DNA of 64,000 nt. It comes from a virus. The DNA lies in IMG/VR virus record IMGVR_UViG_3300046464_000188, positions 1 to 64,000 of that record; one strand, given 5' to 3'. The first letter of the stretch is position 1. Each line of letters starts with the position of its first letter. The translations under genes and the position numbers were made by a program. Under the pieces are notes generated by a model that saw only the letters and a list, made by a program, of their open reading frames with translations, was not told where the DNA came from and did no database searches. Positions 1 to 64,000 of the stretch are shown piece by piece.

Positions 1-1
1 C

Positions 2-85
2 AAACTTGCAGATCTTAAAAAGTCTATGGGTGACAAGTGGAAAAGAACCGCTGAAGTTACTTGTATGAGGCGAACTGTTTCTTAA
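2..85 (+). CDS. 3' end of an unidentified protein (partial)
   Basis: An open frame enters from the left edge and ends at TAA (83-85), giving the last 27 residues of a basic, hydrophilic C-terminus (…KWKRTAEVTCMRRTVS). Two hairpins follow it directly, as expected at the end of a transcription unit. Too little is present to name the product. Confidence 0.55.
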   Translation, partial: KLADLKKSMGDKWKRTAEVTCMRRTVS

Positions 86-134
86 AACAGTTTTCTAACT
101 ATAGAAGAGGGGTGAAATTCCCCTCTTCGCTTTT
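73..134 (+). terminator. Tandem hairpins with a Rho-independent terminator
   Basis: The first hairpin, AACTGTTT (73-80) with AAACAGTT (85-92), overlaps the stop codon and is followed by TTTT. The second is a 9-bp GC-rich stem, GAAGAGGGG (104-112) with CCCCTCTTC (120-128), followed by GCTTTT. The pair separates the upstream gene from uvsW. Confidence 0.8.
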
Positions 135-155
135 CAATGTTTTTTCTCAAATTCA

Positions 156-184
156 TTGACAATTCAACATAAGTACTGTAATAT
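156..184 (+). promoter_or_regulatory. Sigma70-type early promoter of uvsW
   Basis: TTGACA (156-161), 17-nt spacer, TAATAT (179-184). The expected start point, about 7 nt downstream, falls on the uvsW ATG at 191, so the mRNA would be leaderless. A TATAAATA late-type box (184-191) overlaps the start codon. Confidence 0.8.
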
Positions 185-190
185 ATAAAT

Positions 191-1642
191 ATGAAATGTA
201 AGATAACTCTGAAAGATGAAGTGAATTGCAAAGTAGAAGGCTTAGATATAGACACACGTAGAAAGTGTGAAAAAGAATTAAAGTTTTTTCTTCCTTATGC
301 ATATCACGTACCAGCTTTTAAGCTAGGTAGATGGGATGGATGTACGTCTTATTTCACTATAGGTGGAATTACGTATACTAACCTATTAGATAAAGTATTG
401 CCTATTATTATGGGACAGGGTTATGAAATAGATCTAAATGACTTACGTTTTAAATATGACTTTCAATTTGATCCTGTAGATGAAAACACATTTGAAAACA
501 AAGTGTGGCCAGAAGGTCATGTTGTTGCAGGCGAGCCTGTAATTTTAAGAGACTATCAAGTAGAAATTATTAACAAGTATCTAGCAACACCACATTGTCT
601 ACAGGAGATAGCTACAGGTGCCGGTAAGACGTTAATAACCGCGGCATTAAGCAACAAAGTAGAAAAGTATGGAAGGAGCATTGTTATTGTACCTAATAAA
701 GATTTAGTTACACAAACATATGCTGATTATGCAAATTTAGGATTAGATGTTGGCGTTTATTATGGCGACAAAAAAGAATTAGGACACACCCATACTATTT
801 GTACTTGGCAGAGTTTAAACAGTATAAGAAAAAGATTTAAAGAAGGAGAATCAGATTTAAGTTTAGTAGATTTTGCAGAAGATGTAGTATGTGTAATAGT
901 TGACGAAGTACATCAAGCAAAAGCAGAAGTATTAAAAGAATTACTAACAAAAGATTTTTCAAACATTCCACTAAGATGGGGTTTAACAGGCACTATACCA
1001 AAAGCTGATCATGAGAAGGTTAGTTTACAGGCTTGTTTAGGAGAAGTTACACACAAACTGGCGGCAAGTGAACTACAAGAAAAAGAAGTTCTAAGTCAAT
1101 GTCATGTTAATGTAGTGCAATTAAAAGAAGTATCAGAATACAACAATTATCAAAGCGAACTAACTTACCTAACTACTAATGCTTCACGTATGAAGTATAT
1201 AAGTGGTTTAATTAAAAAAGTATCTGCTTCTGGTAATACTCTTGTATTAGTAGATAGAATCAAAGCAGGTCAGCTAATATGCGATAATATAGCTGAAGCT
1301 AACTTTGTTAGTGGTGAGATGAAAACTACTACACGTAAAGATCATTATGACGACATTAATGAGGGAACTAATCAAATTGTTGTAGCAACATATGGTGTTG
1401 CGGCAGTAGGTATTAATATTCCACGTATATTTAATCTTGTTTTAATAGAACCAGGAAAGAGCTTTGTTAGAGTAATACAAAGTATTGGACGTGGTATTAG
1501 AAAAGCAGAAGACAAAGATAATGTGCAGATATGGGATATTACAAGTTCAGCTAAATTTAGTAAAAGACATCTTACAGAACGTAAGAAATTTTACAAAGAA
1601 GCAAATTATCCATTTACTATTGAAAAAGTAAATTGGCTTTAA
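191..1642 (+). CDS. uvsW: UvsW-like DNA/RNA helicase
   Basis: This is a superfamily 2 helicase of 483 aa, close to the length of T4 UvsW. UvsW-type enzymes unwind R-loops, regress forks and help switch from origin-dependent to recombination-dependent replication. Visible motifs are Walker A ATGAGKT (141-147), a DEVH box (238-241), LTGT near 265 and the C-terminal QSIGRGIRK motif VI. The N-terminal 100 residues match the UvsW accessory-domain layout. No Shine-Dalgarno precedes the ATG, and the promoter position predicts a leaderless transcript. The identification is firm; the exact role is taken from T4. Confidence 0.93.
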   Translation: MKCKITLKDEVNCKVEGLDIDTRRKCEKELKFFLPYAYHVPAFKLGRWDGCTSYFTIGGITYTNLLDKVLPIIMGQGYEIDLNDLRFKYDFQFDPVDENTFENKVWPEGHVVAGEPVILRDYQVEIINKYLATPHCLQEIATGAGKTLITAALSNKVEKYGRSIVIVPNKDLVTQTYADYANLGLDVGVYYGDKKELGHTHTICTWQSLNSIRKRFKEGESDLSLVDFAEDVVCVIVDEVHQAKAEVLKELLTKDFSNIPLRWGLTGTIPKADHEKVSLQACLGEVTHKLAASELQEKEVLSQCHVNVVQLKEVSEYNNYQSELTYLTTNASRMKYISGLIKKVSASGNTLVLVDRIKAGQLICDNIAEANFVSGEMKTTTRKDHYDDINEGTNQIVVATYGVAAVGINIPRIFNLVLIEPGKSFVRVIQSIGRGIRKAEDKDNVQIWDITSSAKFSKRHLTERKKFYKEANYPFTIEKVNWL

Positions 1643-1651
1643 GGAATAAAA

Positions 1652-2152
1652 ATGAAAATATTAACAGTAGACAACAATACGTATGAACTTGACGACATAC
1701 CAGATACAATAGAAGATTTAAGATACAGTATTTTAGATTATAGTAATCCTAGTCATATAGATTATTATTTTATACCACTTGTATTCTTAGAAAGTTTTTA
1801 TGCACCAGCGGCAGTACTTAAAATTGGTGAATACCAAATTACTATGCCATTAGACTGGAGTGTAGTAATATGCGATCCAAGTGTTGGAGATCCAGAAGTA
1901 GTAAGTTTAATGAGCTTAAACGATAGAGGATTTAGTGTATTTGCATTTAATCCTATTACAGGATATACACCCAAGTTTATGGATATTCAAATTACCAATA
2001 TTTATACTGACGTAAAATGGTATGCACCTAAATTAAAATTTGGACATTTACTAAATGTTCCATTAAGTGATAAACCAAATGCACCATGTGTATTATTTGT
2101 TAAAGAAGCAAATAAACTACCGGAGGTACTTGACATAAGTGAACTTTGGTAG
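1652..2152 (+). CDS. Conserved hypothetical protein downstream of uvsW
   Basis: 166 aa, acidic, soluble, no membrane segment or catalytic motif recognised. It starts 9 nt after uvsW behind AAGGA, so it is probably co-transcribed with it. Mixed beta-rich composition. I recognise no family; position suggests an accessory role in replication or early takeover, but that is only inference. Confidence 0.8.
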   Translation: MKILTVDNNTYELDDIPDTIEDLRYSILDYSNPSHIDYYFIPLVFLESFYAPAAVLKIGEYQITMPLDWSVVICDPSVGDPEVVSLMSLNDRGFSVFAFNPITGYTPKFMDIQITNIYTDVKWYAPKLKFGHLLNVPLSDKPNAPCVLFVKEANKLPEVLDISELW

Positions 2153-2156
2153 TATT

Positions 2157-2342
2157 ATGAAGAAACAACAAGAAGATCCATTTAAACCAAAAGATACTTG
2201 TAGCATATGTGATAGTAAGTACAATGAAGATGCAGGTGGAATACAAGGACACTTTGGTATATTACCAGTTACATTTTGTGAATGGTGTTACAGTAGCATA
2301 TACGATATGATAGCACAAGACATAAAGGCAAATGATGAGTAA
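2157..2342 (+). CDS. Small zinc-ribbon-like protein
   Basis: 61 aa from the ATG at 2157; an in-frame GTG at 2139 is the alternative. Two cysteine pairs, CSIC near residue 14 and CEWC near 42, suggest a single treble-clef or zinc-ribbon site. It overlaps the next gene at its stop (AATGATGAGTAA). Function unknown; it could be a small nucleic-acid-binding or RNA-polymerase-binding factor. Confidence 0.7.
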   Translation: MKKQQEDPFKPKDTCSICDSKYNEDAGGIQGHFGILPVTFCEWCYSSIYDMIAQDIKANDE

Positions 2343-2790
2343 GCTAGATATTAAGAGTGAAATGAGAGCAATTGATACCAAAGATAGAAAATGGTACAAT
2401 AGTCTTACAGATGAAGAAAAAGGTAAATTAAGTCTTTGGCCGTTAATGAGATATACAAGTAGTGCAGGTGATAAAAACTTTACAGAGCATTACTTAGAAT
2501 GGACTAATGAAGTAGTCAATGTTCATTTTAATAAATTACGACAACATCCTGAATTACAGTTTAAACTATTACAATTAGTAGGACTTGGCAAACCTACATT
2601 TCATCCTTGGATAGCACCGGGTAAACGAGGTAAGAAAAATAAGATACAAGAGTGGGTAGTTAAAAACTACAGTCAATTAAATGATGACGAAGTTGATATT
2701 TTTATAAGCAATAAAACTAAAGAAGACTTTATTGAGTTATTTGAGGAATACGGAATGACTAAAAAAGAAATAAAAGAGTTATTAAAATGA
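2332..2790 (+). CDS. Hypothetical protein, possibly clamp-loader small-subunit-like
   Basis: 152 aa, helical and basic, starting inside the end of the previous gene (ATG at 2332 or 2335). The pattern W..L…LMRY near the N-terminus, NEVVNVHFNKLRQHPELQ in the middle and GKPTFHPWIAPGK near residue 90 reminds me of short phage clamp-loader (gp62-type) subunits. I cannot confirm this by eye, and gp44/gp45 are not in the window. Treat the function as a weak hypothesis. Confidence 0.6.
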   Translation: MMSKLDIKSEMRAIDTKDRKWYNSLTDEEKGKLSLWPLMRYTSSAGDKNFTEHYLEWTNEVVNVHFNKLRQHPELQFKLLQLVGLGKPTFHPWIAPGKRGKKNKIQEWVVKNYSQLNDDEVDIFISNKTKEDFIELFEEYGMTKKEIKELLK

Positions 2791-3113
2791 AATACAATAT
2801 AATGGATATTGGTGGAGAAGTTATTAAAGATAACGAAACTTACATATTAAAAGATAACAAGTTATTAAACAACCTAGTATTAAGCAGTACAGAATTACAC
2901 CCATATAAGTCAACACGTGGGCATAACCATAGTGGACAAGAAGAAGTATATTACTTTGTTAAAGGAGCTGGTACTATGTGGCTAGATGATAAAGAGATGT
3001 TTGTACAAGCTGGTGATGTTGTGTTAATTGAAGATGGAGTGCATCATAGAGTCAAATGTGGACCACAAGGTTTATATTTTGTTTGTGTATTTGATGGCAA
3101 AAGGAATCATTAA
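2787..3113 (+). CDS. Single-domain cupin protein
   Basis: 108 aa with the conserved small-cupin layout. Motif 1 is H-N-H…E (HNHSGQEEVYYF, about residues 48-59); motif 2 has G-D-V and an HH pair (AGDVVLIEDGVHHRV, about 75-90). These residues would bind one divalent metal. Small cupins of this form include sugar-phosphate isomerase-like and dioxygenase-like proteins; the substrate cannot be told. It overlaps the previous stop by 4 nt and abuts the next ATG, so it is part of the uvsW operon. Confidence 0.8.
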   Translation: MKYNIMDIGGEVIKDNETYILKDNKLLNNLVLSSTELHPYKSTRGHNHSGQEEVYYFVKGAGTMWLDDKEMFVQAGDVVLIEDGVHHRVKCGPQGLYFVCVFDGKRNH

Positions 3114-3784
3114 TGTTTAAGTGTAACTATTGTGGAAAATCATTTGCAAAAGAAAGCACACTATCAGTACATATGTGTGAACAAAAACGTAGGTTCATGC
3201 AAAAAGATGAAAAGCACGTACAATTAGGATTTAGGTCTTATCAATTATTTTATAGAATAGGTACTAATTCTAAAAATGAAAAGACATATGATGAATTTGC
3301 AACAAGTCCATATTATACTGCATTTGTAAAATTTGGTTATTATTGTAGAGATATTGGAATAGATGATGTTCCAGCATTTACAGAATGGCTAGTTAGGAAT
3401 TCAGTAAGGCTAGATCATTGGAATAGAGATTCACAATTTAAGAAGTGGATGAAAGAACGTTTAAAAACAGAAAGTGTAGATAGAGGTGTAGAACGTACTA
3501 TATTATTTTTACAAGAATGGGCAAAAGAAAACGATACAACCTATAACAAATATTTTACAAAAATATCTACAAATTTAGCCGTATTTCATATTTGTAGTGG
3601 AAAGATATCTCCTTGGGTATTGTTTCATAGTAGCGAAGCACAAGTTATGATTGATAATTTTAGTACAGAACAATTAAAAATGGTTAATGAATTTTTAGAA
3701 ATAGACTATTGGCAAAGAGCCATGAGTGTAAACCCACAAGATAGTAGATGGGTTACGGAGATATTGCAAAAAGCAGAATTATGA
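3113..3784 (+). CDS. C2H2 zinc-finger N-terminal conserved phage protein
   Basis: 223 aa. The N-terminus has one C2H2-like finger (CNYCGKSF…HMC, residues 3-22). The remainder is an alpha-helical, aromatic-rich domain without recognised catalytic motifs. The ATG overlaps the cupin stop codon (TAATG). A finger joined to a helical body suggests nucleic-acid or protein binding; the function is not known to me. Confidence 0.78.
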   Translation: MFKCNYCGKSFAKESTLSVHMCEQKRRFMQKDEKHVQLGFRSYQLFYRIGTNSKNEKTYDEFATSPYYTAFVKFGYYCRDIGIDDVPAFTEWLVRNSVRLDHWNRDSQFKKWMKERLKTESVDRGVERTILFLQEWAKENDTTYNKYFTKISTNLAVFHICSGKISPWVLFHSSEAQVMIDNFSTEQLKMVNEFLEIDYWQRAMSVNPQDSRWVTEILQKAEL

Positions 3785-3873
3785 TAATACCAATACTTTG
3801 TATATTGTGTTGTTTTATAATTCCTGTATACTTGTTATACAAAATGAATAAAGAGGATCCAAATGATAGTTAA
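3781..3873 (+). CDS. 30-aa single-pass membrane micro-protein
   Basis: ATG at 3781 overlaps the preceding stop as ATGATAA. It encodes 30 residues: a hydrophobic stretch over residues 2-20 (rich in I, L, C, V) followed by a charged tail (KMNKEDPNDS). It ends just inside the next gene, so the tight overlaps support real, coupled translation. A small inner-membrane peptide is likely; function unknown. Confidence 0.5.
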   Translation: MIIPILCILCCFIIPVYLLYKMNKEDPNDS

Positions 3874-4447
3874 TACAGATATTGATATTGATGTAGCAGA
3901 TAGAAACAGACTTTTAAAATTAATTAAAGGTACTACTGCTATGATATTAAAAGAAAACAAACAAACAAAACATAATACAGGCGTATACTTTCATGATATG
4001 CCTAGTAATCCATTTACAGGACTATCTAGTGTAGACTACAAAGAAGCAGAAGATATGGGTTACTTTAAAATTGATGTACTTAATGTTGGCTTGTATAAAG
4101 ATATAAAATCAAAAGAACATCTTAATCAACTGTTAGCAATGGAGCCAATGTGGGAGTTGTTAGAGCATAAAGAGGTAGTAGAAAAATGCTTTCATATACA
4201 TAAACATTTTGATATAGTTAACACTTTAAAACCTAAAAGTGTTGAACAATTAGCGGCAGTACTAGCAGTAATAAGACCTGCTAAACGTCATTTGTTAAAA
4301 CAAAATTGGAATAATATAAATGAAAATGTTTGGAAAAAGCCATCAGGCGATGAATACTTTTTTAAAAAAGCTCATGCTCATGCATATGCATTAGCTATTG
4401 TCTTACAATTAAATATGATGGCTACGGGCCTTTCTTTACAAGATTAA
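3863..4447 (+). CDS. DnaE (Pol III alpha) finger-like fragment
   Basis: 194 aa. Several segments read like the C-terminal part of the bacterial DNA polymerase III alpha catalytic region. FKIDVLNVGLYKDI resembles KxDFLGLxxLxxI, LKPKSVEQLAAVLAVIRP resembles the P-(K/R)-S-x-E-(D/E)-L-x-A-x-x-A-L-x-R-P motif, and FFKKAHAHAYALAIV resembles FxKSHAxAYxxxxY. There are no PHP, palm or OB modules, so it cannot be a polymerase alone. It might bind the host clamp or replisome, or be a domesticated fragment. Identification is by motif recall only. Confidence 0.6.
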   Translation: MIVNTDIDIDVADRNRLLKLIKGTTAMILKENKQTKHNTGVYFHDMPSNPFTGLSSVDYKEAEDMGYFKIDVLNVGLYKDIKSKEHLNQLLAMEPMWELLEHKEVVEKCFHIHKHFDIVNTLKPKSVEQLAAVLAVIRPAKRHLLKQNWNNINENVWKKPSGDEYFFKKAHAHAYALAIVLQLNMMATGLSLQD

Positions 4448-4793
4448 TACTTCTACGTTTTATACGTTTAGTAATACTATTACTTAATCTAACTTCGGGC
4501 CCAGCAATTACTTCCATTTGTTTAACATTAAAACTTTGTACACAATGGGCAAAGTTCCATCTATTAAGTAATGCAATGTTTATTGGAAGTTTTCTATTAG
4601 TTTCCCACCACCATTCTTCACCTAATTCTAAAAATTTCATTTTTTCATACTCTTCGCTAAGACGATCGTAGATGTACATACTAGCCACGTGACTATCTAT
4701 ATTCTGCATTATACCCAGGTATTCGTTGTTGGCATACTCAATGACGGTTAAGAATGGATATTGCTCTAAGAGTTTCTGATGTTTGGTTTGCAT
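4422..4793 (-). CDS. Conserved hypothetical protein on the minus strand
   Basis: 123 aa on the opposite strand, converging with the DnaE-like gene and overlapping its last 26 nt. Aromatic cluster EEWWWE near residue 60 and a very basic C-terminus (KRIKRRSINLVKK). Its body shows no better overlapping frame on the plus strand. Function unknown. Confidence 0.72.
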   Translation of the reverse strand: MQTKHQKLLEQYPFLTVIEYANNEYLGIMQNIDSHVASMYIYDRLSEEYEKMKFLELGEEWWWETNRKLPINIALLNRWNFAHCVQSFNVKQMEVIAGPEVRLSNSITKRIKRRSINLVKKGP

Positions 4794-4829
4794 TCTATAG
4801 GTATTTAGCCTTTTGAAATCTCCACTTTG

Positions 4830-4837
4830 GATAAATA
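4830..4837 (+). promoter_or_regulatory. T4-like late promoter box
   Basis: GATAAATA 18 nt before the virion gene at 4855, matching the T4 late -10 consensus TATAAATA except at the first base. Confidence 0.65.
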
Positions 4838-4854
4838 CTACATAGGAGCAATAT

Positions 4855-5688
4855 ATGTCAAATTACGGAACTACATACCAAGTTAATCAAGAAGGCGATC
4901 TTTATACATTAGAAGATCACGGAACACCAGCAGGACAAGCAAAATACGCAGGTGCAAAAGGTACCGCAGTTAATAGTCCTATGAATTATAGATTCTTAAA
5001 ACTGTTTCGTGGATTTGATAATGAGTTTTTCTTTTTTATTAAAAATCAAGATAGAAAACCAGTAATGTTACAAGGTACAACAGTATATTGTTCTTTTATT
5101 GATAGAGACGATAGGTCAACTACAATAAGTAAGAAAGCAATTATCACAGATTATATACAAGGTGGTATTAAAGTAATAATAACAGTAGGTGAAAGTGGAA
5201 GATTTTCACAAGGACATTATGATTTAGTGTTTAGTTATACTACGGATACAGGACTAACAGTTCCATTATTTTGTGATTTAAATATGAGACCTAACTTTAC
5301 TGTAGATGTAAGTGAAGAAGGTGACGCATTACCACTTACTACACAAGCAGATGAGAACTTTCAACAACAAACAGTAAACAATCAAACATTCTATTACAGT
5401 AGTTCATTAAAAGCAACAGGTTATTATGATAAACCAAATGGATTAGTAACAATAGGAGTATATGGTACAGGTTATACTGGTAATTTTTATATGCAAGGTA
5501 CTTTAAGTGATAACCCTACAGAACCAGATTGGTTTGATATCACACTTGGTACAAATACTCAAACATATTTTCCATATTTAAACCATACAGGTATAGATCC
5601 TTGGACTTTTCGAACAAACGTTAAATATCTAAGAGCAAAATTTACTCAATCAGCAGGAACACTTGACAAAGTCGTAATTAGAGTGTAA
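4855..5688 (+). CDS. Virion structural protein (baseplate/tail-like)
   Basis: 277 aa, beta-rich, Tyr/Thr/Gly-rich, with a late promoter box and GGAGCA ribosome site upstream. The first 150 residues look like a compact beta-sandwich; the last 100 (FYYSSSLKATGYY…) resemble a second beta domain for fibre or baseplate attachment. There are no enzymatic motifs. The late promoter in the middle of replication genes supports a particle protein; the exact position in the virion is unknown. Confidence 0.65.
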   Translation: MSNYGTTYQVNQEGDLYTLEDHGTPAGQAKYAGAKGTAVNSPMNYRFLKLFRGFDNEFFFFIKNQDRKPVMLQGTTVYCSFIDRDDRSTTISKKAIITDYIQGGIKVIITVGESGRFSQGHYDLVFSYTTDTGLTVPLFCDLNMRPNFTVDVSEEGDALPLTTQADENFQQQTVNNQTFYYSSSLKATGYYDKPNGLVTIGVYGTGYTGNFYMQGTLSDNPTEPDWFDITLGTNTQTYFPYLNHTGIDPWTFRTNVKYLRAKFTQSAGTLDKVVIRV

Positions 5689-5691
5689 TAT
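5663..5691 (+). promoter_or_regulatory. Sigma70-type promoter of the primase gene
   Basis: TTGACA (5663-5668), 17-nt spacer, TAATAT (5686-5691), lying inside the end of the upstream virion gene. The start point would be at about 5698, which is the primase ATG, again predicting a leaderless mRNA. Confidence 0.75.
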
Positions 5692-5697
5692 ACACTT

Positions 5698-6708
5698 ATG
5701 ACTTTAATGAATGACTACGTTCGAACTCTGATACCTACTAACTGGCGAAGTAACCCCAATGGGTGGGTTTCTGGTAATTGTCCTATGTGTGTAAGAAACG
5801 GTGAAAGCAGGCCAGATACAAAAGGCAGAGGTGGTTTTTATTTTGAAGAAGATCATTTTCAATATAATTGTTTTAATTGCAATTATAAAACAGGGTATAC
5901 ACAACATAATAGAATAACAAACAAATTAAAAAAATTATTAACTATATTAGGTGCAGATGAAAACGATATACATCGTATTCAACTAGAGTTATTACGTGAG
6001 CAAGATGTTGCTACGTTATTAATTAAAAAAGAAAAACCAAAGCAATTAAATATTGGTTGGGATAAAAAAGATTTACCAGAGGGTGCAAAGCCGTTTATGG
6101 AATTTAAAGATCCTGATCAAAATTGGATTGATGCAGTATCATATTTAACTAGTAGAGGATTTGATGTAACTGACTCTAGACTTATGTATAGCCCTAGTAA
6201 ACAATTTGGTAGAATGAACAGAAGATTTATTATACCATTTACGTATAAGAATGATATAGTAGGCTATACTGCTAGATGGATAGGAACTCCACCTAAGGAA
6301 GTAGCAAAATATTATAATCAACAACCTAAAGCAGATTTTGTATATGGGCTTGATAGGCAAACAAGAAATAGAGAAATGGTTATAGTTACAGAAGGTCAAC
6401 TTGATGCTATAGTAACAGATGGTTGTGCTACAGGTAGAAATAATATAAACGAAGAACAGGCTGAGATATTAAAAAGCCTTGATAAAGAAATTATAGTATT
6501 ACCAGATTTAGATGAACCTGGTAAAATGATGTGTAAGTCTGCTATAAAACATGGTTTCAGTGTATCCTTTCCAGAATGGAAAGATTGTAAAGATGCAAGT
6601 GATGCCTTGACAAAATACGGAAGATTGTATACAATAAGAAGTATTATAAATAGTAGGCACAAAAATCCAACAAAAATTGAACTATTAATGAGGAAGGTTT
6701 GCAAATGA
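5698..6708 (+). CDS. 61: DNA primase (gp61-like)
   Basis: 336 aa, the size of T4 gp61. The N-terminus carries a zinc-binding domain with CPMC and CFNC pairs (about residues 28-31 and 59-62). The middle has a TOPRIM-like core with VTEGQLDAI near residue 227 and VLPDLDEPG near 265, giving the acidic metal-binding residues. It makes the RNA primers for lagging-strand synthesis together with the gp41 helicase encoded next. The two genes overlap by 10 nt. Confidence 0.92.
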   Translation: MTLMNDYVRTLIPTNWRSNPNGWVSGNCPMCVRNGESRPDTKGRGGFYFEEDHFQYNCFNCNYKTGYTQHNRITNKLKKLLTILGADENDIHRIQLELLREQDVATLLIKKEKPKQLNIGWDKKDLPEGAKPFMEFKDPDQNWIDAVSYLTSRGFDVTDSRLMYSPSKQFGRMNRRFIIPFTYKNDIVGYTARWIGTPPKEVAKYYNQQPKADFVYGLDRQTRNREMVIVTEGQLDAIVTDGCATGRNNINEEQAEILKSLDKEIIVLPDLDEPGKMMCKSAIKHGFSVSFPEWKDCKDASDALTKYGRLYTIRSIINSRHKNPTKIELLMRKVCK

Positions 6709-8105
6709 ACGAAGGTAAAGAATATTCAGTAGATCTACAAAGATTGTTTGTAGAATTCTTGTCACAAGATCAAGATTTATTTGTTAGAGTAAATGCAATA
6801 TTAAATCCTGAATTCTTTGACAGAGAGCTACGTAAAACCGTCGAATTTGTACAAAGTCATGCAACAGAATATCAAGCATTGCCTACACTAGATCAAATTA
6901 AAGCAATCTCAAATTTAGAACTACAGCCATTAAAAGATGTTGATGATAGACATAAGAAATGGTTTATAGATGAGTTTGAAATATTTTGTAGACATAAAGC
7001 ATTAGAAAGTGCAATTTTAAAAAGTGCTGATCTTTTAGAAAAGGGCGAATATGGTCCTGTAGAAAGAATGGTAAAAGAAGCAGTACAATTAGGTTTAGCA
7101 AAACATATGGGTACAGATTATTGGAAAAGTCCAGCTGAACGTATTGAACGTATAAGAAATCAAAGAGGTGGTATTAGCACAGGTTGGGCTGAAGTAGATA
7201 AAAAACTATATGGTGGATTTAACAGAGGAGAATTAAATATATTTGCCGCACCGTCAGGTGGTGGTAAAAGTTTGTTCTTACAGAATTTGGCATTGAACTG
7301 GGCACTAGCAGGGCAAAATGTAATTTATATTAGTTTAGAATTAAGTGAAGAACTATGTAGTATGCGATTAGATAGTATGCTAACAGGAATGAATACCAGA
7401 GAAGTATTTAAAAATGCAGATGATGTAGATTTAAAAGTTCGTATGCAAGGTAAAGATGCGGGTAAATTGCAAATTGTACAATTACCTAATGGTATTACAG
7501 TTAACACTATTACAAGTTTTATTAAAGAGTATGAAGTAAAAAACAATATAAAAATTGATGGAGTATGTGTTGATTACTTAGACTTAATGATGCCAGCACA
7601 GAGCAAAGTAAGTCCAAGTGATCTGTTTATTAAAGACAAGTTTGTATCAGAAGAATTGCGTAATTTTGCAGTAGAAAATGATATATTACTAGCGACAGCA
7701 TCTCAGTTAAACAGAAGTGCAGTAGAAGAAGTAGAATTTGATCACTCTCATATTGCTGGTGGTTTAAGTAAAATTCAGACAGCAGATAACGTTATTGGTA
7801 TTTTTAGTAGCCAAGCAATGCGTGAAAGAGGCAGATATCAAATACAGTTTATGAAGACTAGAAGTAGTAGTGGAGTGGGGCAAAAAGTAGACCTAGCATT
7901 TGACGTATCTGGGCTTCGTATTAGCGATTTAGCAGAAGAAGAGCAAGGATCTGTAGCTAATCAACCTAGTGCTATGTTTGAAAAAATTAAAGCACAGAAC
8001 AAAGTAACCCATCAAGAGAAGAGTATAGCTGAAAATAGTGTAGTAGAGAACACATTATCTGGACACGACAAACTTCGAAGTATGCTGAAAAGAAGTAATA
8101 ATTAG
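6699..8105 (+). CDS. 41: Replicative DNA helicase (gp41-like)
   Basis: 468 aa DnaB/gp41 family helicase. It has an N-terminal helical domain, then a RecA-like core with Walker A APSGGGKS (about 186-193), a YISLELSEE motif, Walker B-like VCVDYLDLM and an H3-type ATASQLNRSA segment. It forms the hexamer that drives fork unwinding and recruits gp61 primase. ATG at 6699 overlaps the primase end behind GAGGAAGG. The C-terminal 60 residues are polar and likely flexible. Confidence 0.93.
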   Translation: MQMNEGKEYSVDLQRLFVEFLSQDQDLFVRVNAILNPEFFDRELRKTVEFVQSHATEYQALPTLDQIKAISNLELQPLKDVDDRHKKWFIDEFEIFCRHKALESAILKSADLLEKGEYGPVERMVKEAVQLGLAKHMGTDYWKSPAERIERIRNQRGGISTGWAEVDKKLYGGFNRGELNIFAAPSGGGKSLFLQNLALNWALAGQNVIYISLELSEELCSMRLDSMLTGMNTREVFKNADDVDLKVRMQGKDAGKLQIVQLPNGITVNTITSFIKEYEVKNNIKIDGVCVDYLDLMMPAQSKVSPSDLFIKDKFVSEELRNFAVENDILLATASQLNRSAVEEVEFDHSHIAGGLSKIQTADNVIGIFSSQAMRERGRYQIQFMKTRSSSGVGQKVDLAFDVSGLRISDLAEEEQGSVANQPSAMFEKIKAQNKVTHQEKSIAENSVVENTLSGHDKLRSMLKRSNN

Positions 8106-8112
8106 ATAAATA
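8105..8112 (+). promoter_or_regulatory. T4-like late promoter box
   Basis: GATAAATA directly after the gp41 stop, 34 nt before the ATG at 8146. It opens the late virion block. Confidence 0.65.
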
Positions 8113-8145
8113 CAGTTATAAGTAAATTATTACTGGAGAGATACA

Positions 8146-8394
8146 ATGAAAAAACGCACTCGTAGCTTGTTAGAGGAAATAAACTCTTTAGCACCTAAGA
8201 AAGATAAAAACGCAATCCTTGAGAGTAGAGGTACCAATGCTATCAGTAGTATTATCAATATTCTTGAAATGATTGATGCAAATTTTGATTCTGAAACAGC
8301 TCAAGATTTAAACAAAAGGATTATGTTAAGTATTAAAAATAGAGATCCCGAACGTTTTAATCGAGGTATCAAAAAAATCAGGACATCAAGATGA
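8146..8394 (+). CDS. Small conserved hypothetical protein
   Basis: 82 aa, basic and helical (many K/R at both ends), behind a GGAGAG ribosome site and a late promoter. It overlaps the next gene by 4 nt (ATGA). It could be a small capsid-core or DNA-binding protein; I do not recognise it. Confidence 0.72.
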   Translation: MKKRTRSLLEEINSLAPKKDKNAILESRGTNAISSIINILEMIDANFDSETAQDLNKRIMLSIKNRDPERFNRGIKKIRTSR

Positions 8395-9542
8395 AAATAA
8401 AAGAAATACTATTTGTTGGGTCTAAGAAACGTAAATCCAGAGATAACAGAAAACACAGAATTATTCAAAAAGATTTGTACAAAGCAAATCTTAAAGAAAA
8501 CGCAAGAATACAACATCTTGAAGATTTAATTCTTCGTGATGGGGTAGCAGGCGGTAAAAAAGCAATCAGTACACTACATCAAGTTGAACAAAATCCTGGT
8601 TCAGTTACTATTAAATGGGACGGAAGACCAGCAATAGTATTTGGGCGTAATGAAAAAGGTGAATTTGTTTTAACTGATAAATCAGGATTTGGTGCAGTAA
8701 AATATAATGGTAGAGTAACTAGTTCTAAAGGACTAGAAGATATGATAGTTAACAGAAACCCAGATAATGCAGACTTTGCAAAAACAATGGGTGGTATATG
8801 GGATAAAGTAGAAAGCACAGTTCCAGAAGGATTCAGAGGTTACGTTATAGGTGACCTATTATGGATGAACAAGCCTACTGAAGAAAATAATAAAATTACT
8901 CTTATGCCAAATACTACAAAGTATGAAGTTGTTGCTAATAGTGATATTGGCAAAAAGATACTCGCAAGTGAAGTAGGAGTTGTAATACATAAAGCTATAG
9001 GATTAGATGGTACTACTAGCAATGTTGATATGGGACAGTTCCAACAAGGAGCAACAATGATTATGCCACCAGTTACAATGCAAAAATCACCTGGAGTAGA
9101 TCTACCTCAAGTAGATGAATTAGAAAATTATTTAAATAAGAATGCAAAAGCAATAGATGATTTATTCAATGTACCAGCAGAACTTAAAATGAAAAATTTT
9201 GGTGAAATACTTTATCAATATATAAATGCTAGTGTAAAAAATAAATCACTAGATAATCTAGGAGCAAATTTTGTACAATGGGTACAAAGTAGTAATTTAT
9301 CTGAACCTAAAAAAGAGAGATTATTAGATTATGTAAATACTAAAGCAAAAGGCTTTAATGCTACATTTAGTTTTATTAAGGGAATTAAGACTGTAAAAAA
9401 TAAAGTAATTGAATTATTAGATAATCAAAAAGCTGATATACAAGCAGTAAAAGATGGCGAAGGTTATGTAGTAGATAAAGATGTTAAGTTGGTTAATAGA
9501 TCAACATTCTCACAAGCAAATTTTGCAAGGAATAATCCATGA
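8391..9542 (+). CDS. Ligase/nucleotidyltransferase-fold protein
   Basis: 383 aa. IKWDGRPAIVF (about residues 67-77) matches nucleotidyltransferase motif I (K-x-D-G). RGYVIGDLLW near 145 sits where motif III would be, with Asp instead of the usual Glu, and EVGVVIHKA near 187 resembles motif IV (E-G-x-V-x-K). This suggests the covalent nucleotidyltransferase fold of DNA/RNA ligases and capping enzymes. The N-terminal 50 residues are very basic and the C-terminal 170 are helical. It lies in the late block, so it could act on packaged DNA or be a virion protein. Family assignment is moderate; activity is unproven. Confidence 0.65.
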   Translation: MKIKEILFVGSKKRKSRDNRKHRIIQKDLYKANLKENARIQHLEDLILRDGVAGGKKAISTLHQVEQNPGSVTIKWDGRPAIVFGRNEKGEFVLTDKSGFGAVKYNGRVTSSKGLEDMIVNRNPDNADFAKTMGGIWDKVESTVPEGFRGYVIGDLLWMNKPTEENNKITLMPNTTKYEVVANSDIGKKILASEVGVVIHKAIGLDGTTSNVDMGQFQQGATMIMPPVTMQKSPGVDLPQVDELENYLNKNAKAIDDLFNVPAELKMKNFGEILYQYINASVKNKSLDNLGANFVQWVQSSNLSEPKKERLLDYVNTKAKGFNATFSFIKGIKTVKNKVIELLDNQKADIQAVKDGEGYVVDKDVKLVNRSTFSQANFARNNP

Positions 9543-10303
9543 GCAAAGAAAAATATACATTAGAACAATATTCGGCAATGCAAGGCGGACACGAAATGCC
9601 CAAAGATAGCGAAGAGCCGTATTTAGAATTTATTAATTCATTAGGCGAAGCTAGAATGTTTCGAACTCGTGATATGATTAAAGCTCAAGGTGCTAGATCA
9701 TTAACAGATCATGTTTTTGTAAGTATGATGAGTTTATACGCAATGGCAAATGATTACAAATATGCACCAGTAGCAAAAGAATATGCACGTAGAACAAGTA
9801 TGTTTTCAAATTGGAATAAACCTAGTCCTAGTGGAACAGATTTATATCAAACAATACACTCTACATTAAAACCCACAGGATTAGCTGATTCAGAAGCAGA
9901 TAAGTTATTACTTGCTAAAGTTAATGTAGAACAAAAAAGAATTAGAAACTTTTTAAAACAAATTGAATCAGGAAAGATAAACACAGGACAAGCACAGGCT
10001 TTCTTTTATAGATTAGAAAAAAATTTAGCAATACAAGATCCAAAACTAAAAGCGGCTAGAAGACTAGTAGGTGAGTGGGATACTTTAAATACTACTCAAA
10101 GACAATTAGCGGCTACACAATTAACAAAATATTTTAGATTAAATGCTAGAAGAAGTGATTTAAATCCAATATTTACAAAGTATGCAAACGAAGCAGGATT
10201 AGAGATAGACAATAAGAAAAAAGGTAGTATAGGTAAACGTATTGCACGTGGAGCGGCGGCATTTGCGGCTGGATATACTGCTGGTAAAATGACAGGTATG
10301 TAA
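9539..10303 (+). CDS. Putative virion protein with Gly/Ala-rich C-terminus
   Basis: 254 aa, largely alpha-helical and basic, overlapping the previous gene by 4 nt (ATGA). The C-terminal 25 residues are GARAAAFAAGY-like: an Ala/Gly-rich hydrophobic segment that could insert in a membrane or pack in a multimer. No enzymatic motif. It lies between other late genes, so a structural or ejected protein is likely. Confidence 0.65.
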   Translation: MSKEKYTLEQYSAMQGGHEMPKDSEEPYLEFINSLGEARMFRTRDMIKAQGARSLTDHVFVSMMSLYAMANDYKYAPVAKEYARRTSMFSNWNKPSPSGTDLYQTIHSTLKPTGLADSEADKLLLAKVNVEQKRIRNFLKQIESGKINTGQAQAFFYRLEKNLAIQDPKLKAARRLVGEWDTLNTTQRQLAATQLTKYFRLNARRSDLNPIFTKYANEAGLEIDNKKKGSIGKRIARGAAAFAAGYTAGKMTGM

Positions 10304-10304
10304 T

Positions 10305-10763
10305 ATGGCAGTTTCAAGGCCAGTTGAAGTATTAACAGGCTCAACTGATTTTTATACGGTTTACACCTTGATTGATATAACAGATTCTGGTGTAGTAAGT
10401 CCAAAAACAAGTGCAAGTGGGTATTTCCAAGCACAGAACTTGAATACATTTATCCAAAGTATTAGTCTAAGATCTCAACCAGTTTTAAGTAGTGTACAAA
10501 TTTTAGATTCGCAAGATATAAGCAAATATGAATTTGGCACAAATTTTACAGGCACTCATACCGTATGGGTGTTAAAATTTGCTAGTGAGACAGCAGATGC
10601 ATGGAAAAAAGATAATAATGACGTTTATATGTTAAAAGAAGACTTTGATAAAATGCCAATACACGAAGATTTAAACGAAACAATAAGCATTGATCCAGAG
10701 ATAATTGACACAAATACAGTGAATAAGAAAAATACTTACTTTAAATATAGTGAAAACATATAA
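10305..10763 (+). CDS. Putative virion protein
   Basis: 152 aa, beta-rich, Ser/Thr-rich N-terminal half, acidic C-terminus. It begins 2 nt after the previous stop. No recognised family. A late promoter box overlaps its end. Confidence 0.65.
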   Translation: MAVSRPVEVLTGSTDFYTVYTLIDITDSGVVSPKTSASGYFQAQNLNTFIQSISLRSQPVLSSVQILDSQDISKYEFGTNFTGTHTVWVLKFASETADAWKKDNNDVYMLKEDFDKMPIHEDLNETISIDPEIIDTNTVNKKNTYFKYSENI

Positions 10764-10792
10764 ATAGTAGTAGAGTACGAATGATTGTACTC
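10759..10792 (+). promoter_or_regulatory. Late promoter TATAAATA plus leader hairpin
   Basis: TATAAATA (10759-10766) is a perfect match to the T4 late box. The transcript would then contain a hairpin, GAGTAC (10773-10778) with GTACTC (10787-10792), before the gene at 10843. Confidence 0.7.
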
Positions 10793-10842
10793 ATACAAAT
10801 CAGCTCTTAATAAGACGCTGTCAAAGAATGTGAGAACATAAT

Positions 10843-11130
10843 ATGGCAATGAATCAGTCAAGGCTTGAGCGTGAAAATCTAGAGGCACACGTTGATCTGT
10901 GTGCGGAAAGGTATCGCGTGTTGGAAGAAAAATTAAATAGATTAGAAACTAAAGTGGATGGCTTAACTACGGCTATGAGTAAAGTAGCAGAAAAGCAAAC
11001 ATCAGCAAGTATGTCTAGTAACAAGCTAATCATTGGAGCCGCGGCAACGGTTATTGCAGGATTGCTCTCAACAATAGTATTGTTGTTACTAAATTTAAAT
11101 ACAGTAACTCCGTTATTGGGTGCAGGTTAA
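10843..11130 (+). CDS. Coiled-coil protein with C-terminal transmembrane segment
   Basis: 95 aa. Residues 5-55 form a heptad-rich coiled coil (RLERENLEAHVDLC…LEEKLNRLETKVDGL); residues 62-86 are a single hydrophobic transmembrane helix. The layout is like XhlA-type haemolysin/holin accessory proteins. Late expression fits a role in lysis or membrane anchoring. The stop overlaps the next ATG. Confidence 0.68.
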   Translation: MAMNQSRLERENLEAHVDLCAERYRVLEEKLNRLETKVDGLTTAMSKVAEKQTSASMSSNKLIIGAAATVIAGLLSTIVLLLLNLNTVTPLLGAG

Positions 11131-11417
11131 TGTTATTAAATGAGTCGTACAATACAGTAATTTCTGAAGCAAAATTAATTTTTGCTAGAAGAGGTAAAGC
11201 TGTAACTAGGAAGTTTCGTTGCACAGTTGGTATTCGTAAGAATAGAATTGTAGCAAATCCTAGTCAATGTGCGGCACCTATGGATCTCAAAAAGAGATTC
11301 GTAATGAGAAAAACAAGAGCACAAAAAGGTGCTCGTATGCAAAAGGCGGCAGTACGTTCTAAAAGGTTAAATCCTGCAAGTCGTATTGTTGCTAGATTAA
11401 ACAAAGCTAGAGGTTAA
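11130..11417 (+). CDS. Very basic small protein, possibly prohead core/DNA-binding
   Basis: 95 aa with about one quarter Lys/Arg, one CTVG..…NPSQC segment and a long helical basic tail. It overlaps the previous gene by one base. Composition resembles internal head proteins or nucleic-acid-binding virion proteins. No family recognised. Confidence 0.65.
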   Translation: MLLNESYNTVISEAKLIFARRGKAVTRKFRCTVGIRKNRIVANPSQCAAPMDLKKRFVMRKTRAQKGARMQKAAVRSKRLNPASRIVARLNKARG

Positions 11418-11418
11418 G

Positions 11419-11931
11419 ATGGAAATAGTAAATAATAGTACAGTAGATAGTGTAATAGATTATGCTAACGTTAAGTTCGGATTAGAACTTAAAAAAGATG
11501 ACATCATGGAACAATTAAAAGGGTTATCTTTTGGCGATACACTTAACTTATTAGATTCAATTAAAAATGAAGACAATGATAAATTTTCATCAATTATAGA
11601 TTTAAGTAGAGTCAATGAAGCTGGGTATGGAACAATACAAACAGCCAAGCCAAGTAATGCTACAATTAGAGCATCAAACAACGGCAATGATCAAAGAGAC
11701 TTTACTAATGCACAACAAGATGCAAAAAGAGATTCAAGTAACCCACAAAGATATGTAGCGGGTTCAAATAAACAACCAACTGGTCAAGGAGCAGTAAGAG
11801 CAGGTAGTGCAGATCCAGATGATATTGAAAGAGCTGAAAACAAATATAAATCAGATGCAAACCAGCAACAATCAAATATAAATGCACAAGAAATTGAAAG
11901 ACTTAAACAATTGGCAATGGGAGGTCGTTAA
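11419..11931 (+). CDS. Putative capsid-core/virion protein
   Basis: 170 aa. The N-terminal 60 residues are helical and acidic; the rest is low-complexity and rich in N, Q, D, S and R, probably disordered. ATG lies 1 nt after the previous stop and its stop overlaps the next ATG. Fits an assembly scaffold or linker protein; not identified. Confidence 0.65.
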   Translation: MEIVNNSTVDSVIDYANVKFGLELKKDDIMEQLKGLSFGDTLNLLDSIKNEDNDKFSSIIDLSRVNEAGYGTIQTAKPSNATIRASNNGNDQRDFTNAQQDAKRDSSNPQRYVAGSNKQPTGQGAVRAGSADPDDIERAENKYKSDANQQQSNINAQEIERLKQLAMGGR

Positions 11932-12140
11932 TGAAAACGATTGAACAACCCGGAGGCATTCCAGTATTCATCTCAGTTCACGAAAGTGAATGTTATGAGA
12001 ATTTGTTAGAACGTAAATGCAAAGACGATCTAAACGAACGAGATTTAATTTTAATTCAAAACTTGGTTAACAAAAATGTTGTTAAAAAAATAGTTGAGAA
12101 TAATAAAGTATTCTATGAAAGAATGAAAGGGAGCCTATAA
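11931..12140 (+). CDS. Small hypothetical protein
   Basis: 69 aa, starting at the TAATG overlap behind GGGAGG. An HESECYENLLERKC segment and a C-terminal helix resembling a winged-helix end (ERDLILIQNLVNKNVVKKI) are visible. Its end overlaps the next ATG (TAATG). Function unknown; part of the late operon. Confidence 0.68.
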   Translation: MKTIEQPGGIPVFISVHESECYENLLERKCKDDLNERDLILIQNLVNKNVVKKIVENNKVFYERMKGSL

Positions 12141-12748
12141 TGCCAACACACGAAGAAACAAAAGGAATGAAAGAACTTATTCAAAAGTTAAATGAGAGTT
12201 CAAAAGTTCCTACAGAAACTGAACAAAAAAGCAATCCAGAATTAAAAGCAAATTTGTTGAATAGTGTTAGCAAAAATGCTAAAGGTATGTATGACATACT
12301 GCAAAAACTAGACGAAGCTACAACACAAGTGGCTAAAGAAGCAGTAGAAGAAACATATGAAGATCCTACAATGGCTGTAGCAACAAAGCAAGGAAATAGT
12401 GTAAAGATTGCAGAATATGAGATCACTATGGACAAAGAACAAGTTGTTCCAGGTATTAAAAAGATGTTTTATACTATCAAGGAAGATGGTAAAGTATTGC
12501 ACGAACAAATTGCATTATTTGAAACGGCAATGGGAATAGTAAAAGGTATGATGCATGGCAAGACAAGTAATATTAAACAATTACTTGATTTAGATGTACG
12601 TTATGGTAGTCAACTAGCTGAAGCGGCGTTTTACAAGCAAAAATCCAAAGTAAGTGAAGGATTTAAGCTAGATTTAGCAATGGCCAAGCAAGGTCAAGCG
12701 GTTCAGAAGATGAACGAAGCCAAAAAACAGATCAAATCCTGCCTATAA
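12140..12748 (+). CDS. Putative virion/scaffold protein
   Basis: 202 aa, helical, mixed charge, with a central beta-like stretch (SVKIAEYEITMDK). Translationally coupled to the gene before it. No catalytic motif. Probably a head-assembly or virion component of the marine T4-like type, by context only. Confidence 0.62.
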   Translation: MPTHEETKGMKELIQKLNESSKVPTETEQKSNPELKANLLNSVSKNAKGMYDILQKLDEATTQVAKEAVEETYEDPTMAVATKQGNSVKIAEYEITMDKEQVVPGIKKMFYTIKEDGKVLHEQIALFETAMGIVKGMMHGKTSNIKQLLDLDVRYGSQLAEAAFYKQKSKVSEGFKLDLAMAKQGQAVQKMNEAKKQIKSCL

Positions 12749-12749
12749 G

Positions 12750-12757
12750 CATAAATA
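12750..12757 (+). promoter_or_regulatory. T4-like late promoter box
   Basis: CATAAATA just after the preceding stop and 35 nt before the ATG at 12792, which has a GAAGGGG ribosome site. Confidence 0.6.
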
Positions 12758-12791
12758 CAATATATTAAGAAAAACCTGAAGGGGTCAAATT

Positions 12792-13559
12792 ATGGATTTA
12801 AAAAATTTAGAAGTAAACAAAATAACGAAATTAGATTCAGTTCTAAAAGAAGTATTTGGTGTTAACTTTAACTTTGGTGCAGACGGTGCCAAACTACAAA
12901 AAGTTAAGACATTTACAGAATCTAAAATCAAGTCATTACGTGATAATGGTATCGCAGTAAATGACAAACAATATCAGAAGTTATTGTTAGTATTAGAAGG
13001 TATAAAAGAAGCTATGTCAAATAAACCAGTAATGGAAAGCGAATTGGACCAAGCTGAAGTACTTCTAGCCGCAAAACAAATGGCTGACGACTTACAAAAA
13101 ATGGCTGAAAATTTAGCAAGTATGCAAGTAGAAGAACTAATGAGTATTACTAACGCAATGAAAGAAGAAGTTGGTACTGCTGAAGCTGAAGCATTCTCAC
13201 AGAGTGCTGAAATGGCAATTGGTACAGCTCTTGATGCAGTTAAAAAAGCCAATGATGATGTAAGTAACGCAGTATTAGTAGCACAAGGTCAAGCACCAGC
13301 AACAGATATGAGTATGGAGCCTGCACCTGAAGCACCTATGGATATGGATGCAATTGATGCACCTGCTGAAGAACCAGCTGGTGATGATTTTGAAGGTGCT
13401 GATGCCGCTAGTGCAGAGTCAGATGCTGAAGGTAGAGAGATGAAAGAAGAATCAGTTGATCCTTACCTAAAAGCAATCAAGATGGTTAAAGAAGCACAAT
13501 CAGAAGGTAAAATTAGCAAAGACGTTCTTAAAAAAGCATTTGCGGAACTAAAGAGGTAA
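12792..13559 (+). CDS. Acidic scaffold-like protein
   Basis: 255 aa. The first 160 residues are strongly helical with coiled-coil character. Residues 165-225 are Ala/Pro/Asp/Glu-rich and very acidic, and the last 35 form a basic helix (PYLKAIKMVKEAQ…KKAFAELKR). This head, acidic linker and basic tail layout is common in phage prohead core or scaffold proteins. It has its own late promoter. The assignment is by architecture, not by recognised family. Confidence 0.62.
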   Translation: MDLKNLEVNKITKLDSVLKEVFGVNFNFGADGAKLQKVKTFTESKIKSLRDNGIAVNDKQYQKLLLVLEGIKEAMSNKPVMESELDQAEVLLAAKQMADDLQKMAENLASMQVEELMSITNAMKEEVGTAEAEAFSQSAEMAIGTALDAVKKANDDVSNAVLVAQGQAPATDMSMEPAPEAPMDMDAIDAPAEEPAGDDFEGADAASAESDAEGREMKEESVDPYLKAIKMVKEAQSEGKISKDVLKKAFAELKR

Positions 13560-13564
13560 TTAAC

Positions 13565-13894
13565 GTGAGGTACTCTCAACTCTTCGAATTAAATTCTGAA
13601 GTAGATTCAAAAGTTATTGATCTACTCTCAATTCTAAGTAGTGAAGGTGTAGATAGTATTCCTCTAGAATCTTTAGTTAAAGAACTTAAAGCTATGGGTG
13701 TTGATGCTGATAACGAATCATTATTTGATGAGATATCAAATTTACCTATAGTTAATAATATAAAAGATGGAATGGTTTATTTTAATACTTCAAGTCTTGA
13801 TGCTAGTAATTTAAACAAGGTTGACCCCGAAAAAGCAGATAAGACCGTAACTAATATGGCTAAGAAGCAAGTTAAAAAAGAGTTAAACAAATGA
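13565..13894 (+). CDS. Small hypothetical late protein
   Basis: 109 aa with a winged-helix-like N-terminal half (LLSILSSEGVDSIPLESLVKEL) and a lysine-rich tail. It begins 5 nt after the scaffold-like gene and overlaps the next gene by 4 nt (ATGA). Function unknown. Confidence 0.68.
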   Translation: MRYSQLFELNSEVDSKVIDLLSILSSEGVDSIPLESLVKELKAMGVDADNESLFDEISNLPIVNNIKDGMVYFNTSSLDASNLNKVDPEKADKTVTNMAKKQVKKELNK

Positions 13895-14508
13895 GTGTAG
13901 GACTAAACGCGGCACAAGCTAGATCAAAAGCATCACAAGATATGATTGTGTTTACTGAAACACAAGAAATAATGAAAGAAATTATTTCACAGAGTGCATT
14001 AGGTAATTTTGAAGCATATGTAGATGATACTACAACAATGACAGAAGCTACGCCAAGTGTTCAAAAAATAGGAACTGCACTAAATCCAACAATAACAGTA
14101 GGTGACACTTTAATTTTTGATAATAATACAATAACATTAGGCACCACAGGAACATCATTAAACGCAATAGTAGCAGATATCAACGATGCAGGAGTTGCAG
14201 GTTTAACGGCTTCAAAGGATAGTAATTACTTGATACTTACTATAACTGAGCCACAAGGTTCAACTTGGTCATATGAGATAGGTGCAGGAACTGCAAATAC
14301 AGCTCTAGGATTTGTAGCAGGTGTATACAGTATATCTAATCCTACAAGTGTTGATTATTTTAATATTTGGCAAGGTACTGCCACTGATCGTGGACTAACA
14401 AATCAAATGGAACAAGTAATTAAATATTTTCAAAACCTAGGATACAAAATAGAAAGACTAACTAATACTAATACCAGTAAAACTTTTAAATGGTATGTAT
14501 ATTGGTAA
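13891..14508 (+). CDS. Putative virion protein
   Basis: 205 aa, beta-rich in the middle (repeated TITV, TLIF, TITLG strands) with helical ends and an aromatic C-terminus (FKWYVYW). Late-operon context and composition suggest a structural particle protein. No family recognised. Confidence 0.65.
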   Translation: MSVGLNAAQARSKASQDMIVFTETQEIMKEIISQSALGNFEAYVDDTTTMTEATPSVQKIGTALNPTITVGDTLIFDNNTITLGTTGTSLNAIVADINDAGVAGLTASKDSNYLILTITEPQGSTWSYEIGAGTANTALGFVAGVYSISNPTSVDYFNIWQGTATDRGLTNQMEQVIKYFQNLGYKIERLTNTNTSKTFKWYVYW

Positions 14509-14531
14509 TCAACAAAATCTCAAATAACTCA

Positions 14532-14560
14532 TTGACATTTCTATAGAAGGCACATATACT
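14532..14560 (+). promoter_or_regulatory. Sigma70-type promoter of the exonuclease gene
   Basis: TTGACA (14532-14537), 17-nt spacer, TATACT (14555-14560). The next base begins ATGAGTATG. The expected start at about 14567 is the second ATG, so translation of a leaderless mRNA from 14567 is likely. Confidence 0.75.
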
Positions 14561-15247
14561 ATGAGTATGTTAAAAATAAAATCCCCTTATGATTATAAAG
14601 AATTTAAAAGAACCTCAGTAGACGGGAAACGTCTATATGAGAATCCTTGGGGCGATCCTGTTCCAAGTGTAACCACTATTTTAAGTGCAACCCAATCAGC
14701 AGATAAAAAAGCAGGATTGGCTAGATGGAAAAAACGTGTAGGAGATGCTGAAGCACAACGTATTGTAACTGAAGCATCTAATGTTGGATCTGTAATGCAT
14801 AATATATTAGAAAAATGGTTTAAAAATGAAGAATACAATCCAGGAAACAATATGGTCCATAAACAAGCAAAAGGTATGGCACAAGTTGTAATAGACAATG
14901 TGGAACCTGATATTAGCGAAGTGTGGGGATCAGAGGTTAATTTAGTAGCAAAAGATTTATATGCAGGTACAACAGATTTAGTTGGAGTATATAAAGGTAA
15001 ACAAACTATCATGGACTTTAAACAGACCAATAAACCTAAAAAACGTGAATGGATTGATGATTATTTCCTACAAGGAGCGGCCTATGCAAACGCCCACAAT
15101 GAAATGTATGGAACAAACATATCAAACATAGCTGTTTTTATGTGCAGTAGAGCAGGTGAGTTTCAATTATTTGAAGCAGATAGTACAGAATTTAAACAAT
15201 GGGAACTTAAATGGGCCGAACGTTTAGAACAATTTTATAATCTATAA
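14561..15247 (+). CDS. PD-(D/E)XK (RecB-type) nuclease
   Basis: 228 aa (226 if the second ATG, 14567, is used). The core reads GSVMHNILEKWF (motif with His, about residue 86), AGTTDLVGVYKG near 136 (catalytic Asp) and TIMDFKQTNK near 148 (D-x-K). A conserved QGAAYANAHNE follows, the QxxxY element of RecB/Cas4-like nucleases. It would degrade or trim DNA, for host DNA recycling or recombination. It has an early promoter within a late region. Confidence 0.87.
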   Translation: MSMLKIKSPYDYKEFKRTSVDGKRLYENPWGDPVPSVTTILSATQSADKKAGLARWKKRVGDAEAQRIVTEASNVGSVMHNILEKWFKNEEYNPGNNMVHKQAKGMAQVVIDNVEPDISEVWGSEVNLVAKDLYAGTTDLVGVYKGKQTIMDFKQTNKPKKREWIDDYFLQGAAYANAHNEMYGTNISNIAVFMCSRAGEFQLFEADSTEFKQWELKWAERLEQFYNL

Positions 15248-15248
15248 A

Positions 15249-15256
15249 GATAAATA
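15249..15256 (+). promoter_or_regulatory. T4-like late promoter box
   Basis: GATAAATA overlapping the end of the nuclease gene, 22 nt upstream of the fibre-like gene at 15278. Confidence 0.65.
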
Positions 15257-15277
15257 CATTATATTAAGGAATAAACA

Positions 15278-16033
15278 ATGACAACAACGACAGCTAGAAT
15301 GACAGTTAGAAAAGGTAATTTGGCAGATTTGCCAAAATTACTACCAGGTGAATTTGGACTTGCACAAGACATTCAAAGATTATTCATAGGACAAGCTTCA
15401 GTAAATGGAACTTGCCAAGTAAGTAATAGTGATGCAACGACAGCTAAAGTAGAATTTACTTCAGCAAACGGCGATCCTATTGATTTAGATTTAATCGCTA
15501 ATTTAGATCAGTATACTTATGGAATCACAGTTAACCCAGCAAGTGATAATATTTCTATAACAGGTAATAACATAACATTCAAGGATGCAGTTGCATCATT
15601 CTCGCATGGCTTATCTTCAACTCCTACATCTAGTACAGTTTTTGAACTTTACTATAATAAAGAAGTTGGCTACCATGCAGAAGCATTCCCAAATCCAGTA
15701 CAGTCTCAAAGTCTAAACAAACTGACAGCAGATTCTGCAGGACCTAAAGAATCAGGAATTGAATTTATTTGTGCAAATAAAGATAAGATTACTATTGATT
15801 ATAGTTTAACAACAACGTCAGCTTCAAGACACGGACAGTTATCAATCCTAATTGATGACAATGCTGGCGTTCCTACAACAAGCTCAATCAAAGACGTATA
15901 TGACATCAGCAATGGCGCAATGCCTTTAGTCTTTAGTCTTTCACATAATAGTACAGACAAATTTAGTTTAATGTTTGATACTACAGATCTTGATACCGTA
16001 CACACATTAAAATACGTACAAAAATCATTTTAA
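15278..16033 (+). CDS. Tail-fibre/adhesin-like virion protein
   Basis: 251 aa. The N-terminus (KGNLADLPKLLPGEFGLAQD…LFIGQ, residues 10-41) is the typical leader seen at the start of many phage tail fibres and structural proteins. The rest is beta-rich, Thr/Ser/Asn-rich. Late promoter and AAGGA ribosome site upstream. A host-contact or baseplate-associated role is inferred. Confidence 0.72.
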   Translation: MTTTTARMTVRKGNLADLPKLLPGEFGLAQDIQRLFIGQASVNGTCQVSNSDATTAKVEFTSANGDPIDLDLIANLDQYTYGITVNPASDNISITGNNITFKDAVASFSHGLSSTPTSSTVFELYYNKEVGYHAEAFPNPVQSQSLNKLTADSAGPKESGIEFICANKDKITIDYSLTTTSASRHGQLSILIDDNAGVPTTSSIKDVYDISNGAMPLVFSLSHNSTDKFSLMFDTTDLDTVHTLKYVQKSF

Positions 16034-16037
16034 ATAA

Positions 16038-16475
16038 ATGGACGAAGTATGGCAATTGCCTCCTAGACAAAGAATTCAAAGGTGGCGTGAATTAAGGAAA
16101 CGGATTTGTGGTGTTTCCAATATTTTAGAACAATTACAAGTTGTTTTAGACTTTTGGAATACAACACCAGTAGGTACTAGAAAAGTTGATCCATTTGATG
16201 AGTCAACATGGAGTACACCTTGGGAAATGCTACATCAGAATGATTACGACGAAAATGTTGTGTCGTTGGGTATGGCATACACGTTACACTATAGTAATAT
16301 AGCCTGTAGAATATTGCTTGTACAAACTGTGGAAAAAAATGATATAAAGTTAATAGTTTTAGTTGACAACAAGTACGTTTTAAACTATAATTATAACAAT
16401 ATAGACACCACTGACATTATAGACAAAGAACTAGAAGTTTTAAAAGATATTGATGTTAGTACATTAAGCAAATAG
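16038..16475 (+). CDS. Conserved hypothetical protein
   Basis: 145 aa with an N-terminal basic helix (PPRQRIQRWRELRKR), a Trp/Asp-rich centre (DPFDESTWSTPWEML) and a beta-strand C-terminal half. The ATG is 4 nt after the fibre-like gene with no clear Shine-Dalgarno. Unknown function; possibly related to virion assembly through its late context. Confidence 0.65.
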   Translation: MDEVWQLPPRQRIQRWRELRKRICGVSNILEQLQVVLDFWNTTPVGTRKVDPFDESTWSTPWEMLHQNDYDENVVSLGMAYTLHYSNIACRILLVQTVEKNDIKLIVLVDNKYVLNYNYNNIDTTDIIDKELEVLKDIDVSTLSK

Positions 16476-16530
16476 TTATCTATAGCTACAGCCGATGTAA
16501 ATACAAGACTATTTGAGATTTAGGACAATG

Positions 16531-18849
16531 ATGACAGCAATAAAAACAATAATCAAAAAAAGAGATGGTACAGAAGAAGAACTTGACCTTGAGAAGATGC
16601 ATAAGGTTGTATTTTACGCCTGCGAAAATATTACAGGTGTAAGTGCTAGTGAAGTAGAAATTAAAAGTCACTTACAATTTTATAATGGAATTGAGAGTGC
16701 AGATATTCAAGAAACATTAATTAAAGCGGCGGCTGATCTTATATCAGAAGAAACACCAAATTATCAATGGGTAGCTGGTAGACTTATTAACTACCATTTA
16801 CGTAAACAAGTTTATGATAAATTTGAACCACCACATTTACGAGAGATAGCTCGTATGAATGTTGATCGTGGTTTATATGATCCAGAATTTTTTTCTGCTT
16901 ATGATGAAAATGAAATTAATCAAATGGAAGAGTTTATTAAACATGAACGTGATGAAGATATGACATATGCGGCCATGGAACAATTTCGTGGAAAGTATCT
17001 AGTACAAAATAGAGCAACAGGTGAAATATTTGAAACACCACAAGTATGTTATATGATGATTTCAGCAACATTGTTTAGTCAATATCCAAAAGAAGAAAGA
17101 ATGAAATGGGTTAAAGATTACTATGACGCAATTAGTAATTTTGATATTAGTTTGCCTACGCCAGTAATGGCAGGTGTACGTACACCACAAAGACAATTCT
17201 CTTCTTGCGTTCTAGTAGAAACTGATGACGATTTAGATAGTATTAATGCTACATCATCTGCTATTGTAAAATATGTTTCACAGAAAGCAGGTATTGGTAT
17301 TGGCGGTGGTTCTATTCGTGCCATTGGTTCAAAAATTAGAAACGGTGATGCAACACATACAGGTGTTATTCCTTTTTATAAATTATTTCAAAGTTCAGTC
17401 AAGTCATGTAGTCAAGGTGGTGTTCGTGGTGGAGCGGCTACGTTATACTATCCTATTTGGCACTTAGAAGTTGAAGACTTGCTTGTACTTAAAAATAATA
17501 AAGGTACAGAAGATAATCGTGTAAGACATATGGATTATGGCGTACAGTTTAATAAATTAATGTATGAACGTTTACTTACAAATGGTAATATTACACTTTT
17601 CTCACCTGCAGATGTTCCAGGCTTATATGATGCATTTTTTGCTGATCAAGATAAGTTTAAAGAAATATATGAGAAAGCTGAAAAGAAAACTGGAATTAGA
17701 AAAAAAGTTCTTAAAGCATCTGAGTTATTTGGAATGTTTATGGAAGAACGTAAAAATACAGGAAGAGTTTATTTGATGAATGTAGATCATGCTAATTCGC
17801 ATGGTTCGTTCAAGCCTGAACTAGCACCTATTAAACAAAGTAACTTATGTTGTGAAATTAATTTACCTACTAAACCTTTGTATAGTGTTAGAGACAAAGA
17901 AGGTGAAATTAGTTTATGTACGTTAAGTGCAATCAATTGGGGAAATATTAGTGAACCTAGTAAGTTTAAAAAAGTTTGTAAATTAGCAGTACGTGGATTA
18001 GATGCATTATTAGACTATCAACAATATCCAGTATTAGCGGCAGAATTAAGCACAATGAAACGTAGACCATTAGGTATAGGTATTATTAACTTTGCATATT
18101 GGTTAGCAAAAAATGATTTAACATATCAGAATATTGGCAAACGTGGATTAGCTAAAGTAGACGAATGGGCAGAAGCTTGGAGTTATTACTTAATAGAAGC
18201 AAGTGTAGAACTTGCAGAAGAATATGGACCAATAACTGGTACAGGTGAAACAAGATACGGTGATGGTATTACACCTAATATGACATACAAAAAAGAATTA
18301 GATGAACTAGTACCACATAAAGAACGTATGCCTTGGGAAGAACTACGTGAAAGATTAAGAAATAGTGGTATTCGTAACAGTACATTAATGGCTCTTATGC
18401 CTGCTGAAACGTCAGCACAAATAAGCAATAGTACTAACGGTATTGAGCCACCACGTGCATTTGTAAGTGTAAAGCAATCAAAACATGGTGTTTTGAAACA
18501 GGTTGTACCTGGATATGCACGTCTAAAGAATAAATATGATCTACTATGGACTCAAAAAAGTCCAGAAGGTTATTTAAAGATTATGGCCGTTCTCCAGAAG
18601 TATATTGATCAGGGCATATCGGTAAATACAAGTTATAACCCGGAGTTTTTTCCAGACGAGAAGATTCCATTAAGTGTTATGCTACAACATCTTGTAATGT
18701 TTTACAAGTACGGTGGTAAACAGTTGTATTATTTTAATACATATGATGGTCAAGGTGAGATTGAATTTAAAAGCAAACCACTTAAAGGCCGTGAAGACTT
18801 TGAATCAGATGAACAGTACGACGACTATTGTGAAAGTTGCGTAATTTAG
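16531..18849 (+). CDS. nrdA: Class Ia ribonucleotide reductase, large subunit
   Basis: About 772 aa from ATG 16531; ATG 16528 and TTG 16513 are also in frame, but TAGGA at 16521 best fits 16531. An N-terminal ATP-cone-like region (KKRDGTEEELDLEKM) starts the protein. Catalytic elements are RQFSSCVL (redox Cys), SNLCCEINLPT (N-x-C-x-E active site) and the C-terminal CESCVI redox pair that is re-reduced by glutaredoxin. It reduces NDPs to dNDPs for phage DNA synthesis. No intron or intein interrupts it. It forms an operon with nrdB and the glutaredoxin gene. Confidence 0.96.
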   Translation: MTAIKTIIKKRDGTEEELDLEKMHKVVFYACENITGVSASEVEIKSHLQFYNGIESADIQETLIKAAADLISEETPNYQWVAGRLINYHLRKQVYDKFEPPHLREIARMNVDRGLYDPEFFSAYDENEINQMEEFIKHERDEDMTYAAMEQFRGKYLVQNRATGEIFETPQVCYMMISATLFSQYPKEERMKWVKDYYDAISNFDISLPTPVMAGVRTPQRQFSSCVLVETDDDLDSINATSSAIVKYVSQKAGIGIGGGSIRAIGSKIRNGDATHTGVIPFYKLFQSSVKSCSQGGVRGGAATLYYPIWHLEVEDLLVLKNNKGTEDNRVRHMDYGVQFNKLMYERLLTNGNITLFSPADVPGLYDAFFADQDKFKEIYEKAEKKTGIRKKVLKASELFGMFMEERKNTGRVYLMNVDHANSHGSFKPELAPIKQSNLCCEINLPTKPLYSVRDKEGEISLCTLSAINWGNISEPSKFKKVCKLAVRGLDALLDYQQYPVLAAELSTMKRRPLGIGIINFAYWLAKNDLTYQNIGKRGLAKVDEWAEAWSYYLIEASVELAEEYGPITGTGETRYGDGITPNMTYKKELDELVPHKERMPWEELRERLRNSGIRNSTLMALMPAETSAQISNSTNGIEPPRAFVSVKQSKHGVLKQVVPGYARLKNKYDLLWTQKSPEGYLKIMAVLQKYIDQGISVNTSYNPEFFPDEKIPLSVMLQHLVMFYKYGGKQLYYFNTYDGQGEIEFKSKPLKGREDFESDEQYDDYCESCVI

Positions 18850-18862
18850 TAGAGGGAATAAA

Positions 18863-19990
18863 ATGGGCGTTATTAATATTAAGAATGAAAAATATCATAC
18901 AGAAGCAAATGCTTTTTTAGATGGTGATTTAGGATTTCAAAGATACGATACTTTAAAATATAAACAGTTTGATAAATTGACTGATAAACAATTAGGTTTC
19001 TTTTGGAGACCTGAAGAAGTTGATGTAAGTAAAGATGCAAAAGACTTTAAAGATCTTACAGAGCATGAACAACATATTTTTACAAGTAATCTAAAACGTC
19101 AAATTCTTTTAGATAGTGTTCAAGGTAGAGCTCCTAATGAAGCATTTAGTCCTATCGTTAGTTTACCAGAATTAGAAAATTGGATTATTACTTGGACATT
19201 CTCAGAAACAATTCACAGTAGAAGCTATACTCATATTATTAGAAATGTATATGCTGATCCTACTAAAGTTTTTGATGAGCTAACTGACAGTAAAGAGATA
19301 GTTGATTGTGCAGGTGATATTTCTAAATACTATGATGATTTAATTGAACTAACAAGTTATTATAATTTGTTAGGAACAGGTAAGCATAAAGTAAACGGAA
19401 AAGAAGTTAATGTTGATCTGTATGACTTAAAGAAAAAATTATGGTTAACTTTAAATAGTGTTAACATTTTAGAAGGTGTTAGATTCTATGTTTCATTTGC
19501 TTGTAGTTGGGCGTTTGCTGAGCTTAAGAAAATGGAAGGTAATGCAAAGATTATTAAGTTTATTGCACGTGATGAGAATGTTCACCTAGCAAGTACGCAA
19601 TATGCATTAACAAAAGTATTGCCAAAAGAAGATCCAGACTTTGAAAAAATTAGAGTAGAATGCGAAGATGAAGTTACAAAAATGTTTATAGACGCAGTTG
19701 ATCAAGAAAAAGCATGGGCAGATTATCTGTTTAAAGATGGATCAATGATTGGTCTTAATTCAAAATTATTACAAGATTATATTGAATGGATTTGTTGTAA
19801 ACGTATGACAGCTTTAGGTATGAAGTGTCCTTATAGTCCTGGCCAAGCTAACCCGTTACCTTGGACACAAAAATGGATAGCAGGAGCAGAGGTTCAAGTT
19901 GCACCACAAGAAACAGAAATTAGTAGTTACGTTATTGGTGGTGTTAAAAAAGATGTAGGTGAAGACACCTTTGAAGGAATGAGTTTATAA
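18863..19990 (+). CDS. nrdB: Class Ia ribonucleotide reductase, small subunit
   Basis: 375 aa. Diiron and radical residues are visible: EHEQHIF near residue 67, ETIHSRSYTHI near 112 (Glu and His ligands with the radical Tyr, as in E. coli NrdB) and ARDENVHLAS near 236 (E-x-x-H). It houses the tyrosyl radical that drives NrdA. AGAGGGAA ribosome site; it follows nrdA by 13 nt and overlaps glutaredoxin by one base. Confidence 0.96.
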   Translation: MGVINIKNEKYHTEANAFLDGDLGFQRYDTLKYKQFDKLTDKQLGFFWRPEEVDVSKDAKDFKDLTEHEQHIFTSNLKRQILLDSVQGRAPNEAFSPIVSLPELENWIITWTFSETIHSRSYTHIIRNVYADPTKVFDELTDSKEIVDCAGDISKYYDDLIELTSYYNLLGTGKHKVNGKEVNVDLYDLKKKLWLTLNSVNILEGVRFYVSFACSWAFAELKKMEGNAKIIKFIARDENVHLASTQYALTKVLPKEDPDFEKIRVECEDEVTKMFIDAVDQEKAWADYLFKDGSMIGLNSKLLQDYIEWICCKRMTALGMKCPYSPGQANPLPWTQKWIAGAEVQVAPQETEISSYVIGGVKKDVGEDTFEGMSL

Positions 19991-20244
19991 TGATAGAGAT
20001 ATGGGGTAAACCACAATGTGGTTATTGCGATGCCGCAAAAAGATTATGTGAATCAAGAAAATTTGAATTCGTCTATAAACAGTTAGGCGTAGATTTCAAT
20101 AGGGAGCAAGTTTTTGAAAACTTCCCTGAAGCTAGAACATTTCCACAAATTAAAGTATATGGTAAAGTAGTTGGTGGATATGATCAGTTTCTAAAATACA
20201 TTGAAGACACTGGTTTTAATGGAACTGGTGAATCAACAGGATAA
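19990..20244 (+). CDS. nrdC: Glutaredoxin
   Basis: 84 aa thioredoxin-fold protein with the active site C-G-Y-C at residues 10-13, the cis-Pro motif TFPQI near 50 and a GGYDQF glutathione-binding segment. It most likely supplies electrons to the NrdA C-terminal cysteines, given the operon order nrdA-nrdB-grx. The symbol follows T4 usage. Confidence 0.92.
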   Translation: MIEIWGKPQCGYCDAAKRLCESRKFEFVYKQLGVDFNREQVFENFPEARTFPQIKVYGKVVGGYDQFLKYIEDTGFNGTGESTG

Positions 20245-20247
20245 TAT

Positions 20248-20553
20248 ATGTTAATAGAAACACAATACCAAGTAGGTGATGTAGTAAGTATTAAACTTTC
20301 TTCTGGTGAAGAAATGATTGCAAGATTAGATACAGAAACTGATGAAACAGTTACGTTAGCTAAACCTTACATACTTGTTGCCGCTCAAAACGGCATGGCC
20401 TTAGCGCCTTATATGTTTACCGTTAGTCCAGATACTAAGATCAAATTAAAGATAAATAGTATTATATGCATAGTTAAGTCTGCTAAAGACGCAAGTGATA
20501 TGTATATCAAACAAAGTACAGGATTAACAGTAGCAAATGCAACCAGTTCATAG
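20248..20553 (+). CDS. Small beta-barrel (Sm-like) hypothetical protein
   Basis: 101 aa. The first 70 residues read as a five-stranded small barrel: VGDVVSIKLSSGEEMIARL then VTLAKPYIL, resembling Lsm/Hfq-type Sm1 and Sm2 strands. The rest is a short helical tail. It might bind RNA or act as a baseplate adaptor near the PAAR gene. The fold is a guess from the strand pattern. Confidence 0.6.
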   Translation: MLIETQYQVGDVVSIKLSSGEEMIARLDTETDETVTLAKPYILVAAQNGMALAPYMFTVSPDTKIKLKINSIICIVKSAKDASDMYIKQSTGLTVANATSS

Positions 20554-20821
20554 ACACGGAGATAAACGTTCATGTGGTGCCTCAACAGAAGCACAAGGAC
20601 ATAGTAACGTTCATGTAAATAATCAACCTATTAGTGTTGATAGAGATCCAAATAGTCATGGCGGAGGTGCTCTTAACGCACAATGCAAAAATGTATTTGT
20701 AGGCAACAAATTAGTTGTTGTCGTTCCAAACGATTCCGATGCAGATAGATTTTGTCCATTACCTGGACATTGCAATCCAAAATCAGATAGTGGTAGTCCT
20801 GACGTTTATATAGGACAATAA
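20537..20821 (+). CDS. PAAR-repeat spike tip protein
   Basis: 94 aa. HRHGDKRSCGA at the N-terminus and repeating H-G/G-N-x-V-x-V-N turns are typical of PAAR proteins, with Cys/His residues for the metal at the tip. PAAR proteins sharpen the membrane-piercing spike of contractile tails (T4 gp5.4 role). It overlaps the previous gene by 17 nt and precedes a holin-like and a fibre-like gene. Confidence 0.82.
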   Translation: MQPVHRHGDKRSCGASTEAQGHSNVHVNNQPISVDRDPNSHGGGALNAQCKNVFVGNKLVVVVPNDSDADRFCPLPGHCNPKSDSGSPDVYIGQ

Positions 20822-20822
20822 C

Positions 20823-21020
20823 ATGATTAAGAATTTAAAAGACCTAGTTATAGTAGCTCTAACTGTAGGGGTACTTACATTACTAGGTGTTATTATAATT
20901 GGTGACTATTATGTTGCCTTGCAAGAAAATAGACCAGTAGACGAATCAGTAATTACTTTAATGAAAATGTCATTAACAGGAATGATTGGAATTATTGCAG
21001 GCTACATAGGATCAAAATAA
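20823..21020 (+). CDS. Two-helix membrane protein, holin-like
   Basis: 65 aa with transmembrane segments at about residues 7-27 and 45-63 separated by a short polar loop. Size and topology fit a class II holin, though a tail-associated membrane anchor is possible. Spaced 1 nt from the PAAR gene and 1 nt from the next. Confidence 0.65.
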   Translation: MIKNLKDLVIVALTVGVLTLLGVIIIGDYYVALQENRPVDESVITLMKMSLTGMIGIIAGYIGSK

Positions 21021-21021
21021 A

Positions 21022-22746
21022 ATGAGTGTAGGTGATTTTAAAGACGGTTTAGAAGATTTTAATGATTATATCAACGGAACCAAAGTTGACATACCAACTG
21101 GTCAAGTTGATGTAGATGTTAATGATGGCACAATCACCGCACAAACTCAAGCATACAGTTTAAAAGAAATTATTTGTAGTTTACTAGCAGGTAACGGAAT
21201 TAAGTTACCTAATTTACAAATATGTTTAAAAGTAAATCTTGGTAGACTAATACCAGAAATTCCAGAAGCACTAGCAGATCTAAGAGGAGCATTAGAAGAT
21301 GCTGAAAAAGCTCTTGATGATTTTATAGCACACACAAATATTGATAATGCATTAGGTAGATTAAATTCTGCCGTTGCTGAATTTGCGGCCATTGCAAATA
21401 TGATTAACTTCTGTGGTACACCAGTTGTTCCACGTGCTATTCCAAATGTTCTTAGAGATGCAATGGGTAGTTTTGTAGGAGCAGGTAAAGATATACTTGA
21501 CACACTAGGAACTATGGCAGACGGTGACATAGGTGGCTGTATAGGAACTGATGGGAAATTTAATCCAAATTTATTTACGAGTGGTATCTTAAAACGTCTA
21601 GGTGATCAAGTTGGCAATCTTGCTAACTTACCAGCTAACATTCAACAAGGATTAATTGATGATTTAAATGCTTTTAAAACTGATATGGAAAACTTAATTG
21701 AATTTGAAAATAATTTTAAAGGTTCAAGTTCAACAGGTGGAAGTATATTTGCTCCTACAAATAGAGTAAACACAAATGTTGGTGTAGCAGTAGATAACGA
21801 AAATATGACACTAGCAAAAAGTCAACAATATGCTAGTAATTTACAATCATTGTATAACAGTTTAAAAGCATACGAAGTAGATGAAGCAGGAAATAATATA
21901 TTTGCATATCTACTTGAACCAGAACTATTAGCAAAATTAGAAAACGACGGTGCTCCTACAGTAGCACTAGCAGAAAGACAACCAATATATGATCATTGTG
22001 GTAGAGTAACAGGCTATACACAAAGAAGTATTCAAGCAGTACAAGAAACAAGTGTAGGTGATCCAGAACAAACTAATACACAACCAGGATTGGCAGGATT
22101 AGCTGAAAGTGGTACAGTAGTTACATCATCACCTGCTACAACAACAAATTTAGGTGGCGGCGGTAGCACAAGCTCAGGCTCGTCAGCAAGTTCAGCAAGT
22201 GGTGCAATAACAAATACACAATTACAAACAACACTATCTAATTATGTAACAAGCACACAATTACAAACAGAATTAGCAAACTATCAACCTTCGATAGATT
22301 TGACTCCGTATGCTTTACAAACACAATTATTTTCAGGCAGTTATATAGATTTAACAAATAAACCAAACTTATTTGATGGAAACTATAATAGCCTAACTAA
22401 CTTACCAACTATTCCAACAGACCTAAGCCAGCTAACAGATAATAATAATTTACTGTCAAGTGGTGGCGGTGGAAGTTATCCAACAAACCCAACATTTACA
22501 AGTGTAACAACAAATAATTTTACAGTCACAGGTACAGGCAACATAGTACTCGCAAGTGGTAATAACTTATCACTAACTGCAACACAAAGAGTAGAAGTAA
22601 CAGGAAAGGTGCCAATGAAACTTGCAACAATGACAACAGTAGAAAGAAATCAAATATCATCACCTGAAAGTGGCGATATGATTTATAATACTGATATTAA
22701 CAAGTTTCAAGGTTACGCCAATAATGCGTGGGTAGATTTAAATTGA
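21022..22746 (+). CDS. Tail fibre-like virion protein
   Basis: 574 aa. An N-terminal globular region (about 1-230) is followed by a helical part, then a Gly/Ser linker (residues 382-397). Short repeats of TQLQTxLxNY, a probable trimeric fibre shaft, come next. The C-terminus has GDMIYNTDINKFQGY…WVDLN, a common ending of marine phage fibre and structural proteins. The subtilisin-like protease gene overlaps its end. Exact particle location unknown. Confidence 0.75.
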   Translation: MSVGDFKDGLEDFNDYINGTKVDIPTGQVDVDVNDGTITAQTQAYSLKEIICSLLAGNGIKLPNLQICLKVNLGRLIPEIPEALADLRGALEDAEKALDDFIAHTNIDNALGRLNSAVAEFAAIANMINFCGTPVVPRAIPNVLRDAMGSFVGAGKDILDTLGTMADGDIGGCIGTDGKFNPNLFTSGILKRLGDQVGNLANLPANIQQGLIDDLNAFKTDMENLIEFENNFKGSSSTGGSIFAPTNRVNTNVGVAVDNENMTLAKSQQYASNLQSLYNSLKAYEVDEAGNNIFAYLLEPELLAKLENDGAPTVALAERQPIYDHCGRVTGYTQRSIQAVQETSVGDPEQTNTQPGLAGLAESGTVVTSSPATTTNLGGGGSTSSGSSASSASGAITNTQLQTTLSNYVTSTQLQTELANYQPSIDLTPYALQTQLFSGSYIDLTNKPNLFDGNYNSLTNLPTIPTDLSQLTDNNNLLSSGGGGSYPTNPTFTSVTTNNFTVTGTGNIVLASGNNLSLTATQRVEVTGKVPMKLATMTTVERNQISSPESGDMIYNTDINKFQGYANNAWVDLN

Positions 22747-24242
22747 TAGAACGTGAATATATTGTTACATTAAAATCAGACGTTGATTATGCACAGTTTA
22801 ATCAAGAAATGATTGCGTCTACTGGCGCAGGTGATATTCCTAATAGAACTGTAGATGTAGCAAATGCTAGACCAGGTAGTAAAAGAAATACACACTATGC
22901 CTTGAACGCATTAGAAGTAATTAAATTAAGAAAAGATTCAAGAGTAGATGCAGTAGAACTACCACCAGAGCAAGACGACAATTTAATTATTGAACCCCTT
23001 GCTATCCAAACAGGAAATTTTTCAAAAACAACATCAGATAGTGGCAATTATATGAATTGGGGTATGCGTAGATGCATAGAACAAAATAATCCTTATACAT
23101 TCTCATCTCCAAGTGATGATCAATTTGCTTATACATTAGACGGTACAGGAGTTGATGTTGTAATACAAGACACAGGTATACAAATAGGTCACCCAGAGTT
23201 TAATGATGCAGATGGTAATAGTAGAATAAAACAAATTGATTGGTATGCTGAAAGTGGTATAAGTGGTTCAATGCCTTCTGGACATTATTCAGATTGGAAT
23301 GGACATGGATCACATTGTGCAGGAACAGTAGCAGGTCTAAATTATGGCTGGGCTAAAAATGCACATATCTATAGTGTTAGAGTAAATTTGTCAGGTGATA
23401 CACAAGGCTTTCCAGTTTCAGGAGCATTTGATATCATTAAACTATGGCATAGAAATAAACCAATTACAAGTACAGGATACAGAAGACCAACAATAGTTAA
23501 TATGAGTTGGGGAACAGGTACAGGGTTTGTTAATATTACAGGTGGTAATTACAGAGGAACAAATTGGACAGGAACTAGTAAAAGAGCAGACTATGGAATG
23601 ATAGGTGGTGGATTTTTTAGTAGACATCCAATAAGAGTAATTAGTACAGATGCAGATGTGCAGGAATTAGCCGATGAAGGTATACACGTTTGTATAGCGG
23701 CAGGAAATTCAAGACAAAAAATAGATGAAACAGGTGGTATAGATTATAATAACTATTATACTAATACTAACGGAACAAAAAATTATTATCACAGAGGTGG
23801 ATCACCATTTGGTAATAACGCAATGATGATTGGTAATTTAGATAGTAACTTGCACAGTGGTGGACTAGAACAAAAAGCAAGTTCAAGCGAAACAGGACCA
23901 GGAATTACAGTATATGCACCAGGAACAAATATAATGAGTGCATGGACAAATGAGAGCGGAGGAAGTACATATCATGCTAATAGTAATTATAAACAAAATA
24001 ATATTACTGGTACAAGTATGGCAAGTCCACAGGTTTGTGGACTAGGTGCGTGTATACTACAGTTAGAACCTTACCATACCGCCGCATCATTGAAACAAAA
24101 AATTAGAAACTTGGCAAGCCAAGATAATATATATTCATCAGGACTAGATGACGATTATTCCAACAGTAGATCCATACTAAATTCGGCGAATAAACTGCTA
24201 TATACGCCTTTTAACAGTGGTTATCCTATAAAGACCAGTTAA
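22743..24242 (+). CDS. Subtilisin-like serine protease with I9-type propeptide
   Basis: 499 aa from TTG 22743, which overlaps the preceding stop; GTG 22728 is an alternative. Residues 1-75 (REYIVTLKSDVDYAQF…VDAVELP) look like an inhibitor-I9 propeptide. The catalytic triad is Asp in VVIQDTGIQIGHPEF, His in GHGSHCAGTVAG and Ser in TGTSMASPQVCG. No signal peptide is seen, so it likely acts inside the cell or in the virion. Lying with fibre genes, it might process virion proteins or attack host surface proteins at entry. Confidence 0.87.
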   Translation: MIEREYIVTLKSDVDYAQFNQEMIASTGAGDIPNRTVDVANARPGSKRNTHYALNALEVIKLRKDSRVDAVELPPEQDDNLIIEPLAIQTGNFSKTTSDSGNYMNWGMRRCIEQNNPYTFSSPSDDQFAYTLDGTGVDVVIQDTGIQIGHPEFNDADGNSRIKQIDWYAESGISGSMPSGHYSDWNGHGSHCAGTVAGLNYGWAKNAHIYSVRVNLSGDTQGFPVSGAFDIIKLWHRNKPITSTGYRRPTIVNMSWGTGTGFVNITGGNYRGTNWTGTSKRADYGMIGGGFFSRHPIRVISTDADVQELADEGIHVCIAAGNSRQKIDETGGIDYNNYYTNTNGTKNYYHRGGSPFGNNAMMIGNLDSNLHSGGLEQKASSSETGPGITVYAPGTNIMSAWTNESGGSTYHANSNYKQNNITGTSMASPQVCGLGACILQLEPYHTAASLKQKIRNLASQDNIYSSGLDDDYSNSRSILNSANKLLYTPFNSGYPIKTS

Positions 24243-24295
24243 TGTACATAAAAGTAAAAAAGTTTAAAAAAACCAATAAAAATAACATTTCTTGG

Positions 24296-24324
24296 TTGAC
24301 AAAAGAAGCTCTTGCCTGTATATT
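24296..24324 (+). promoter_or_regulatory. Sigma70-type early promoter
   Basis: TTGACA (24296-24301), 17-nt spacer, TATATT (24319-24324); drives the exported protein at 24355. Confidence 0.8.
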
Positions 24325-24354
24325 AATACTTAATAACTAACAAAAGAGGTAATT

Positions 24355-24777
24355 ATGATTAAAGTAATCTTTACAATGGCGTTAATAATGGGAATGTCAA
24401 GTTCTGTATTTGCAGGACAAAAGGCAAAACATCAAACATCACTAGATGTTGCACAAGATGATCTACAACATACTTTGGTATGTTTGCCAGATAGTGCGAC
24501 AGCTACAACAGATGGCGTAATAAATGAAGAAATGAGTAAACAAATACTAAATGCAAGTATTACAAACAACGAAACATCAATTTGGTTGTACACAAACGAG
24601 TATAACGTAAAACAAGATGTAGGCGGTCCTGATCATACTTGGATTGGAGTTAAAAATGTAAATGGTGTAGAAACTGTAGCAGAAATGAACTTTGTTACAA
24701 TGATTCATACTATTACATCAACTTCAAATAATACAGTAGGTATACTTGTAAGTAAGTGTCATACACCTTATAAATAA
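24355..24777 (+). CDS. Exported protein of unknown function
   Basis: 140 aa with a clear Sec signal peptide: K at 3, hydrophobic core 5-18, and signal peptidase site VFA/GQ after residue 21. The mature part has two cysteines (LVCLPDS and SKCHTP) that could form a disulfide in the periplasm. It has its own strong early promoter and an AGAGG ribosome site. It may alter the host envelope early in infection, for instance in superinfection exclusion; inference only. Confidence 0.75.
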   Translation: MIKVIFTMALIMGMSSSVFAGQKAKHQTSLDVAQDDLQHTLVCLPDSATATTDGVINEEMSKQILNASITNNETSIWLYTNEYNVKQDVGGPDHTWIGVKNVNGVETVAEMNFVTMIHTITSTSNNTVGILVSKCHTPYK

Positions 24778-24817
24778 AAGTATGAACGGCAATTAAAGGC
24801 TAATAGAGTAAAATAAT

Positions 24818-25099
24818 ATGAGAGCAACAAAATATGAAGATGGGATCAAAAGGATAAAAGCTAAGATCGAAGTACCTATGTGTATTGACGATGTTAGCAC
24901 ATATATCTTAAGTGCTTTTACTAGTAATATTGTTGATTTAGCAAAAATTCAGAAACTAAACAAAAGAGAATTATTGCAATTAGCAAAAGACGAAGTAAGA
25001 GACAAGGGTACCGGTAAAATTTCTATAGAAACTGTTGATAATGATACAAAAGTCATAGTAAAGAACTATGTAAAGCAGATGTTTCCTGAGTTACAATAG
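24818..25099 (+). CDS. Small hypothetical protein
   Basis: 93 aa, basic and helical. No motif recognised. Its stop overlaps the next start. Lies between the exported protein and the tRNA cluster. Confidence 0.68.
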   Translation: MRATKYEDGIKRIKAKIEVPMCIDDVSTYILSAFTSNIVDLAKIQKLNKRELLQLAKDEVRDKGTGKISIETVDNDTKVIVKNYVKQMFPELQ

Positions 25100-25308
25100 T
25101 GGGCGACGATTTAGATCTTATCAACAGATATGAGAAACTAGCTAATGATATTAATGATATATATCAGAAGTCAGAAGATCTTATAGGAACTTACACTTAT
25201 GATGATGAAAGAGATACCTTCATTGATCCCTGGTCAAAGTTAGAAGATGTACTTGGAGTAGATATATTACTGCAAGTGGCAAAGGTTAATAGACAAGTTC
25301 AAGACTGA
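25099..25308 (+). CDS. Small acidic hypothetical protein
   Basis: 69 aa, very acidic, helical; GTG start at 25099 overlapping the previous stop (TAGTG). It ends 15 nt before tRNA-Thr. Function unknown. Confidence 0.62.
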   Translation: MGDDLDLINRYEKLANDINDIYQKSEDLIGTYTYDDERDTFIDPWSKLEDVLGVDILLQVAKVNRQVQD

Positions 25309-25323
25309 ACTAAATAAAATTAT

Positions 25324-25399
25324 GCCGTTATAGCTCAGCTGGTAGAGCAACTGATTTGTAATCAGTAGGTCCGCGGTTCGAATCCGTGTAACGGCACCA
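25324..25399 (+). tRNA. tRNA-Thr (TGT)
   Basis: Full cloverleaf with encoded CCA. Acceptor GCCGTTA/TAACGGC, anticodon loop TTTGTAA with TGT at 25357-25359, T-loop TTCGAAT. Decodes ACA. Confidence 0.95.
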
Positions 25400-25409
25400 T
25401 TAAGTATTT

Positions 25410-25494
25410 GCCCTTGTGGTGGAATTGGTAGACACGCAGGTCTTAGGAACCTGTGTCGCAAGACGTGAGAGTTCGAGTCTCTCCGAGGGCACCA
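25410..25494 (+). tRNA. tRNA-Leu (TAG)
   Basis: 85-nt class II tRNA with a long variable arm and encoded CCA. Anticodon loop CTTAGGA gives TAG, decoding CUA. Acceptor GCCCTTG/CGAGGGC. Confidence 0.93.
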
Positions 25495-25735
25495 AATCGG
25501 GTTGTGCCGTAATACACACGTTTAACACTCACGGTTAAGTGTTAAGGACATATAACTAAAATAAAATACACACAAAGGATATTACAGGACAGGGCCCTTT
25601 TGAAACAAAGCCCAACGCAGGACATACAAAACAAAGACTAAATATAAAGAAGTACAAAATTACAAGAAGTAAATGAATAACATTGGAGTAAGCACTCAAG
25701 TAGGTTTATAGACGGTGTAGCTAGGAAAGGAATTT
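25495..25735 (+). other. Non-coding stretch after tRNA-Leu
   Basis: About 240 nt without a convincing ORF. It holds a hairpin, TTAACACT with AGTGTTAA (about 25529-25551), and a GGGC…GCCC pairing near 25595-25617. It ends in a good ribosome site (AGGAAAGG) for the gene at 25736. It may be a 5' leader or a small RNA. Confidence 0.4.
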
Positions 25736-25942
25736 ATGTTGAAAGAAATAATTTTAGCGGCGGCAAAGAAACACGCAGAAGCAGAAATTGACCTTCATAA
25801 AGCTAACATTGAGGTTTATATGAGGCAAGTAGTAGGTATTGGCGAACATTCAGACATCGTTGAAACGATCCAAAAAGAGCTAGATAAAATGGCTACTGCA
25901 CATGACAGACTTGAAATGCTTAACAAATATTTCAAAGACTAA
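25736..25942 (+). CDS. Small helical protein
   Basis: 68 aa, almost entirely helical with coiled-coil spacing (AAKKHAEAEIDLHKANIEVY). Strong Shine-Dalgarno AGGAAAGG and a Rho-independent terminator right after it, so it forms a monocistronic unit. Function unknown. Confidence 0.7.
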   Translation: MLKEIILAAAKKHAEAEIDLHKANIEVYMRQVVGIGEHSDIVETIQKELDKMATAHDRLEMLNKYFKD

Positions 25943-25948
25943 ACTTTA

Positions 25949-25980
25949 GTTAACACATTTAGGTGTGTTAACTTTTTTTT
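25949..25980 (+). terminator. Rho-independent terminator
   Basis: Perfect 9-bp stem GTTAACACA (25949-25957) with TGTGTTAAC (25964-25972), 6-nt loop, then eight T. tRNA-Ala begins at the next base. Confidence 0.92.
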
Positions 25981-26056
25981 GGGGGATTAGCTCAGTTGGG
26001 AGAGCGCCTGATTTGCATTCAGGAGGTCGCAGGTTCGATTCCTGTATCCTCCACCA
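25981..26056 (+). tRNA. tRNA-Ala (TGC)
   Basis: Acceptor GGGGGAT/ATCCTCC (one G-U), anticodon loop TTTGCAT with TGC, T-loop TTCGATT, encoded CCA. It begins immediately after the terminator T-tract. Confidence 0.94.
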
Positions 26057-26073
26057 TTAAAAAAGAGATTCAT

Positions 26074-27018
26074 ATGGATATAATTATATACCAAAATAAT
26101 ACAGGTTCAGCACCAGCAATTAACTGGTGGTTATCACAAGAATTAAACATAGGTCCAGAACTATATGCATTTAATGATGGGTATTGTAGACCTAGAGGAC
26201 ATCACGTAGGCGGTGTATTAATAGAAGATAGTCAATCGCCTTATCATGAAAAACATAGAAAATCATTAACACTACTAGAAACAACAAATCAACAGCCTAG
26301 CAATGTACCGCAGAGTGTTGTAGTAAATGGAAAACTAGTTAAGCACAATCCAGCCCATGAAGGAACTATTGATGTAACAAAACCTTTTATTAAAGATAAA
26401 AGTAAATTTGATTATTTTGTTTGGAGTAACTATGGCGGCAATTTAGTTAATCCAGAAACTATAATCAAAGCAGACAAAACTTTATTAGTTGATAATAGTG
26501 TTGAAGAACAGATGTTTTTTTATATAAGCCAGTATGCATTCGCTTGGATTGAAACTCCAGATGATATTATTGAACAAACTGAATCATGGATACAAGAACA
26601 TACCAGTGTTGAAAATTGGAAAGAAGTTTGGTATAAAAAATATCATGATGCTATGTTACGTAGATGGAAAGATGGAGATTTAAAATATATGTGGCAATTA
26701 AATTTTGCTCATAACGATTTAAGAACTGCATTAGAAAATGGTAAAGATGATATTGATTTTATTGATGCAGAAGATCATAAAAGACTATTTGAAGTAAAAA
26801 GCCAAGAAGCAGATTTTACAGAAACACTTTTCTCATATACAAATAAAGAAATAGATCATATTGTTGTTGGAGATGACTGGTTTACTAAAACAGAAGACAT
26901 TATGGCATATTTGGGAATAGTTAATTCTTTTAGACTAAAAAAATATTTAATTGATTATATTAAAGTATATAAACAGAAAAAACAGTTATATACAGAAACA
27001 TTTTCACAATATCTATAA
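26074..27018 (+). CDS. Sulfotransferase-like family protein (divergent)
   Basis: 314 aa from ATG 26074; the open frame runs upstream through tRNA-Ala, which cannot be coding. The N-terminus (DIIIYQNNTGSAPAINWWLSQ) and C-terminus (VVGDDWFTKTEDIMAYLGI…LKKYLIDYIKVY) show the same arrangement as the proteins at 28553, 29235 and 61520: a short beta-strand/turn start and a C-terminal helix pair like that of sulfotransferase-type P-loop proteins. No intact PAPS loop is evident. May modify glycans or small molecules; speculative. Confidence 0.6.
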   Translation: MDIIIYQNNTGSAPAINWWLSQELNIGPELYAFNDGYCRPRGHHVGGVLIEDSQSPYHEKHRKSLTLLETTNQQPSNVPQSVVVNGKLVKHNPAHEGTIDVTKPFIKDKSKFDYFVWSNYGGNLVNPETIIKADKTLLVDNSVEEQMFFYISQYAFAWIETPDDIIEQTESWIQEHTSVENWKEVWYKKYHDAMLRRWKDGDLKYMWQLNFAHNDLRTALENGKDDIDFIDAEDHKRLFEVKSQEADFTETLFSYTNKEIDHIVVGDDWFTKTEDIMAYLGIVNSFRLKKYLIDYIKVYKQKKQLYTETFSQYL

Positions 27019-27021
27019 ATA
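27014..27021 (+). promoter_or_regulatory. T4 late promoter box
   Basis: Perfect TATAAATA overlapping the preceding stop, 25 nt before the nuclease ATG at 27046. Confidence 0.7.
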
Positions 27022-27045
27022 CTAATAGAATAGGAAAACATTAAA

Positions 27046-27516
27046 ATGAGAAACGTATATATTATACTAGGATTGGCAACAATACTTACAATAGCTCAAT
27101 TATTATTTGGGCCAGCAGTAGCAAAAGAAGTTGAAATGAAAGTATACAATTACGAAATTACTAGAGTGATTGATGGAGATACAGTAGCATTTGCGGCGCC
27201 ATTTCTTCCGGCACCACTCAAACAAGAATTAAGTATAAGAGTATATGGAGTTGACACGCCAGAAAAAGGTTGGAGAGCTGAATGCGAATCAGAAGCCAAG
27301 TGGGGTGAAGAAGCATCACAGTTTACCAAAGATCAATTAAACAATGCTAAAAAATTACAAGTAGCGATTGCTAAATGGGATAAATTTGGTGGCAGAGTGT
27401 TAGGCGACATTATTATTGATGGTAAAAGTCTTAGACATATGCTTATTGAAAACGGCTTTGCCAGAGAATATTATGGCGACAAAAAAGAGACTTGGTGCAA
27501 ACCAAAACGAAAATAA
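27046..27516 (+). CDS. Membrane-anchored/exported staphylococcal nuclease homolog
   Basis: 156 aa. An N-terminal hydrophobic segment (residues 4-26, ending PAVAKE) acts as signal or anchor. The SNase domain shows VIDGDTVAF (Ca-binding Asp), RVYGVDTPE (catalytic Arg, Asp and Glu of the R35/D40/E43 set) and the second Arg in GGRVLGDI. It would cut DNA or RNA outside the cytoplasm, perhaps entering competitor DNA or host nucleic acid. Late promoter upstream. Confidence 0.88.
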   Translation: MRNVYIILGLATILTIAQLLFGPAVAKEVEMKVYNYEITRVIDGDTVAFAAPFLPAPLKQELSIRVYGVDTPEKGWRAECESEAKWGEEASQFTKDQLNNAKKLQVAIAKWDKFGGRVLGDIIIDGKSLRHMLIENGFAREYYGDKKETWCKPKRK

Positions 27517-27523
27517 TCTAGTC

Positions 27524-27552
27524 TTGACATTTCAGTAAAACAGTAGTATAAT
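27524..27552 (+). promoter_or_regulatory. Consensus sigma70 promoter for tRNA-Asp
   Basis: TTGACA (27524-27529), 17-nt spacer, TATAAT (27547-27552), 13 nt upstream of tRNA-Asp; matches the consensus at every base. Confidence 0.88.
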
Positions 27553-27565
27553 TAAAACTTAAATT

Positions 27566-27642
27566 GGGGGTGTAGCTCAGTTGGTTAGAGCGTCTGCCTG
27601 TCACGCAGAAGGCCGAGGGTTCGAGTCCCTTCACTCTCGCCA
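27566..27642 (+). tRNA. tRNA-Asp (GTC)
   Basis: Acceptor GGGGGTG/CACTCTC with two G-U pairs, anticodon loop CTGTCAC with GTC, T-loop TTCGAGT, encoded CCA. Confidence 0.94.
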
Positions 27643-27660
27643 TTAAGAATTGGAGAAGTA

Positions 27661-28176
27661 ATGTATAAAGTATCAGCATACTTTAGAGATCACAAGGTTG
27701 TTGAAAAGTTTCACGATCTGTATGATGCAATAGATTTTAGAGATAGTGCAGATGCTAACTATCCTAAAAAAGTAAAATTTGAAAAGGTGAAAGATATGAG
27801 AGAATGGGTTTATGATTGTTGGAATAGTGTAATGGATGATAAGAGAAATCCATTAAGTAATATTCCAGATTTTAGTACACGACATATGATTATGCAAGTA
27901 TTGGCATGGATGTGGTGTACAGTATTTGGCATTATTGTAGGTAGTATGTATATGGGTGTGTTCAGCATGGTATTACATACACTATTGTTAGGTGCTATTG
28001 CAGTTACAGTAGCAACATTTGAAACTGCAAAACGTAATCCTACAAAATTAATAAATTTTGCTAGTGGATATACTTCATATGGTCGAGGCAGAACATATAC
28101 TATCTATAGAGATAAACATGGTAATGCACAAAAAGTTCCATTGGATCCAAATGATCCTGGAGGTGAACACGAGTAA
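27661..28176 (+). CDS. Membrane protein of unknown function
   Basis: 171 aa. Cytosolic-type basic N-terminus (1-78), two hydrophobic helices (about 80-100 and 104-124) and a Gly/Arg-rich C-terminal tail (YTSYGRGRTYTIYRD). GGAGAAG ribosome site. Sandwiched between tRNA-Asp and tRNA-Glu. No family recognised. Confidence 0.72.
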   Translation: MYKVSAYFRDHKVVEKFHDLYDAIDFRDSADANYPKKVKFEKVKDMREWVYDCWNSVMDDKRNPLSNIPDFSTRHMIMQVLAWMWCTVFGIIVGSMYMGVFSMVLHTLLLGAIAVTVATFETAKRNPTKLINFASGYTSYGRGRTYTIYRDKHGNAQKVPLDPNDPGGEHE

Positions 28177-28181
28177 TATAA

Positions 28182-28257
28182 GGTCCGTTCGTCTATCGGT
28201 TTAGGACATCGCCCTTTCACGGCGAAAAGAGGGGTTCGATTCCCCTACGGACTACCA
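28182..28257 (+). tRNA. tRNA-Glu (TTC)
   Basis: Acceptor GGTCCGT/ACGGACT with a terminal G-U, anticodon loop CTTTCAC with TTC, T-loop TTCGATT, encoded CCA. Confidence 0.93.
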
Positions 28258-28270
28258 AACTTTAGAATTT

Positions 28271-28278
28271 CATAAATA
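28271..28278 (+). promoter_or_regulatory. T4-like late promoter box
   Basis: CATAAATA located 33 nt before ATG 28311. Confidence 0.5.
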
Positions 28279-28310
28279 ACATATAATTAACTTTGAAAGA
28301 AATTCTAAAT

Positions 28311-28556
28311 ATGAAGATACGTTACTATCATAAAATTGATGGATGGAGATGGGTAGGATTTATTCTTGCTATGTTAAGTGCATTTCTTTTGTCAGGTGGT
28401 AATGCAGAAGTTCAATGGATTGGTTGGGGTATAGCCTGTTTTAGTTGTAGCATATGGGTTTATATGGGATATAAAGATAAAGACATACCTAGAGCTCTAA
28501 TGGAACTTATGTATTTGTGTCTTGCAATCAGAGGAATAATAAACTGGATTCAATGA
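28311..28556 (+). CDS. Three-helix small membrane protein
   Basis: 81 aa from ATG 28311; the frame extends to a TTG at 28293 without a better ribosome site. Three hydrophobic helices (about 14-30, 36-56, 62-80) with QWIGWGIAC and RALMELMYL motifs, resembling a single triple-helix unit of SemiSWEET- or PnuC-like proteins. Substrate or role unknown. It overlaps the next ATG (ATGA). Confidence 0.65.
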   Translation: MKIRYYHKIDGWRWVGFILAMLSAFLLSGGNAEVQWIGWGIACFSCSIWVYMGYKDKDIPRALMELMYLCLAIRGIINWIQ

Positions 28557-29242
28557 AAAATATAGAATGCCATCTGTGTGTACACAGTCAAGGGTATTAT
28601 GGAAATTTATTTACATGGTTCTTTAACCTACATAAAGGAGGCTTACCTGCCCCTTTACGTCCAAGACTTACAGTAAAAAGTAATACTGAAGATCAAGGAG
28701 ACTACAGTAAAGAAAACTTTGATAAAGGTTACTTTCATTTTAGACCAGATGATTATCATAAATGGTTTGTAGAAGATAATACTTGGGAAGAGTTTTTAGA
28801 AAGTATCATTAAAAGACAAAAAGAACACGATTGGTTGCCAGAACTTAATTTTCGTAAGATAGTATTAAAAACACATATTCATGCACCACATAAATTATAT
28901 AAATTAGATTTATATAAAAAAATTAATCCAACAGTTATATATAATTTAACAGTTGATAGAAATAATACAGAATTTTTTGAGAAACTTGTAGCTAGATTAA
29001 AACTATTAAATACACATAATGAAGAGTTTAGTGTTGACTATCTTTTAGAGCAACACGACATTGCAAGTGAAGCTATAAATAATATTAGAAAAGATTATAC
29101 AATATGTGATGTAGATGTTGATGGTCTTTTATTTAAATACGATATAGAACAATATAGAAATGTTTTAAGATACTTAAAATCAGGACCTATAGATAACTGG
29201 AATTACAAATTAAAATATGCAAAGGAATTAATAGGTGAATAA
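28553..29242 (+). CDS. Sulfotransferase-like family protein, paralog A
   Basis: 229 aa starting at the ATGA overlap. The N-terminus IECHLCVHSQGYYGNLFTW aligns by eye with the next gene (VECHLLMHTACMSGNMFLW). The C-terminus LLFKYDIEQYRNVLRYLKS…NW matches the ends of the genes at 29235 and 61520. Architecture (N-terminal strand-loop-helix, C-terminal D/E-Y…NW helix) is like P-loop sulfotransferases, but a normal PAPS motif is not visible. Function unknown. Confidence 0.68.
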   Translation: MKNIECHLCVHSQGYYGNLFTWFFNLHKGGLPAPLRPRLTVKSNTEDQGDYSKENFDKGYFHFRPDDYHKWFVEDNTWEEFLESIIKRQKEHDWLPELNFRKIVLKTHIHAPHKLYKLDLYKKINPTVIYNLTVDRNNTEFFEKLVARLKLLNTHNEEFSVDYLLEQHDIASEAINNIRKDYTICDVDVDGLLFKYDIEQYRNVLRYLKSGPIDNWNYKLKYAKELIGE

Positions 29243-29963
29243 AGTAGAATGTCATTTACTTATGCATACAGCCTGTATGAGTGGTAATATGTTTTTGTGG
29301 TTTATGTCTCAACATGATGGATTTTTAGATTCCCAATGTTGGGGTAGAGATAGAATGATAGATAAATTTTGGGGGCAAAAAACTGATAAGCCTCTACACT
29401 ATTCAATAGAGCAACATAATCTTTGGAAAGTAATAAAAGGAAAATCTAGGCATACATCTCATTTACATTCAAATGATGATACCAGAGATTGGGAACAACA
29501 CGTTATACATTCATATATAACTGCTAGTAAAGAAAAAAGAAGACTTAAAAATGTAACAAATTTTACTAAGATTGCTTGTAAACCAAACTTATTACATAAT
29601 GTAAAAGAAGCTATTAAGGAAGGCGGTTTTGAACAAATATTAGATAAAGTAAGACCAGATTGTTTGTATCTGTTAGATGCTAGAGATCCTCAGCATTTTA
29701 GAAAGATAATTAAAAGAGCAAATAAATTAAGACCGTACGGTGAATTAAAGAATAAATTATTATTAGAAGACAACCTACAAGAGCAACGGGTTCAAACTGA
29801 AATGATTAAAAAATATTGTCCGGTATGTACTGTTGACATAGGAAAATTAATGTTTGATTACGATGATGAAGAATACAGTAAAGTTGCTAAAGCATTAAAT
29901 TCAGCCCCATTAAGAAATTGGAAAGAATTAATTAAGGATAAAATGGACGTATACGATGGCTAA
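29235..29963 (+). CDS. Sulfotransferase-like family protein, paralog B
   Basis: 242 aa; GTG start at 29235 inside the end of paralog A (GGTGAATAA). Shares ECHL..H…GN.F.WF…H.G near the N-terminus and L.FDYDDEEYSKVAKAL…NWKELI near the C-terminus with its neighbour, so a tandem duplication followed by strong divergence is likely. It overlaps the FNR gene by 8 nt. Confidence 0.68.
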   Translation: MNKVECHLLMHTACMSGNMFLWFMSQHDGFLDSQCWGRDRMIDKFWGQKTDKPLHYSIEQHNLWKVIKGKSRHTSHLHSNDDTRDWEQHVIHSYITASKEKRRLKNVTNFTKIACKPNLLHNVKEAIKEGGFEQILDKVRPDCLYLLDARDPQHFRKIIKRANKLRPYGELKNKLLLEDNLQEQRVQTEMIKKYCPVCTVDIGKLMFDYDDEEYSKVAKALNSAPLRNWKELIKDKMDVYDG

Positions 29964-30738
29964 AATAAAAGAAAGAGTATTAGAAGTAAAACATTATACT
30001 GACACATTGTTTTATTTTAAGACTACAAGAGACCCAGGAACTAGATTCATTGATGGTGAGTTTATGATGGTAGGGTTAGATAATTGGTCAGAAAAATTAC
30101 AAAGAAATAAACCCATCATGAGAGCTTATAGTGTAGTAAGCCCTAATCATCAAGAGCATTTAGAGTTTTATAGTATTAAAATTCCAGATGGACCACTAAC
30201 TAGTAAGTTAAAAGATATTAAAATTGGTGACGAAATTGAAGTAAATACAAAAAGTACAGGAACATTAATTAATCAAAATATGTTACCTGGACGTAACTTA
30301 TACTTGATGGCTACAGGTACTGGTATAGCACCATTTATGAGTATTGCTAGAGGATTAGATACTTATAAACATTATGAAAAGGTTATTATAGTATGGGGAG
30401 CAAGAAATTTAAAAGAACTACCTTTTAAAGAATATTTAGAAGGGTTGAACGATGATCCAATATATGGACAGATAACACAAAACAAACTTTGTACATATAT
30501 GACCACTACACGTGAGGAAAGTGAAAACGAAGGACGAGTTACAACCGCACTATACGAAGGTAAGATTCAAAAGAAACTAGGGCTAGAACCGTTAGATGCG
30601 GAAAACGATAGAGTCATGATTTGCGGTTCAATGCCTATGAATTTAGAATTAAAAGAATTCTTAGAAGATCGAGGATTCACAGAAGGCACCATGAAGGAGC
30701 CAGGAAGTTATGTACTAGAAAAGGCGTTTGTAGGGTGA
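29956..30738 (+). CDS. fpr: Ferredoxin/flavodoxin-NADP+ reductase
   Basis: 260 aa, the size of bacterial FPR-type FNR. The FAD-binding motif is RAYSVVSP (about 55-62), the NADP-binding glycine motif GTGIAPFM (about 115-122), VWGARN near 148 and VMICGSMPM near 215. The C-terminus ends VLEKAFVG, the extended AFV-type tail of alphaproteobacterial FPRs rather than the terminal Tyr/Trp of plant types. It would pass electrons between NADPH and ferredoxin/flavodoxin, feeding oxygenases, Nrd or the radical SAM enzymes. Probably a host-derived auxiliary gene. Confidence 0.92.
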   Translation: MAKIKERVLEVKHYTDTLFYFKTTRDPGTRFIDGEFMMVGLDNWSEKLQRNKPIMRAYSVVSPNHQEHLEFYSIKIPDGPLTSKLKDIKIGDEIEVNTKSTGTLINQNMLPGRNLYLMATGTGIAPFMSIARGLDTYKHYEKVIIVWGARNLKELPFKEYLEGLNDDPIYGQITQNKLCTYMTTTREESENEGRVTTALYEGKIQKKLGLEPLDAENDRVMICGSMPMNLELKEFLEDRGFTEGTMKEPGSYVLEKAFVG

Positions 30739-30944
30739 GTGGGCAACGACGTTGGCTTAAAACTTGGGCAAGGACAGTTGGTATGCCAATTGGGCTCAAT
30801 GATGAAGACAAGCCAGAGTTCCTTCCTATTAGACAAACTGATGTAAAGAAAGCATTAATAGCAAGAACGTTTTGGATAGTACTACACATTGTTACTTGTA
30901 TTTTTATTATAGCAGGTAATGGTAAAGTGTTAGGAGTATGGTAA
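30735..30944 (+). CDS. Small basic membrane protein
   Basis: 69 aa from GTG 30735, which overlaps the FNR stop (GTGA). Basic N-terminus (SGQRRWLKTWARTVG), central KPEFLPIRQTDVKKAL, and one transmembrane helix at about residues 47-64. The frame is open far upstream inside fpr, but codons there clearly follow fpr. I believe close relatives exist in marine T4-like phages; role unknown. Confidence 0.72.
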   Translation: MSGQRRWLKTWARTVGMPIGLNDEDKPEFLPIRQTDVKKALIARTFWIVLHIVTCIFIIAGNGKVLGVW

Positions 30945-31663
30945 TGAGAACGCAAGAAGATAAAGAAAAAATATTAGACAGATATAAACCTTCTAAGTAT
31001 CTAGTTGGTGCAGTTACACCGTCAATGATTGAATATTTGTTAGAGTATTTTCGTGGATCTGAAAAAATTATAAAATATAAACAATCAGGATCACAAGGAC
31101 CTGTTGTAATGAATTATAGTCCAGATAGAGACGAGAAACAAGAATGGTTTAATCCAGTTCAAGAGTTAGTATGGGATATTTTAGGATCAAATTGTTATGT
31201 ATGGGGTAGTAATATATTTAGAGTTGAAAAACCTCATATTGCACACAATGACGACTATGAAGAAAAAATTTATCCTATATATAAAACTTTGGTATTACCT
31301 TTAGAAATAAGTAAGCAAACAAATTTTGTAACATTTGATCAAGCATATTTAGATGGTCCTGTTAAATTATTTAGAGGATACGATCCGGTACCTGAAAGCT
31401 ATTACAATAAAAGTTTAACTGATTATTCAAATATCATTAATTATACTGATAAACCTTTTGACAAAGAAATACATCAAAAGTACTTGAGTCATTTACCTTA
31501 TGAGTCATTACATGGTTTAACTGTAGAAAAAGTAATTCCATGGGTACCAGGAAATGCTATTATATTTGATATGGGTAGAATACATTCTGCATCAAACTTT
31601 GTAGCTGAAGGTATAACTCATAAGATAGGTTATAGTATATTTACGGCTAAAGAGTTTAACTAA
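30944..31663 (+). CDS. 2-oxoglutarate/Fe(II) oxygenase-like protein
   Basis: 239 aa from ATG 30944 (TAATG overlap, TAGGAG seven bases upstream); ATG 30938 is too close to that site. AHNDD near residue 105 offers the H-x-D pair, GRIHSASNF near 215 the distal His, and HKIGYSIF the basic residue that would bind 2-oxoglutarate (Lys instead of the usual Arg). Such enzymes hydroxylate proteins, lipids or sugars. Family call is moderate; substrate unknown. Confidence 0.65.
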   Translation: MRTQEDKEKILDRYKPSKYLVGAVTPSMIEYLLEYFRGSEKIIKYKQSGSQGPVVMNYSPDRDEKQEWFNPVQELVWDILGSNCYVWGSNIFRVEKPHIAHNDDYEEKIYPIYKTLVLPLEISKQTNFVTFDQAYLDGPVKLFRGYDPVPESYYNKSLTDYSNIINYTDKPFDKEIHQKYLSHLPYESLHGLTVEKVIPWVPGNAIIFDMGRIHSASNFVAEGITHKIGYSIFTAKEFN

Positions 31664-31674
31664 ATAGTATAGTA

Positions 31675-31735
31675 GGTTATCTTGGCCCGGGATTGAAAAT
31701 CCTATAGGACTAAAGCCATCGGAAAAACCTATTTA
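31675..31735 (+). ncRNA. Candidate structured 5' leader RNA
   Basis: An 84-nt gap precedes the gene at 31748. It can fold with an outer stem TAGGTT/AACCTA, an inner TGGC/GCCA stem, a hairpin GGATT-GAA-AATCC, and unpaired ATCGGAAAA. Nested pairing with purine-rich joining segments is typical of a cis-regulatory element or a small RNA. I could not match it to a known riboswitch class. Confidence 0.4.
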
Positions 31736-31747
31736 GTGGAGAGTAAG

Positions 31748-31999
31748 ATGAGTTTAATAGGACACAACTCAAAGTCAACTAAATTAATAATAGATATTAC
31801 CGATATCTATGATCAACGTGACCGAAAGAAAAAAGAATTAAAGTTTTATACTGTAGAGCTTGAAAAACTAATGGCTAAATTAGGTATGATACAACAAGAC
31901 ATTGGCGTAACTGAAACTATTATCAGACTAATAGAAAACGAACAAATACTTGATTTACAAGAAGCCATTAGAGAAAAAAGAAAATTAACAAAGGAATAG
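31748..31999 (+). CDS. Small coiled-coil protein
   Basis: 83 aa from ATG 31748 behind GGAGAG; the frame also opens at GTG 31736. Residues 25-80 are heptad-rich (ELKFYTVELEKLMAKLG…IRLIENEQILDLQEAIREK). Follows a structured leader. Function unknown. Confidence 0.68.
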   Translation: MSLIGHNSKSTKLIIDITDIYDQRDRKKKELKFYTVELEKLMAKLGMIQQDIGVTETIIRLIENEQILDLQEAIREKRKLTKE

Positions 32000-32000
32000 A

Positions 32001-32753
32001 ATGAACACATTATATCTAGTATGCAGTCATAGCTGTCTTAGTCAAATGGAAGTACCTTATTTGCTAAACAACAGTCCAAATCTACATGGCACAAGTCAAG
32101 CAGGAGAACATTGGGCTTCATATGAACTTGACGGCAAATCTATAGATCACGAACCTGGTATCTTAGGTAAAATAAGAGTACATGATGATTATTGGAATAT
32201 AGAAGGAGGTGACAGTCAATATTACAATTACAACATAAGAAACACCATGGAAATTACAGTACCACAATTAGATGGACTATTAAACTTAATTAATAATAAA
32301 AGTATTGCAGTACTATTACACGCCCAAAATTATAAAGACATTTGGAAGTGGAGTAGAGAACTTCCTGTTATTATGATTAGAACTGCTATAGACGAATGGG
32401 ATGGAAACGTAGTACATTGGGCGGCAAGAGAATATAATACTCTTATGTTAGACTCAAAAAATAATAATAATAGTACAGATAGTCATGCATGGCCTGGAGT
32501 AAAAGAAGTAGTAGATAAGTTTCAATCTAAAAAGGCTTATAACAATCTTATTGACGAGTGTGAAGGAGATATTATTCTTAAACAAAGTCAATGGACAACA
32601 CTAGAAGGTTTAGATACATTATGGAAAACTATAGGTATTGATGCACCAGATCAAAATTGGATAAATCAATATTATGAAGATTTTCAAACTCATCAAGAGA
32701 TTGATGAAACAGTAGCAACAGAGTTAACAAATGAATACAATCTTAGATCATAA
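32001..32753 (+). CDS. Sulfotransferase-like protein, distant member
   Basis: 250 aa. LYLVCSHSCLSQME at the N-terminus, IMIRTAIDEWDG in the middle (placed like the sulfotransferase R/D region) and a C-terminal LDTLWKTIGIDAPDQNW…YYEDF like the end helices of the 28553/29235/61520 group. It overlaps the following gene by 23 nt. Membership in the same family is likely but distant; activity unknown. Confidence 0.58.
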   Translation: MNTLYLVCSHSCLSQMEVPYLLNNSPNLHGTSQAGEHWASYELDGKSIDHEPGILGKIRVHDDYWNIEGGDSQYYNYNIRNTMEITVPQLDGLLNLINNKSIAVLLHAQNYKDIWKWSRELPVIMIRTAIDEWDGNVVHWAAREYNTLMLDSKNNNNSTDSHAWPGVKEVVDKFQSKKAYNNLIDECEGDIILKQSQWTTLEGLDTLWKTIGIDAPDQNWINQYYEDFQTHQEIDETVATELTNEYNLRS

Positions 32754-33114
32754 CAACGTAGTTTTATTTTCTGATTTAATTAAAATATATCTTTTTAAAG
32801 AAGAAAAGAAAGTAAAAGTATCTTTTAAAATTACTGATTACATAGTTACAAATTTTGCAGTAACACAAGATCAATTTGAAGAAATACTTGCTAAATGGAA
32901 AACAGAAGATGGCATACAAGGTATGCAATCAAAAGACTGTGGTAAGATTTGGTGGTATTACAATGACTGTGGTCCTAGACCAGCACGTTTACCAGCAAGT
33001 TATGTAACTGTAAGTTTTAAAAGATATAACTTTAGATTTTCTGTAGCAGAAATGTTAAAATTAAAAATAGAGTATTCTAGGCAGAAAAATAACAAAATGC
33101 ATTGGGACGAATGA
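32731..33114 (+). CDS. Hypothetical protein
   Basis: 127 aa, beta-rich then helical, with a W-W-Y/C-G-P centre (CGKIWWYYNDCGPRPARLP). The ATG lies within the preceding gene. No family recognised. Its end overlaps the next start by 4 nt (ATGA). Confidence 0.65.
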   Translation: MNTILDHNNVVLFSDLIKIYLFKEEKKVKVSFKITDYIVTNFAVTQDQFEEILAKWKTEDGIQGMQSKDCGKIWWYYNDCGPRPARLPASYVTVSFKRYNFRFSVAEMLKLKIEYSRQKNNKMHWDE

Positions 33115-34214
33115 GAGAACATTTAAAAAATTTAAAAGCACACAGTTTAGATATATGTGTAGGTTGGCACCTACATGATGATCTAGATGGCTTTGTGAAA
33201 GGCTTTTCTCAGAATTTAATTGAGTATTATCATAAACAATTAGAAGATTATGGAGTACAACAATTCATTGGAGACTCTGTAGATGACTTGAGAAATATAG
33301 CTGACATAAATGGTTTTAAAAGAGTATTAGTTATAAAGCAAGGACAAGTATTTCCTAACTTTAGCCAGTTTATGACAGAGGTATCAAAAGCAGAAACTGG
33401 TACGGTAATATTTCCTAGTTCATTTGATGGTGTGTTAGACTTTAATAATCCAGATACTAATAATATGTCAAGATTAATTGATATGTTAAATTTACAAGTT
33501 TCATTTGTAGCAAATACAGATAATGCAAATCTTGCTAGACGTTATATGTCAGCAGATAAAGATATTAAGTTTACAAAATTAATTACAAGTGCTGGTGGAT
33601 TAAATCCTATACTGTATCCATTTTCTTTAAACTTTAGAGCAGGTACAAATGTAGATGTTGTAGATATAAGCAACATAGCATTAATAAATGCAAAACGTTG
33701 GGTTACTGAATGGGATGGACATCAACAAGATGTTTTAAGTTTTGTAGACAAATTAATTAAATCTATGTCACCTAGTATACATCAAGAAGCATTTATAACA
33801 CGTGGTGCTAGGATGAAAAATGATATGCAATACTTACTAGATGAACAAGAAGGTTTTGATCTATGGTTTGATTCTGAATTTCCTGGAATAGAATATAATT
33901 ATTACAAACATGATTTCTTTAATACTAAAGATAATGAAAAATTAGTAAGAACAATAGCTGATAACGTAGGTAACGTTTATATACATTTAAGCAATATATT
34001 TGATTATCAAGCTACGGCGTTTTACTACAGTTTAAAAACAAGAGTACAATTATTGAATAATTTTATAAGTTTAATAAAAACAAATAACCTTGGCAAAAAG
34101 GTTATGATAGCATATGTAGATCCACAAGGTCAATACAAGCCAAAACCAATATGGGTAGATGATATTGAACCACAAGATATGCTACCTAAATTTCAAACAT
34201 TTCCTTGGCAATAA
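33111..34214 (+). CDS. Member of a two-gene paralog family, possibly methyltransferase-like
   Basis: 367 aa from ATG 33111 (ATGA overlap). It shares ordered segments with the minus-strand protein at 54836-56212: FKRVLVIKQGQ, TSAGGLNPI, VDVVDISNIALINAKRWV…WDG, VYIHLSNIFDY and a terminal LPKFQTFPW. The GGLNPI plus VDISNIAL pair looks like motif I/II of a Rossmann methyltransferase, with the nucleotide-binding loop followed by an acidic strand end. The N-terminal 110 residues may be a separate domain. Substrate unknown. Confidence 0.65.
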   Translation: MREHLKNLKAHSLDICVGWHLHDDLDGFVKGFSQNLIEYYHKQLEDYGVQQFIGDSVDDLRNIADINGFKRVLVIKQGQVFPNFSQFMTEVSKAETGTVIFPSSFDGVLDFNNPDTNNMSRLIDMLNLQVSFVANTDNANLARRYMSADKDIKFTKLITSAGGLNPILYPFSLNFRAGTNVDVVDISNIALINAKRWVTEWDGHQQDVLSFVDKLIKSMSPSIHQEAFITRGARMKNDMQYLLDEQEGFDLWFDSEFPGIEYNYYKHDFFNTKDNEKLVRTIADNVGNVYIHLSNIFDYQATAFYYSLKTRVQLLNNFISLIKTNNLGKKVMIAYVDPQGQYKPKPIWVDDIEPQDMLPKFQTFPWQ

Positions 34215-34258
34215 TCCAAAAAATCGCATAAAATAAGGGTATTTTTTTCTCTTTTTCT

Positions 34259-34318
34259 GGTTGACTTTTATACCAAGATGTCTTATTATATATGTATAGT
34301 TAGAAAAAAGGAGAATAT
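34259..34318 (+). promoter_or_regulatory. Early promoter and leader, repeat copy A
   Basis: TTGACT (34261-34266), 17-nt spacer, TATTAT (34284-34289), then a leader ending in AAAGGAG before ATG 34319. The whole block is almost identical to 36982-37043. Confidence 0.85.
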
Positions 34319-34546
34319 ATGAAAACAGTAGAACAAATGGAAATGGAAGATTTAAGGGGAGAGTTAAACGAACTTAAATTAGGTTTAGGTGGAATCGGTA
34401 CAAAAGACGTTATGAGAATGCATAATATAGAAGATGAAATTGATTGGAGACAGGAAAGCGGATTTGCTGATTATACTGCTCAAGAAATACAAGATGAATT
34501 AATTGAAAAAGGTGATATTACTGAAACTTATATGGAGGCACAATAA
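34319..34546 (+). CDS. Small acidic early protein
   Basis: 75 aa, acidic and helical, first gene behind the repeated early promoter with a strong AAAGGAG site. No motif. Such small acidic proteins made early often bind host factors; that is inference. Confidence 0.72.
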   Translation: MKTVEQMEMEDLRGELNELKLGLGGIGTKDVMRMHNIEDEIDWRQESGFADYTAQEIQDELIEKGDITETYMEAQ

Positions 34547-34809
34547 TGAGACATTTTAAAATTAATCCATATTTGGTTAAAAAAGGTTTTTATGTAAGTT
34601 CAATGAATTGGGGAGATATACCTGGTGATGGATTTGAACTTATTTCAAGTGATGTTGTAGCAGGTCCTTTTAAGACTGCTAAAAGAGCACACGAAATTCT
34701 GGAAAGTAAATTTAATACTGATCCAATGGAATATGCAGTACACGGTCCAGCTAAGACACCAAATGGAGATATTTGGTATAACAAAAATTACTATGGGGAG
34801 ATTGTTTAG
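34546..34809 (+). CDS. Small hypothetical protein
   Basis: 87 aa, mixed alpha/beta, overlapping its upstream neighbour (TAATG) and the ligase start (TAGTG). The KTAKRAHEILESKF helix and GPFKTA turn resemble small swapped-hairpin domains. Unknown function. Confidence 0.68.
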   Translation: MRHFKINPYLVKKGFYVSSMNWGDIPGDGFELISSDVVAGPFKTAKRAHEILESKFNTDPMEYAVHGPAKTPNGDIWYNKNYYGEIV

Positions 34810-35921
34810 TGGAAAACATTACAAAACTAGAAACTTTATATAAAAGAGATACAACAGGTAAAGTTCGTATATGGGAAGTTGAATATGGATACACAGGTGA
34901 TACTGCTGGTACAAGAACTATTAGTGGTACACAAGATGGTCAAAAAGTTACCAGTGAATGGAACCTAAGCACTCCTAAAAATGTTGGCAAAGTAAATGCC
35001 ACTACTGCATTAACACAAGCAGAAGCAGAAGCAAAGGCTTTATGGGATAAGAAAGCTGAAAAAGAATATTTTACAGATGTAAATAAAATTGATAGCTATG
35101 AAAAGTTTAAGCCTATGTTGGCACATGACTATACTAAAAGACCACAAAGTAGTGGATACAGTCAGCCAAAGCTAGATGGTATTAGATGTGTAGTTGATAA
35201 AAATGGAATGTGGACTAGAGCTGGAAAGCCAATTAATAGTTGTCCTCATATTCTTGAATCATTAAAAAAGTTTATTGAAGATAATCCAAATATGATTATA
35301 GATGGTGAACTTTATAATCATGAATTAAAAGCAGATTTTAATAAAATTACAAGTCTTGTTAGAAAAGTAAAATGTAGACCAGAAGAGATTGCTGAAAGTG
35401 CTGAGTTGGTACAATATCATATATATGATTGTTTTGATAGTAATAATCCTACTGCTAATTTTGTAGATAGAGTTAAAGTATTAAAGTCTCTTAGATCAGA
35501 TATTATTAGACCTGTAAGAACAGATATTTGTGAGACACAAGAAGAGCTTGATGTTTGTTATAGTGATTATATGGAAAATGGTTACGAAGGACAAATGGTT
35601 AGAAATAATACACCTTATGAAAACAAAAGAAGTAAGAACTTGCTAAAAAGAAAAGAGTTCAAATCTGAAGAATATAAGGTTGTTGAAATGTTAGAAGGCT
35701 CAGGTAATTGGGCTGGATATGCAAAAAGGTTTATGCTAGAACTTCCAGATGGAAGAAAGTTTGGAAGTGGTATAAGAGGACAACAAGCACAATTAAAGGC
35801 TTTATGGGAATCTAAAGATGCTCCAGACTGGGCTACTTGTAGATTTTTTGATTATACTCCAGATGGTGTTCCAAGATTTCCTGTAATAGTTGATTATGGA
35901 AAAGGACAAAGGGAGGACTAA
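34809..35921 (+). CDS. lig: ATP-dependent DNA ligase
   Basis: 370 aa. Motif I is PKLDGIRCV (about residues 119-127) with the AMP-accepting Lys. IIDGELYNH near 164 is motif III, YEGQMVRN near 259 motif IV, and KRKEFKSEEYKVVE near 282 includes motif V. A C-terminal OB domain ends the protein. The N-terminal 90 residues carry an extra beta-rich domain resembling a WGR-like or polymerase-type module (VRIWEVEYG…TSEWN). GTG start. It seals nicks during phage replication and is intact, in contrast to the ligase homolog at 47906. Confidence 0.93.
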   Translation: MENITKLETLYKRDTTGKVRIWEVEYGYTGDTAGTRTISGTQDGQKVTSEWNLSTPKNVGKVNATTALTQAEAEAKALWDKKAEKEYFTDVNKIDSYEKFKPMLAHDYTKRPQSSGYSQPKLDGIRCVVDKNGMWTRAGKPINSCPHILESLKKFIEDNPNMIIDGELYNHELKADFNKITSLVRKVKCRPEEIAESAELVQYHIYDCFDSNNPTANFVDRVKVLKSLRSDIIRPVRTDICETQEELDVCYSDYMENGYEGQMVRNNTPYENKRSKNLLKRKEFKSEEYKVVEMLEGSGNWAGYAKRFMLELPDGRKFGSGIRGQQAQLKALWESKDAPDWATCRFFDYTPDGVPRFPVIVDYGKGQRED

Positions 35922-36271
35922 TGAAAGACTATAGCAAAGATAATCCACACCAGGATATTGGTAAAAAGAAATATAGAATAAGACAAAACTATAACATATG
36001 GGTAGAGTATGATGTAGTAGCTAATTCTAAAGATGAAGCTGAAGAGGCTGTATTAGAAGAAGGCGGTATTGAAAAAATTGAATGGAAAGATGGATTCCAT
36101 GAAGGCGAAGAAGTATCAGTATATGCTAATGATTGGAATACAGACTATTCACAAGATTTATATAGCACAAAGAAAATAGAAGAATGTGTTCCTTATGAAG
36201 ATAGCGAAGGAATATATTATGATGACCCTGAATGGACATCAGATGACTTTAGATGGAAGAAAGAAGATTAA
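35921..36271 (+). CDS. Acidic hypothetical protein
   Basis: 116 aa, very acidic (many D/E) with Tyr/Trp-rich C-terminus. The ATG overlaps the ligase stop behind GGGAGG. Acidic composition is like DNA mimics, but no family match can be claimed. Confidence 0.7.
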   Translation: MKDYSKDNPHQDIGKKKYRIRQNYNIWVEYDVVANSKDEAEEAVLEEGGIEKIEWKDGFHEGEEVSVYANDWNTDYSQDLYSTKKIEECVPYEDSEGIYYDDPEWTSDDFRWKKED

Positions 36272-36627
36272 TGCAATTTGATATAACAACAGGTAATTAT
36301 TTTGGAACATTAATGTGTCGTTTAGTAGATGAATCAAGGCGATTGCTAAAAGAAGATGACAAGAAATTTGATCCTACACCTGAAGCACACAAGATACAGA
36401 ATGATATGTGCAAGGCAGGTGATTATTTGAGATTGTTAGATCAACCTACAATGATTATAGCAAATATACCTCAACCGGTAGTACGAGAAGCTATGGATAA
36501 ATCTATACCTCCATATAGAGAATATGCAGGTAAACTAGTAGAACATTTTATAAAGTCTTGTAAAGAGCAGGGTGGAGACCCGGTCAAAGTTGACAAATAC
36601 TTTAACGAAAATTATAAATGGAAATAG
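36271..36627 (+). CDS. Hypothetical protein
   Basis: 118 aa from ATG 36271 (TAATG overlap); an in-frame ATG at 36253 lies inside the preceding gene. Helical with Pro-rich turns; no motif recognised. Member of the ligase operon. Confidence 0.66.
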   Translation: MQFDITTGNYFGTLMCRLVDESRRLLKEDDKKFDPTPEAHKIQNDMCKAGDYLRLLDQPTMIIANIPQPVVREAMDKSIPPYREYAGKLVEHFIKSCKEQGGDPVKVDKYFNENYKWK

Positions 36628-36635
36628 GAGAAAAA

Positions 36636-36797
36636 ATGTTTCAAATAATTTATATACCACGTATTCATGATGAAGTTGCAGTAGCACAATTTGCAACCAA
36701 AAATGAAGCTGAAGCTTATATGGAATTGATTAAAGAAAAAAGACCAAAAGCATATCCACATCATTATATTAAGGAGCAAGAAGATGGAAATAACTAA
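36636..36797 (+). CDS. 53-aa small protein
   Basis: Behind a strong TAGGAG site. It encodes 53 residues beginning MFQIIYIPRI; a strand-helix layout (FATKNEAEAYMELIKEKRP) like a ferredoxin-like half-domain. Its end overlaps the next ATG by 14 nt. Supported by ribosome site and tight packing. Confidence 0.62.
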   Translation: MFQIIYIPRIHDEVAVAQFATKNEAEAYMELIKEKRPKAYPHHYIKEQEDGNN

Positions 36798-36945
36798 TGA
36801 AACAATTCAGCTATATAAAAAAAGAGTAGCTAATTGTATAAAAGCGGCAAATATGTCAAAAAAAGACACTTGGGCTTACAATTTCTGGATGCAAACTGCA
36901 TCAAAAATTACAAAAAAACTTGAAAGGATGAGAAAACCCTTGTAA
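36784..36945 (+). CDS. 53-aa basic helical protein
   Basis: ATG 36784 behind AAGGAG at 36774. 53 residues, one basic amphipathic helix pair. The terminator stem overlaps its stop codon, closing this early operon. Confidence 0.62.
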   Translation: MEITNETIQLYKKRVANCIKAANMSKKDTWAYNFWMQTASKITKKLERMRKPL

Positions 36946-36959
36946 TTAAAGGGTTTTTT
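36934..36959 (+). terminator. Rho-independent terminator
   Basis: AAACCCTT (36934-36941) pairs with AAGGGTTT (36949-36956), followed by T residues; overlaps the stop codon of the preceding gene. Confidence 0.88.
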
Positions 36960-36981
36960 ATTTAACTTTTTTTGATTAAAA

Positions 36982-37043
36982 GGTTGACATTTATACCAAG
37001 ATGTCTTATTATATAAGTATAGTTAGAAACAAAGGAGAATATA
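36982..37043 (+). promoter_or_regulatory. Early promoter and leader, repeat copy B
   Basis: TTGACA (36984-36989), 17-nt spacer, TATTAT (37007-37012), leader to AAAGGAG. Differs from copy A at only a few positions over about 60 nt, from the -35 box to the ribosome site. Confidence 0.87.
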
Positions 37044-37044
37044 A

Positions 37045-37380
37045 ATGCAAAAAGAAATAGACACTTTAATCCAAGCAATTAAAACAGACTACATTAATTG
37101 GACTACTTCAAATGGGACAAAAGAAATGAGTAGTTATAGTCAAGGTGTAGTTGATTCAATGGAAGATAACATTCAAGTTAAAGAAGGTAAGAAATACATC
37201 AAGATTATTAGAGAAAATAGTGTTTGGGGTTTTATATCTAAAGTAGACTTCAAACATTTTAGAAAAGGTGATATTCTTAAAGCGGCAGGTTGGAATGCTC
37301 CTGCACTTAATGCTCCAAGAGGTAATATTTTAGATGGTGGATATACTGTTAGATGGACAGGCCCACTTTACTTAAACTAG
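37045..37380 (+). CDS. Hypothetical early protein
   Basis: 111 aa. Central KKYIKIIRENSVWGFISKVD and FRKGDILKAAGWNAPALNAPRGN indicate a small beta domain of the kind seen in several marine T4-like early proteins. First gene behind promoter copy B. Unknown function. Confidence 0.72.
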   Translation: MQKEIDTLIQAIKTDYINWTTSNGTKEMSSYSQGVVDSMEDNIQVKEGKKYIKIIRENSVWGFISKVDFKHFRKGDILKAAGWNAPALNAPRGNILDGGYTVRWTGPLYLN

Positions 37381-37385
37381 AGGAT

Positions 37386-37901
37386 ATGCAATTGATTGAT
37401 AGAGCACTTAAATTTTCTACTGCGGCACACGCCGCAGTAAACCAGAAACGGAAGTACACAGGTGATGATTATATTGTTCACCCTATTGCCGTTTCTGAAA
37501 TTGTTGCGGCATTTGGCGGTACAAAAGAAATGATTGCCGCGGCCCTTTTACATGATACAGTTGAAGATACTAATGTAACCAGAGAGCAAATTGCTGAAGA
37601 ATTTGGTTGGAAAGTTTTTAAGTTAGTTGTAGAATTAACTGATGTAACTAAACCAGAAGATGGCAACAGAGCAATACGTAAGGCTATTGAAGCTAAACGT
37701 TTGGGTATGGCTAGTAAAGAAGCACAAATGATTAAACTAGCAGATCTTATTGACAACACAAAATCAATAGTTGAGCATGATCCAAAATTTGCTGAAGTTT
37801 ATATAAAAGAAAAAATAAATCTATTAGAAGCTATGGATAAAGTACATGGCACAGATCTATATATGAAAGCTAACCTTCAACTTATGGAAATTCATGATTG
37901 A
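37386..37901 (+). CDS. SpoT/MESH1-like HD-domain hydrolase
   Basis: 171 aa from ATG 37386. It has the layout of single-domain (p)ppGpp hydrolases: H-x-x-V-x-Q-x-R/K-Y-x-G-D-x-Y-I-V-H-P at the N-terminus, AALLHDTVEDT (metal-binding HD plus the E-D pair, about residues 57-67) and MIKLADLIDN near 120 supplying the last Asp. There is no synthetase or regulatory domain. It could lower host alarmone levels and keep ribosome and nucleotide synthesis active. ppGpp specificity is inferred from the family. Confidence 0.82.
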   Translation: MQLIDRALKFSTAAHAAVNQKRKYTGDDYIVHPIAVSEIVAAFGGTKEMIAAALLHDTVEDTNVTREQIAEEFGWKVFKLVVELTDVTKPEDGNRAIRKAIEAKRLGMASKEAQMIKLADLIDNTKSIVEHDPKFAEVYIKEKINLLEAMDKVHGTDLYMKANLQLMEIHD

Positions 37902-38016
37902 AATTTTTGATATATTTGTGTCAGCACGTATTGAATTGCAGATAACTTTATTAGTATGGTTGGTAGCAATACTATACCATGTATTCAAAGACACAAAAAA
38001 TAGGGATAAATATTAA
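37894..38016 (+). CDS. 40-aa membrane micro-protein
   Basis: ATG 37894 overlaps the end of the HD-hydrolase gene. It encodes 40 residues with one hydrophobic helix (about 15-30, ITLLVWLVAILYHVF) and a basic tail, ending 1 nt before the next ATG. Packing supports it, but it could be fortuitous. Confidence 0.45.
   Translation: MIEIFDIFVSARIELQITLLVWLVAILYHVFKDTKNRDKY
38005..38012 (+). promoter_or_regulatory. T4-like late promoter box
   Basis: GATAAATA, 5 nt before ATG 38018. A start at about 38018 would give a leaderless or near-leaderless late transcript. Confidence 0.5.
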
Positions 38017-38017
38017 T

Positions 38018-38227
38018 ATGATATCAATAGAGATGACTATCGTTCTAGTTGCATTTACCATTGCCTGTGCTTATTTCAATTTTAGAAGTGGGCATCGTGA
38101 AGGTGTAATGCAAGGTATGGAACTTACATTAAGGTTATTAGAAGCTGACAATAAGATAAGAATTGTTCGAACCAAAGATGGTAATGAAGAAATTCGTCCC
38201 ATCGAGGTTCACAGTGACAAGTCATAA
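38018..38227 (+). CDS. Small membrane-anchored protein
   Basis: 69 aa from ATG 38018: one N-terminal transmembrane helix (about 5-20), then RSGHREGVMQGMELTLRLLEAD, a helical cytosolic part. Type II-like topology. Its end overlaps the next gene. Confidence 0.62.
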   Translation: MISIEMTIVLVAFTIACAYFNFRSGHREGVMQGMELTLRLLEADNKIRIVRTKDGNEEIRPIEVHSDKS

Positions 38228-39044
38228 TCTAATTTCATTAGAAGATATATTTGCATATCAAGACACAGGTGAGTGGCCAATGGTTGACTCACACTTGCTA
38301 TCTACTACCTATAACAATAGATGGGAAATGGCAGATAAATTATTCAAAGAATTAGATAAAGATCTTTTTGATAAAGTAAATAAAGAAAAACAATACCAAG
38401 ATTGGCAGGACCCAGAAATACCAGAAAAGAGTTATTCAAAGAAATATTCAGGATCAGCTCTAAGTTATGATGATGATTATATGGTTGGTCCACATGATTG
38501 GGATAGTGAGGTGAATATAGGCGATTACGTGCAACGTAGAAAGGCGTATATTTACGATTGGACTAAAGATGGGCTACAACATACCACAGAAGCTATAAGC
38601 TATTTTACGGGTATGCATGAAGCTTTTAAACCGGTATTAGAACACTATTTGTATGAATGTTATTCAGACCAACTTGATTTAATTGAGAAATTACTTTACA
38701 AACTTATGATAATACAGTATAATACTCCTATAGCCACAGAACAAAATAGAGTTCAACATAGGAAGTTCAACACAGAAAGATTTGGTGACGAACATTGTGA
38801 TGAAACGTTAGGTGGTTTACATTTAGGTGAAAATTATGCTGAGTTTAGAGCTAAGAATACAAAGTCAAATAAATGGGAACTTATACATCAATTAGCTGGA
38901 AATAAGATGCTATGGATGTTTGGAGAAAATGCAGAACGTAGTGGACTAATACCAACATACCACGGAATGCAACATAACCCAGGTAAAGACTTAAATACTA
39001 GATATAGTATAATATTTGATTTACAAGCAAGATATAAACAATAG
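38214..39044 (+). CDS. Hypothetical protein (oxygenase-like end)
   Basis: 276 aa from GTG 38214 with GAGG upstream, overlapping the previous stop; the open frame goes further back but would read through that gene. Acidic, aromatic. The C-terminus [21 protein letters not shown] resembles the distal His and Arg region of 2-oxoglutarate oxygenases, but no upstream H-x-D is obvious. Unassigned. Confidence 0.62.
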
Positions 39045-39052
39045 GAGATAAA

Positions 39053-39640
39053 ATGCTTATACCAACAGTAATAGAAACAACAGGTCGCGGTGAACGTGCA
39101 TACGACATTTACAGTCGTTTGCTTAAAGATCGAATTGTAATGCTTAATGGCGAAGTTAACGATCATTCAGCTCAATTAGTAGTAGCACAAATGCTATTTT
39201 GTGAGTCACAAAACAACGCAGAAGATATTAATTTTTATATCAATAGTCCTGGAGGTGCAGTAACATCAGGTCTTGCAATTTATGATACGATGCAATTTAT
39301 TAAATCTCCAGTAAGTACAATCGTAATAGGGCAGGCTTGTAGTATGGGTAGTTTCCTTGCAATGGCAGGTGAGCCAGGTAAACGTAATATATTACCTAAT
39401 GCTAGAACTATGATACACCAACCAAGTGGTGGTGCAGGTGGGCAGGCTACTGACATGGAAATACAAGTAAAAGAGATTATTAAAATAAAAGAAAATTTAA
39501 CAAAAATCTATGAAAAGCATAATACTGCTAATAAGTCGTATGATGAACTATCAAAAGCTATGGAGAGAGACAATTATCTAAGTGCAGACGAGGCAGTTGC
39601 CTTTGGTTTAGCAGATAAAGTAGTTTCTCGCAAAACATAG
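39053..39640 (+). CDS. clpP: ClpP protease
   Basis: 195 aa, full ClpP length without a long propeptide. Catalytic Ser in [11 protein letters not shown] (about residue 97), His in [10 protein letters not shown] (about 122) and Asp in [11 protein letters not shown] (about 171). NSPGG forms the oxyanion region. With the ClpX encoded 3 kb downstream it would form a phage ClpXP, or a hybrid with host subunits. AGGAGA ribosome site. Only the proteolytic core is encoded here; regulators follow at 42307 and 44351. Confidence 0.95.
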
Positions 39641-39663
39641 TAGTTTTTAAATCTTAAATATTG

Positions 39664-39671
39664 AATAAATA
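39664..39671 (+). promoter_or_regulatory. T4-like late promoter box
   Basis: AATAAATA 46 nt upstream of the nuclease gene at 39718; seven of eight bases match TATAAATA. Confidence 0.5.
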
Positions 39672-39717
39672 CATGGCATAGACTATATCTATGTTATTAA
39701 AAGAAATGTGAAATTAT

Positions 39718-40077
39718 ATGTATACCTATAATGCTAGATTAATTAGAGTAATAGATGGAGATACTGTAGATTTAGAAATAGATCTAGGGTTTGATTTATC
39801 TGTTAGACAACGACTAAAGTTGTATGGAGTTGGTACTCCAGATAGCAGATCCGCTGACTCTAATACTAAACAAAAAGGTTTAGAAGCAAAACAACGTTTA
39901 ACAGAATTGTTACCAAGACAGTTTAAAATTATTACTATCCTTAATAAGCGAGGAAAGTATGGTAGAGTGTTAGGAACTATATTCATAACAGAAAAAGACA
40001 CAGGTAAAGAAGTAAACGTTAACGAACTGATGGTCACAGAAGGCCATGCAGTAAAGTATACTATTCAAGGGAAATAA
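39718..40077 (+). CDS. SNase-like protein with altered active site
   Basis: 119 aa staphylococcal-nuclease fold: RLIRVIDGDTVDLEID, RLKLYGVGTPDS and KYGRVLGTI. In nuclease the middle motif reads R-x-x-x-(x)-D-T-P-E. Here the Ca-binding Asp is Gly and the catalytic Glu is Asp or shifted (GTPDS). It has no signal peptide, unlike the paralog at 27046. Either weakly active or a DNA-binding derivative. Confidence 0.82.
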   Translation: MYTYNARLIRVIDGDTVDLEIDLGFDLSVRQRLKLYGVGTPDSRSADSNTKQKGLEAKQRLTELLPRQFKIITILNKRGKYGRVLGTIFITEKDTGKEVNVNELMVTEGHAVKYTIQGK

Positions 40078-40080
40078 TAT

Positions 40081-41871
40081 ATGAGGTATTTTGGTTATTG
40101 GACAATATTAGTGGCTCTGGCAATTAGTGCAGTAGCGGCCTACTACAGTATCGTTGGCTTGGTTGCTATATTCTCCGCGGCTATGATACCTATTATTATC
40201 ATGGGTTCCGTACTAGAAATTGGTAAACTAACGTCGGCAGTATGGTTACATTTACATTGGCGACAGGCACCCATTCTTATTAGAACGTATCTCTCCGTGG
40301 CAGTACTGTTGCTCATGTTTATCACGAGTATGGGTATATTTGGCTTTTTAAGTAAAGCTCATATCCAGCAAACAAGTCTAGCCACAGAGAACGTAGCTCA
40401 AATAGAGATTATAGAAGACAGTATTGTTAGAATTAAACAAGATGTAGTTAGATTTGAGACAAAGATTTCAAACTTTGAAAATAAAGATGATAAAATTGAT
40501 ACTACAATACAAGATAAAATTAATCAAGAGCAAGAAAGAATTAATACTGCATATGATGGTGTTAATCCTTCTATTGAAGAATTAAATGAACGTATAGAAA
40601 AGCAATTAGCTGATAGAGAAAAAACTATAGAGCCATACACTCGTGAATTAGATAAAATTCAAAAAGACTTAGAACTAATAGATATGTATGTAGCAACAGA
40701 AAATATTAAGAAGCTACAAGGCATGATTGGTGCTAGACAAGATGGTAGATATGGTAGTAGAACTGCTAAAGCAGTTAAAGAGTTTAGACAAGCTAAAGAT
40801 GAACGTAAAGACGAAATTTTAAAAATTATAAACAACATAAAAACACAAGAAGATCCAGTAATTGTTGATGCTAGAAATGAGATCAAGAGACTAAGAGCAC
40901 TAGCTGAACAACAAATTGCTGACTCAAATGAGTTAATTACTAGACTCAGAGCACAATTAGGCCAGGGACAGGTTGAAGATAGTACAGAAGAAATAATTGC
41001 ATTAAGAGATAATATCAAAGCATCTAATGTAGAGCTTGGCGATCTATATAGCAAGAAAATTGCGTTAGAAGGCGAAAGCAGACAATTAGAAGCAGAAGTT
41101 GGCCCGGTTAAATACATTGCAGAATTAATTTACGGTGACGAAGCAACAAGAAATATGTTAGAAGATGCCGTTAGATTTGTTATGTTAATTCTTGTTTGTG
41201 TTTTCGATCCGTTGGCCATTGTACTTGTTATCTCAGGTATTATATTGGTAGAAAGGTATCCCAGGCCGGGCAAGAAAACAAAAATCTTAAATGAAAAAAC
41301 AGTACAAGAAGAACAAACTGAATCTAGCGAAGACAGCAACATCAGAGAAGATGATACAGATATTGAGATCGAGCCAGAGACTACCAAAGAGTCTGATGTA
41401 CAAGATAAAGTTTTGGAACAAACACTCGAAATAGCAGAAAAAATTCAAGAAGAAGATAAAGAAATTCTTGAGGCACTTGCTAAAGATACTGAATCAGAAG
41501 GATATCTTGAATCTAAAGATACTCCACCAGAAATTTTTAAAGACGAGAAGGGTGAAGAATATACAGTAGACATTAAAACCGGCGAACGTAAGTATGTAGT
41601 CAACAAGGTTCAATGGGAACTAAATAGTAAAGAGAGATCAGCGGCAAAGAAAGAAAAAAAAGAATTAGTAAATAAAATTGTTGCTGAAATGAAAAGCACC
41701 GGAAGTTGGCCAGGTACAAGTTATATGGAAGGCGAAGGTGTTGTTAAAAAGAAAATTGAACAAATATTTGCTGATGATGCATCTTTAGAACTAAAAGAAC
41801 TTATATCAAGAGCAGATGAAAAAGTATTACAAGAAGTGTATAACACAATATTAAAAGATATTAAGAAATGA
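40081..41871 (+). CDS. Large coiled-coil membrane protein with a peptidoglycan-binding-like insert
   Basis: 596 aa. Three or so transmembrane helices at the N-terminus (about 5-100), then a long coiled coil to about residue 350. Next come a further transmembrane pair (about 362-392) and an acidic cytosolic tail. Within the coiled coil, KLQGMIGARQDGRYGSRTAKAV (split here as KLQGMIGA and DGRYGSRTAKAV, about 210-232) looks like a PG-binding-1 helix motif. Layout recalls DUF4407-like proteins. A role in envelope remodelling or exclusion is possible but unproven. Confidence 0.7.
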   Translation: MRYFGYWTILVALAISAVAAYYSIVGLVAIFSAAMIPIIIMGSVLEIGKLTSAVWLHLHWRQAPILIRTYLSVAVLLLMFITSMGIFGFLSKAHIQQTSLATENVAQIEIIEDSIVRIKQDVVRFETKISNFENKDDKIDTTIQDKINQEQERINTAYDGVNPSIEELNERIEKQLADREKTIEPYTRELDKIQKDLELIDMYVATENIKKLQGMIGARQDGRYGSRTAKAVKEFRQAKDERKDEILKIINNIKTQEDPVIVDARNEIKRLRALAEQQIADSNELITRLRAQLGQGQVEDSTEEIIALRDNIKASNVELGDLYSKKIALEGESRQLEAEVGPVKYIAELIYGDEATRNMLEDAVRFVMLILVCVFDPLAIVLVISGIILVERYPRPGKKTKILNEKTVQEEQTESSEDSNIREDDTDIEIEPETTKESDVQDKVLEQTLEIAEKIQEEDKEILEALAKDTESEGYLESKDTPPEIFKDEKGEEYTVDIKTGERKYVVNKVQWELNSKERSAAKKEKKELVNKIVAEMKSTGSWPGTSYMEGEGVVKKKIEQIFADDASLELKELISRADEKVLQEVYNTILKDIKK

Positions 41872-42320
41872 AATTAGACAATAGTTCTTACACAGTCACA
41901 CCTCCTGATTTAATGTTGACTGAACACGGTGTAAGTGTACTAATAACCAGTACCAATCAAAAGTTAATAACAAAAGTAAAAGATATATTTGAAAAATATA
42001 TTGCAACAAGCATTGTATTCTATATACAAAATAAACTAACTAACTCAAATACCCTACCATGGCTATGGAACGTATCAAAAACTTGTGAATTTATGATTAT
42101 TGATCTTGATACCTGTGCAGAAGCAGATATAATTGCAGGATTAATGAAACCAAGAGACGATGAAAAAGTTGTACTGTTTTACAGTGATAAGTACACTAGA
42201 AGAGATACGATAAAACTAATAAACGCAACAGGCGAAAATTTAGTAGTCACTAAGATGGAAGATGTACATAACTATATAAGGTTACAAATGAACCCAGAGT
42301 ATTTTGATGAGACCAAATGA
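41868..42320 (+). CDS. Hypothetical protein upstream of clpX
   Basis: 150 aa, alpha/beta with alternating strands (VSVLITS, SIVFYI, FMIIDLD, VVLFYSD, NLVVTKM) as in a small Rossmann-like or receiver-like fold, but without the phosphoacceptor set. Coupled to both neighbours (ATGA overlap at its start, clpX start inside its end). Could be an adaptor for ClpX; inference from position only. Confidence 0.65.
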   Translation: MKLDNSSYTVTPPDLMLTEHGVSVLITSTNQKLITKVKDIFEKYIATSIVFYIQNKLTNSNTLPWLWNVSKTCEFMIIDLDTCAEADIIAGLMKPRDDEKVVLFYSDKYTRRDTIKLINATGENLVVTKMEDVHNYIRLQMNPEYFDETK

Positions 42321-43518
42321 TATAATCTGCAATTTTTGCGGAAAAGGTAGAAACCAAGTAAAAAAATTATTAGCAGGTGAAAATGCTATGCACATTTGTT
42401 CTGATTGTGTAGAGTTATGTCACGGCATATTACAGAACAATGAAATTAAAATAGAAAATACAATAGAAAAGAAATTTAATCTTCCTACACCTAGAGAAAT
42501 ACACAAGCATTTAGATGATTATGTTATAAGTCAAGATAAAGCAAAGAAAACTTTAAGTGTAGCAGTTTATAATCATTATAGAAGAATTACATCAGATACA
42601 AAAACAAAATTACAAAAAGGAAATGTGTTTATTGCAGGTCCTACAGGAACTGGTAAAACATTAATGGCACAAACACTAGCCAATCATTTAGATGTTCCAT
42701 TTGTTGTAACAGATGCTACAGTTATTACCGAAAGCGGTTATGCAGGAGAAGATGCAGAAGTATTAATACATAAATTATTTCAAGCGGCAGATTACAACGT
42801 AGAAAGAGCAGAACGTGGTATAATTTATGTTGACGAAATAGATAAAAAAGCAAAACGTAATGACTTTGTAAGTTTAAGTAGAGATGTAAGTGGTGAAGGA
42901 GTTCAGCAAAGTTTATTAAAGCTAATAGAAGGTAGTAAAGTAACAGTACCTAATAAGCCTCAAAGTAATCCAGAAAAAGTAATTGTTGATACAACCAATA
43001 TATTGTTTATTGTTGGTGGTGCATTTGTTGGTTTAGAAGAAGTAGTTGCTAATAGACTTGGTAAATCAAAAATAGGCTTTAATGGTGAAGAAGGTCATAA
43101 GATAGAAAATTGGACAGAGTACTTACAAACCAAAGACTTGGTAAAGTATGGATTAATACCAGAATTTATTGGTAGGTTTGCAAGTACCAACGTATTATCC
43201 CATCTAAGCAAAGAAGACTTGGTAAAGATATTAACAGAACCAAAAGATGCTATTGTAGAGCAAATTAAAGAATTATTTTTACTTGACAAAATACAAATAG
43301 AGTTTAAAATGGAAGCATTGGAAGAGGTAGCAGACATAGCAATAAAAGAAGAAATAGGGGCCAGAGGGTTGCGTAAGATACTTGATGGTGCATTACTTGA
43401 ATTACAATATAGGTTACCAGAAATGTCCAGTGAAGGTATAAACAAAATTATTATTACAAAAGATGTTATTTCTAAAAACGCAGAACCCCATTACATTAAG
43501 AGCACCAATGCAAAATAG
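42307..43518 (+). CDS. clpX: ClpX unfoldase
   Basis: 403 aa from ATG 42307. N-terminal zinc-binding domain with Cys 8/11/31/34 (CX2C-X19-CX2C as in ClpX). AAA+ core: Walker A GPTGTGKT (about 115-122), Walker B YVDEIDK, sensor and IGARGLR C-domain. The IGF loop for docking to ClpP is kept (SKIGFNG). Pore loop 1 reads GYAG instead of GYVG, and the RKH loop region reads VPNKPQSNP, so substrate and ssrA-tag gating may differ from the host enzyme. It ends 11 nt inside infC. Confidence 0.95.
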   Translation: MRPNDIICNFCGKGRNQVKKLLAGENAMHICSDCVELCHGILQNNEIKIENTIEKKFNLPTPREIHKHLDDYVISQDKAKKTLSVAVYNHYRRITSDTKTKLQKGNVFIAGPTGTGKTLMAQTLANHLDVPFVVTDATVITESGYAGEDAEVLIHKLFQAADYNVERAERGIIYVDEIDKKAKRNDFVSLSRDVSGEGVQQSLLKLIEGSKVTVPNKPQSNPEKVIVDTTNILFIVGGAFVGLEEVVANRLGKSKIGFNGEEGHKIENWTEYLQTKDLVKYGLIPEFIGRFASTNVLSHLSKEDLVKILTEPKDAIVEQIKELFLLDKIQIEFKMEALEEVADIAIKEEIGARGLRKILDGALLELQYRLPEMSSEGINKIIITKDVISKNAEPHYIKSTNAK

Positions 43519-44029
43519 GAATTTTAGAAGAAGAGATACAAAACCTTTGTATACTGCAAATGAACGTATTAAATTTGCAGAAATACGAGTTTCCTTTCCA
43601 GATGGCGATAGTCAGGTCATGTCTACAAAGGAAGCCTTAGCAAAAGCAAAAGAAATGGAGTTAGATTTAGTACTAATAGCTGAAAAAGCTCAGCCACCAG
43701 TATGCAGAATTATCGCACTCAATAAACATTTGTATGAGCTAAAGCAAAAACAAAAGCTGGCTAAAAAGAAACAACGCGAAAGCATTGTAGAAATTAAGGA
43801 AATACGAATGGGTGTAAACATTGATATCCATGATTTGGAAACAAAAGCTAATATGGCTCGTAAATTCTTAGATAAAAATAACAAACTAACAGTTATGGTG
43901 ACAATGAAAGGCAGAGAACGTGGCAGACCTGAGTCCGCTAAAGAAGTGCTAAATAAGTTTGCAGAAAAACTTAATATCAAATTTGAACATATTAGTGTTC
44001 AAAGTCACAGAGTAACTGGAAAAACATAG
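43508..44029 (+). CDS. infC: Translation initiation factor IF-3
   Basis: 173 aa from ATG 43508, which overlaps the clpX end; this is the length of a complete bacterial IF-3. N-domain: NERIKFAEIRVSFPDG and AEKAQPPVCRI. Linker is Lys-rich (KQKQKLAKKKQRES). C-domain: EIKEIRMGVNIDIHDLE, KFLDKNNKLTVMV and KGRERGRP, the ribosome-binding face. IF-3 binds the 30S subunit, prevents 50S joining and proofreads start codons. A viral copy could retune initiation toward phage mRNAs, notably leaderless or unusual-start ones in this genome. Confidence 0.94.
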   Translation: MQNRNFRRRDTKPLYTANERIKFAEIRVSFPDGDSQVMSTKEALAKAKEMELDLVLIAEKAQPPVCRIIALNKHLYELKQKQKLAKKKQRESIVEIKEIRMGVNIDIHDLETKANMARKFLDKNNKLTVMVTMKGRERGRPESAKEVLNKFAEKLNIKFEHISVQSHRVTGKT

Positions 44030-44036
44030 AAAACAT

Positions 44037-44318
44037 ATGGCATATAATAAAAACTATACAAAAAATTGGCAGTCAAATGATAGACGGCCTACTAGACGTG
44101 ACGATCAACCCAAAGTAAAAGGTTTAACTGTTGAAGTTAGAAACGGAAACCTTGAACAAGCTATGAGAAGACTTAAAAAGATGATAGCAAAAGAAGGTAT
44201 AATGCAAGAAGTTCGTGACCGTAGACACTTTGTAAGTAACACGGAAAAAAGAATCAAAGCAGAAGCGGCTGGTAAAGCTAGACATCGTAGACGAATTGCT
44301 ATGGACAAACCAAAATAG
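44037..44318 (+). CDS. rpsU: Ribosomal protein bS21
   Basis: 93 aa. The core KGLTVEVRNGNLEQAMRRLKK and EVRDRRHFVS…RRIAMDK matches bS21; the N-terminus has about 25 extra polar residues (NKNYTKNWQSNDRRP…). bS21 sits beside the anti-Shine-Dalgarno end of 16S rRNA and can exchange onto host ribosomes. It is among the ribosomal proteins known to be encoded by phages, pelagiphages included. Adjacent to infC (7 nt), so both initiation-related genes are probably co-expressed. Confidence 0.92.
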   Translation: MAYNKNYTKNWQSNDRRPTRRDDQPKVKGLTVEVRNGNLEQAMRRLKKMIAKEGIMQEVRDRRHFVSNTEKRIKAEAAGKARHRRRIAMDKPK

Positions 44319-44321
44319 ATC

Positions 44322-44329
44322 TATAAATA
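44322..44329 (+). promoter_or_regulatory. T4 late promoter box for clpS
   Basis: Perfect TATAAATA 21 nt before the clpS ATG. Confidence 0.7.
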
Positions 44330-44350
44330 TCTTTATAGGAAGGCATAATT

Positions 44351-44653
44351 ATGACAAGAACTCAGACAAGTGATGTAGCAGAGATTACAAAGTTAAAATC
44401 TCCACCTAAGTATTGTGTAATACTACTCAATGACGATTCTACACCTATGGAATTTGTTATTAATATATGCCAAACTATTTTTAATAAAACAAAAACAAAA
44501 GCAGAAGCTATTACGTTAGAAGTACATAAAAAAGGTAAAGGTGTAGCAGGCACCTATAGCTACGAAGTAGCAGAACAAAAATGCGTAGAAACTGTAACAG
44601 AAGCCAGAAGAAATGGTTTTCCTTTAGATGTTACATTAGAAAAAACAGAGTAA
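44351..44653 (+). CDS. clpS: ClpS adaptor
   Basis: 100 aa. Typical ClpS segments: CVILLNDDSTPMEFVINIC (N-degron pocket Asp/Asn residues, about residues 22-40) and EVHKKGKGVAGTYSYEVAEQK (His of the binding pocket and the core helix). ClpS delivers N-end-rule substrates and redirects ClpA in bacteria; in Alphaproteobacteria it works with ClpAP. No ClpA is encoded here, so it would act on the host ClpA or on phage ClpX/P in a new way. Own late promoter and AGGAAGG site. Confidence 0.93.
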   Translation: MTRTQTSDVAEITKLKSPPKYCVILLNDDSTPMEFVINICQTIFNKTKTKAEAITLEVHKKGKGVAGTYSYEVAEQKCVETVTEARRNGFPLDVTLEKTE

Positions 44654-44664
44654 GTTAAACAAAT

Positions 44665-45234
44665 ATGAAAATAGCAATCACGCAACGTGTGATTGACTTT
44701 CGAAACGGTCCATATGACAGCATAGATCACGGATTTTATGATATGTTCAATGGACATACTTTACGGCCTATTCCAAATCACTTAGATCATTATCAAACAG
44801 ATTTAATAGTCAGTAGCGATATTATAGTGTTCACAGGTGGCAATAGCATGATACCCGGAAATTGGCAGTACAATGAAAATAGATTAAGAGTCGAAAAGCA
44901 CACGTTAGATTTAGCAAGACTGTACAACAAACCTATTTTAGGAATAAGTAGAGGTTGCCAATTCTTAACTACTAGCCTAGGAGGCAGTATTAAAGAAAAT
45001 GGTAGACATACTCACGATCATATCGTATATTATAATGATAGTGAAGTTAAAGTTTGTAGTAGGCACGAAGAAGTATTAGATAAGATACCTGCAGGTGCCA
45101 CTTGTTTAGCTACAGATGAAGATGGTAATTGCGAAAGTTGGAAGTTAGATAACATTATAACAGTATTATGGCACCCAGAAAGAATGAATACACATTGGTT
45201 ACCATATGAAGCATACGGAATATTAGGAATATAA
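44665..45234 (+). CDS. Class I glutamine amidotransferase-like protein
   Basis: 189 aa peptidase-C26/GATase1 fold: VFTGGNSMIPG, the nucleophile elbow ILGISRGCQFL (about 92-102) and catalytic His/Glu in LWHPERMN near 170. The elbow position usually holding Cys is Ser and a Cys follows three residues later, so the mechanism may be altered. Neighbouring cytidylyltransferase suggests a shared pathway for a nucleotide-activated intermediate. Confidence 0.8.
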   Translation: MKIAITQRVIDFRNGPYDSIDHGFYDMFNGHTLRPIPNHLDHYQTDLIVSSDIIVFTGGNSMIPGNWQYNENRLRVEKHTLDLARLYNKPILGISRGCQFLTTSLGGSIKENGRHTHDHIVYYNDSEVKVCSRHEEVLDKIPAGATCLATDEDGNCESWKLDNIITVLWHPERMNTHWLPYEAYGILGI

Positions 45235-45510
45235 ATGACAAAAATATTAAATTTTTTTAAAGAAAGCTATGCTAAAGATAGGCTAGCCTTTTATGCAGAA
45301 ATAGTAGAGACAACAGTTCTCATTATGGCAAGTGCAATATTAAGTTTTACAATACTTGACCCTGCTACAGAAATTTTTATTCCATTATATTTGGTAGGTA
45401 GTATACTTGCAGTATTCAGTACATACAGACGTGGTAGTAGTGCAGTTGTACTATGTACGTGGTTTACTCTAATGAACGGCTGGGCTTTTATACAGTTGTT
45501 TATATTATAA
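45235..45510 (+). CDS. Small membrane protein
   Basis: 91 aa starting directly after the GATase stop. Three hydrophobic helices (about 23-40, 45-62, 70-90). Unknown; lies between two enzymes of a possible glycan pathway. Confidence 0.65.
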   Translation: MTKILNFFKESYAKDRLAFYAEIVETTVLIMASAILSFTILDPATEIFIPLYLVGSILAVFSTYRRGSSAVVLCTWFTLMNGWAFIQLFIL

Positions 45511-45521
45511 GGATTATTTAA

Positions 45522-45950
45522 ATGAAAATAGGATTTACTTGTTCAACATTTGATTTACTACACGCCGGGCATATTGCTATGTTGCGAGAAGCTAAGGCAC
45601 AATGTGATTATTTAATAGTAGGACTACAAACAGATCCTACAATAAGTAGACCAACAAAGAATTCACCTATACAAACAGTAGTAGAAAGATATACACAATT
45701 AAAAGCAGTAGGGTATGTAGATGAAATAATTCCATATACTACTGAACAAGATTTAGAAGATATACTTTCTATGTATAATATTAATGTACGAGTATTAGGT
45801 GAAGAATATAAAGAAAAAGATTTTACAGGAAAAGATATCTGTAAACAGAGAGATATTTCTCTATACTTTAATAAACGAGACCATAGATTCAGTTCAACAG
45901 AATTGAGGCAACGGGTTAACACAAAGGAAATGAAAAATGAGAGTGCGTGA
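45522..45950 (+). CDS. Cytidylyltransferase (TagD/RfaE-C type)
   Basis: 142 aa nucleotidyltransferase fold with LLHAGHIAML (HxGH, residues 13-16), KNSPIQTVVERYTQL and RFSSTELRQR (ISSTxxR motif). Glycerol-3-phosphate or related cytidylyltransferases have this form. It activates a small phosphorylated compound with CTP, likely for envelope or virion glycan use together with the GATase-like protein. The exact substrate cannot be read from sequence. Confidence 0.85.
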   Translation: MKIGFTCSTFDLLHAGHIAMLREAKAQCDYLIVGLQTDPTISRPTKNSPIQTVVERYTQLKAVGYVDEIIPYTTEQDLEDILSMYNINVRVLGEEYKEKDFTGKDICKQRDISLYFNKRDHRFSSTELRQRVNTKEMKNESA

Positions 45951-47058
45951 AGAAGTTAAACTAAATTTTGAAGATGTATTAATGGAACCAAAACGTTCTA
46001 CACTATCAAGTAGACGTGATGTACAAATGACTAGAAAGTTTACATTCCGAAACTCTGGTAAAGTGATTGACTTCTGCCCTATATTTGCTAGTAATATGGA
46101 TGGTGTAGGTACGTTTGAAGTTGCTAAAGTATTACAAGAACACAAAATGATGACTGTAATTACAAAAAGTACAACACTAGATGAATGGAAAGCGGCCGCA
46201 GGTACAGGTTTACGTTTACAGAGTGTAAGTGTATGTACAGGAACAAATCGTATGTACGATCCAGACGCAGAAGATTATTCCAATATGCAGGCAGTATTAA
46301 AATCATTTCCTGATGTAAAAATGATTACTGTTGATGTTGCCAATGCTTATCACGAGAATTTTGTAGACTTTATTAAAATGGTAAGAGAAGAATATCCAGA
46401 TAAAGTTATTGTAGCAGGCAACGTAGTAACTCCAGAAATGGTAGAAGAACTAATTATAAATGGTGCTGACGTAGTTAAAATTGGTATTGGGCCTGGATCA
46501 GTATGTACTACAAGAACAATGACAGGTATTGGAGTACCACAGTTTTCAGCTATATTAGAATGTGCAGATGCGGCAAATGGCGTTGATGGACATATTATGG
46601 CAGATGGTGGTTGTGTACATCCAGGAGATATTGCTAAAGCACTTGGCGGTGGAGCTCATATGGTAATGATTGGTGGAATGTTAGCTGGTCATAAAGAAGG
46701 TGGTGGTAATATTATTACTAAACATACTGCTACTGGTGGAGCTCATAAGCTAGATAATGGAACATATGTTCCACACTTTGAAGAACAACAGTTTGTTGAG
46801 TTTTATGGTATGAGCTCAGATCGTGCTAGAGAGAAACATGGCAAACGAAAAGATGGCTATAGAGGGAATGAAGGTAGACATATTGTTATGCCTTATAGAG
46901 GACCTATTAACGATACAGTAGAAAACATACTAGGTGGAGTTAGATCTGCGGCTACTTACATTGGAGCAAGGCGTTTAAAAGATATGCCAAAATGTGCAAC
47001 ATTTGTAAGAACGCATAATGTCATCAACAGAACTTACGAACAATTCACTGTAAAATAA
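45937..47058 (+). CDS. guaC: GMP reductase
   Basis: 373 aa of the IMPDH/GMPR family without CBS domains. Active loop GIGPGSVCTTRTMTGIG contains the catalytic Cys. ADGGCVHPGDIAKALGGGA binds phosphate, and FYGMSS near 290 is typical of GuaC. It converts GMP to IMP with NADPH and ammonia release, shifting purines toward adenine nucleotides, fitting an AT-rich phage genome. Overlaps the cytidylyltransferase end by 14 nt. Confidence 0.92.
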   Translation: MRVREEVKLNFEDVLMEPKRSTLSSRRDVQMTRKFTFRNSGKVIDFCPIFASNMDGVGTFEVAKVLQEHKMMTVITKSTTLDEWKAAAGTGLRLQSVSVCTGTNRMYDPDAEDYSNMQAVLKSFPDVKMITVDVANAYHENFVDFIKMVREEYPDKVIVAGNVVTPEMVEELIINGADVVKIGIGPGSVCTTRTMTGIGVPQFSAILECADAANGVDGHIMADGGCVHPGDIAKALGGGAHMVMIGGMLAGHKEGGGNIITKHTATGGAHKLDNGTYVPHFEEQQFVEFYGMSSDRAREKHGKRKDGYRGNEGRHIVMPYRGPINDTVENILGGVRSAATYIGARRLKDMPKCATFVRTHNVINRTYEQFTVK

Positions 47059-47129
47059 TTGTTGCTCAAATAGCATAACAGCCTTGCACACAGGCATTGC
47101 TAAATAGACTGCATTTTTTGCATGGCGAT

Positions 47130-47137
47130 GATAAATA
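47130..47137 (+). promoter_or_regulatory. T4-like late promoter box
   Basis: GATAAATA, 162 nt before ATG 47299, giving a long structured leader. Confidence 0.55.
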
Positions 47138-47144
47138 AAAGTGA

Positions 47145-47285
47145 ATACAAAAAAGCGACCTCAGCTTTTAAAAAATGAGAAGGCACTAGGGAAAGACCAG
47201 GGCGTGCCGACGCCTCAAAACCGACTGACACCGGAAAAGACTGGAACAAATGGATGCTTTCCCGAGAACGTATCCCAAACATATA
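47145..47285 (+). ncRNA. Candidate pseudoknotted leader RNA
   Basis: No ORF in 47059-47298. After the late box, GGCAC (47182-47186) can pair with GTGCC (47204-47208), while GGGAAAG (47189-47195) in that loop can pair with CTTTCCC (47257-47263), forming a pseudoknot. The segment is richer in G+C than its surroundings. It may regulate the small ORFs that follow or be a free RNA. No known class assigned. Confidence 0.4.
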
Positions 47286-47298
47286 ATGGAGTAATAAG

Positions 47299-47532
47299 AT
47301 GACTCGAACTTTGAGTGCTCTTGTAACGGCTATTTCTGATGTTTTTGTTACCAAACACAAGTCATCAGATGCAGACTTACTACTATGGGCAAAAACAGAA
47401 TATGGTAATGACTGGCGTTATGCCTTTCAATGGATGAAAGATAACCCAGGTGCGGTACCATTTAAAACACCAGCCGTAATAAAAACAGCGATTAAAAAGG
47501 ATATAACAAATGATGAATACTTTGGCGTCTAA
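47299..47532 (+). CDS. Small hypothetical protein
   Basis: 77 aa behind ATGGAG, with SSDADLLLWAKTEYGNDWRYAF in the centre. First of a run of tiny genes after the structured leader. Unknown function. Confidence 0.68.
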   Translation: MTRTLSALVTAISDVFVTKHKSSDADLLLWAKTEYGNDWRYAFQWMKDNPGAVPFKTPAVIKTAIKKDITNDEYFGV

Positions 47533-47698
47533 TTATTGTGCTATGTGCGATGCAGTAGCAGAATGGACAAAAAACTTTTTTGCAAGGTTAATTGAAACCT
47601 TCGAAACAATTGGCAGAGCAAGAGCGGCGGCTGAATTATCAAGACAAGGTTACTATAAAGAAGCAAAGGCGTTACTATCAGATGATACAAGCAATTAA
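47510..47698 (+). CDS. Small DUF1127-like protein
   Basis: 62 aa starting within the preceding gene (ATG 47510 or 47513). The C-terminal part FETIGRARAAAELSRQGYYKEAKAL resembles the RAxxELxxLxxxxEA helix of small alphaproteobacterial DUF1127-type proteins. In bacteria these are linked to RNA metabolism and phosphate or stress responses. Likeness is by eye only. Confidence 0.55.
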   Translation: MMNTLASNYCAMCDAVAEWTKNFFARLIETFETIGRARAAAELSRQGYYKEAKALLSDDTSN

Positions 47699-47816
47699 GA
47701 AATTTTTTAGAAATATCACTATGTCTGAAAGTGAACGTTATCTAGCAAATTCAGTAGATTTAGTTGACCTCGAAAGAAGACAACGAAAGCTACAAACTAG
47801 AGGATTTAGAGTATAA
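47682..47816 (+). CDS. 44-aa DUF3563-like protein
   Basis: From ATG 47682, inside the end of the previous gene: a basic N-terminus then SESERYLANSVDLVDLERRQRKL, very close to the conserved core of small DUF3563 proteins of Proteobacteria. A longer in-frame start at 47592 would run through the preceding gene and lacks a ribosome site. Role unknown. Confidence 0.62.
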   Translation: MIQAIKKFFRNITMSESERYLANSVDLVDLERRQRKLQTRGFRV

Positions 47817-47860
47817 TGTGGCCATACACAGAAGAAGAAAACGACTTTTTAAGTAAATAA
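47816..47860 (+). CDS. 14-aa peptide ORF
   Basis: TAATG overlap start at 47816, encoding MWPYTEEENDFLSK. Short proteins containing a YTxEExDFL segment are found beside DUF3563-like genes, so this might be real; the length makes it uncertain. Confidence 0.3.
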   Translation: MWPYTEEENDFLSK

Positions 47861-47892
47861 TACCCTTGCTCATAAACTATAGTGTTAACTAG

Positions 47893-47900
47893 CATAAATA
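47893..47900 (+). promoter_or_regulatory. T4-like late promoter box
   Basis: CATAAATA, 5 nt before ATG 47906. Start point would fall on the ATG, predicting a leaderless late transcript. Confidence 0.55.
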
Positions 47901-47905
47901 GTTAT

Positions 47906-48877
47906 ATGAGCAAGGTACACCTATTATCACAAGTCATCACTAATCTGCAACAACAAACTAGTCAACAAGACAAGTATGACTTATTGTGTCAATACGAAAA
48001 AGAAGCTATCTTAAAAAGAGTGATAAGCATAGCATACAATCCTTGGATTAATCTTGAAATGCAAAACTTTGAACCTAAAAGAATGGGTAAAAAGTTTGGT
48101 ATGAGTATACCTAAATTCTTACATATCATTGATGATATTGTTGACGATAAATTTACACAAAAAGAAAAAGAATTTTCTTGTCAAATGGCAATGATGCATA
48201 TAAACATTACAGAAGCACCACTTTTTATAAAGCTAATTAGACAAGATTTAGATTTAGGATTAACAAGCGAAACTATTAACAAAGTTTGGCCTGGACTTAT
48301 AATGAGTTATCCTATAAGTTACCCAGGTGCAGGAGATTATAAAACGTTTAATCAGTTTCCAGCGGCAGTACAGCCCATTAGTAGAGGACTAAGAGTAAAC
48401 ATAATAATTCACAAAAACAAAGTTTCATATAAGGACAAATCAGGCCAGGACATAGAAGGTTGGAATATATATGACAAACAGTTTATTAATCTTGCACAAG
48501 GTAACAATACAGTATTTGACGGTCACGCAGTAGTAACAAAAGACGTAGAAATAATTGAAACAGATAATCAAAAAGTATTAGAAGCAGATCCTAAAGATAT
48601 TAGATTTATGTTGTGGGATGTAATTAGATATGATGGATTTATAAAAGGTGAAGATACTAGAGTTGGTTATAACTGGCGTCATAATGGAATAGAACATATG
48701 CAGATATTAGCAATAGATAAAAATAAAAATCCTTGTTATGATTTGTTACGTGCTGATTTAGTTGGCAGTCAAGAACAGTTAGAAATGTCAGTTAAGAAAA
48801 TAAAATCTTGTGTTGTTAAAGCATTAGACGGTACTTGGAAACAAGGTATAGATAATTCGCAAATTATTATTAATTAA
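47906..48877 (+). CDS. Degenerate ATP-dependent DNA ligase homolog
   Basis: 323 aa from ATG 47906. APLFIKLIRQDLDLGLTSETIN and the following KVWPGLI match the N-terminal region of T4/T7-type DNA ligases. The site of motif I reads VQPISRGLR where active ligases have a QPKLDGxR pattern: the AMP-binding Lys is Ile and the Asp is Arg. Motif III reads FDGHAVV (Glu to His) and motif IV CVVKALDGTW lacks its Glu. Three key residues are lost, so it is probably a non-catalytic DNA-binding or regulatory ligase relative. An intact ligase is at 34809. Confidence 0.75.
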   Translation: MSKVHLLSQVITNLQQQTSQQDKYDLLCQYEKEAILKRVISIAYNPWINLEMQNFEPKRMGKKFGMSIPKFLHIIDDIVDDKFTQKEKEFSCQMAMMHINITEAPLFIKLIRQDLDLGLTSETINKVWPGLIMSYPISYPGAGDYKTFNQFPAAVQPISRGLRVNIIIHKNKVSYKDKSGQDIEGWNIYDKQFINLAQGNNTVFDGHAVVTKDVEIIETDNQKVLEADPKDIRFMLWDVIRYDGFIKGEDTRVGYNWRHNGIEHMQILAIDKNKNPCYDLLRADLVGSQEQLEMSVKKIKSCVVKALDGTWKQGIDNSQIIIN

Positions 48878-49637
48878 TTCTGCCAACAATTCTTTTAATA
48901 TATTTTGATCCTAGATGATCATACAGTCCATCAAATAATTGAAATTTACTCCAGGCTTTCATTTTGCCTTTTCCTTTATCAAGGAATCTTTGAAACCAAG
49001 TCATATTAGTTTTAATCTTCATATCATATGTCATGTAGTATAATTTACCTACGTGTGAGTAGTATCCAAATGGTGGTACTTGACAAACTATATCATTATT
49101 ATTAACAAAACGATATGCTTCTATGTTTTCAAATTGTTTACCCCATTCTCTATCTCCTACACGTGGACTTCCGTAAGTGTAAAGAACTACATTTTTATAT
49201 CCTAGTTCAACTAATCTACTTATTACAATAGTAGCCATTGCGGCTCCTAAACTATGCCCGGTAATAACAAACTTATCTTTTTTCTTTTTAGTCTTTAACC
49301 ATTTTGTAATAGTAGGCCAAAGTTTATCAACTTCACCTTTAAACCCAGAATGAACATTTCCCTCTGTTTCACTATCTGCTGGCCATGCTTTAATATCTGC
49401 TAAGATGTCCTTAAATGATGTAGGTTCAGTTCCTCTAAATGCTAACACATTATAATATGGTGTAGATATTCCATAACCTTGTGCATTGTCTACTTCAAAG
49501 TATTTTATTTTTTTAAATTTTAGATTTTGTTCTTTTAGATAGTTTTCTAAAACAGCATGGTCCTCGTAGGCATATTCACATATGTTGGCACATATTTCTG
49601 AAAACATCCAATCTATATTATTTTTCTGGGTGCTCAA
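48870..49637 (-). CDS. Class 3 lipase-like alpha/beta hydrolase
   Basis: 255 aa. Nucleophile elbow VITGHSLGAAMAT (Ser about 134), NNNDIVCQVP with the acid residue, VHSGF as a class 3 lipase marker and a His in YSHVG or YDHLG. No signal peptide. Predicted to hydrolyse acyl esters of lipids. Lipases are unusual in T4-like phages; it may weaken host membranes or recycle lipids. It overlaps the preceding minus-strand gene. Confidence 0.87.
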   Translation of the reverse strand: MSTQKNNIDWMFSEICANICEYAYEDHAVLENYLKEQNLKFKKIKYFEVDNAQGYGISTPYYNVLAFRGTEPTSFKDILADIKAWPADSETEGNVHSGFKGEVDKLWPTITKWLKTKKKKDKFVITGHSLGAAMATIVISRLVELGYKNVVLYTYGSPRVGDREWGKQFENIEAYRFVNNNDIVCQVPPFGYYSHVGKLYYMTYDMKIKTNMTWFQRFLDKGKGKMKAWSKFQLFDGLYDHLGSKYIKRIVGRIN

Positions 49638-49935
49638 TGATCTTCTCCAATTTATGTATAGGTATTCTTTTGTTATCTATATAACGCCATACTTTACCTC
49701 TACCGTTGCTTACTTGAAATATAGTTTCTCTATAACCTATACTTATAATAGTGGCTTTTTCTCCATCTAAATATACAATATCACCTGGCTCAAAACCTGG
49801 TTTCATTTTCCATCTGATACTTGCTATTAGATCGCCAACCAGTTCTTTAACCCATAACGCCACAAGAGCTGTAAGCCCTAGTGCTATAATAGGTGCAAGA
49901 ATGTTTGATAATTCAAGAGTTTGTTCGTCTAACAT
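49618..49935 (-). CDS. MscS-like minimal membrane protein
   Basis: 105 aa. One hydrophobic helix (about 12-33), then RWKMKPGFEPGDIVYLDGEKATIISIG…WRYIDNKRI, matching the MscS beta domain consensus (F.xGDxVxVxGxxGxVxxI…PN). Only the pore-proximal helix and beta domain remain, far shorter than MscS (about 286 aa). Could assemble as a channel-like oligomer or interfere with host MscS. A GATAAATA box on this strand ends 5 nt before the ATG. Confidence 0.65.
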   Translation of the reverse strand: MLDEQTLELSNILAPIIALGLTALVALWVKELVGDLIASIRWKMKPGFEPGDIVYLDGEKATIISIGYRETIFQVSNGRGKVWRYIDNKRIPIHKLEKIIEHPEK

Positions 49936-49940
49936 AAACG

Positions 49941-49948
49941 TATTTATC
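49941..49948 (-). promoter_or_regulatory. T4-like late promoter box (minus strand)
   Basis: GATAAATA on the minus strand; the ATG at 49935 begins 6 nt past its end, so the transcript would be leaderless. Confidence 0.6.
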
Positions 49949-50330
49949 TTTTAACTTTAGTTTTAACTTTTAATGAGGACATAGGCTCATTTGTTTTAGG
50001 GTTTATACTGCATTCTTTTACACATACTTTAGGAGGATTATCGCTATTCCAGCCTGGATGCCATATATCATTATTGTAAAAATCAGACTCTAATATTTCG
50101 TCAAAGCTATATTTTTTTAAATTATTAAAATCTTGATCTTTGTTTACCTGTTTTACAAATCTTGGATCTTCTGTTAGTATTTTCACACTAGTACTTTCTG
50201 GTTCTCGTTGACTACGATCCCATTGGTTAGCAAAAAAACAGCAAGGCCATACTCTACCTTCAGGAGTTACTTCCCAACTTCTTATATTCTTTTTTTCGTT
50301 CCATACCATACATTTTATATTACATCTCAT
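49944..50330 (-). CDS. SPASM-like auxiliary cluster protein
   Basis: 128 aa from an ATG that overlaps the radical SAM stop (ATGA). MRCNIKCMVW, VTPEGRVWPCC and VCVKEC supply several cysteines in the spacing of a SPASM/twitch C-terminal domain (G-x-V-x-P-C-C). In most enzymes this domain is fused to the radical SAM core; here it is a separate reading frame. An upstream in-frame ATG at 50387 exists but reads through the other gene. Confidence 0.72.
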   Translation of the reverse strand: MRCNIKCMVWNEKKNIRSWEVTPEGRVWPCCFFANQWDRSQREPESTSVKILTEDPRFVKQVNKDQDFNNLKKYSFDEILESDFYNNDIWHPGWNSDNPPKVCVKECSINPKTNEPMSSLKVKTKVKR

Positions 50331-50950
50331 ATTGTTTCCAAAAGTTCCTGTGCTAAATTTGTATCTGATGGACTTATAAGACCCCATTTTCTTCTATTCC
50401 ATTTAAATTTAATTTCGCATGGCATATCTTTTGCTATTTGATTTGCTAAAGGAATTTCAGTCCAGTTCCATGAAAATATAAGATATTCCCATCTGCCTTT
50501 TCCACCATTTTGAAAATAACTTTTCATATTATCCATAGCACGATTCCAATCAACACCTTCTCTATATTTCCAATTGGTGTCATGATTTGCTCCATCTACA
50601 CAAAATTGTATTGAAACTTTTTTTCCATACGTTTCTGCTATATGTTTGTACCAATTAGGTTTACGTAAAGCACCGTTGGTATAAATTTCTATTCTTCTAC
50701 AATGCGATATTCCTACTTTTATAAATTCGTCTATATCTGGATGCATACAAGGATCTCCATACTCTCCACAAAATTCTATTACATCTAATTCCTTGTTTTT
50801 GTTTTCAACAACATTTTTAAATAAATTAATGTCCATATGCTCTAGTTTTAATCCATCAATTGGTTTTCCTGTATCTATATTAGTACGAGCACAAGATCTG
50901 CACCTTGCTTGGCAATAAGTTGTAAGAGCAAAATCAATAGAATGTTTCAT
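50327..50950 (-). CDS. Radical SAM core protein
   Basis: 207 aa. The Fe-S motif TYCQARCRSCAR (C-x3-C-x2-C, about residues 12-19) and VIEFCGEYGDPCMHPD (GGE-like SAM-binding motif) identify a radical SAM domain. IQFCVDG supports the barrel. It ends at the point where the SPASM-like ORF starts, so the pair may work as a split enzyme. Possible peptide or tRNA modification. Substrate unknown. Confidence 0.85.
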   Translation of the reverse strand: MKHSIDFALTTYCQARCRSCARTNIDTGKPIDGLKLEHMDINLFKNVVENKNKELDVIEFCGEYGDPCMHPDIDEFIKVGISHCRRIEIYTNGALRKPNWYKHIAETYGKKVSIQFCVDGANHDTNWKYREGVDWNRAMDNMKSYFQNGGKGRWEYLIFSWNWTEIPLANQIAKDMPCEIKFKWNRRKWGLISPSDTNLAQELLETI

Positions 50951-50977
50951 AACACTAATATTTAGCTTAATTTCAAC

Positions 50978-51006
50978 TTGACACAGTAGACAAAATGCCT
51001 TATAAT
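50978..51006 (+). promoter_or_regulatory. Consensus sigma70 promoter
   Basis: TTGACA (50978-50983), 17-nt spacer, TATAAT (51001-51006); a perfect host-type promoter upstream of the peroxiredoxin gene. Confidence 0.9.
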
Positions 51007-51058
51007 GATATTATATTTGGCACAAAGAAAGTGCTATTAACACGGAGTCATAATTATT

Positions 51059-51592
51059 ATGAAAGGTTTAAAATTACCCCACGTTGGATTTAGAGTAAGA
51101 CAAGGTGACGAAGAAGCAGAACCAGGTACAGGATGTCCCATTGGTGGTGAATGGATTACTAAAACAACAGACGATTACTTCAAAGGTAAACGTGTAGTGT
51201 TGTTTAGTCTACCAGGTGCATTTACCCCTACTTGTTCATCTGAACAATTACCAGGATTTGAAAGTAACTATGATTTAATTAAGTCTAAGGGAATTGATGA
51301 AGTATATTGTTGTAGTGTCAACGATAGCTTTGTAATGAATGCTTGGGCTGAAAAAATGCAAGTTAAAAACGTAAAAATGATTCCTGATGGATCAGGAAAT
51401 TTTACCAGATTTATGGGTATGCTTATTGGCAAAAATCATCTAGGATTTGGTAATAGAAGTTGGAGATATATGGCAGTAATTAACGACGGTGTTGTTGAAG
51501 CATGGTGGCAAGAACCAGGAATCAATAATGACGGAGAAGATGAAGATCCATATGGAGAAACTTCACCAGAAAACTTAATTAAAACTTTATAA
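51059..51592 (+). CDS. Peroxiredoxin (Prx5/redoxin type)
   Basis: 177 aa. PGAFTPTCSSEQLPGF (about 52-67) has the peroxidatic Cys motif P-x3-T-x2-C; YCCSVND and a C-terminal insert follow. It reduces peroxides using thiols, possibly through the phage glutaredoxin. Strong early promoter, so protection from oxidative stress during infection is likely. An ACGGAG ribosome site is visible upstream. Confidence 0.92.
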   Translation: MKGLKLPHVGFRVRQGDEEAEPGTGCPIGGEWITKTTDDYFKGKRVVLFSLPGAFTPTCSSEQLPGFESNYDLIKSKGIDEVYCCSVNDSFVMNAWAEKMQVKNVKMIPDGSGNFTRFMGMLIGKNHLGFGNRSWRYMAVINDGVVEAWWQEPGINNDGEDEDPYGETSPENLIKTL

Positions 51593-51602
51593 AGAGAATA
51601 AA

Positions 51603-52103
51603 TTGAAAAAAATAAAAGATACATACGATAATTTTTTTAAATGGGTTAAAGGTACTGAGTTAGTAGAACTAACTGACATAGATGTTTCCGAAGATCCTGT
51701 AAGACCTGAATTAACACTTGAATGGAGATTAGATGCCTCAAGAAAAATTTATGGTTTAAAATACGAGGATGATGTAGAAGCAATAGTTTGTGTAGCATAC
51801 ACTAATGAAGTACCTATTACAGTTAGAGAAATGGACTATATGAGTCAGGTAGCCTGCCAGGATGGCCAACTTGGTTCTATTGCAATAGCCTATACAGTAT
51901 GGTCAAGAAAAAGAGGAGCAGGTAAAGAAATCATTAATAAGCTATATGAGTTTTTACGTAGTGAAAGATTAGCAACAAAAAGGTTGGTAACATTATCTCC
52001 ACTTACACCAATGGCAACACATTTCCATATTAAGAATGGTGCCAAACAAATCAGCATAAACGATACAACACAAAACTTTGAGTATAAATTGGTTGACAAT
52101 TAA
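51603..52103 (+). CDS. GNAT-like acetyltransferase
   Basis: 166 aa, TTG start at 51603 with AGAG upstream; 10 nt after the peroxiredoxin gene. AYTVWSRKRGAGKEIINKLYEF resembles motif A of GNAT enzymes (R/Q-x-x-G-x-G/A), and FHIKNGAKQISIND the motif B end. Target unknown; could acetylate host proteins or small molecules. Confidence 0.68.
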   Translation: MKKIKDTYDNFFKWVKGTELVELTDIDVSEDPVRPELTLEWRLDASRKIYGLKYEDDVEAIVCVAYTNEVPITVREMDYMSQVACQDGQLGSIAIAYTVWSRKRGAGKEIINKLYEFLRSERLATKRLVTLSPLTPMATHFHIKNGAKQISINDTTQNFEYKLVDN

Positions 52104-52122
52104 ACTTTTACGTGTATAAATA
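52093..52122 (+). promoter_or_regulatory. Overlapping early and late promoter of the tmRNA locus
   Basis: TTGACA (52093-52098), 16-nt spacer, TATAAA (52115-52120), which is also the start of a perfect late box TATAAATA (52115-52122). The tmRNA could be made in both phases of infection. Confidence 0.75.
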
Positions 52123-52128
52123 TACATT

Positions 52129-52190
52129 GTGGACGTTGAAGCGACTTGAAGATATTATGGACCTCGGGGCAGTACCGAGCACCTCCACCA
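52129..52190 (+). ncRNA. ssrA: tmRNA acceptor piece (3' half, gene-permuted)
   Basis: Ends in T-arm CTCGG-(GGCAGTA)-CCGAG (52163-52179), acceptor strand CACCTCC (52180-52186), discriminator A and CCA (52188-52190). The acceptor strand pairs with GGGGGTG at 52275-52281. Because the 3' half precedes the coding half in the DNA, the RNA must be processed into two pieces, as in Alphaproteobacteria. The 5' boundary is estimated from the promoter. Confidence 0.85.
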
Positions 52191-52274
52191 TAAAAGCATT
52201 GGAAAGAAAATGATAGTATTTGATTTACTTGGCTATGTGATACTGGCAAATTTTATTGCTAGTGCTTTTATGAT
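52191..52274 (+). other. tmRNA intervening segment
   Basis: Spacer removed to yield the two-piece tmRNA. TAAAAGCA (52191-52198) pairs with TGCTTTTA (52263-52270), extending the acceptor helix in the precursor. It also contains most of a 25-codon ORF starting at 52210. Confidence 0.7.
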
Positions 52275-52287
52275 GGGGGTGAACTAG
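52210..52287 (+). CDS. 25-aa hydrophobic ORF across the tmRNA junction
   Basis: ATG 52210 after GGAAAG, ending TAG 52285-52287 within the tmRNA coding piece. The peptide is mostly hydrophobic (VFDLLGYVILANFIASAFMMG). It may be chance in AT-rich DNA, or a membrane peptide read from precursor RNA. Confidence 0.3.
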   Translation: MIVFDLLGYVILANFIASAFMMGVN

Positions 52288-52450
52288 GATCGACAGGTAT
52301 TGTATGGAAGTGGAGTTTACCGGGTGATTACGTTATTGATCAAACTTTATAAACGCAGAAGATAATTTTGCTATAGCGGCCTAATTTAGGCACGTAGGGG
52401 TGGGAACTACCTGGCAACAGAAGTGCCACTGAATTCTTTAGAACTCAGTA
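52275..52450 (+). ncRNA. ssrA: tmRNA coding piece (tag AEDNFAIAA)
   Basis: Begins GGGGGTGAACTAGGATCGAC, the conserved tmRNA 5' end with acceptor and D-arm. The tag frame starts at GCA 52355 and reads A-E-D-N-F-A-I-A-A before TAA at 52382-52384, ending in the -AA degron recognised by ClpX. Pairing elements follow the tag (GGCAC 52389 with GTGCC 52423; GTAG with CTAC) and a hairpin at 52429-52448. The 3' end is approximate. Confidence 0.88.
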
Positions 52451-52456
52451 CTACAA

Positions 52457-52477
52457 AAAGATAAATTTCTTATCTTT
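52457..52477 (+). terminator. AT-rich hairpin between tmRNA and the next gene
   Basis: AAAGATAA (52457-52464) pairs with TTATCTTT (52470-52477), five-base loop. It may end the tmRNA transcript or act in processing; the stem is weak and lacks a full T-tract. Confidence 0.4.
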
Positions 52478-52494
52478 ATATCAAGGAAATATAT

Positions 52495-53088
52495 ATGAAA
52501 TATATAATGACAGCGGCACTTGTCGCTTTTACATTTTCTACTGCTAACGCAGAAGATTATAACAACACATCAGTAACTATGGCCGCAGAAGGTCCTGCTT
52601 ATGGTGTGGAACTATCAACTAATGATACTACAAGAAAAGTAAGTGTCTACAATACGAATGGCGCATTAGATCTAGGAGTACAATTAGTTGACAACGGTAC
52701 CAATACAGATTTTAATGTATCTGTTGGTAAAACCATCGATAGTAATATCGGAACCGCAGAATCACCATTAGCTACAGTTTATGCATCTGCAGAAGCTGAG
52801 TATAATTGGGGCGATAGTTTTACTAAAAACGAAATGCATTTTACTCCTAAAATTGGAGCTAAAAAAGCTATTGGCAACCTAACACCATTTGGTGAATTAG
52901 GCTATGGGTTCAAATCAATTGAAGGTGATTATCTTGATATTGATAGAACTACACCGTTTGCTGAAATTGGAACATCAGTTAGCTTAACTGATAACACTTC
53001 ATTGAAAGCATCTGTAACACAGTCAATGAACACTGATTGGGAAAAAACTGATCGTGAACTTGGACTAAAACTGACAGTTCAGTTTTAA
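52495..53088 (+). CDS. Exported outer-membrane beta-barrel-like protein
   Basis: 197 aa. Signal peptide (basic start, hydrophobic core 4-15, STANA/ED cleavage) followed by alternating polar/hydrophobic strands and a terminal VQF: C-terminal Phe is the BAM recognition signature of outer-membrane proteins. About 8 strands fit the length. The phage might alter surface permeability or block receptors of other phages. AAGGA ribosome site after the tmRNA locus. Confidence 0.78.
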   Translation: MKYIMTAALVAFTFSTANAEDYNNTSVTMAAEGPAYGVELSTNDTTRKVSVYNTNGALDLGVQLVDNGTNTDFNVSVGKTIDSNIGTAESPLATVYASAEAEYNWGDSFTKNEMHFTPKIGAKKAIGNLTPFGELGYGFKSIEGDYLDIDRTTPFAEIGTSVSLTDNTSLKASVTQSMNTDWEKTDRELGLKLTVQF

Positions 53089-53099
53089 TTGATTAGGTT

Positions 53100-53133
53100 G
53101 CGGGTTATCCTTTAAACAAAAACCCGCATTTTT
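53100..53133 (+). terminator. Rho-independent terminator
   Basis: GCGGGTT (53100-53106) pairs with AACCCGC (53121-53127), followed by ATTTTT. Closes the outer-membrane-like gene. Confidence 0.88.
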
Positions 53134-53134
53134 C

Positions 53135-53142
53135 GATAAATA
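53135..53142 (+). promoter_or_regulatory. T4-like late promoter box
   Basis: GATAAATA directly after the terminator, 32 nt before ATG 53174. Confidence 0.65.
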
Positions 53143-53173
53143 GATACACACAGATAGGCAGAGGAGATTCATT

Positions 53174-54253
53174 ATGCCGCCTAGAAATCATAAAAATTGG
53201 TTAGCACAACCAAATGTTGAATATGTAAGTAGTGAAATATATTCAGATCAAAAAATATTCGAAGAAGAAATAAAACATATCTTTAGTAAAGTATGGGTAC
53301 CAGTATGTCATTCAAGTGAGATGGACATGACAGGTTGCTATAGAACAACACAGATTGCATTTCAAAATGTAATTGTTATTAGATTTAGTAGTGGAATTGT
53401 TAGAGCATTTCATAATGAGAAAGTAACTAAAGTATCTGGTATGGATTTGTCACTTTGTTACCATGCATTATCTTGGAAAGAATTACCATGTGAAACAAAA
53501 CATGGAGGAATGATATGGGTAACACTAGATACAGAAACAACAACGACAGTAGATGAATGGACTGCTGGTGCATTTGATTGTATCTCTGATGCAATTGATA
53601 CAGAAGAACTAGAAGTATTCCATTATCATAAAGCAATTATCCCGACAAATTATAAATTATGGCATGATACAAACAGTGAATTCTATCATGACTTCATGCA
53701 TTATTTTAATAGAGTAACCGGTTTCAACGATGAGTATTTTGCTAGAAAGAATATTCCCTTTGCAAACGGTCATGTAAACGTAAGTAGTTTTACAGTTAAT
53801 TATACAGAATTTGATAAAGAAGGTGATAGAGGAGAATTAAGTTTTCCTAACTTACCACCAAATCAATGGTATATGGTAGATCTGTTTCCTGGATTCAATT
53901 TTAATTTGCGTGGTAGTGCATATCGTTCAGATAGTGTAACTCCACTAGGACCAAATAGTGTTCTTATTGAATTTAGAGGATATGGATTAAAGAAAGATAC
54001 TCCAGAAGAGCGACAAACCCGTATTAAGCATCATAATACAATATGGGGTCCGTTTGGTAGAAACTTACATGAAGATTTAATAGGTGTAACAGGACAAGGA
54101 ACGTCAATGGCACCAGGTACTGAGAAAAGAAATATACTGCATGGTAGACATGAAAATGGTACTATACACGACGAAGTTGGTATGCGACATTACTATGCAG
54201 AATGGGGGAAACACGTAAATTTGGATCCTTCTAACCCTATTATTAGTACTTGA
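53174..54253 (+). CDS. Rieske-type ring-hydroxylating oxygenase homolog with degraded Fe-S site
   Basis: 359 aa. The N-terminal domain aligns with the Rieske region of oxygenase alpha subunits (HIFSKVWVPVCHSSEM…RAFHNEKV), but the first C-x-H ligand pair is missing; only LCYHALSWKE remains for the second pair. The catalytic domain keeps EFYHDFMHYFN (mononuclear iron His residues) and HEDLIGVTGQGTSM. Loss of the cluster ligands suggests no normal electron input. Could be a re-purposed iron enzyme or inactive; substrate unknown. Confidence 0.75.
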   Translation: MPPRNHKNWLAQPNVEYVSSEIYSDQKIFEEEIKHIFSKVWVPVCHSSEMDMTGCYRTTQIAFQNVIVIRFSSGIVRAFHNEKVTKVSGMDLSLCYHALSWKELPCETKHGGMIWVTLDTETTTTVDEWTAGAFDCISDAIDTEELEVFHYHKAIIPTNYKLWHDTNSEFYHDFMHYFNRVTGFNDEYFARKNIPFANGHVNVSSFTVNYTEFDKEGDRGELSFPNLPPNQWYMVDLFPGFNFNLRGSAYRSDSVTPLGPNSVLIEFRGYGLKKDTPEERQTRIKHHNTIWGPFGRNLHEDLIGVTGQGTSMAPGTEKRNILHGRHENGTIHDEVGMRHYYAEWGKHVNLDPSNPIIST

Positions 54254-54277
54254 CATTATTCTTAAATCTGTTAATAT
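54250..54277 (+). promoter_or_regulatory. Sigma70-type promoter for tRNA-Arg/Gln
   Basis: TTGACA (54250-54255), 16-nt spacer, TAATAT (54272-54277), six bases before tRNA-Arg. Confidence 0.72.
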
Positions 54278-54283
54278 GTAAGT

Positions 54284-54360
54284 GGACCATTAGCTCAGCT
54301 GGATAGAGCGCCTGTCTACGGAACAGGAGGCCAGGAGTTCGAATCTCTTATGGTCCGCCA
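54284..54360 (+). tRNA. tRNA-Arg (ACG)
   Basis: Acceptor GGACCAT/ATGGTCC, anticodon loop CTACGGA with ACG (read as ICG), T-loop TTCGAAT, encoded CCA. Confidence 0.93.
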
Positions 54361-54369
54361 AAAGTTTGT

Positions 54370-54443
54370 TGGCCCATGGTGAAATGGTATCACACCGGTT
54401 TTTGGTACCGAGGTTTGAGGTTCGAGTCCTTGTGGGCCAGCCA
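54370..54443 (+). tRNA. tRNA-Gln (TTG)
   Basis: Acceptor TGGCCCA/TGGGCCA, anticodon loop TTTTGGT with TTG, T-loop TTCGAGT, encoded CCA. One mismatch at the base of the anticodon stem. Confidence 0.9.
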
Positions 54444-54446
54444 GAA

Positions 54447-54454
54447 GATAAATA
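54447..54454 (+). promoter_or_regulatory. T4-like late promoter box of speD
   Basis: GATAAATA; the speD ATG (54460) begins 6 nt after it, so a leaderless transcript is predicted. Confidence 0.6.
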
Positions 54455-54459
54455 GATGA

Positions 54460-54864
54460 ATGAAACTGCTAGAGCATAAGCATATCATAATAAGAGCGGA
54501 AGTACTTGATCCGCCACGTGCAGAAGAATCAACAAGTGAACAAGTAAAAACTCTGATCAACGATATTGGAATGAAAATTATGATGGGGCCATTTGCGGCC
54601 AGATCTACAATAGAAGGTACTCAAGGATTAACAGTAGCAACAATAATAGAAACTTCACACATAGTATTACATACCTGGGATGAAGTATCTCCTGCACTAA
54701 TGCAATTTGATGTTTATACGTGCAGTCATCTTGATACTGATATTGTATTTAAATGGCTAGAACAATATAAGCCAGTTAAAATAGATTACAAATATATTGA
54801 TAGAGAGTTTAAATTAGATTTTAAACGTAAAAAGTTTAAACCTTTTGCCAAGGAAATAGTTTAG
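54460..54864 (+). CDS. speD: S-adenosylmethionine decarboxylase proenzyme
   Basis: 134 aa, the length of bacterial/archaeal-type SpeD. IIETSHIVLHTWDE (about 66-79) includes the Ser that becomes the pyruvoyl group and the conserved His. FDVYTCSHLD near 88 holds the proton-donor Cys. It makes decarboxylated SAM for spermidine synthesis; polyamines help charge neutralisation in packaged DNA. Such genes are known in marine phages. Confidence 0.88.
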   Translation: MKLLEHKHIIIRAEVLDPPRAEESTSEQVKTLINDIGMKIMMGPFAARSTIEGTQGLTVATIIETSHIVLHTWDEVSPALMQFDVYTCSHLDTDIVFKWLEQYKPVKIDYKYIDREFKLDFKRKKFKPFAKEIV

Positions 54865-56212
54865 GTAAGTGTGGAAAATTTGGATCTTCATTAACTTCGT
54901 TAATATCAAAACCTCTAATAACAAATTTATCAGGATACTTTTTAAAGAAATCTAAATAATCATTTTCAATTTTTAGTCTAATATTTTTACTATACAATAT
55001 ACTATTAATTTCATAGTTAAAAGCATTACTCACATCAACAAAAACTTTTTTATTAGGATCTTCATCCATTTCACTTTTTAGTTCATTTTTAAATTTAATT
55101 ATTGACATTAAGTCTAGTACTCTAAATTTATGATTAAATGTTTTATAAGTTGTATTCCACCATTCTACAAAGTCTTCACCTAGTTCTTCTAAATACTCGT
55201 CATTAAAATGTAAGTGACTTTCACAAGCATATCTGCTACCAATAATAGGACTTTCTTTTTTATAGTCTTGTACAAACTTAGACCAATTTTTTCCATCCCA
55301 ATTATTACTGACATACCATTGCATATGTACTGCAATAGGGTCAATATCATATGCAACAAGAGTTCCACCCTCTTGTAAATTATTAATATATGCATTTGCT
55401 ATTGGACTTAATCCACCACTAGTACTATAAACAGTTTTACATATATGATCTTTTTTTGTTGTTTCTAAACTTTCAGTATTTGCACAATACCATCTTGCGT
55501 CCCATAAATCATGTCCTACTTGATATAATTTTTCATAATGGTCCATCATCTCACCGTACAGGTATTCTTTTCCATCTCTTAAATTATTATCCCATATACC
55601 TACTTTTTTCTTCTGCTCCATAGCAACACGCAGTAAGTTATGTCCTTCCCATTTACCTTTTACTTGTACAGTTTCATCTGTGGCCCATATTTCAGTGGGA
55701 TTGTAAGTTTGACCTAGTTGTCCTAATGTAGTTTCAACTCTACCTACTTTTGGTGCAGTCCATTCTATACCATCTTCCTTATCGCCAAGATCTGGTCTAC
55801 CACTAGCAACCCACCATTCTAAATCAAGGAACAAACATTGAGGATGAATTTGCCACCATTTTTCTCCTCGGTCTAATACGTGTCCTACTATAACACAATC
55901 TTTATATTGATTATCCCAATACTCTCTTGACTTTTCAATAAAATTACGTAGTATTATACCTTGTCTACATAGCAGTAATTTTTTAAATCCAGAATCATAT
56001 GCAAGATTACATAATTTAACAAACTCGTCAGCCTGCACTTGTGGTATGCGTCTATACTTAAAGCTATAAAAATCAAGAAGGTTTTGAGTTATACCTTGTG
56101 TAGCTAAATCTTTTATTCTATTGTTTAACAACCAGCCAATACCACAGTCTGCTGGTAGTTTATCAGCAGTATGTTCAAATTGCCAGTGTTTCTTGTGTTT
56201 AAATTGATCCAT
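54836..56212 (-). CDS. Large member of the two-gene paralog family
   Basis: 458 aa from the second ATG (56212) preceded by AAAGGA; ATG 56236 is further upstream in frame. It shares with the protein at 33111 the ordered segments FKKLLLCRQG, STSGGLSPIANAY, LVAYDIDPIAVHMQWYV, WDGKNWSKF, FVDVSNAFNY and a final LPKLFPWQK. The GGLSPIANAY/YDIDPIAV pair looks like methyltransferase motif I and the acidic end of strand 2. An N-terminal domain of about 180 residues is richer in Trp and may recognise the substrate. Function unknown. Overlaps speD tail to tail. Confidence 0.68.
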   Translation of the reverse strand: MDQFKHKKHWQFEHTADKLPADCGIGWLLNNRIKDLATQGITQNLLDFYSFKYRRIPQVQADEFVKLCNLAYDSGFKKLLLCRQGIILRNFIEKSREYWDNQYKDCVIVGHVLDRGEKWWQIHPQCLFLDLEWWVASGRPDLGDKEDGIEWTAPKVGRVETTLGQLGQTYNPTEIWATDETVQVKGKWEGHNLLRVAMEQKKKVGIWDNNLRDGKEYLYGEMMDHYEKLYQVGHDLWDARWYCANTESLETTKKDHICKTVYSTSGGLSPIANAYINNLQEGGTLVAYDIDPIAVHMQWYVSNNWDGKNWSKFVQDYKKESPIIGSRYACESHLHFNDEYLEELGEDFVEWWNTTYKTFNHKFRVLDLMSIIKFKNELKSEMDEDPNKKVFVDVSNAFNYEINSILYSKNIRLKIENDYLDFFKKYPDKFVIRGFDINEVNEDPNFPHLPKLFPWQKV

Positions 56213-56246
56213 ATTTTGTTGTCCTTTTATTAACATAGTACATTAC

Positions 56247-56254
56247 TATTTATT
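56247..56254 (-). promoter_or_regulatory. T4-like late promoter box (minus strand)
   Basis: AATAAATA on the minus strand, 34 nt before the start at 56212. Confidence 0.5.
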
Positions 56255-56279
56255 ATCTTTAATAAATCAAATTAAGTAG

Positions 56280-56308
56280 TTGACAACGACTACTAATGAT
56301 GTTATATT
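56280..56308 (+). promoter_or_regulatory. Sigma70-type early promoter
   Basis: TTGACA (56280-56285), 17-nt spacer, TATATT (56303-56308), upstream of ATG 56337. Confidence 0.83.
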
Positions 56309-56336
56309 AATAACATTAATGAGAAGGAAAACGGAT

Positions 56337-56558
56337 ATGATTAATAGTAGACAAATAGTTGAAATACTAAACGAAGAGATTACCAAGAGCAAAGATATTG
56401 AAGATGTCCGTTTGGCACTACAGAAGGTAAAAGATAGAATTGAGTTTCTTGAAGAATTAGAATTTGTTCATCAGCATAAACAACCTGTGTATGATGCAAA
56501 AGATTCAAAGGCTCAGAAAGAGACTGCAGAAAAAAAGTTTAACGAGTATTTTAAATAG
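56337..56558 (+). CDS. Small helical early protein
   Basis: 73 aa from ATG 56337 behind AAGGAAAA; the frame open from 56280 covers the promoter and is not coding. Helical, charged (IEDVRLALQKVKDRIEFLEELEF). Unknown function. Confidence 0.7.
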   Translation: MINSRQIVEILNEEITKSKDIEDVRLALQKVKDRIEFLEELEFVHQHKQPVYDAKDSKAQKETAEKKFNEYFK

Positions 56559-56560
56559 CC

Positions 56561-56728
56561 ATGGAGTACAGTGAACTTATAAATAAAATACAGGTGCTAA
56601 CGGAATCAATAGAGGTGTTCCGGAGTCGTATACAACCACATGACACCGGACACCTTTATACAACCATAAGCACACTAGAAGACTACATAGAAGAACTTGA
56701 GGCTCAAGTTAAAACCTTAGATCATTAA
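56561..56728 (+). CDS. 55-aa conserved small protein
   Basis: ATG 56561, 55 residues. The pattern FRSRIQPHDTGHLYTTISTL and the following EDYIEELE is one I associate with short proteins recurring in marine T4-like phages (I/L-x-P-H-D-T-G-H). Probably a helix-turn-helix dimer; function unknown. Confidence 0.65.
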   Translation: MEYSELINKIQVLTESIEVFRSRIQPHDTGHLYTTISTLEDYIEELEAQVKTLDH

Positions 56729-56751
56729 AGTAAAAAAATACCAAAAAATTG

Positions 56752-56780
56752 TTGACAAGTCGAAAATTTTGTCGTACTAT
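56752..56780 (+). promoter_or_regulatory. Sigma70-type early promoter
   Basis: TTGACA (56752-56757), 17-nt spacer, TACTAT (56775-56780), upstream of ATG 56810. Confidence 0.8.
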
Positions 56781-56809
56781 GTTTATATAAGCTAACAAAA
56801 GAGATAGAA

Positions 56810-57100
56810 ATGAAACTTGAAAACCTTAATATGGTAAAAACAAAAGTTCCTAATGGAGTTCAGGCTCTAATAAAGTTTGGACCCCATTACGAACTGAGTA
56901 TTGTAAAAAGCGATTTCTCATACGGAGGTTCACAAGGACTATATGAGATAGCAGTATACGTAGACAATCAAATGACAGAATTGCCTGGGATTACACAACC
57001 AGGAGATACAGTCAAAGGATATCTTACAGAAGACAATGTAAACGATATTATTCATGCAATGACCCAATTGACAAAAAGGGATCCCAAACAAATAAATTAA
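56810..57100 (+). CDS. Small hypothetical early protein
   Basis: 96 aa, beta-rich (ALIKFGPHYELSIVK…GLYEIAVYVDNQM) with helical C-terminus. AGAG ribosome site, strong early promoter. Family of small phage domains often seen near such promoters; function unknown. Confidence 0.72.
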   Translation: MKLENLNMVKTKVPNGVQALIKFGPHYELSIVKSDFSYGGSQGLYEIAVYVDNQMTELPGITQPGDTVKGYLTEDNVNDIIHAMTQLTKRDPKQIN

Positions 57101-57110
57101 TCAGTTAAAT

Positions 57111-57188
57111 CTACCCGTAGCTCAGCTGGATTAGAGCAACGGCCTTCTAAGCCGTGGGTCGGGGGTTCGAGTCCTCCCGGGTAGGCCA
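57111..57188 (+). tRNA. tRNA-Arg (TCT)
   Basis: Acceptor CTACCCG/CGGGTAG, anticodon loop CTTCTAA with TCT, T-loop TTCGAGT, encoded CCA. Reads AGA, the favoured Arg codon of this AT-rich genome. Confidence 0.94.
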
Positions 57189-57194
57189 ATTAAT

Positions 57195-57280
57195 GCGAGT
57201 GTGGCGGAATAGGTAGACGCAACGGACTTAAAATCCGTTATCTTTATGGTGTGTGGGTTCGAGTCCCTCCACTCGCACCA
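57195..57280 (+). tRNA. tRNA-Leu (TAA)
   Basis: 86-nt class II tRNA; acceptor GCGAGTG/CACTCGC, anticodon loop CTTAAAA with TAA, long variable arm, encoded CCA. Confidence 0.93.
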
Positions 57281-57285
57281 AATTG

Positions 57286-57362
57286 GGTCCTGTAGTTCAA
57301 TTGGTTAGAACCCACCGCTCATAACGGTGTTGTTGCAGGTTCGAATCCTGCCGGGACCACCA
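57286..57362 (+). tRNA. tRNA-Met (CAT)
   Basis: Acceptor GGTCCTG/CGGGACC, anticodon loop CTCATAA with CAT, T-loop TTCGAAT, encoded CCA. The fully paired acceptor end argues for an elongator; a lysidine-modified tRNA-Ile2 cannot be excluded. Confidence 0.9.
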
Positions 57363-57369
57363 ACTTCTT

Positions 57370-57377
57370 GATAAATA
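57370..57377 (+). promoter_or_regulatory. T4-like late promoter box
   Basis: GATAAATA 21 nt before ATG 57398. Confidence 0.62.
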
Positions 57378-57397
57378 GATTCTAAAAAAGGAGACTT

Positions 57398-57598
57398 ATG
57401 GCAGGATTTAAAGCAACAAGAGGACAAAAATCACATAACTGGAAACGTATGTTAAATGGTATTGAGATTAAACCTTGTTTATATTGTGGAAAAAATGGTA
57501 AGCAATTAATGGCTGGGTCAGTTGACGGTGAAATAGTAATGGACAGCGATGGAAATGCAATACCATATAGATCAATTCAACATACATCAATTGAATAG
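57398..57598 (+). CDS. Small CxxC protein
   Basis: 66 aa, AAAGGAG ribosome site and late promoter. CLYCGKNGK near residue 27 gives one C-x2-C pair; basic N-terminus. Possibly a half zinc finger that dimerises. Unknown function. Confidence 0.68.
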   Translation: MAGFKATRGQKSHNWKRMLNGIEIKPCLYCGKNGKQLMAGSVDGEIVMDSDGNAIPYRSIQHTSIE

Positions 57599-57599
57599 T

Positions 57600-58079
57600 T
57601 TATATAGTTCCATTTAATTTTAATAAGTATACTACACCAACAACCATTCCGCCCATAACCACGATCAAACCTAATATTAATGCACCATCCATAAATGCAT
57701 CAACTCTTTGTTGTTGTTTATAAATTGTATCTTCTCTTTCTTGTTTAATTTTTCTTCTAAGTTCAATTAACTCTTTCCATGTACCAAATCCATAACGCCA
57801 GTTTAATAGTGTTTGTAATTCCAGTTCTTGTTCTTTGATTGTTTTTTCGTGGATCAATAATGCAAGAGCTTCTTCTTCAACACTACCTGCTTGAAATAAT
57901 TTTTTAAATAATGGAGGTTTTTTATTATTTTGTTGAGCTTTTCTAACGTCACTTACTGCACCAAACCATTTTCCCATTTGGCCTACAACGTTTTCAAAAT
58001 CTTGCCCAACGGTTACTGCTCTCTTAATTGTATTAAAAGCCGTGGTTGCTACTGTGATCGCTGTGATTGGATCTACTAT
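57600..58079 (-). CDS. Coiled-coil membrane protein, apparent ATA start
   Basis: 159 aa if started at ATA 58079, seven bases after a strong AAGGAG (58092-58087); the first ATG (57977) has no ribosome site and would remove 34 residues. The extra N-terminus (VDPITAITVATTAFN…DFENVVGQ) reads like real protein and continues the helical pattern. Then come a basic central coiled coil (about 80-125) and a C-terminal transmembrane helix (about 133-153). Beside the endolysin region, so it may take part in lysis or in a tail-associated membrane function. Confidence 0.75.
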   Translation of the reverse strand: MVDPITAITVATTAFNTIKRAVTVGQDFENVVGQMGKWFGAVSDVRKAQQNNKKPPLFKKLFQAGSVEEEALALLIHEKTIKEQELELQTLLNWRYGFGTWKELIELRRKIKQEREDTIYKQQQRVDAFMDGALILGLIVVMGGMVVGVVYLLKLNGTI

Positions 58080-58155
58080 TGGCCGTCTCCTTAACTAACT
58101 TATTGTATTTAATATGCATATAACCAACATTAAACCCATATTTAAACGATTTATC

Positions 58156-58196
58156 TTGACAATTTTGTTGACAATGCGTATACTATAGTATAAATA
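58156..58196 (+). promoter_or_regulatory. Tandem early and late promoters
   Basis: TTGACA (58156-58161), 17-nt spacer, TATACT (58179-58184), followed by a perfect late box TATAAATA (58189-58196). The downstream lysis-region genes could be transcribed in both phases. Confidence 0.8.
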
Positions 58197-58220
58197 CATA
58201 GTATTTAAAAGGAACGAAAT

Positions 58221-58400
58221 ATGACTTTTATACATTCAACCAACGAGATCAAATCAAAAGTTAAAGTAATGTTAGATAAGGTCGAGTTGCTCCAAGAAGC
58301 GGAAGTGTTAAAGGATACAGATTCTTACAAACACCTGGTAGACGATATCAGAGCTCTTGCGAGAGATATTGCTAACGATAACGTTAGTAATTTTAAATAA
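58221..58400 (+). CDS. 59-aa helical protein
   Basis: ATG 58221 behind AAAGGAACG. 59 residues in two charged helices (KSKVKVMLDKVELLQEAEVL and DDIRALARDIAND). First gene behind the tandem promoters, just before the putative holin. Unknown function. Confidence 0.68.
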   Translation: MTFIHSTNEIKSKVKVMLDKVELLQEAEVLKDTDSYKHLVDDIRALARDIANDNVSNFK

Positions 58401-58413
58401 AGGAGAAAATATT

Positions 58414-58584
58414 ATGTTTTCATGGATTAAAGATAGATTTGCAGAACGTACATCTTTAGATGGCGGAATGCTAATTGCAGTCGGAGTAATTGGATTATTC
58501 TTTTCAGCAATAATTCCAATGAATCTAATTTGTTGGGCCGCTATAGGTTATGGCGCCTGGACACTATTAAAGTCAGAAGGATAA
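58414..58584 (+). CDS. Small two-helix membrane protein, holin candidate
   Basis: 56 aa from ATG 58414 behind AAAGGAG; the frame also opens at 58357 but that overlaps the previous gene. Charged N-terminus (WIKDRFAERTSLDGG) then two hydrophobic helices (about 19-33 and 36-51). Lies 6 nt before the M15 endolysin, so a holin or holin partner is plausible. Confidence 0.65.
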   Translation: MFSWIKDRFAERTSLDGGMLIAVGVIGLFFSAIIPMNLICWAAIGYGAWTLLKSEG

Positions 58585-58590
58585 TAATAA

Positions 58591-59043
58591 ATGGCCTTTA
58601 AATTAAGCAAGAGGAGTCTATCAAGACTTGACGGTGTAAACCCAAAACTAGTAAAAGTTGTTACAACGGCTATTACTATGTCTAAGATTGATTTTGGAGT
58701 AATATGCGGTCTACGAACAATAGAAGAACAACGTGAACTAGTTGCCAAAGGTGCGTCACAGACAATGAAGTCTAAGCACATTGATGGCAATGCAGTTGAC
58801 TTAATGGCTTATATTGGTAGTAGAGGATCATGGGAAATGAACTTATATGATGATATCGCTGATGCAATGAAAATTGCCGCAGATGAGCATAATATCCAAA
58901 TCAGATGGGGTGCCGCATGGCATATAACCGATTTGCGTGAATGGGATAGTTCAATGCAGGATGCAATGAATGAATATATTGATCTTAGACGAAGTCAAGG
59001 TCGTAGACCATTCATTGATGGACCGCATTTTGAACTAATGTAG
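58591..59043 (+). CDS. M15-family peptidase endolysin
   Basis: 150 aa. GLRTIEEQRELVAKGASQT, KSKHIDGNAVDLM (zinc His and Asp, about 66-78) and the final IDGPHFEL (second zinc His) are the L-alanyl-D-glutamate peptidase (VanY/CwlK-type) motifs, as in T5 endolysin. It cleaves the peptide stem of murein at lysis. No signal peptide, so export through a holin is expected. Confidence 0.92.
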   Translation: MAFKLSKRSLSRLDGVNPKLVKVVTTAITMSKIDFGVICGLRTIEEQRELVAKGASQTMKSKHIDGNAVDLMAYIGSRGSWEMNLYDDIADAMKIAADEHNIQIRWGAAWHITDLREWDSSMQDAMNEYIDLRRSQGRRPFIDGPHFELM

Positions 59044-59047
59044 GATT

Positions 59048-60235
59048 TTGACTAAAGCAATTCACAGCACTAGTTGGTGTCCTATACCGTTTAATGCTAT
59101 TTCGTTTCACCCAACTGGTTCGTTGACTCGTTGTATGATGAGTGATGTTCCAATGGGTGAAACTTTTGACAGTCCTCAGATGCAGAAATTGCGTCAGGAT
59201 ATGTTAGATGGCACCTGGGATAAAGAAGGGTGCATGACTTGTTGGAAAAAAGAACAACAAGGAAATATAAGTCAAAGACAAAAATGGTTACAACGTAACC
59301 CACAAGATTTTAAAAACACAGATGGATTTATAAATCCAAAAACAACAGGCAATCCTGTTAATCACCTTTTTATTAATTACAGTAATATTTGTAATTTTAA
59401 ATGTAGAATGTGTGGACCAAATTATAGCAACAGTTTGATTCCAGAACATAAGCATCTTCATTCATTGGGATTAGGTAAAAAAGTAAAAACAGAAACTATT
59501 AAAAATAGAAATTTTATTAATACGTATCTAAGACAGAAACCTGAAAGTTTAAAAGATGTAACAAGTATATGGATAACAGGTGGCGAACCTCTTATGGACA
59601 ATAACTGTTATGACTTAATTGATATATTAGCTGAACATGGTAATGAATCACAAACAGATATGGTTATTACTACAAATGGTTCTAAAGTAGATTTAGACAA
59701 ATTACAAAAGTTTGAGAATTTAAAATTCTTTGAATTAGATTTAAGTATTGATGCACCTAATATTATGTTTGAGTATATGCGTAGTGCAGGCATATTTACT
59801 TGGGAACAAATGAATAAGTTAATTGATGATTTAACTCATTTTAAGAAACAGAATAGCAGTTGGTTCCATATGTGTTTTAATGCTAGTATACAAGCATATA
59901 ACTACGATACAGTACTTGAATTTGACTCAATATGTAGACAAGCAGGAGCATTGAATAATACTAGAATGTTAATATTTCCAGAACATTTTAGACTCAATGT
60001 ATTACCTTATAAATATAGGAAAGAACAATTTGATAAAATCAAAGATTATGAAGTAATAAACGATCCAAGATTTAAAAGAACCCATTCTGATATATGTAAG
60101 AATATGCTTCAACAACAAGCATCAGATGAGGTAGTTAAAAAGTTTAAACAACAAACTATAGCACAAGATAAGTACAGAAATATGAATATAGAAAACTTTC
60201 ATTCACAGTTAGCGGAGTTTATACATGAAGGATAA
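59048..60235 (+). CDS. Twitch-domain radical SAM protein, copy 1
   Basis: 395 aa, TTG start. N-terminal twitch-like segment (SWCPIPFNAISFHPTGSLTRC and later GCMTCWKKE) supplies an extra Fe-S site. The radical SAM motif is CNFKCRMC (C-x3-C-x2-C, about residues 117-124), with TGGEP for SAM binding near 180. The following gene is a paralog with the same order of motifs, so a tandem duplication. Likely modifies a peptide or small molecule; substrate unknown. Confidence 0.87.
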   Translation: MTKAIHSTSWCPIPFNAISFHPTGSLTRCMMSDVPMGETFDSPQMQKLRQDMLDGTWDKEGCMTCWKKEQQGNISQRQKWLQRNPQDFKNTDGFINPKTTGNPVNHLFINYSNICNFKCRMCGPNYSNSLIPEHKHLHSLGLGKKVKTETIKNRNFINTYLRQKPESLKDVTSIWITGGEPLMDNNCYDLIDILAEHGNESQTDMVITTNGSKVDLDKLQKFENLKFFELDLSIDAPNIMFEYMRSAGIFTWEQMNKLIDDLTHFKKQNSSWFHMCFNASIQAYNYDTVLEFDSICRQAGALNNTRMLIFPEHFRLNVLPYKYRKEQFDKIKDYEVINDPRFKRTHSDICKNMLQQQASDEVVKKFKQQTIAQDKYRNMNIENFHSQLAEFIHEG

Positions 60236-61532
60236 TACCGATGGACTGTGGAGGTTTGATCCAAAAAAACACGTTATACCAGCTGATGAAATAGAAACAA
60301 AAGTCGTTGAAAATGACCAATGGAAAAATTTGCACAGTAAAAGTTGGTGTCCTATTCCATTCAATACAATAAGCTGGCATCCTAGTGGACACATATCAAG
60401 ATGTATGATGAGTGACGACAATATGGGTACTCATTATGATAGTGAACATATGCAAAGATTAAGAAAAGATATGTTGGCTGGTAAATGGGATACATATGGA
60501 TGCACTAGCTGTCTCAATAAAGAGAAAAAAGGTTATCGTAGTCAACGTATGAATTGGCTAAGGCATGATCATATTAAAAGGTTAGGAAATCCAGAACCGT
60601 ATACTAAACCAAAATTATTAGATAATCAAATAAGTCATTTGTTTATAAACTTTTCAAATGTATGTAATTTTAAATGTAGAATGTGTAGTGCAAACTTTAG
60701 TAATAGTTTGATACCTGAAAACAAACATATGCTAGAAAAGTTTCCACTTGAATATAAAAAAGTGCCATTTCAAAATCAAAAGAACTTTAATGACATCATT
60801 GGATATTTAAAAAATAACTTAAATATACTTCCTGGTATAAAAAGTATATGGATGACAGGCGGAGAGCCTTTTATGACTGATGATCCATACAAACTTATAG
60901 ACTTAATTGTAGAACACGGTAAGCCAGAAGAACTTGAAATTACTATTACAACAAATGGATCAAAAATTGATTTTGATAAACTAGGAAAGTTTAACAAAGT
61001 TAAAAAACTTACACTAGATTTAAGTATTGATGCAGTAGGACCTTTGTTTGAATATATGAGAAGTAATAAAGTTTTTACTTGGAGCCAAATGGAAGATACT
61101 TGTAGGAAATTATTTGAATATAAAAAATTAAACAAAGAGTGGTTTAACTTCTTTATTAATAGCAGTTATCAAATATTTAATTATGATAACTTATTAGAAT
61201 TTTATGACTTTATATACGATCATCAATGCGATAGCAATGTAAGATTGTTACTATTTCCAGAACATTTTAGAGCAGGTAATTTACCTGACAGATTTAAAGA
61301 TGAAGCTAGAGCTATGTGTGATAAAATAGAATTAAGATATGGAAATAGAAATGAACATAAAATTCAAATTCTTGATGATATAAGAACTGCACTTGATGTA
61401 AAAGAACCATATTTGCAAAGAACATTAAACATAGTACCAGAACAAGATAAGTTTAGAGGGGTATACTTATATGATTATCACGAAAAACTATCTGAATTAA
61501 TATATGGACCAAAACAATTATGCCTGTTTTAA
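60225..61532 (+). CDS. Twitch-domain radical SAM protein, copy 2
   Basis: 435 aa with about 35 extra N-terminal residues. SWCPIPFNTISWHPSGHISRC, CTSCLNKEK, CNFKCRMC and MTGGEPF follow in the same order as in copy 1. C-terminal YLYDYHEKLSELI matches FHSQLAEFI of copy 1. The ATG lies in the end of copy 1, so both are translated together, perhaps as a heterodimer. Confidence 0.87.
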   Translation: MKDNTDGLWRFDPKKHVIPADEIETKVVENDQWKNLHSKSWCPIPFNTISWHPSGHISRCMMSDDNMGTHYDSEHMQRLRKDMLAGKWDTYGCTSCLNKEKKGYRSQRMNWLRHDHIKRLGNPEPYTKPKLLDNQISHLFINFSNVCNFKCRMCSANFSNSLIPENKHMLEKFPLEYKKVPFQNQKNFNDIIGYLKNNLNILPGIKSIWMTGGEPFMTDDPYKLIDLIVEHGKPEELEITITTNGSKIDFDKLGKFNKVKKLTLDLSIDAVGPLFEYMRSNKVFTWSQMEDTCRKLFEYKKLNKEWFNFFINSSYQIFNYDNLLEFYDFIYDHQCDSNVRLLLFPEHFRAGNLPDRFKDEARAMCDKIELRYGNRNEHKIQILDDIRTALDVKEPYLQRTLNIVPEQDKFRGVYLYDYHEKLSELIYGPKQLCLF

Positions 61533-62281
61533 CAAGACCTAAAGTAAAAACATATACTATAGTATTTAATTTTGGATTACCCGGCGAGTGGTTGTCTTGG
61601 TTTATTAATCTACACAAAGGCTTCCCACGTATTGATAAGTTAACTATTAGGCAATCAGAAATAAAAGCAGGACAAGAACCTATTGCACATCAAGGAAGAG
61701 TTTGGGTACCAGAAACTAGAAAGTTTCAAAACCATCAAGGTGAGCAATGGGAAATAGAACGTACTCATTTTTATGATGCTATAGTAAAAGGTGAAGAAAT
61801 GGGAGTAGGAGATTTTGACAAATTAATAATTAAAATACATCCATATCATTATCTAAATTTTATATGGGACAATTTTAAAAAGATACACAACAATGAAACT
61901 AATATAACTAATCATATTGTACTAGAAGTTGGCGATAAAGATATATTAGGTATTTTACAAGCTGATCACGAATTTAATCGTCCTAAACATAGGCCCAAAT
62001 TTCAATATAGTGTAACACCCGAATGGCACGGATTACCACATCCTACAGATGGTGACCTACCTGTGTTTAAAGACTTTACTGAAGGTTTTAGACACTATAA
62101 GTCTTTATTTGAAGATAAAGGTGTACACGTGGATAGAGTGGATATATCTAAAATATTCCAACATGATAATAATGAATACTACAAGTTATTAACTATTATT
62201 GATAGCTCACCCTTAAAAAACTGGAAAACCCTAGTAAAAGAATACACGGATTTTAGGTTTGAAGGTATAAAATTTACTTGA
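61520..62281 (+). CDS. Sulfotransferase-like family protein, paralog C
   Basis: 253 aa, overlapping copy 2 of the radical SAM pair. TIVFNFGLPGEWLSWFINLHKGF is the most P-loop-like start of the family (G-L-P-G-E-W), and DISKIFQHDNNEYYKLLTII…NWKTLVKEY its shared end. Co-located with radical SAM genes, so it might act on the same product. Function unknown. Confidence 0.68.
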   Translation: MPVLTRPKVKTYTIVFNFGLPGEWLSWFINLHKGFPRIDKLTIRQSEIKAGQEPIAHQGRVWVPETRKFQNHQGEQWEIERTHFYDAIVKGEEMGVGDFDKLIIKIHPYHYLNFIWDNFKKIHNNETNITNHIVLEVGDKDILGILQADHEFNRPKHRPKFQYSVTPEWHGLPHPTDGDLPVFKDFTEGFRHYKSLFEDKGVHVDRVDISKIFQHDNNEYYKLLTIIDSSPLKNWKTLVKEYTDFRFEGIKFT

Positions 62282-62306
62282 CATTGGCAACAATAAGTGT
62301 TATTAT
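62278..62306 (+). promoter_or_regulatory. Sigma70-type early promoter
   Basis: TTGACA (62278-62283), 17-nt spacer, TATTAT (62301-62306), 30 nt before ATG 62336. Confidence 0.83.
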
Positions 62307-62335
62307 GTATTATAATTTTGTAACGGAGTAATTTT

Positions 62336-62782
62336 ATGACTATGCACCTAGCACGTGGACTTACCACGTTGAATACTAAGAAACGTAAAGCAAAGAAGAG
62401 AAAGCCAGATTCTCATTATGTAGAAGGTTGGCGTAAGCAAAATAAGTTTTATAAACAAAGCAATATACCAATGATGACACTTACAGAGTATATTGACTAT
62501 GTACATGGTGTATACAAGCCTAAGCAAGAACCTCGTGCAGTACAGACTCCTTGGCACTATTCAGGTCCACAAGTACGTGAGACAGAACACGTACCAAGTC
62601 TTAATTCAAAAAGTGGAATGGGTACTGCTACTAAAAAGCCGTCTATGCAATACACAGGAGAACGTAGACTTGTTGGTATTGCTATGATGCACAAAAGTAA
62701 CCTAGTACCTGTTTTTGCAGATGATGACGATAAAACAGGATCAAAACAAGCCACTGAAATAGCACAAATGCGAAGGAACTAA
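62336..62782 (+). CDS. Conserved basic hypothetical protein
   Basis: 148 aa. The very basic KKRKAKKRKPD near residue 16 could bind nucleic acid; a YIDYVHGVYKP segment and a disordered centre follow. ACGGAG ribosome site and own early promoter. I recall similar proteins in marine T4-like phages, function unknown. Confidence 0.72.
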   Translation: MTMHLARGLTTLNTKKRKAKKRKPDSHYVEGWRKQNKFYKQSNIPMMTLTEYIDYVHGVYKPKQEPRAVQTPWHYSGPQVRETEHVPSLNSKSGMGTATKKPSMQYTGERRLVGIAMMHKSNLVPVFADDDDKTGSKQATEIAQMRRN

Positions 62783-62785
62783 TCG

Positions 62786-63100
62786 TTGGAAACTAAAGTT
62801 TGGAGTGTTACCATAAAAGGTAAAAACGATTGTGTTGCTCTTTCTGACTTTGAAGCAATGCAAGTAAAAATGAAATTTATGCCAGATATTGAAATGTATA
62901 ATATGACTGAACGTCATGGATTGAAAGTTAGTCACTTGCATAAAGAACATCGTATGCAAGATGTAATGCCTGAAGGAGTTACCTGGGTTGGTGACAAACC
63001 TCCAAGTCAAACATATATTAAAGGAGTAGGTCCTGGTATGTTTGGTGGCGCCGCAAAGATGATGTGGGAATTTCAGGACCTAATGGATATGGATATTTAA
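62786..63100 (+). CDS. Hypothetical protein
   Basis: 104 aa, TTG start behind GAAGGAAC. Beta-strand start (KVWSVTIKGKNDCVAL), His-rich middle (HGLKVSHLHKEHRMQD) and Gly-rich end. Unassigned. Confidence 0.65.
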   Translation: METKVWSVTIKGKNDCVALSDFEAMQVKMKFMPDIEMYNMTERHGLKVSHLHKEHRMQDVMPEGVTWVGDKPPSQTYIKGVGPGMFGGAAKMMWEFQDLMDMDI

Positions 63101-63101
63101 T

Positions 63102-63683
63102 ATGGAAAAGATTATTTTAACTGATGTAGATGGAGTTCTACTAGATTGGGAGACTGCTTTTTATGAATGGATGAAAAATAAAGGCTATGATGCAAAGAAT
63201 GAAGGCGTCTATAATATGGAAGCTGTTTTTGAAATGCGACAGGATAAAACAAAAGCATTAATAAAAGAATTTAATAATAGTGCCTGGATGGGTTATTTAC
63301 AACCGTTACGAGATGCTAGAAGTGGTGTAGCTAAACTAGTAGAAGCTGGCTATACATTTTATGCTATTACCAGCATAAGTTTAGATCCTAATACAAAAAA
63401 ATTAAGACAACGTAATTTAGATAATGTGTTTGGTAAAGATGTATTTACAAAATTAGTATGTTTAGATACTGGTGCTGATAAAGATGATGCATTAGAAGAA
63501 TACAAAGATAGTGGATTGTTTTGGATTGAAGACAAAACAATGAATGCTAATCTTGGTGCAAGATTAGGACTTAAAAGTATAATTATTACTCATAAACACA
63601 ATAGTAATGATAACGAATTAGATTCTTCTATTAAACGAGCAGGCAAGTGGACCGAAATAGTTGACATCGTTGTTAACTGTTAA
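63102..63683 (+). CDS. HAD-family phosphatase
   Basis: 193 aa. DVDGVLLDW (residues 7-15) has the HAD nucleophile D-x-D; AITSIS is motif II and WIEDKTMNA near 140 motif IV. Length and cap suggest a small nucleotidase or sugar-phosphate phosphatase. Could contribute to nucleotide salvage along with Nrd and GuaC. Confidence 0.85.
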   Translation: MEKIILTDVDGVLLDWETAFYEWMKNKGYDAKNEGVYNMEAVFEMRQDKTKALIKEFNNSAWMGYLQPLRDARSGVAKLVEAGYTFYAITSISLDPNTKKLRQRNLDNVFGKDVFTKLVCLDTGADKDDALEEYKDSGLFWIEDKTMNANLGARLGLKSIIITHKHNSNDNELDSSIKRAGKWTEIVDIVVNC

Positions 63684-64000
63684 AGTTCGTTATCACCATA
63701 AATTGTTAAAACTTCCGTGACTGCAATGTGTCTTTCTACATCGCTTGTAGCAAATTCTACTACACCTATTAAATCACTTTGTTTTTGTTTCAACAATTTA
63801 ATAAATTCTTTAAGGCCATTGTTTTCAAAGCCTCTATCATGTTGTGCTAAATCTCCTGTTACTATAATTTTTGAATTATCACCTATACGTGTTAGCAACA
63901 TCTTCATTTGACTTGGTGTTGCGTTTTGCATTTCGTCAGCAATAATCCAACTGTTTTTGAAAGTTCTTCCTCTCATATAAGCAAGTGGTGCTATTTCAAT
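63680..64000 (-). CDS. phoH: PhoH-like ATPase (partial, enters from the right edge)
   Basis: The last about 106 residues of a PhoH protein; the frame is open through position 64000. EIAPLAYMRGRTF, WIIADEMQNATPSQMKMLLTRIG (Walker B) and IVTGDLAQHD are diagnostic. PhoH is an ATPase very common in marine phages. The apparent ATG at 63976 is internal, not the start. Confidence 0.93.
   Translation of the reverse strand: MEIAPLAYMRGRTFKNSWIIADEMQNATPSQMKMLLTRIGDNSKIIVTGDLAQHDRGFENNGLKEFIKLLKQKQSDLIGVVEFATSDVERHIAVTEVLTIYGDNEL

Follow-up and report, generated by a model that had tools for sequence, protein, structure and literature searches.

Clp and Translation Genes in Described Phages

Phages usually borrow host proteases. 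Seven Clp proteins, along with DnaJ, have been reported from Agrobacterium phage Atu_ph07 (MF403008) (PMC6102473); its genome includes ClpX, ClpA, ClpP, ClpS, and an S77 prohead protease, with DnaJ adjoining ClpA, Hsp20 near ClpS, and IF-3 directly downstream of clpX. The Sinorhizobium jumbo phage Phosso (PV764938) likewise has clpX-infC, bS21, ClpS, ClpA, ClpP, and Hsp20. For a second Sinorhizobium jumbo phage, AP-J-162, the published description (PMC11242549) lists six Clp ORFs and one tmRNA, and it places clpX beside IF-3, bS21, and L7/L12. A study of huge phages (PMC7162821) also describes IF-3, bS21, and tmRNA.

Gene Content and Conservation of the Marine Island

The window analyzed here is a stretch of 64,000 bases, comprising bases 1-64000 of IMG/VR record IMGVR_UViG_3300046464_000188 (G000; whole record 80,390 bases). 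Like the other marine records considered, this record is a fragment or of uncertain completeness. The relevant features are as follows.

39053..39640, + strand: clpP, 195 aa, Clp protease catalytic subunit (Pfam 1.9e-76; NF001368, 291.6 bits)
39718..40077, + strand: SNase-like endonuclease (Pfam PF00565; PHROG 452, endonuclease), a constant member of the island that is syntenic in relatives
40081..41871, + strand: membrane/coiled-coil protein, 596 aa, with just a sub-threshold tetraspanin match
41868..42320, + strand: orf150, receiver-like (beta/alpha)5 protein of 150 aa according to its AlphaFold model, candidate ClpX adaptor
42307..43518, + strand: clpX, 403 aa (NF003745, E 1e-150, above the equivalog cut-off); ATG 42307 is the likeliest start, and TTG 42304 is also possible
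43508..44029, + strand: infC, encoding IF-3 (TIGR00168, 131.6 bits, above cut-off; matches to solved IF-3 structures)
44037..44318, + strand: rpsU, encoding bS21 with a basic N-terminal extension (TIGR00030, 52.2 bits, above cut-off)
44322..44329, + strand: TATAAATA, an octamer resembling a T4 late promoter, in the 32-nt gap upstream of clpS
44351..44653, + strand: clpS, N-degron adaptor of ClpA (Pfam 9.9e-30)
52074..52475, + strand: ssrA, permuted tmRNA of alphaproteobacterial type (RF01849, 111.2 bits; RF04321, 98.3 bits; ARAGORN)
67213-69474 of the record, past the window (L078:5213-7474): clpA, 753 aa, directly after a DnaJ-like gene

The five protein genes named in the first-pass annotation (clpP, clpX, infC, rpsU, and clpS) and the tmRNA are thus all present as described, and curated models match each of them.

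A ClpX scan of viral contigs recovered 59 viral loci with ClpX sequences 46–100% identical, 39 of them distinct. Gene order is constant across the viral loci: clpP–SNase–membrane protein–orf150–clpX–infC–rpsU–(hsp20)–clpS, with hsp20, where present, between rpsU and clpS. Using profile searches of the 59 loci, with contigs that reach far enough as denominators, we detected ClpS in 57/57, the 596-aa membrane protein in 56/56, IF-3 in 54/57, bS21 in 55/57, ClpP in 42/45, orf150 in 49/53, and Hsp20 in 47/56. Several loci are near-copies, so these counts are not independent; the set nonetheless spans phages whose ClpX sequences are just 46% identical. An alpha-type tmRNA occurs in 17/26 records, and the co-occurrence of clpX-infC-rpsU-clpS with ssrA that the first-pass annotation proposed as a check is strongly supported. 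One 192-kb record (G014), searched for tmRNA, ClpA, and Hsp20, yielded none of the three, so the full set is not obligatory. Matches to Acinetobacter "phage MD-2021a" were set aside, as they look like bacterial chromosome (tig-clpP-clpX).

Estimates of dN/dS relative to two of these loci (L003 and L008) were 0.05-0.10 for ClpP, 0.09-0.13 for ClpX, about 0.2 for IF-3, and 0.14-0.18 for bS21; for ClpS, the value was 0.06 against L003 only, as silent sites were saturated against L008. All computable cases fell within 0.05-0.31, a range indicating purifying selection and thus retention of the island genes for function.

The proteolysis-and-translation island is therefore a real, conserved feature of these phages. 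On balance, we favor the view that it belongs to large T4-type (gp21-protease) marine phages, in which ClpP works with two unfoldases on two classes of substrate and IF-3, bS21, and tmRNA act on host ribosomes. The products are presumably expressed and assembled, and the hosts of the lineage are probably Alphaproteobacteria.

ClpA, ClpS, and Chaperones

The adaptor ClpS serves ClpA and not ClpX, and the discovery of clpA past the window is relevant for this reason: it makes the Clp set fuller than had been claimed, and with DnaJ and Hsp20 it enlarges the gene set first described. Phage ClpA contains a Clp_N domain, two AAA domains, KYRG/GYVG pore loops, and an IGF loop for ClpP; it scores below the NCBIfam equivalog cut-off, with ClpA as its best family. 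We identified ClpA in nine marine records (the phage's own and eight others, at 69-95% identity), and more distant relatives occur in Atu_ph07 and Phosso. ClpS clears the Pfam gathering score by a wide margin but falls short of the NCBIfam equivalog cut-offs. The NDDxTPM pocket motif is present, and the protein matches Caulobacter ClpS structures (3dnj/3g19) at 8e-22. Together, ClpA and its adaptor ClpS would take N-degron proteins and possibly also ssrA-tagged ones.

An unlikely alternative, though the strongest of those considered, is that the Clp proteins, with DnaJ and Hsp20, mainly aid virion assembly or the clearance of late aggregates, the translation genes being mere neighbors. Such roles have been proposed for Atu_ph07 (PMC6102473) and for jumbo-phage ClpA/ClpX (PMC7824862), and the position of DnaJ directly before clpA and of Hsp20 beside clpS fits them. 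However, the marine loci show strict linkage of clpX with infC and rpsU, clpX and infC are adjacent even in Atu_ph07 and Phosso, and a dedicated prohead protease exists.

tmRNA, IF-3, and bS21

The tmRNA in the window carries a tag ORF, read by ARAGORN as AEDNFAIAA, and the tmRNA genes of the relatives are also permuted; every tag that ARAGORN read ends in Ala-Ala. We considered the tag as an indicator of the host, but AEDNFAIAA, ANDNYSPEMALAA, and the tags of relatives equal none of the sampled alphaproteobacterial tags, though all the tmRNAs are alpha-type. SmpB was not found in any of the 18 phage records searched, compared with 10/14 positive control genomes, which suggests that the phage tmRNA needs host SmpB. 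Under the favored interpretation, phage tmRNA and host SmpB would free ribosomes upon destruction of host mRNA, and the Ala-Ala tag would make the resulting fragments substrates of ClpAP or of host ClpXP.

Both the N and C Pfam domains of IF-3 score above cut-off. The C-domain spans profile positions 1-63 of 86, and the last ~10 residues are missing in all relatives; the description of IF-3 as having full domains was therefore slightly too strong, in that both domains are there but the C-terminus is shortened. The 11-nt overlap of clpX and infC holds when infC is counted from its internal ATG at 43508, the likeliest start and the one near which relatives such as L009 and L019 begin, although the ORF itself opens earlier, at 43463. 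The TATAAATA octamer lies upstream of clpS as annotated, but with 12 such octamers found in the window and 16.2 expected, the motif is not enriched, and the assignment of a late promoter to clpS is thus unproven.

The basic N-terminal extension of the phage bS21 has counterparts among the translation genes of huge phages (PMC7162821) and in a pelagiphage bS21 (PMC6375957). That pelagiphage bS21 enters E. coli ribosomes, and in the sole published test, phage bS21 impaired them (PMC6375957). In our interpretation, IF-3 and bS21 would exchange into host 30S subunits and thereby favor initiation on behalf of the phage.

Altered ssrA-Degron Site of ClpX

Phage ClpX retains the C4 zinc finger, Walker A/B motifs, box VII arginine, and sensor-2 GAR, and the ClpP-docking IGF loop is present in all phage ClpX sequences that reach that region. 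We compared these sequences to an E. coli ClpX reference sequence, which agrees with the alignment to PDB 8e91. In the main phage clade, the pore-1 motif GYVG is changed to GYAG, T199 is replaced by serine, and VPNK-PxxNPEKV stands in place of the GGRKHPQ (RKH) loop. All of the 80 bacterial ClpX sequences compared, which come from many phyla (the best 80 among the matches listed), have V154, T199, R228, and H230. Among phage sequences, A154 occurs in 34, S199 occurs in 35, and H230 is lost in 35, whereas four (L053, L054, L056, and L059) retain the bacterial residues. The altered sequences form a single clade with support of 100/100. In the AlphaFold model of phage ClpX, a tight hairpin occupies the site of the RKH loop, and the IGF region is poorly modeled.

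Y153, V154, T199, V202, R228, and H230 are critical for ssrA recognition (Fei et al., PMC7652416); of these six ssrA-reading side chains, three are lost in the altered phage ClpX and a fourth is changed. The change concerns ssrA specificity and not the identity of the protein as ClpX: in human ClpX, T199 and H230 are altered as well, and ssrA substrates are not degraded (PMC7652416). The statement that catalytic residues are present is accurate for the Walker, sensor, and IGF motifs but does not extend to the residues that read the degron. Based on the loss of degron-site residues and the retention of the IGF loop, we infer that this ClpX can still pass substrates to ClpP but has become a poor reader of ssrA tails, although other positions in the protein might make up for the missing loops. 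With GYAG, S199, and no RKH loop, phage ClpXP is probably not an ssrA-tag protease and probably has targets different from those of host ClpXP.

The first-pass annotation took phage ClpXP itself to degrade tagged products within a coherent quality-control system, based on trans-translation and run by the phage. The co-occurrence of clpX, clpP, and ssrA and the Ala-Ala ends of the phage tags agree with this, but we regard it as quite improbable: the RKH loop is gone and V154A and T199S have occurred in phage ClpX, with R228/H230 being critical in E. coli, SmpB is missing from the 18 phage records, and the clade that keeps the RKH loop and GYVG (L053-L060) is the one in which clpP was not detected, in either of its two records (G025 and G026). 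Conversely, clpP was found in 14/14 searched marine records of the RKH-less clade, the window's own record not counted. The proposed kit for ribosome rescue and tag-dependent proteolysis gains from the co-occurrence and from the addition of ClpA, DnaJ, and Hsp20, but a self-contained version of it is not supported: no SmpB was found in the 18 records, its ClpX has lost degron-reading residues, and its ClpS pairs with ClpA. The first-pass interpretation, a presumed phage takeover of translation quality control, is right in kind but, judging by the motifs, probably wrong about which unfoldase would handle the tag; tags would instead be handled by ClpA/ClpS or by host enzymes.

ClpP and Head Maturation

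The Ser-His-Asp triad of the phage ClpP is present, the protein belongs to the ClpP fold family, and its closest solved relatives are bacterial and mitochondrial ClpP. An S77 (T4 gp21-type) prohead protease is encoded in sister records G001, G002, and G014, as well as in Phosso, but no copy turned up in the G000 fragment; its occurrence in the sister records indicates that ClpP is not the sole protease of this kind and need not serve head maturation. That this ClpP is the common phage ClpP-type head maturation protease is very improbable, because even though PHROG 94 and others so label such proteins, and G011 and G016 have a second, shorter ClpP-like ORF with no detected S77, the protein scores as canonical ClpP, is encoded together with clpX, and coexists with the separate S77 protease in the lineage.

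A Receiver-Like Neighbor of ClpX

The orf150 gene overlaps clpX by 14 nt, counted from the clpX ATG. AlphaFold predicted a receiver-domain order of strands and helices (pLDDT 80.7, pTM 0.76), and the top PDB matches were mostly response-regulator receivers (prob 1.00, E about 3e-3, TM about 0.5-0.6), none of the structure matches reaching an E value of 0.001. Five of 25 orf150 members touch PF00072 weakly, with a best E value of 0.005. Receiver-type adaptors include CpdR and RssB of E. coli; the modeled orf150 has a receiver-like alpha/beta order, but no sequence match is significant. CpdR serves as a ClpXP adaptor in Caulobacter (PMC8119881). Based on the predicted fold and the overlap with clpX, we propose orf150 as a candidate ClpX adaptor.

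The one observation that ties orf150 to the altered ClpX is its absence from the RKH-keeping clade where contigs extend far enough upstream (L055/L058-L060). A strict link was considered and set aside; the corresponding position in Phosso is also occupied by an ORF, for which profile comparison finds no relationship.

In the favored interpretation, the retargeted ClpX would take proteins other than those taken by ClpA, perhaps brought by the receiver-like product of the adjacent orf150 gene. A more specific version is tentative and, as it stands, unlikely: phage ClpXP would be orthogonal to that of the host, its degron site having been rebuilt once in an ancestor with ClpP docking kept, the adaptor whose gene overlaps clpX would supply substrates chosen by the phage, and ClpA/ClpS with tmRNA would do the general clean-up.

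Comparison with Known Systems

In the identity of its components and in their core motifs, the phage set matches bacterial ClpXP/ClpAPS and trans-translation; it differs in the altered ClpX degron site, the missing SmpB, and the location of the genes in phages. Some huge phages are reported to encode SmpB, and the main text of PMC7162821 makes no mention of Clp genes. Whereas the marine genes form a compact island, those of Atu_ph07 are scattered over a 490-kb genome, its clpX-infC lies beside topoisomerase genes, and a tmRNA is not reported; in AP-J-162 and Phosso, the genes are also not in a single compact island. The ClpX proteins of Atu_ph07 and Phosso both retain GYVG together with an RKN loop, and the excerpts on AP-J-162 (PMC11242549) do not mention a tag-site change in ClpX. 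In the open-access papers searched, we found neither the compact marine island nor the altered ClpX degron site described.

A widespread marine lineage that links a peptidase, two unfoldases, an adaptor, chaperones, a rescue RNA, and initiation factors suggests that selection has long favored control of protein turnover and of initiation by the phage, which would presumably be the purpose of the island. The loss of RKH and GYVG in an otherwise intact ClpX amounts to a natural experiment on the evolution of ClpX specificity. Jumbo phages resembling Atu_ph07 have already been reported to carry the items on the parts list (Clp sets, IF-3, bS21, and tmRNA); what is new is their compact arrangement in the marine island and the change in the ClpX degron site.

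Genes accompanying the clpX island

The missing partner of ClpS is encoded on the same viral record past the window, where a full-length ClpA gene (L078:5213-7474; record bases 67213-69474) is immediately preceded by a DnaJ-like gene (L078:4543-5220).

In five related loci (L019:6160-6768 and the relatives L036, L037, L038 and L047), ClpP is a variant with ~10 additional residues in place of a 13-residue segment C-terminal to the catalytic His. Three large phage records carry a second, shorter ClpP-like open reading frame (G011:93196-93642, G014:172803-173312 and G016:31442-31909), which is possibly a head protease. A phage-encoded serine protease of the subtilase family is located at 22728-24242 in the window.

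Between clpP and the SNase gene, the related loci L008 (4726-5415) and L038 contain a Zeta-toxin/AAA kinase-like gene that is absent from the window phage; most relatives have similar gaps.

A GMP reductase gene at 45937-47058 (NF003470, above cut-off) is preceded, within a conserved block, by a glutamine-amidotransferase gene and a nucleotidyltransferase-like gene. Shortly 3' of the tmRNA, positions 53174-54253 encode a ring-hydroxylating oxygenase-like alpha subunit.

The product of 37353-37901 consists of a stand-alone RelA/SpoT-type HD hydrolase domain and may be a small (p)ppGpp hydrolase; if so, it could lift the stringent response.
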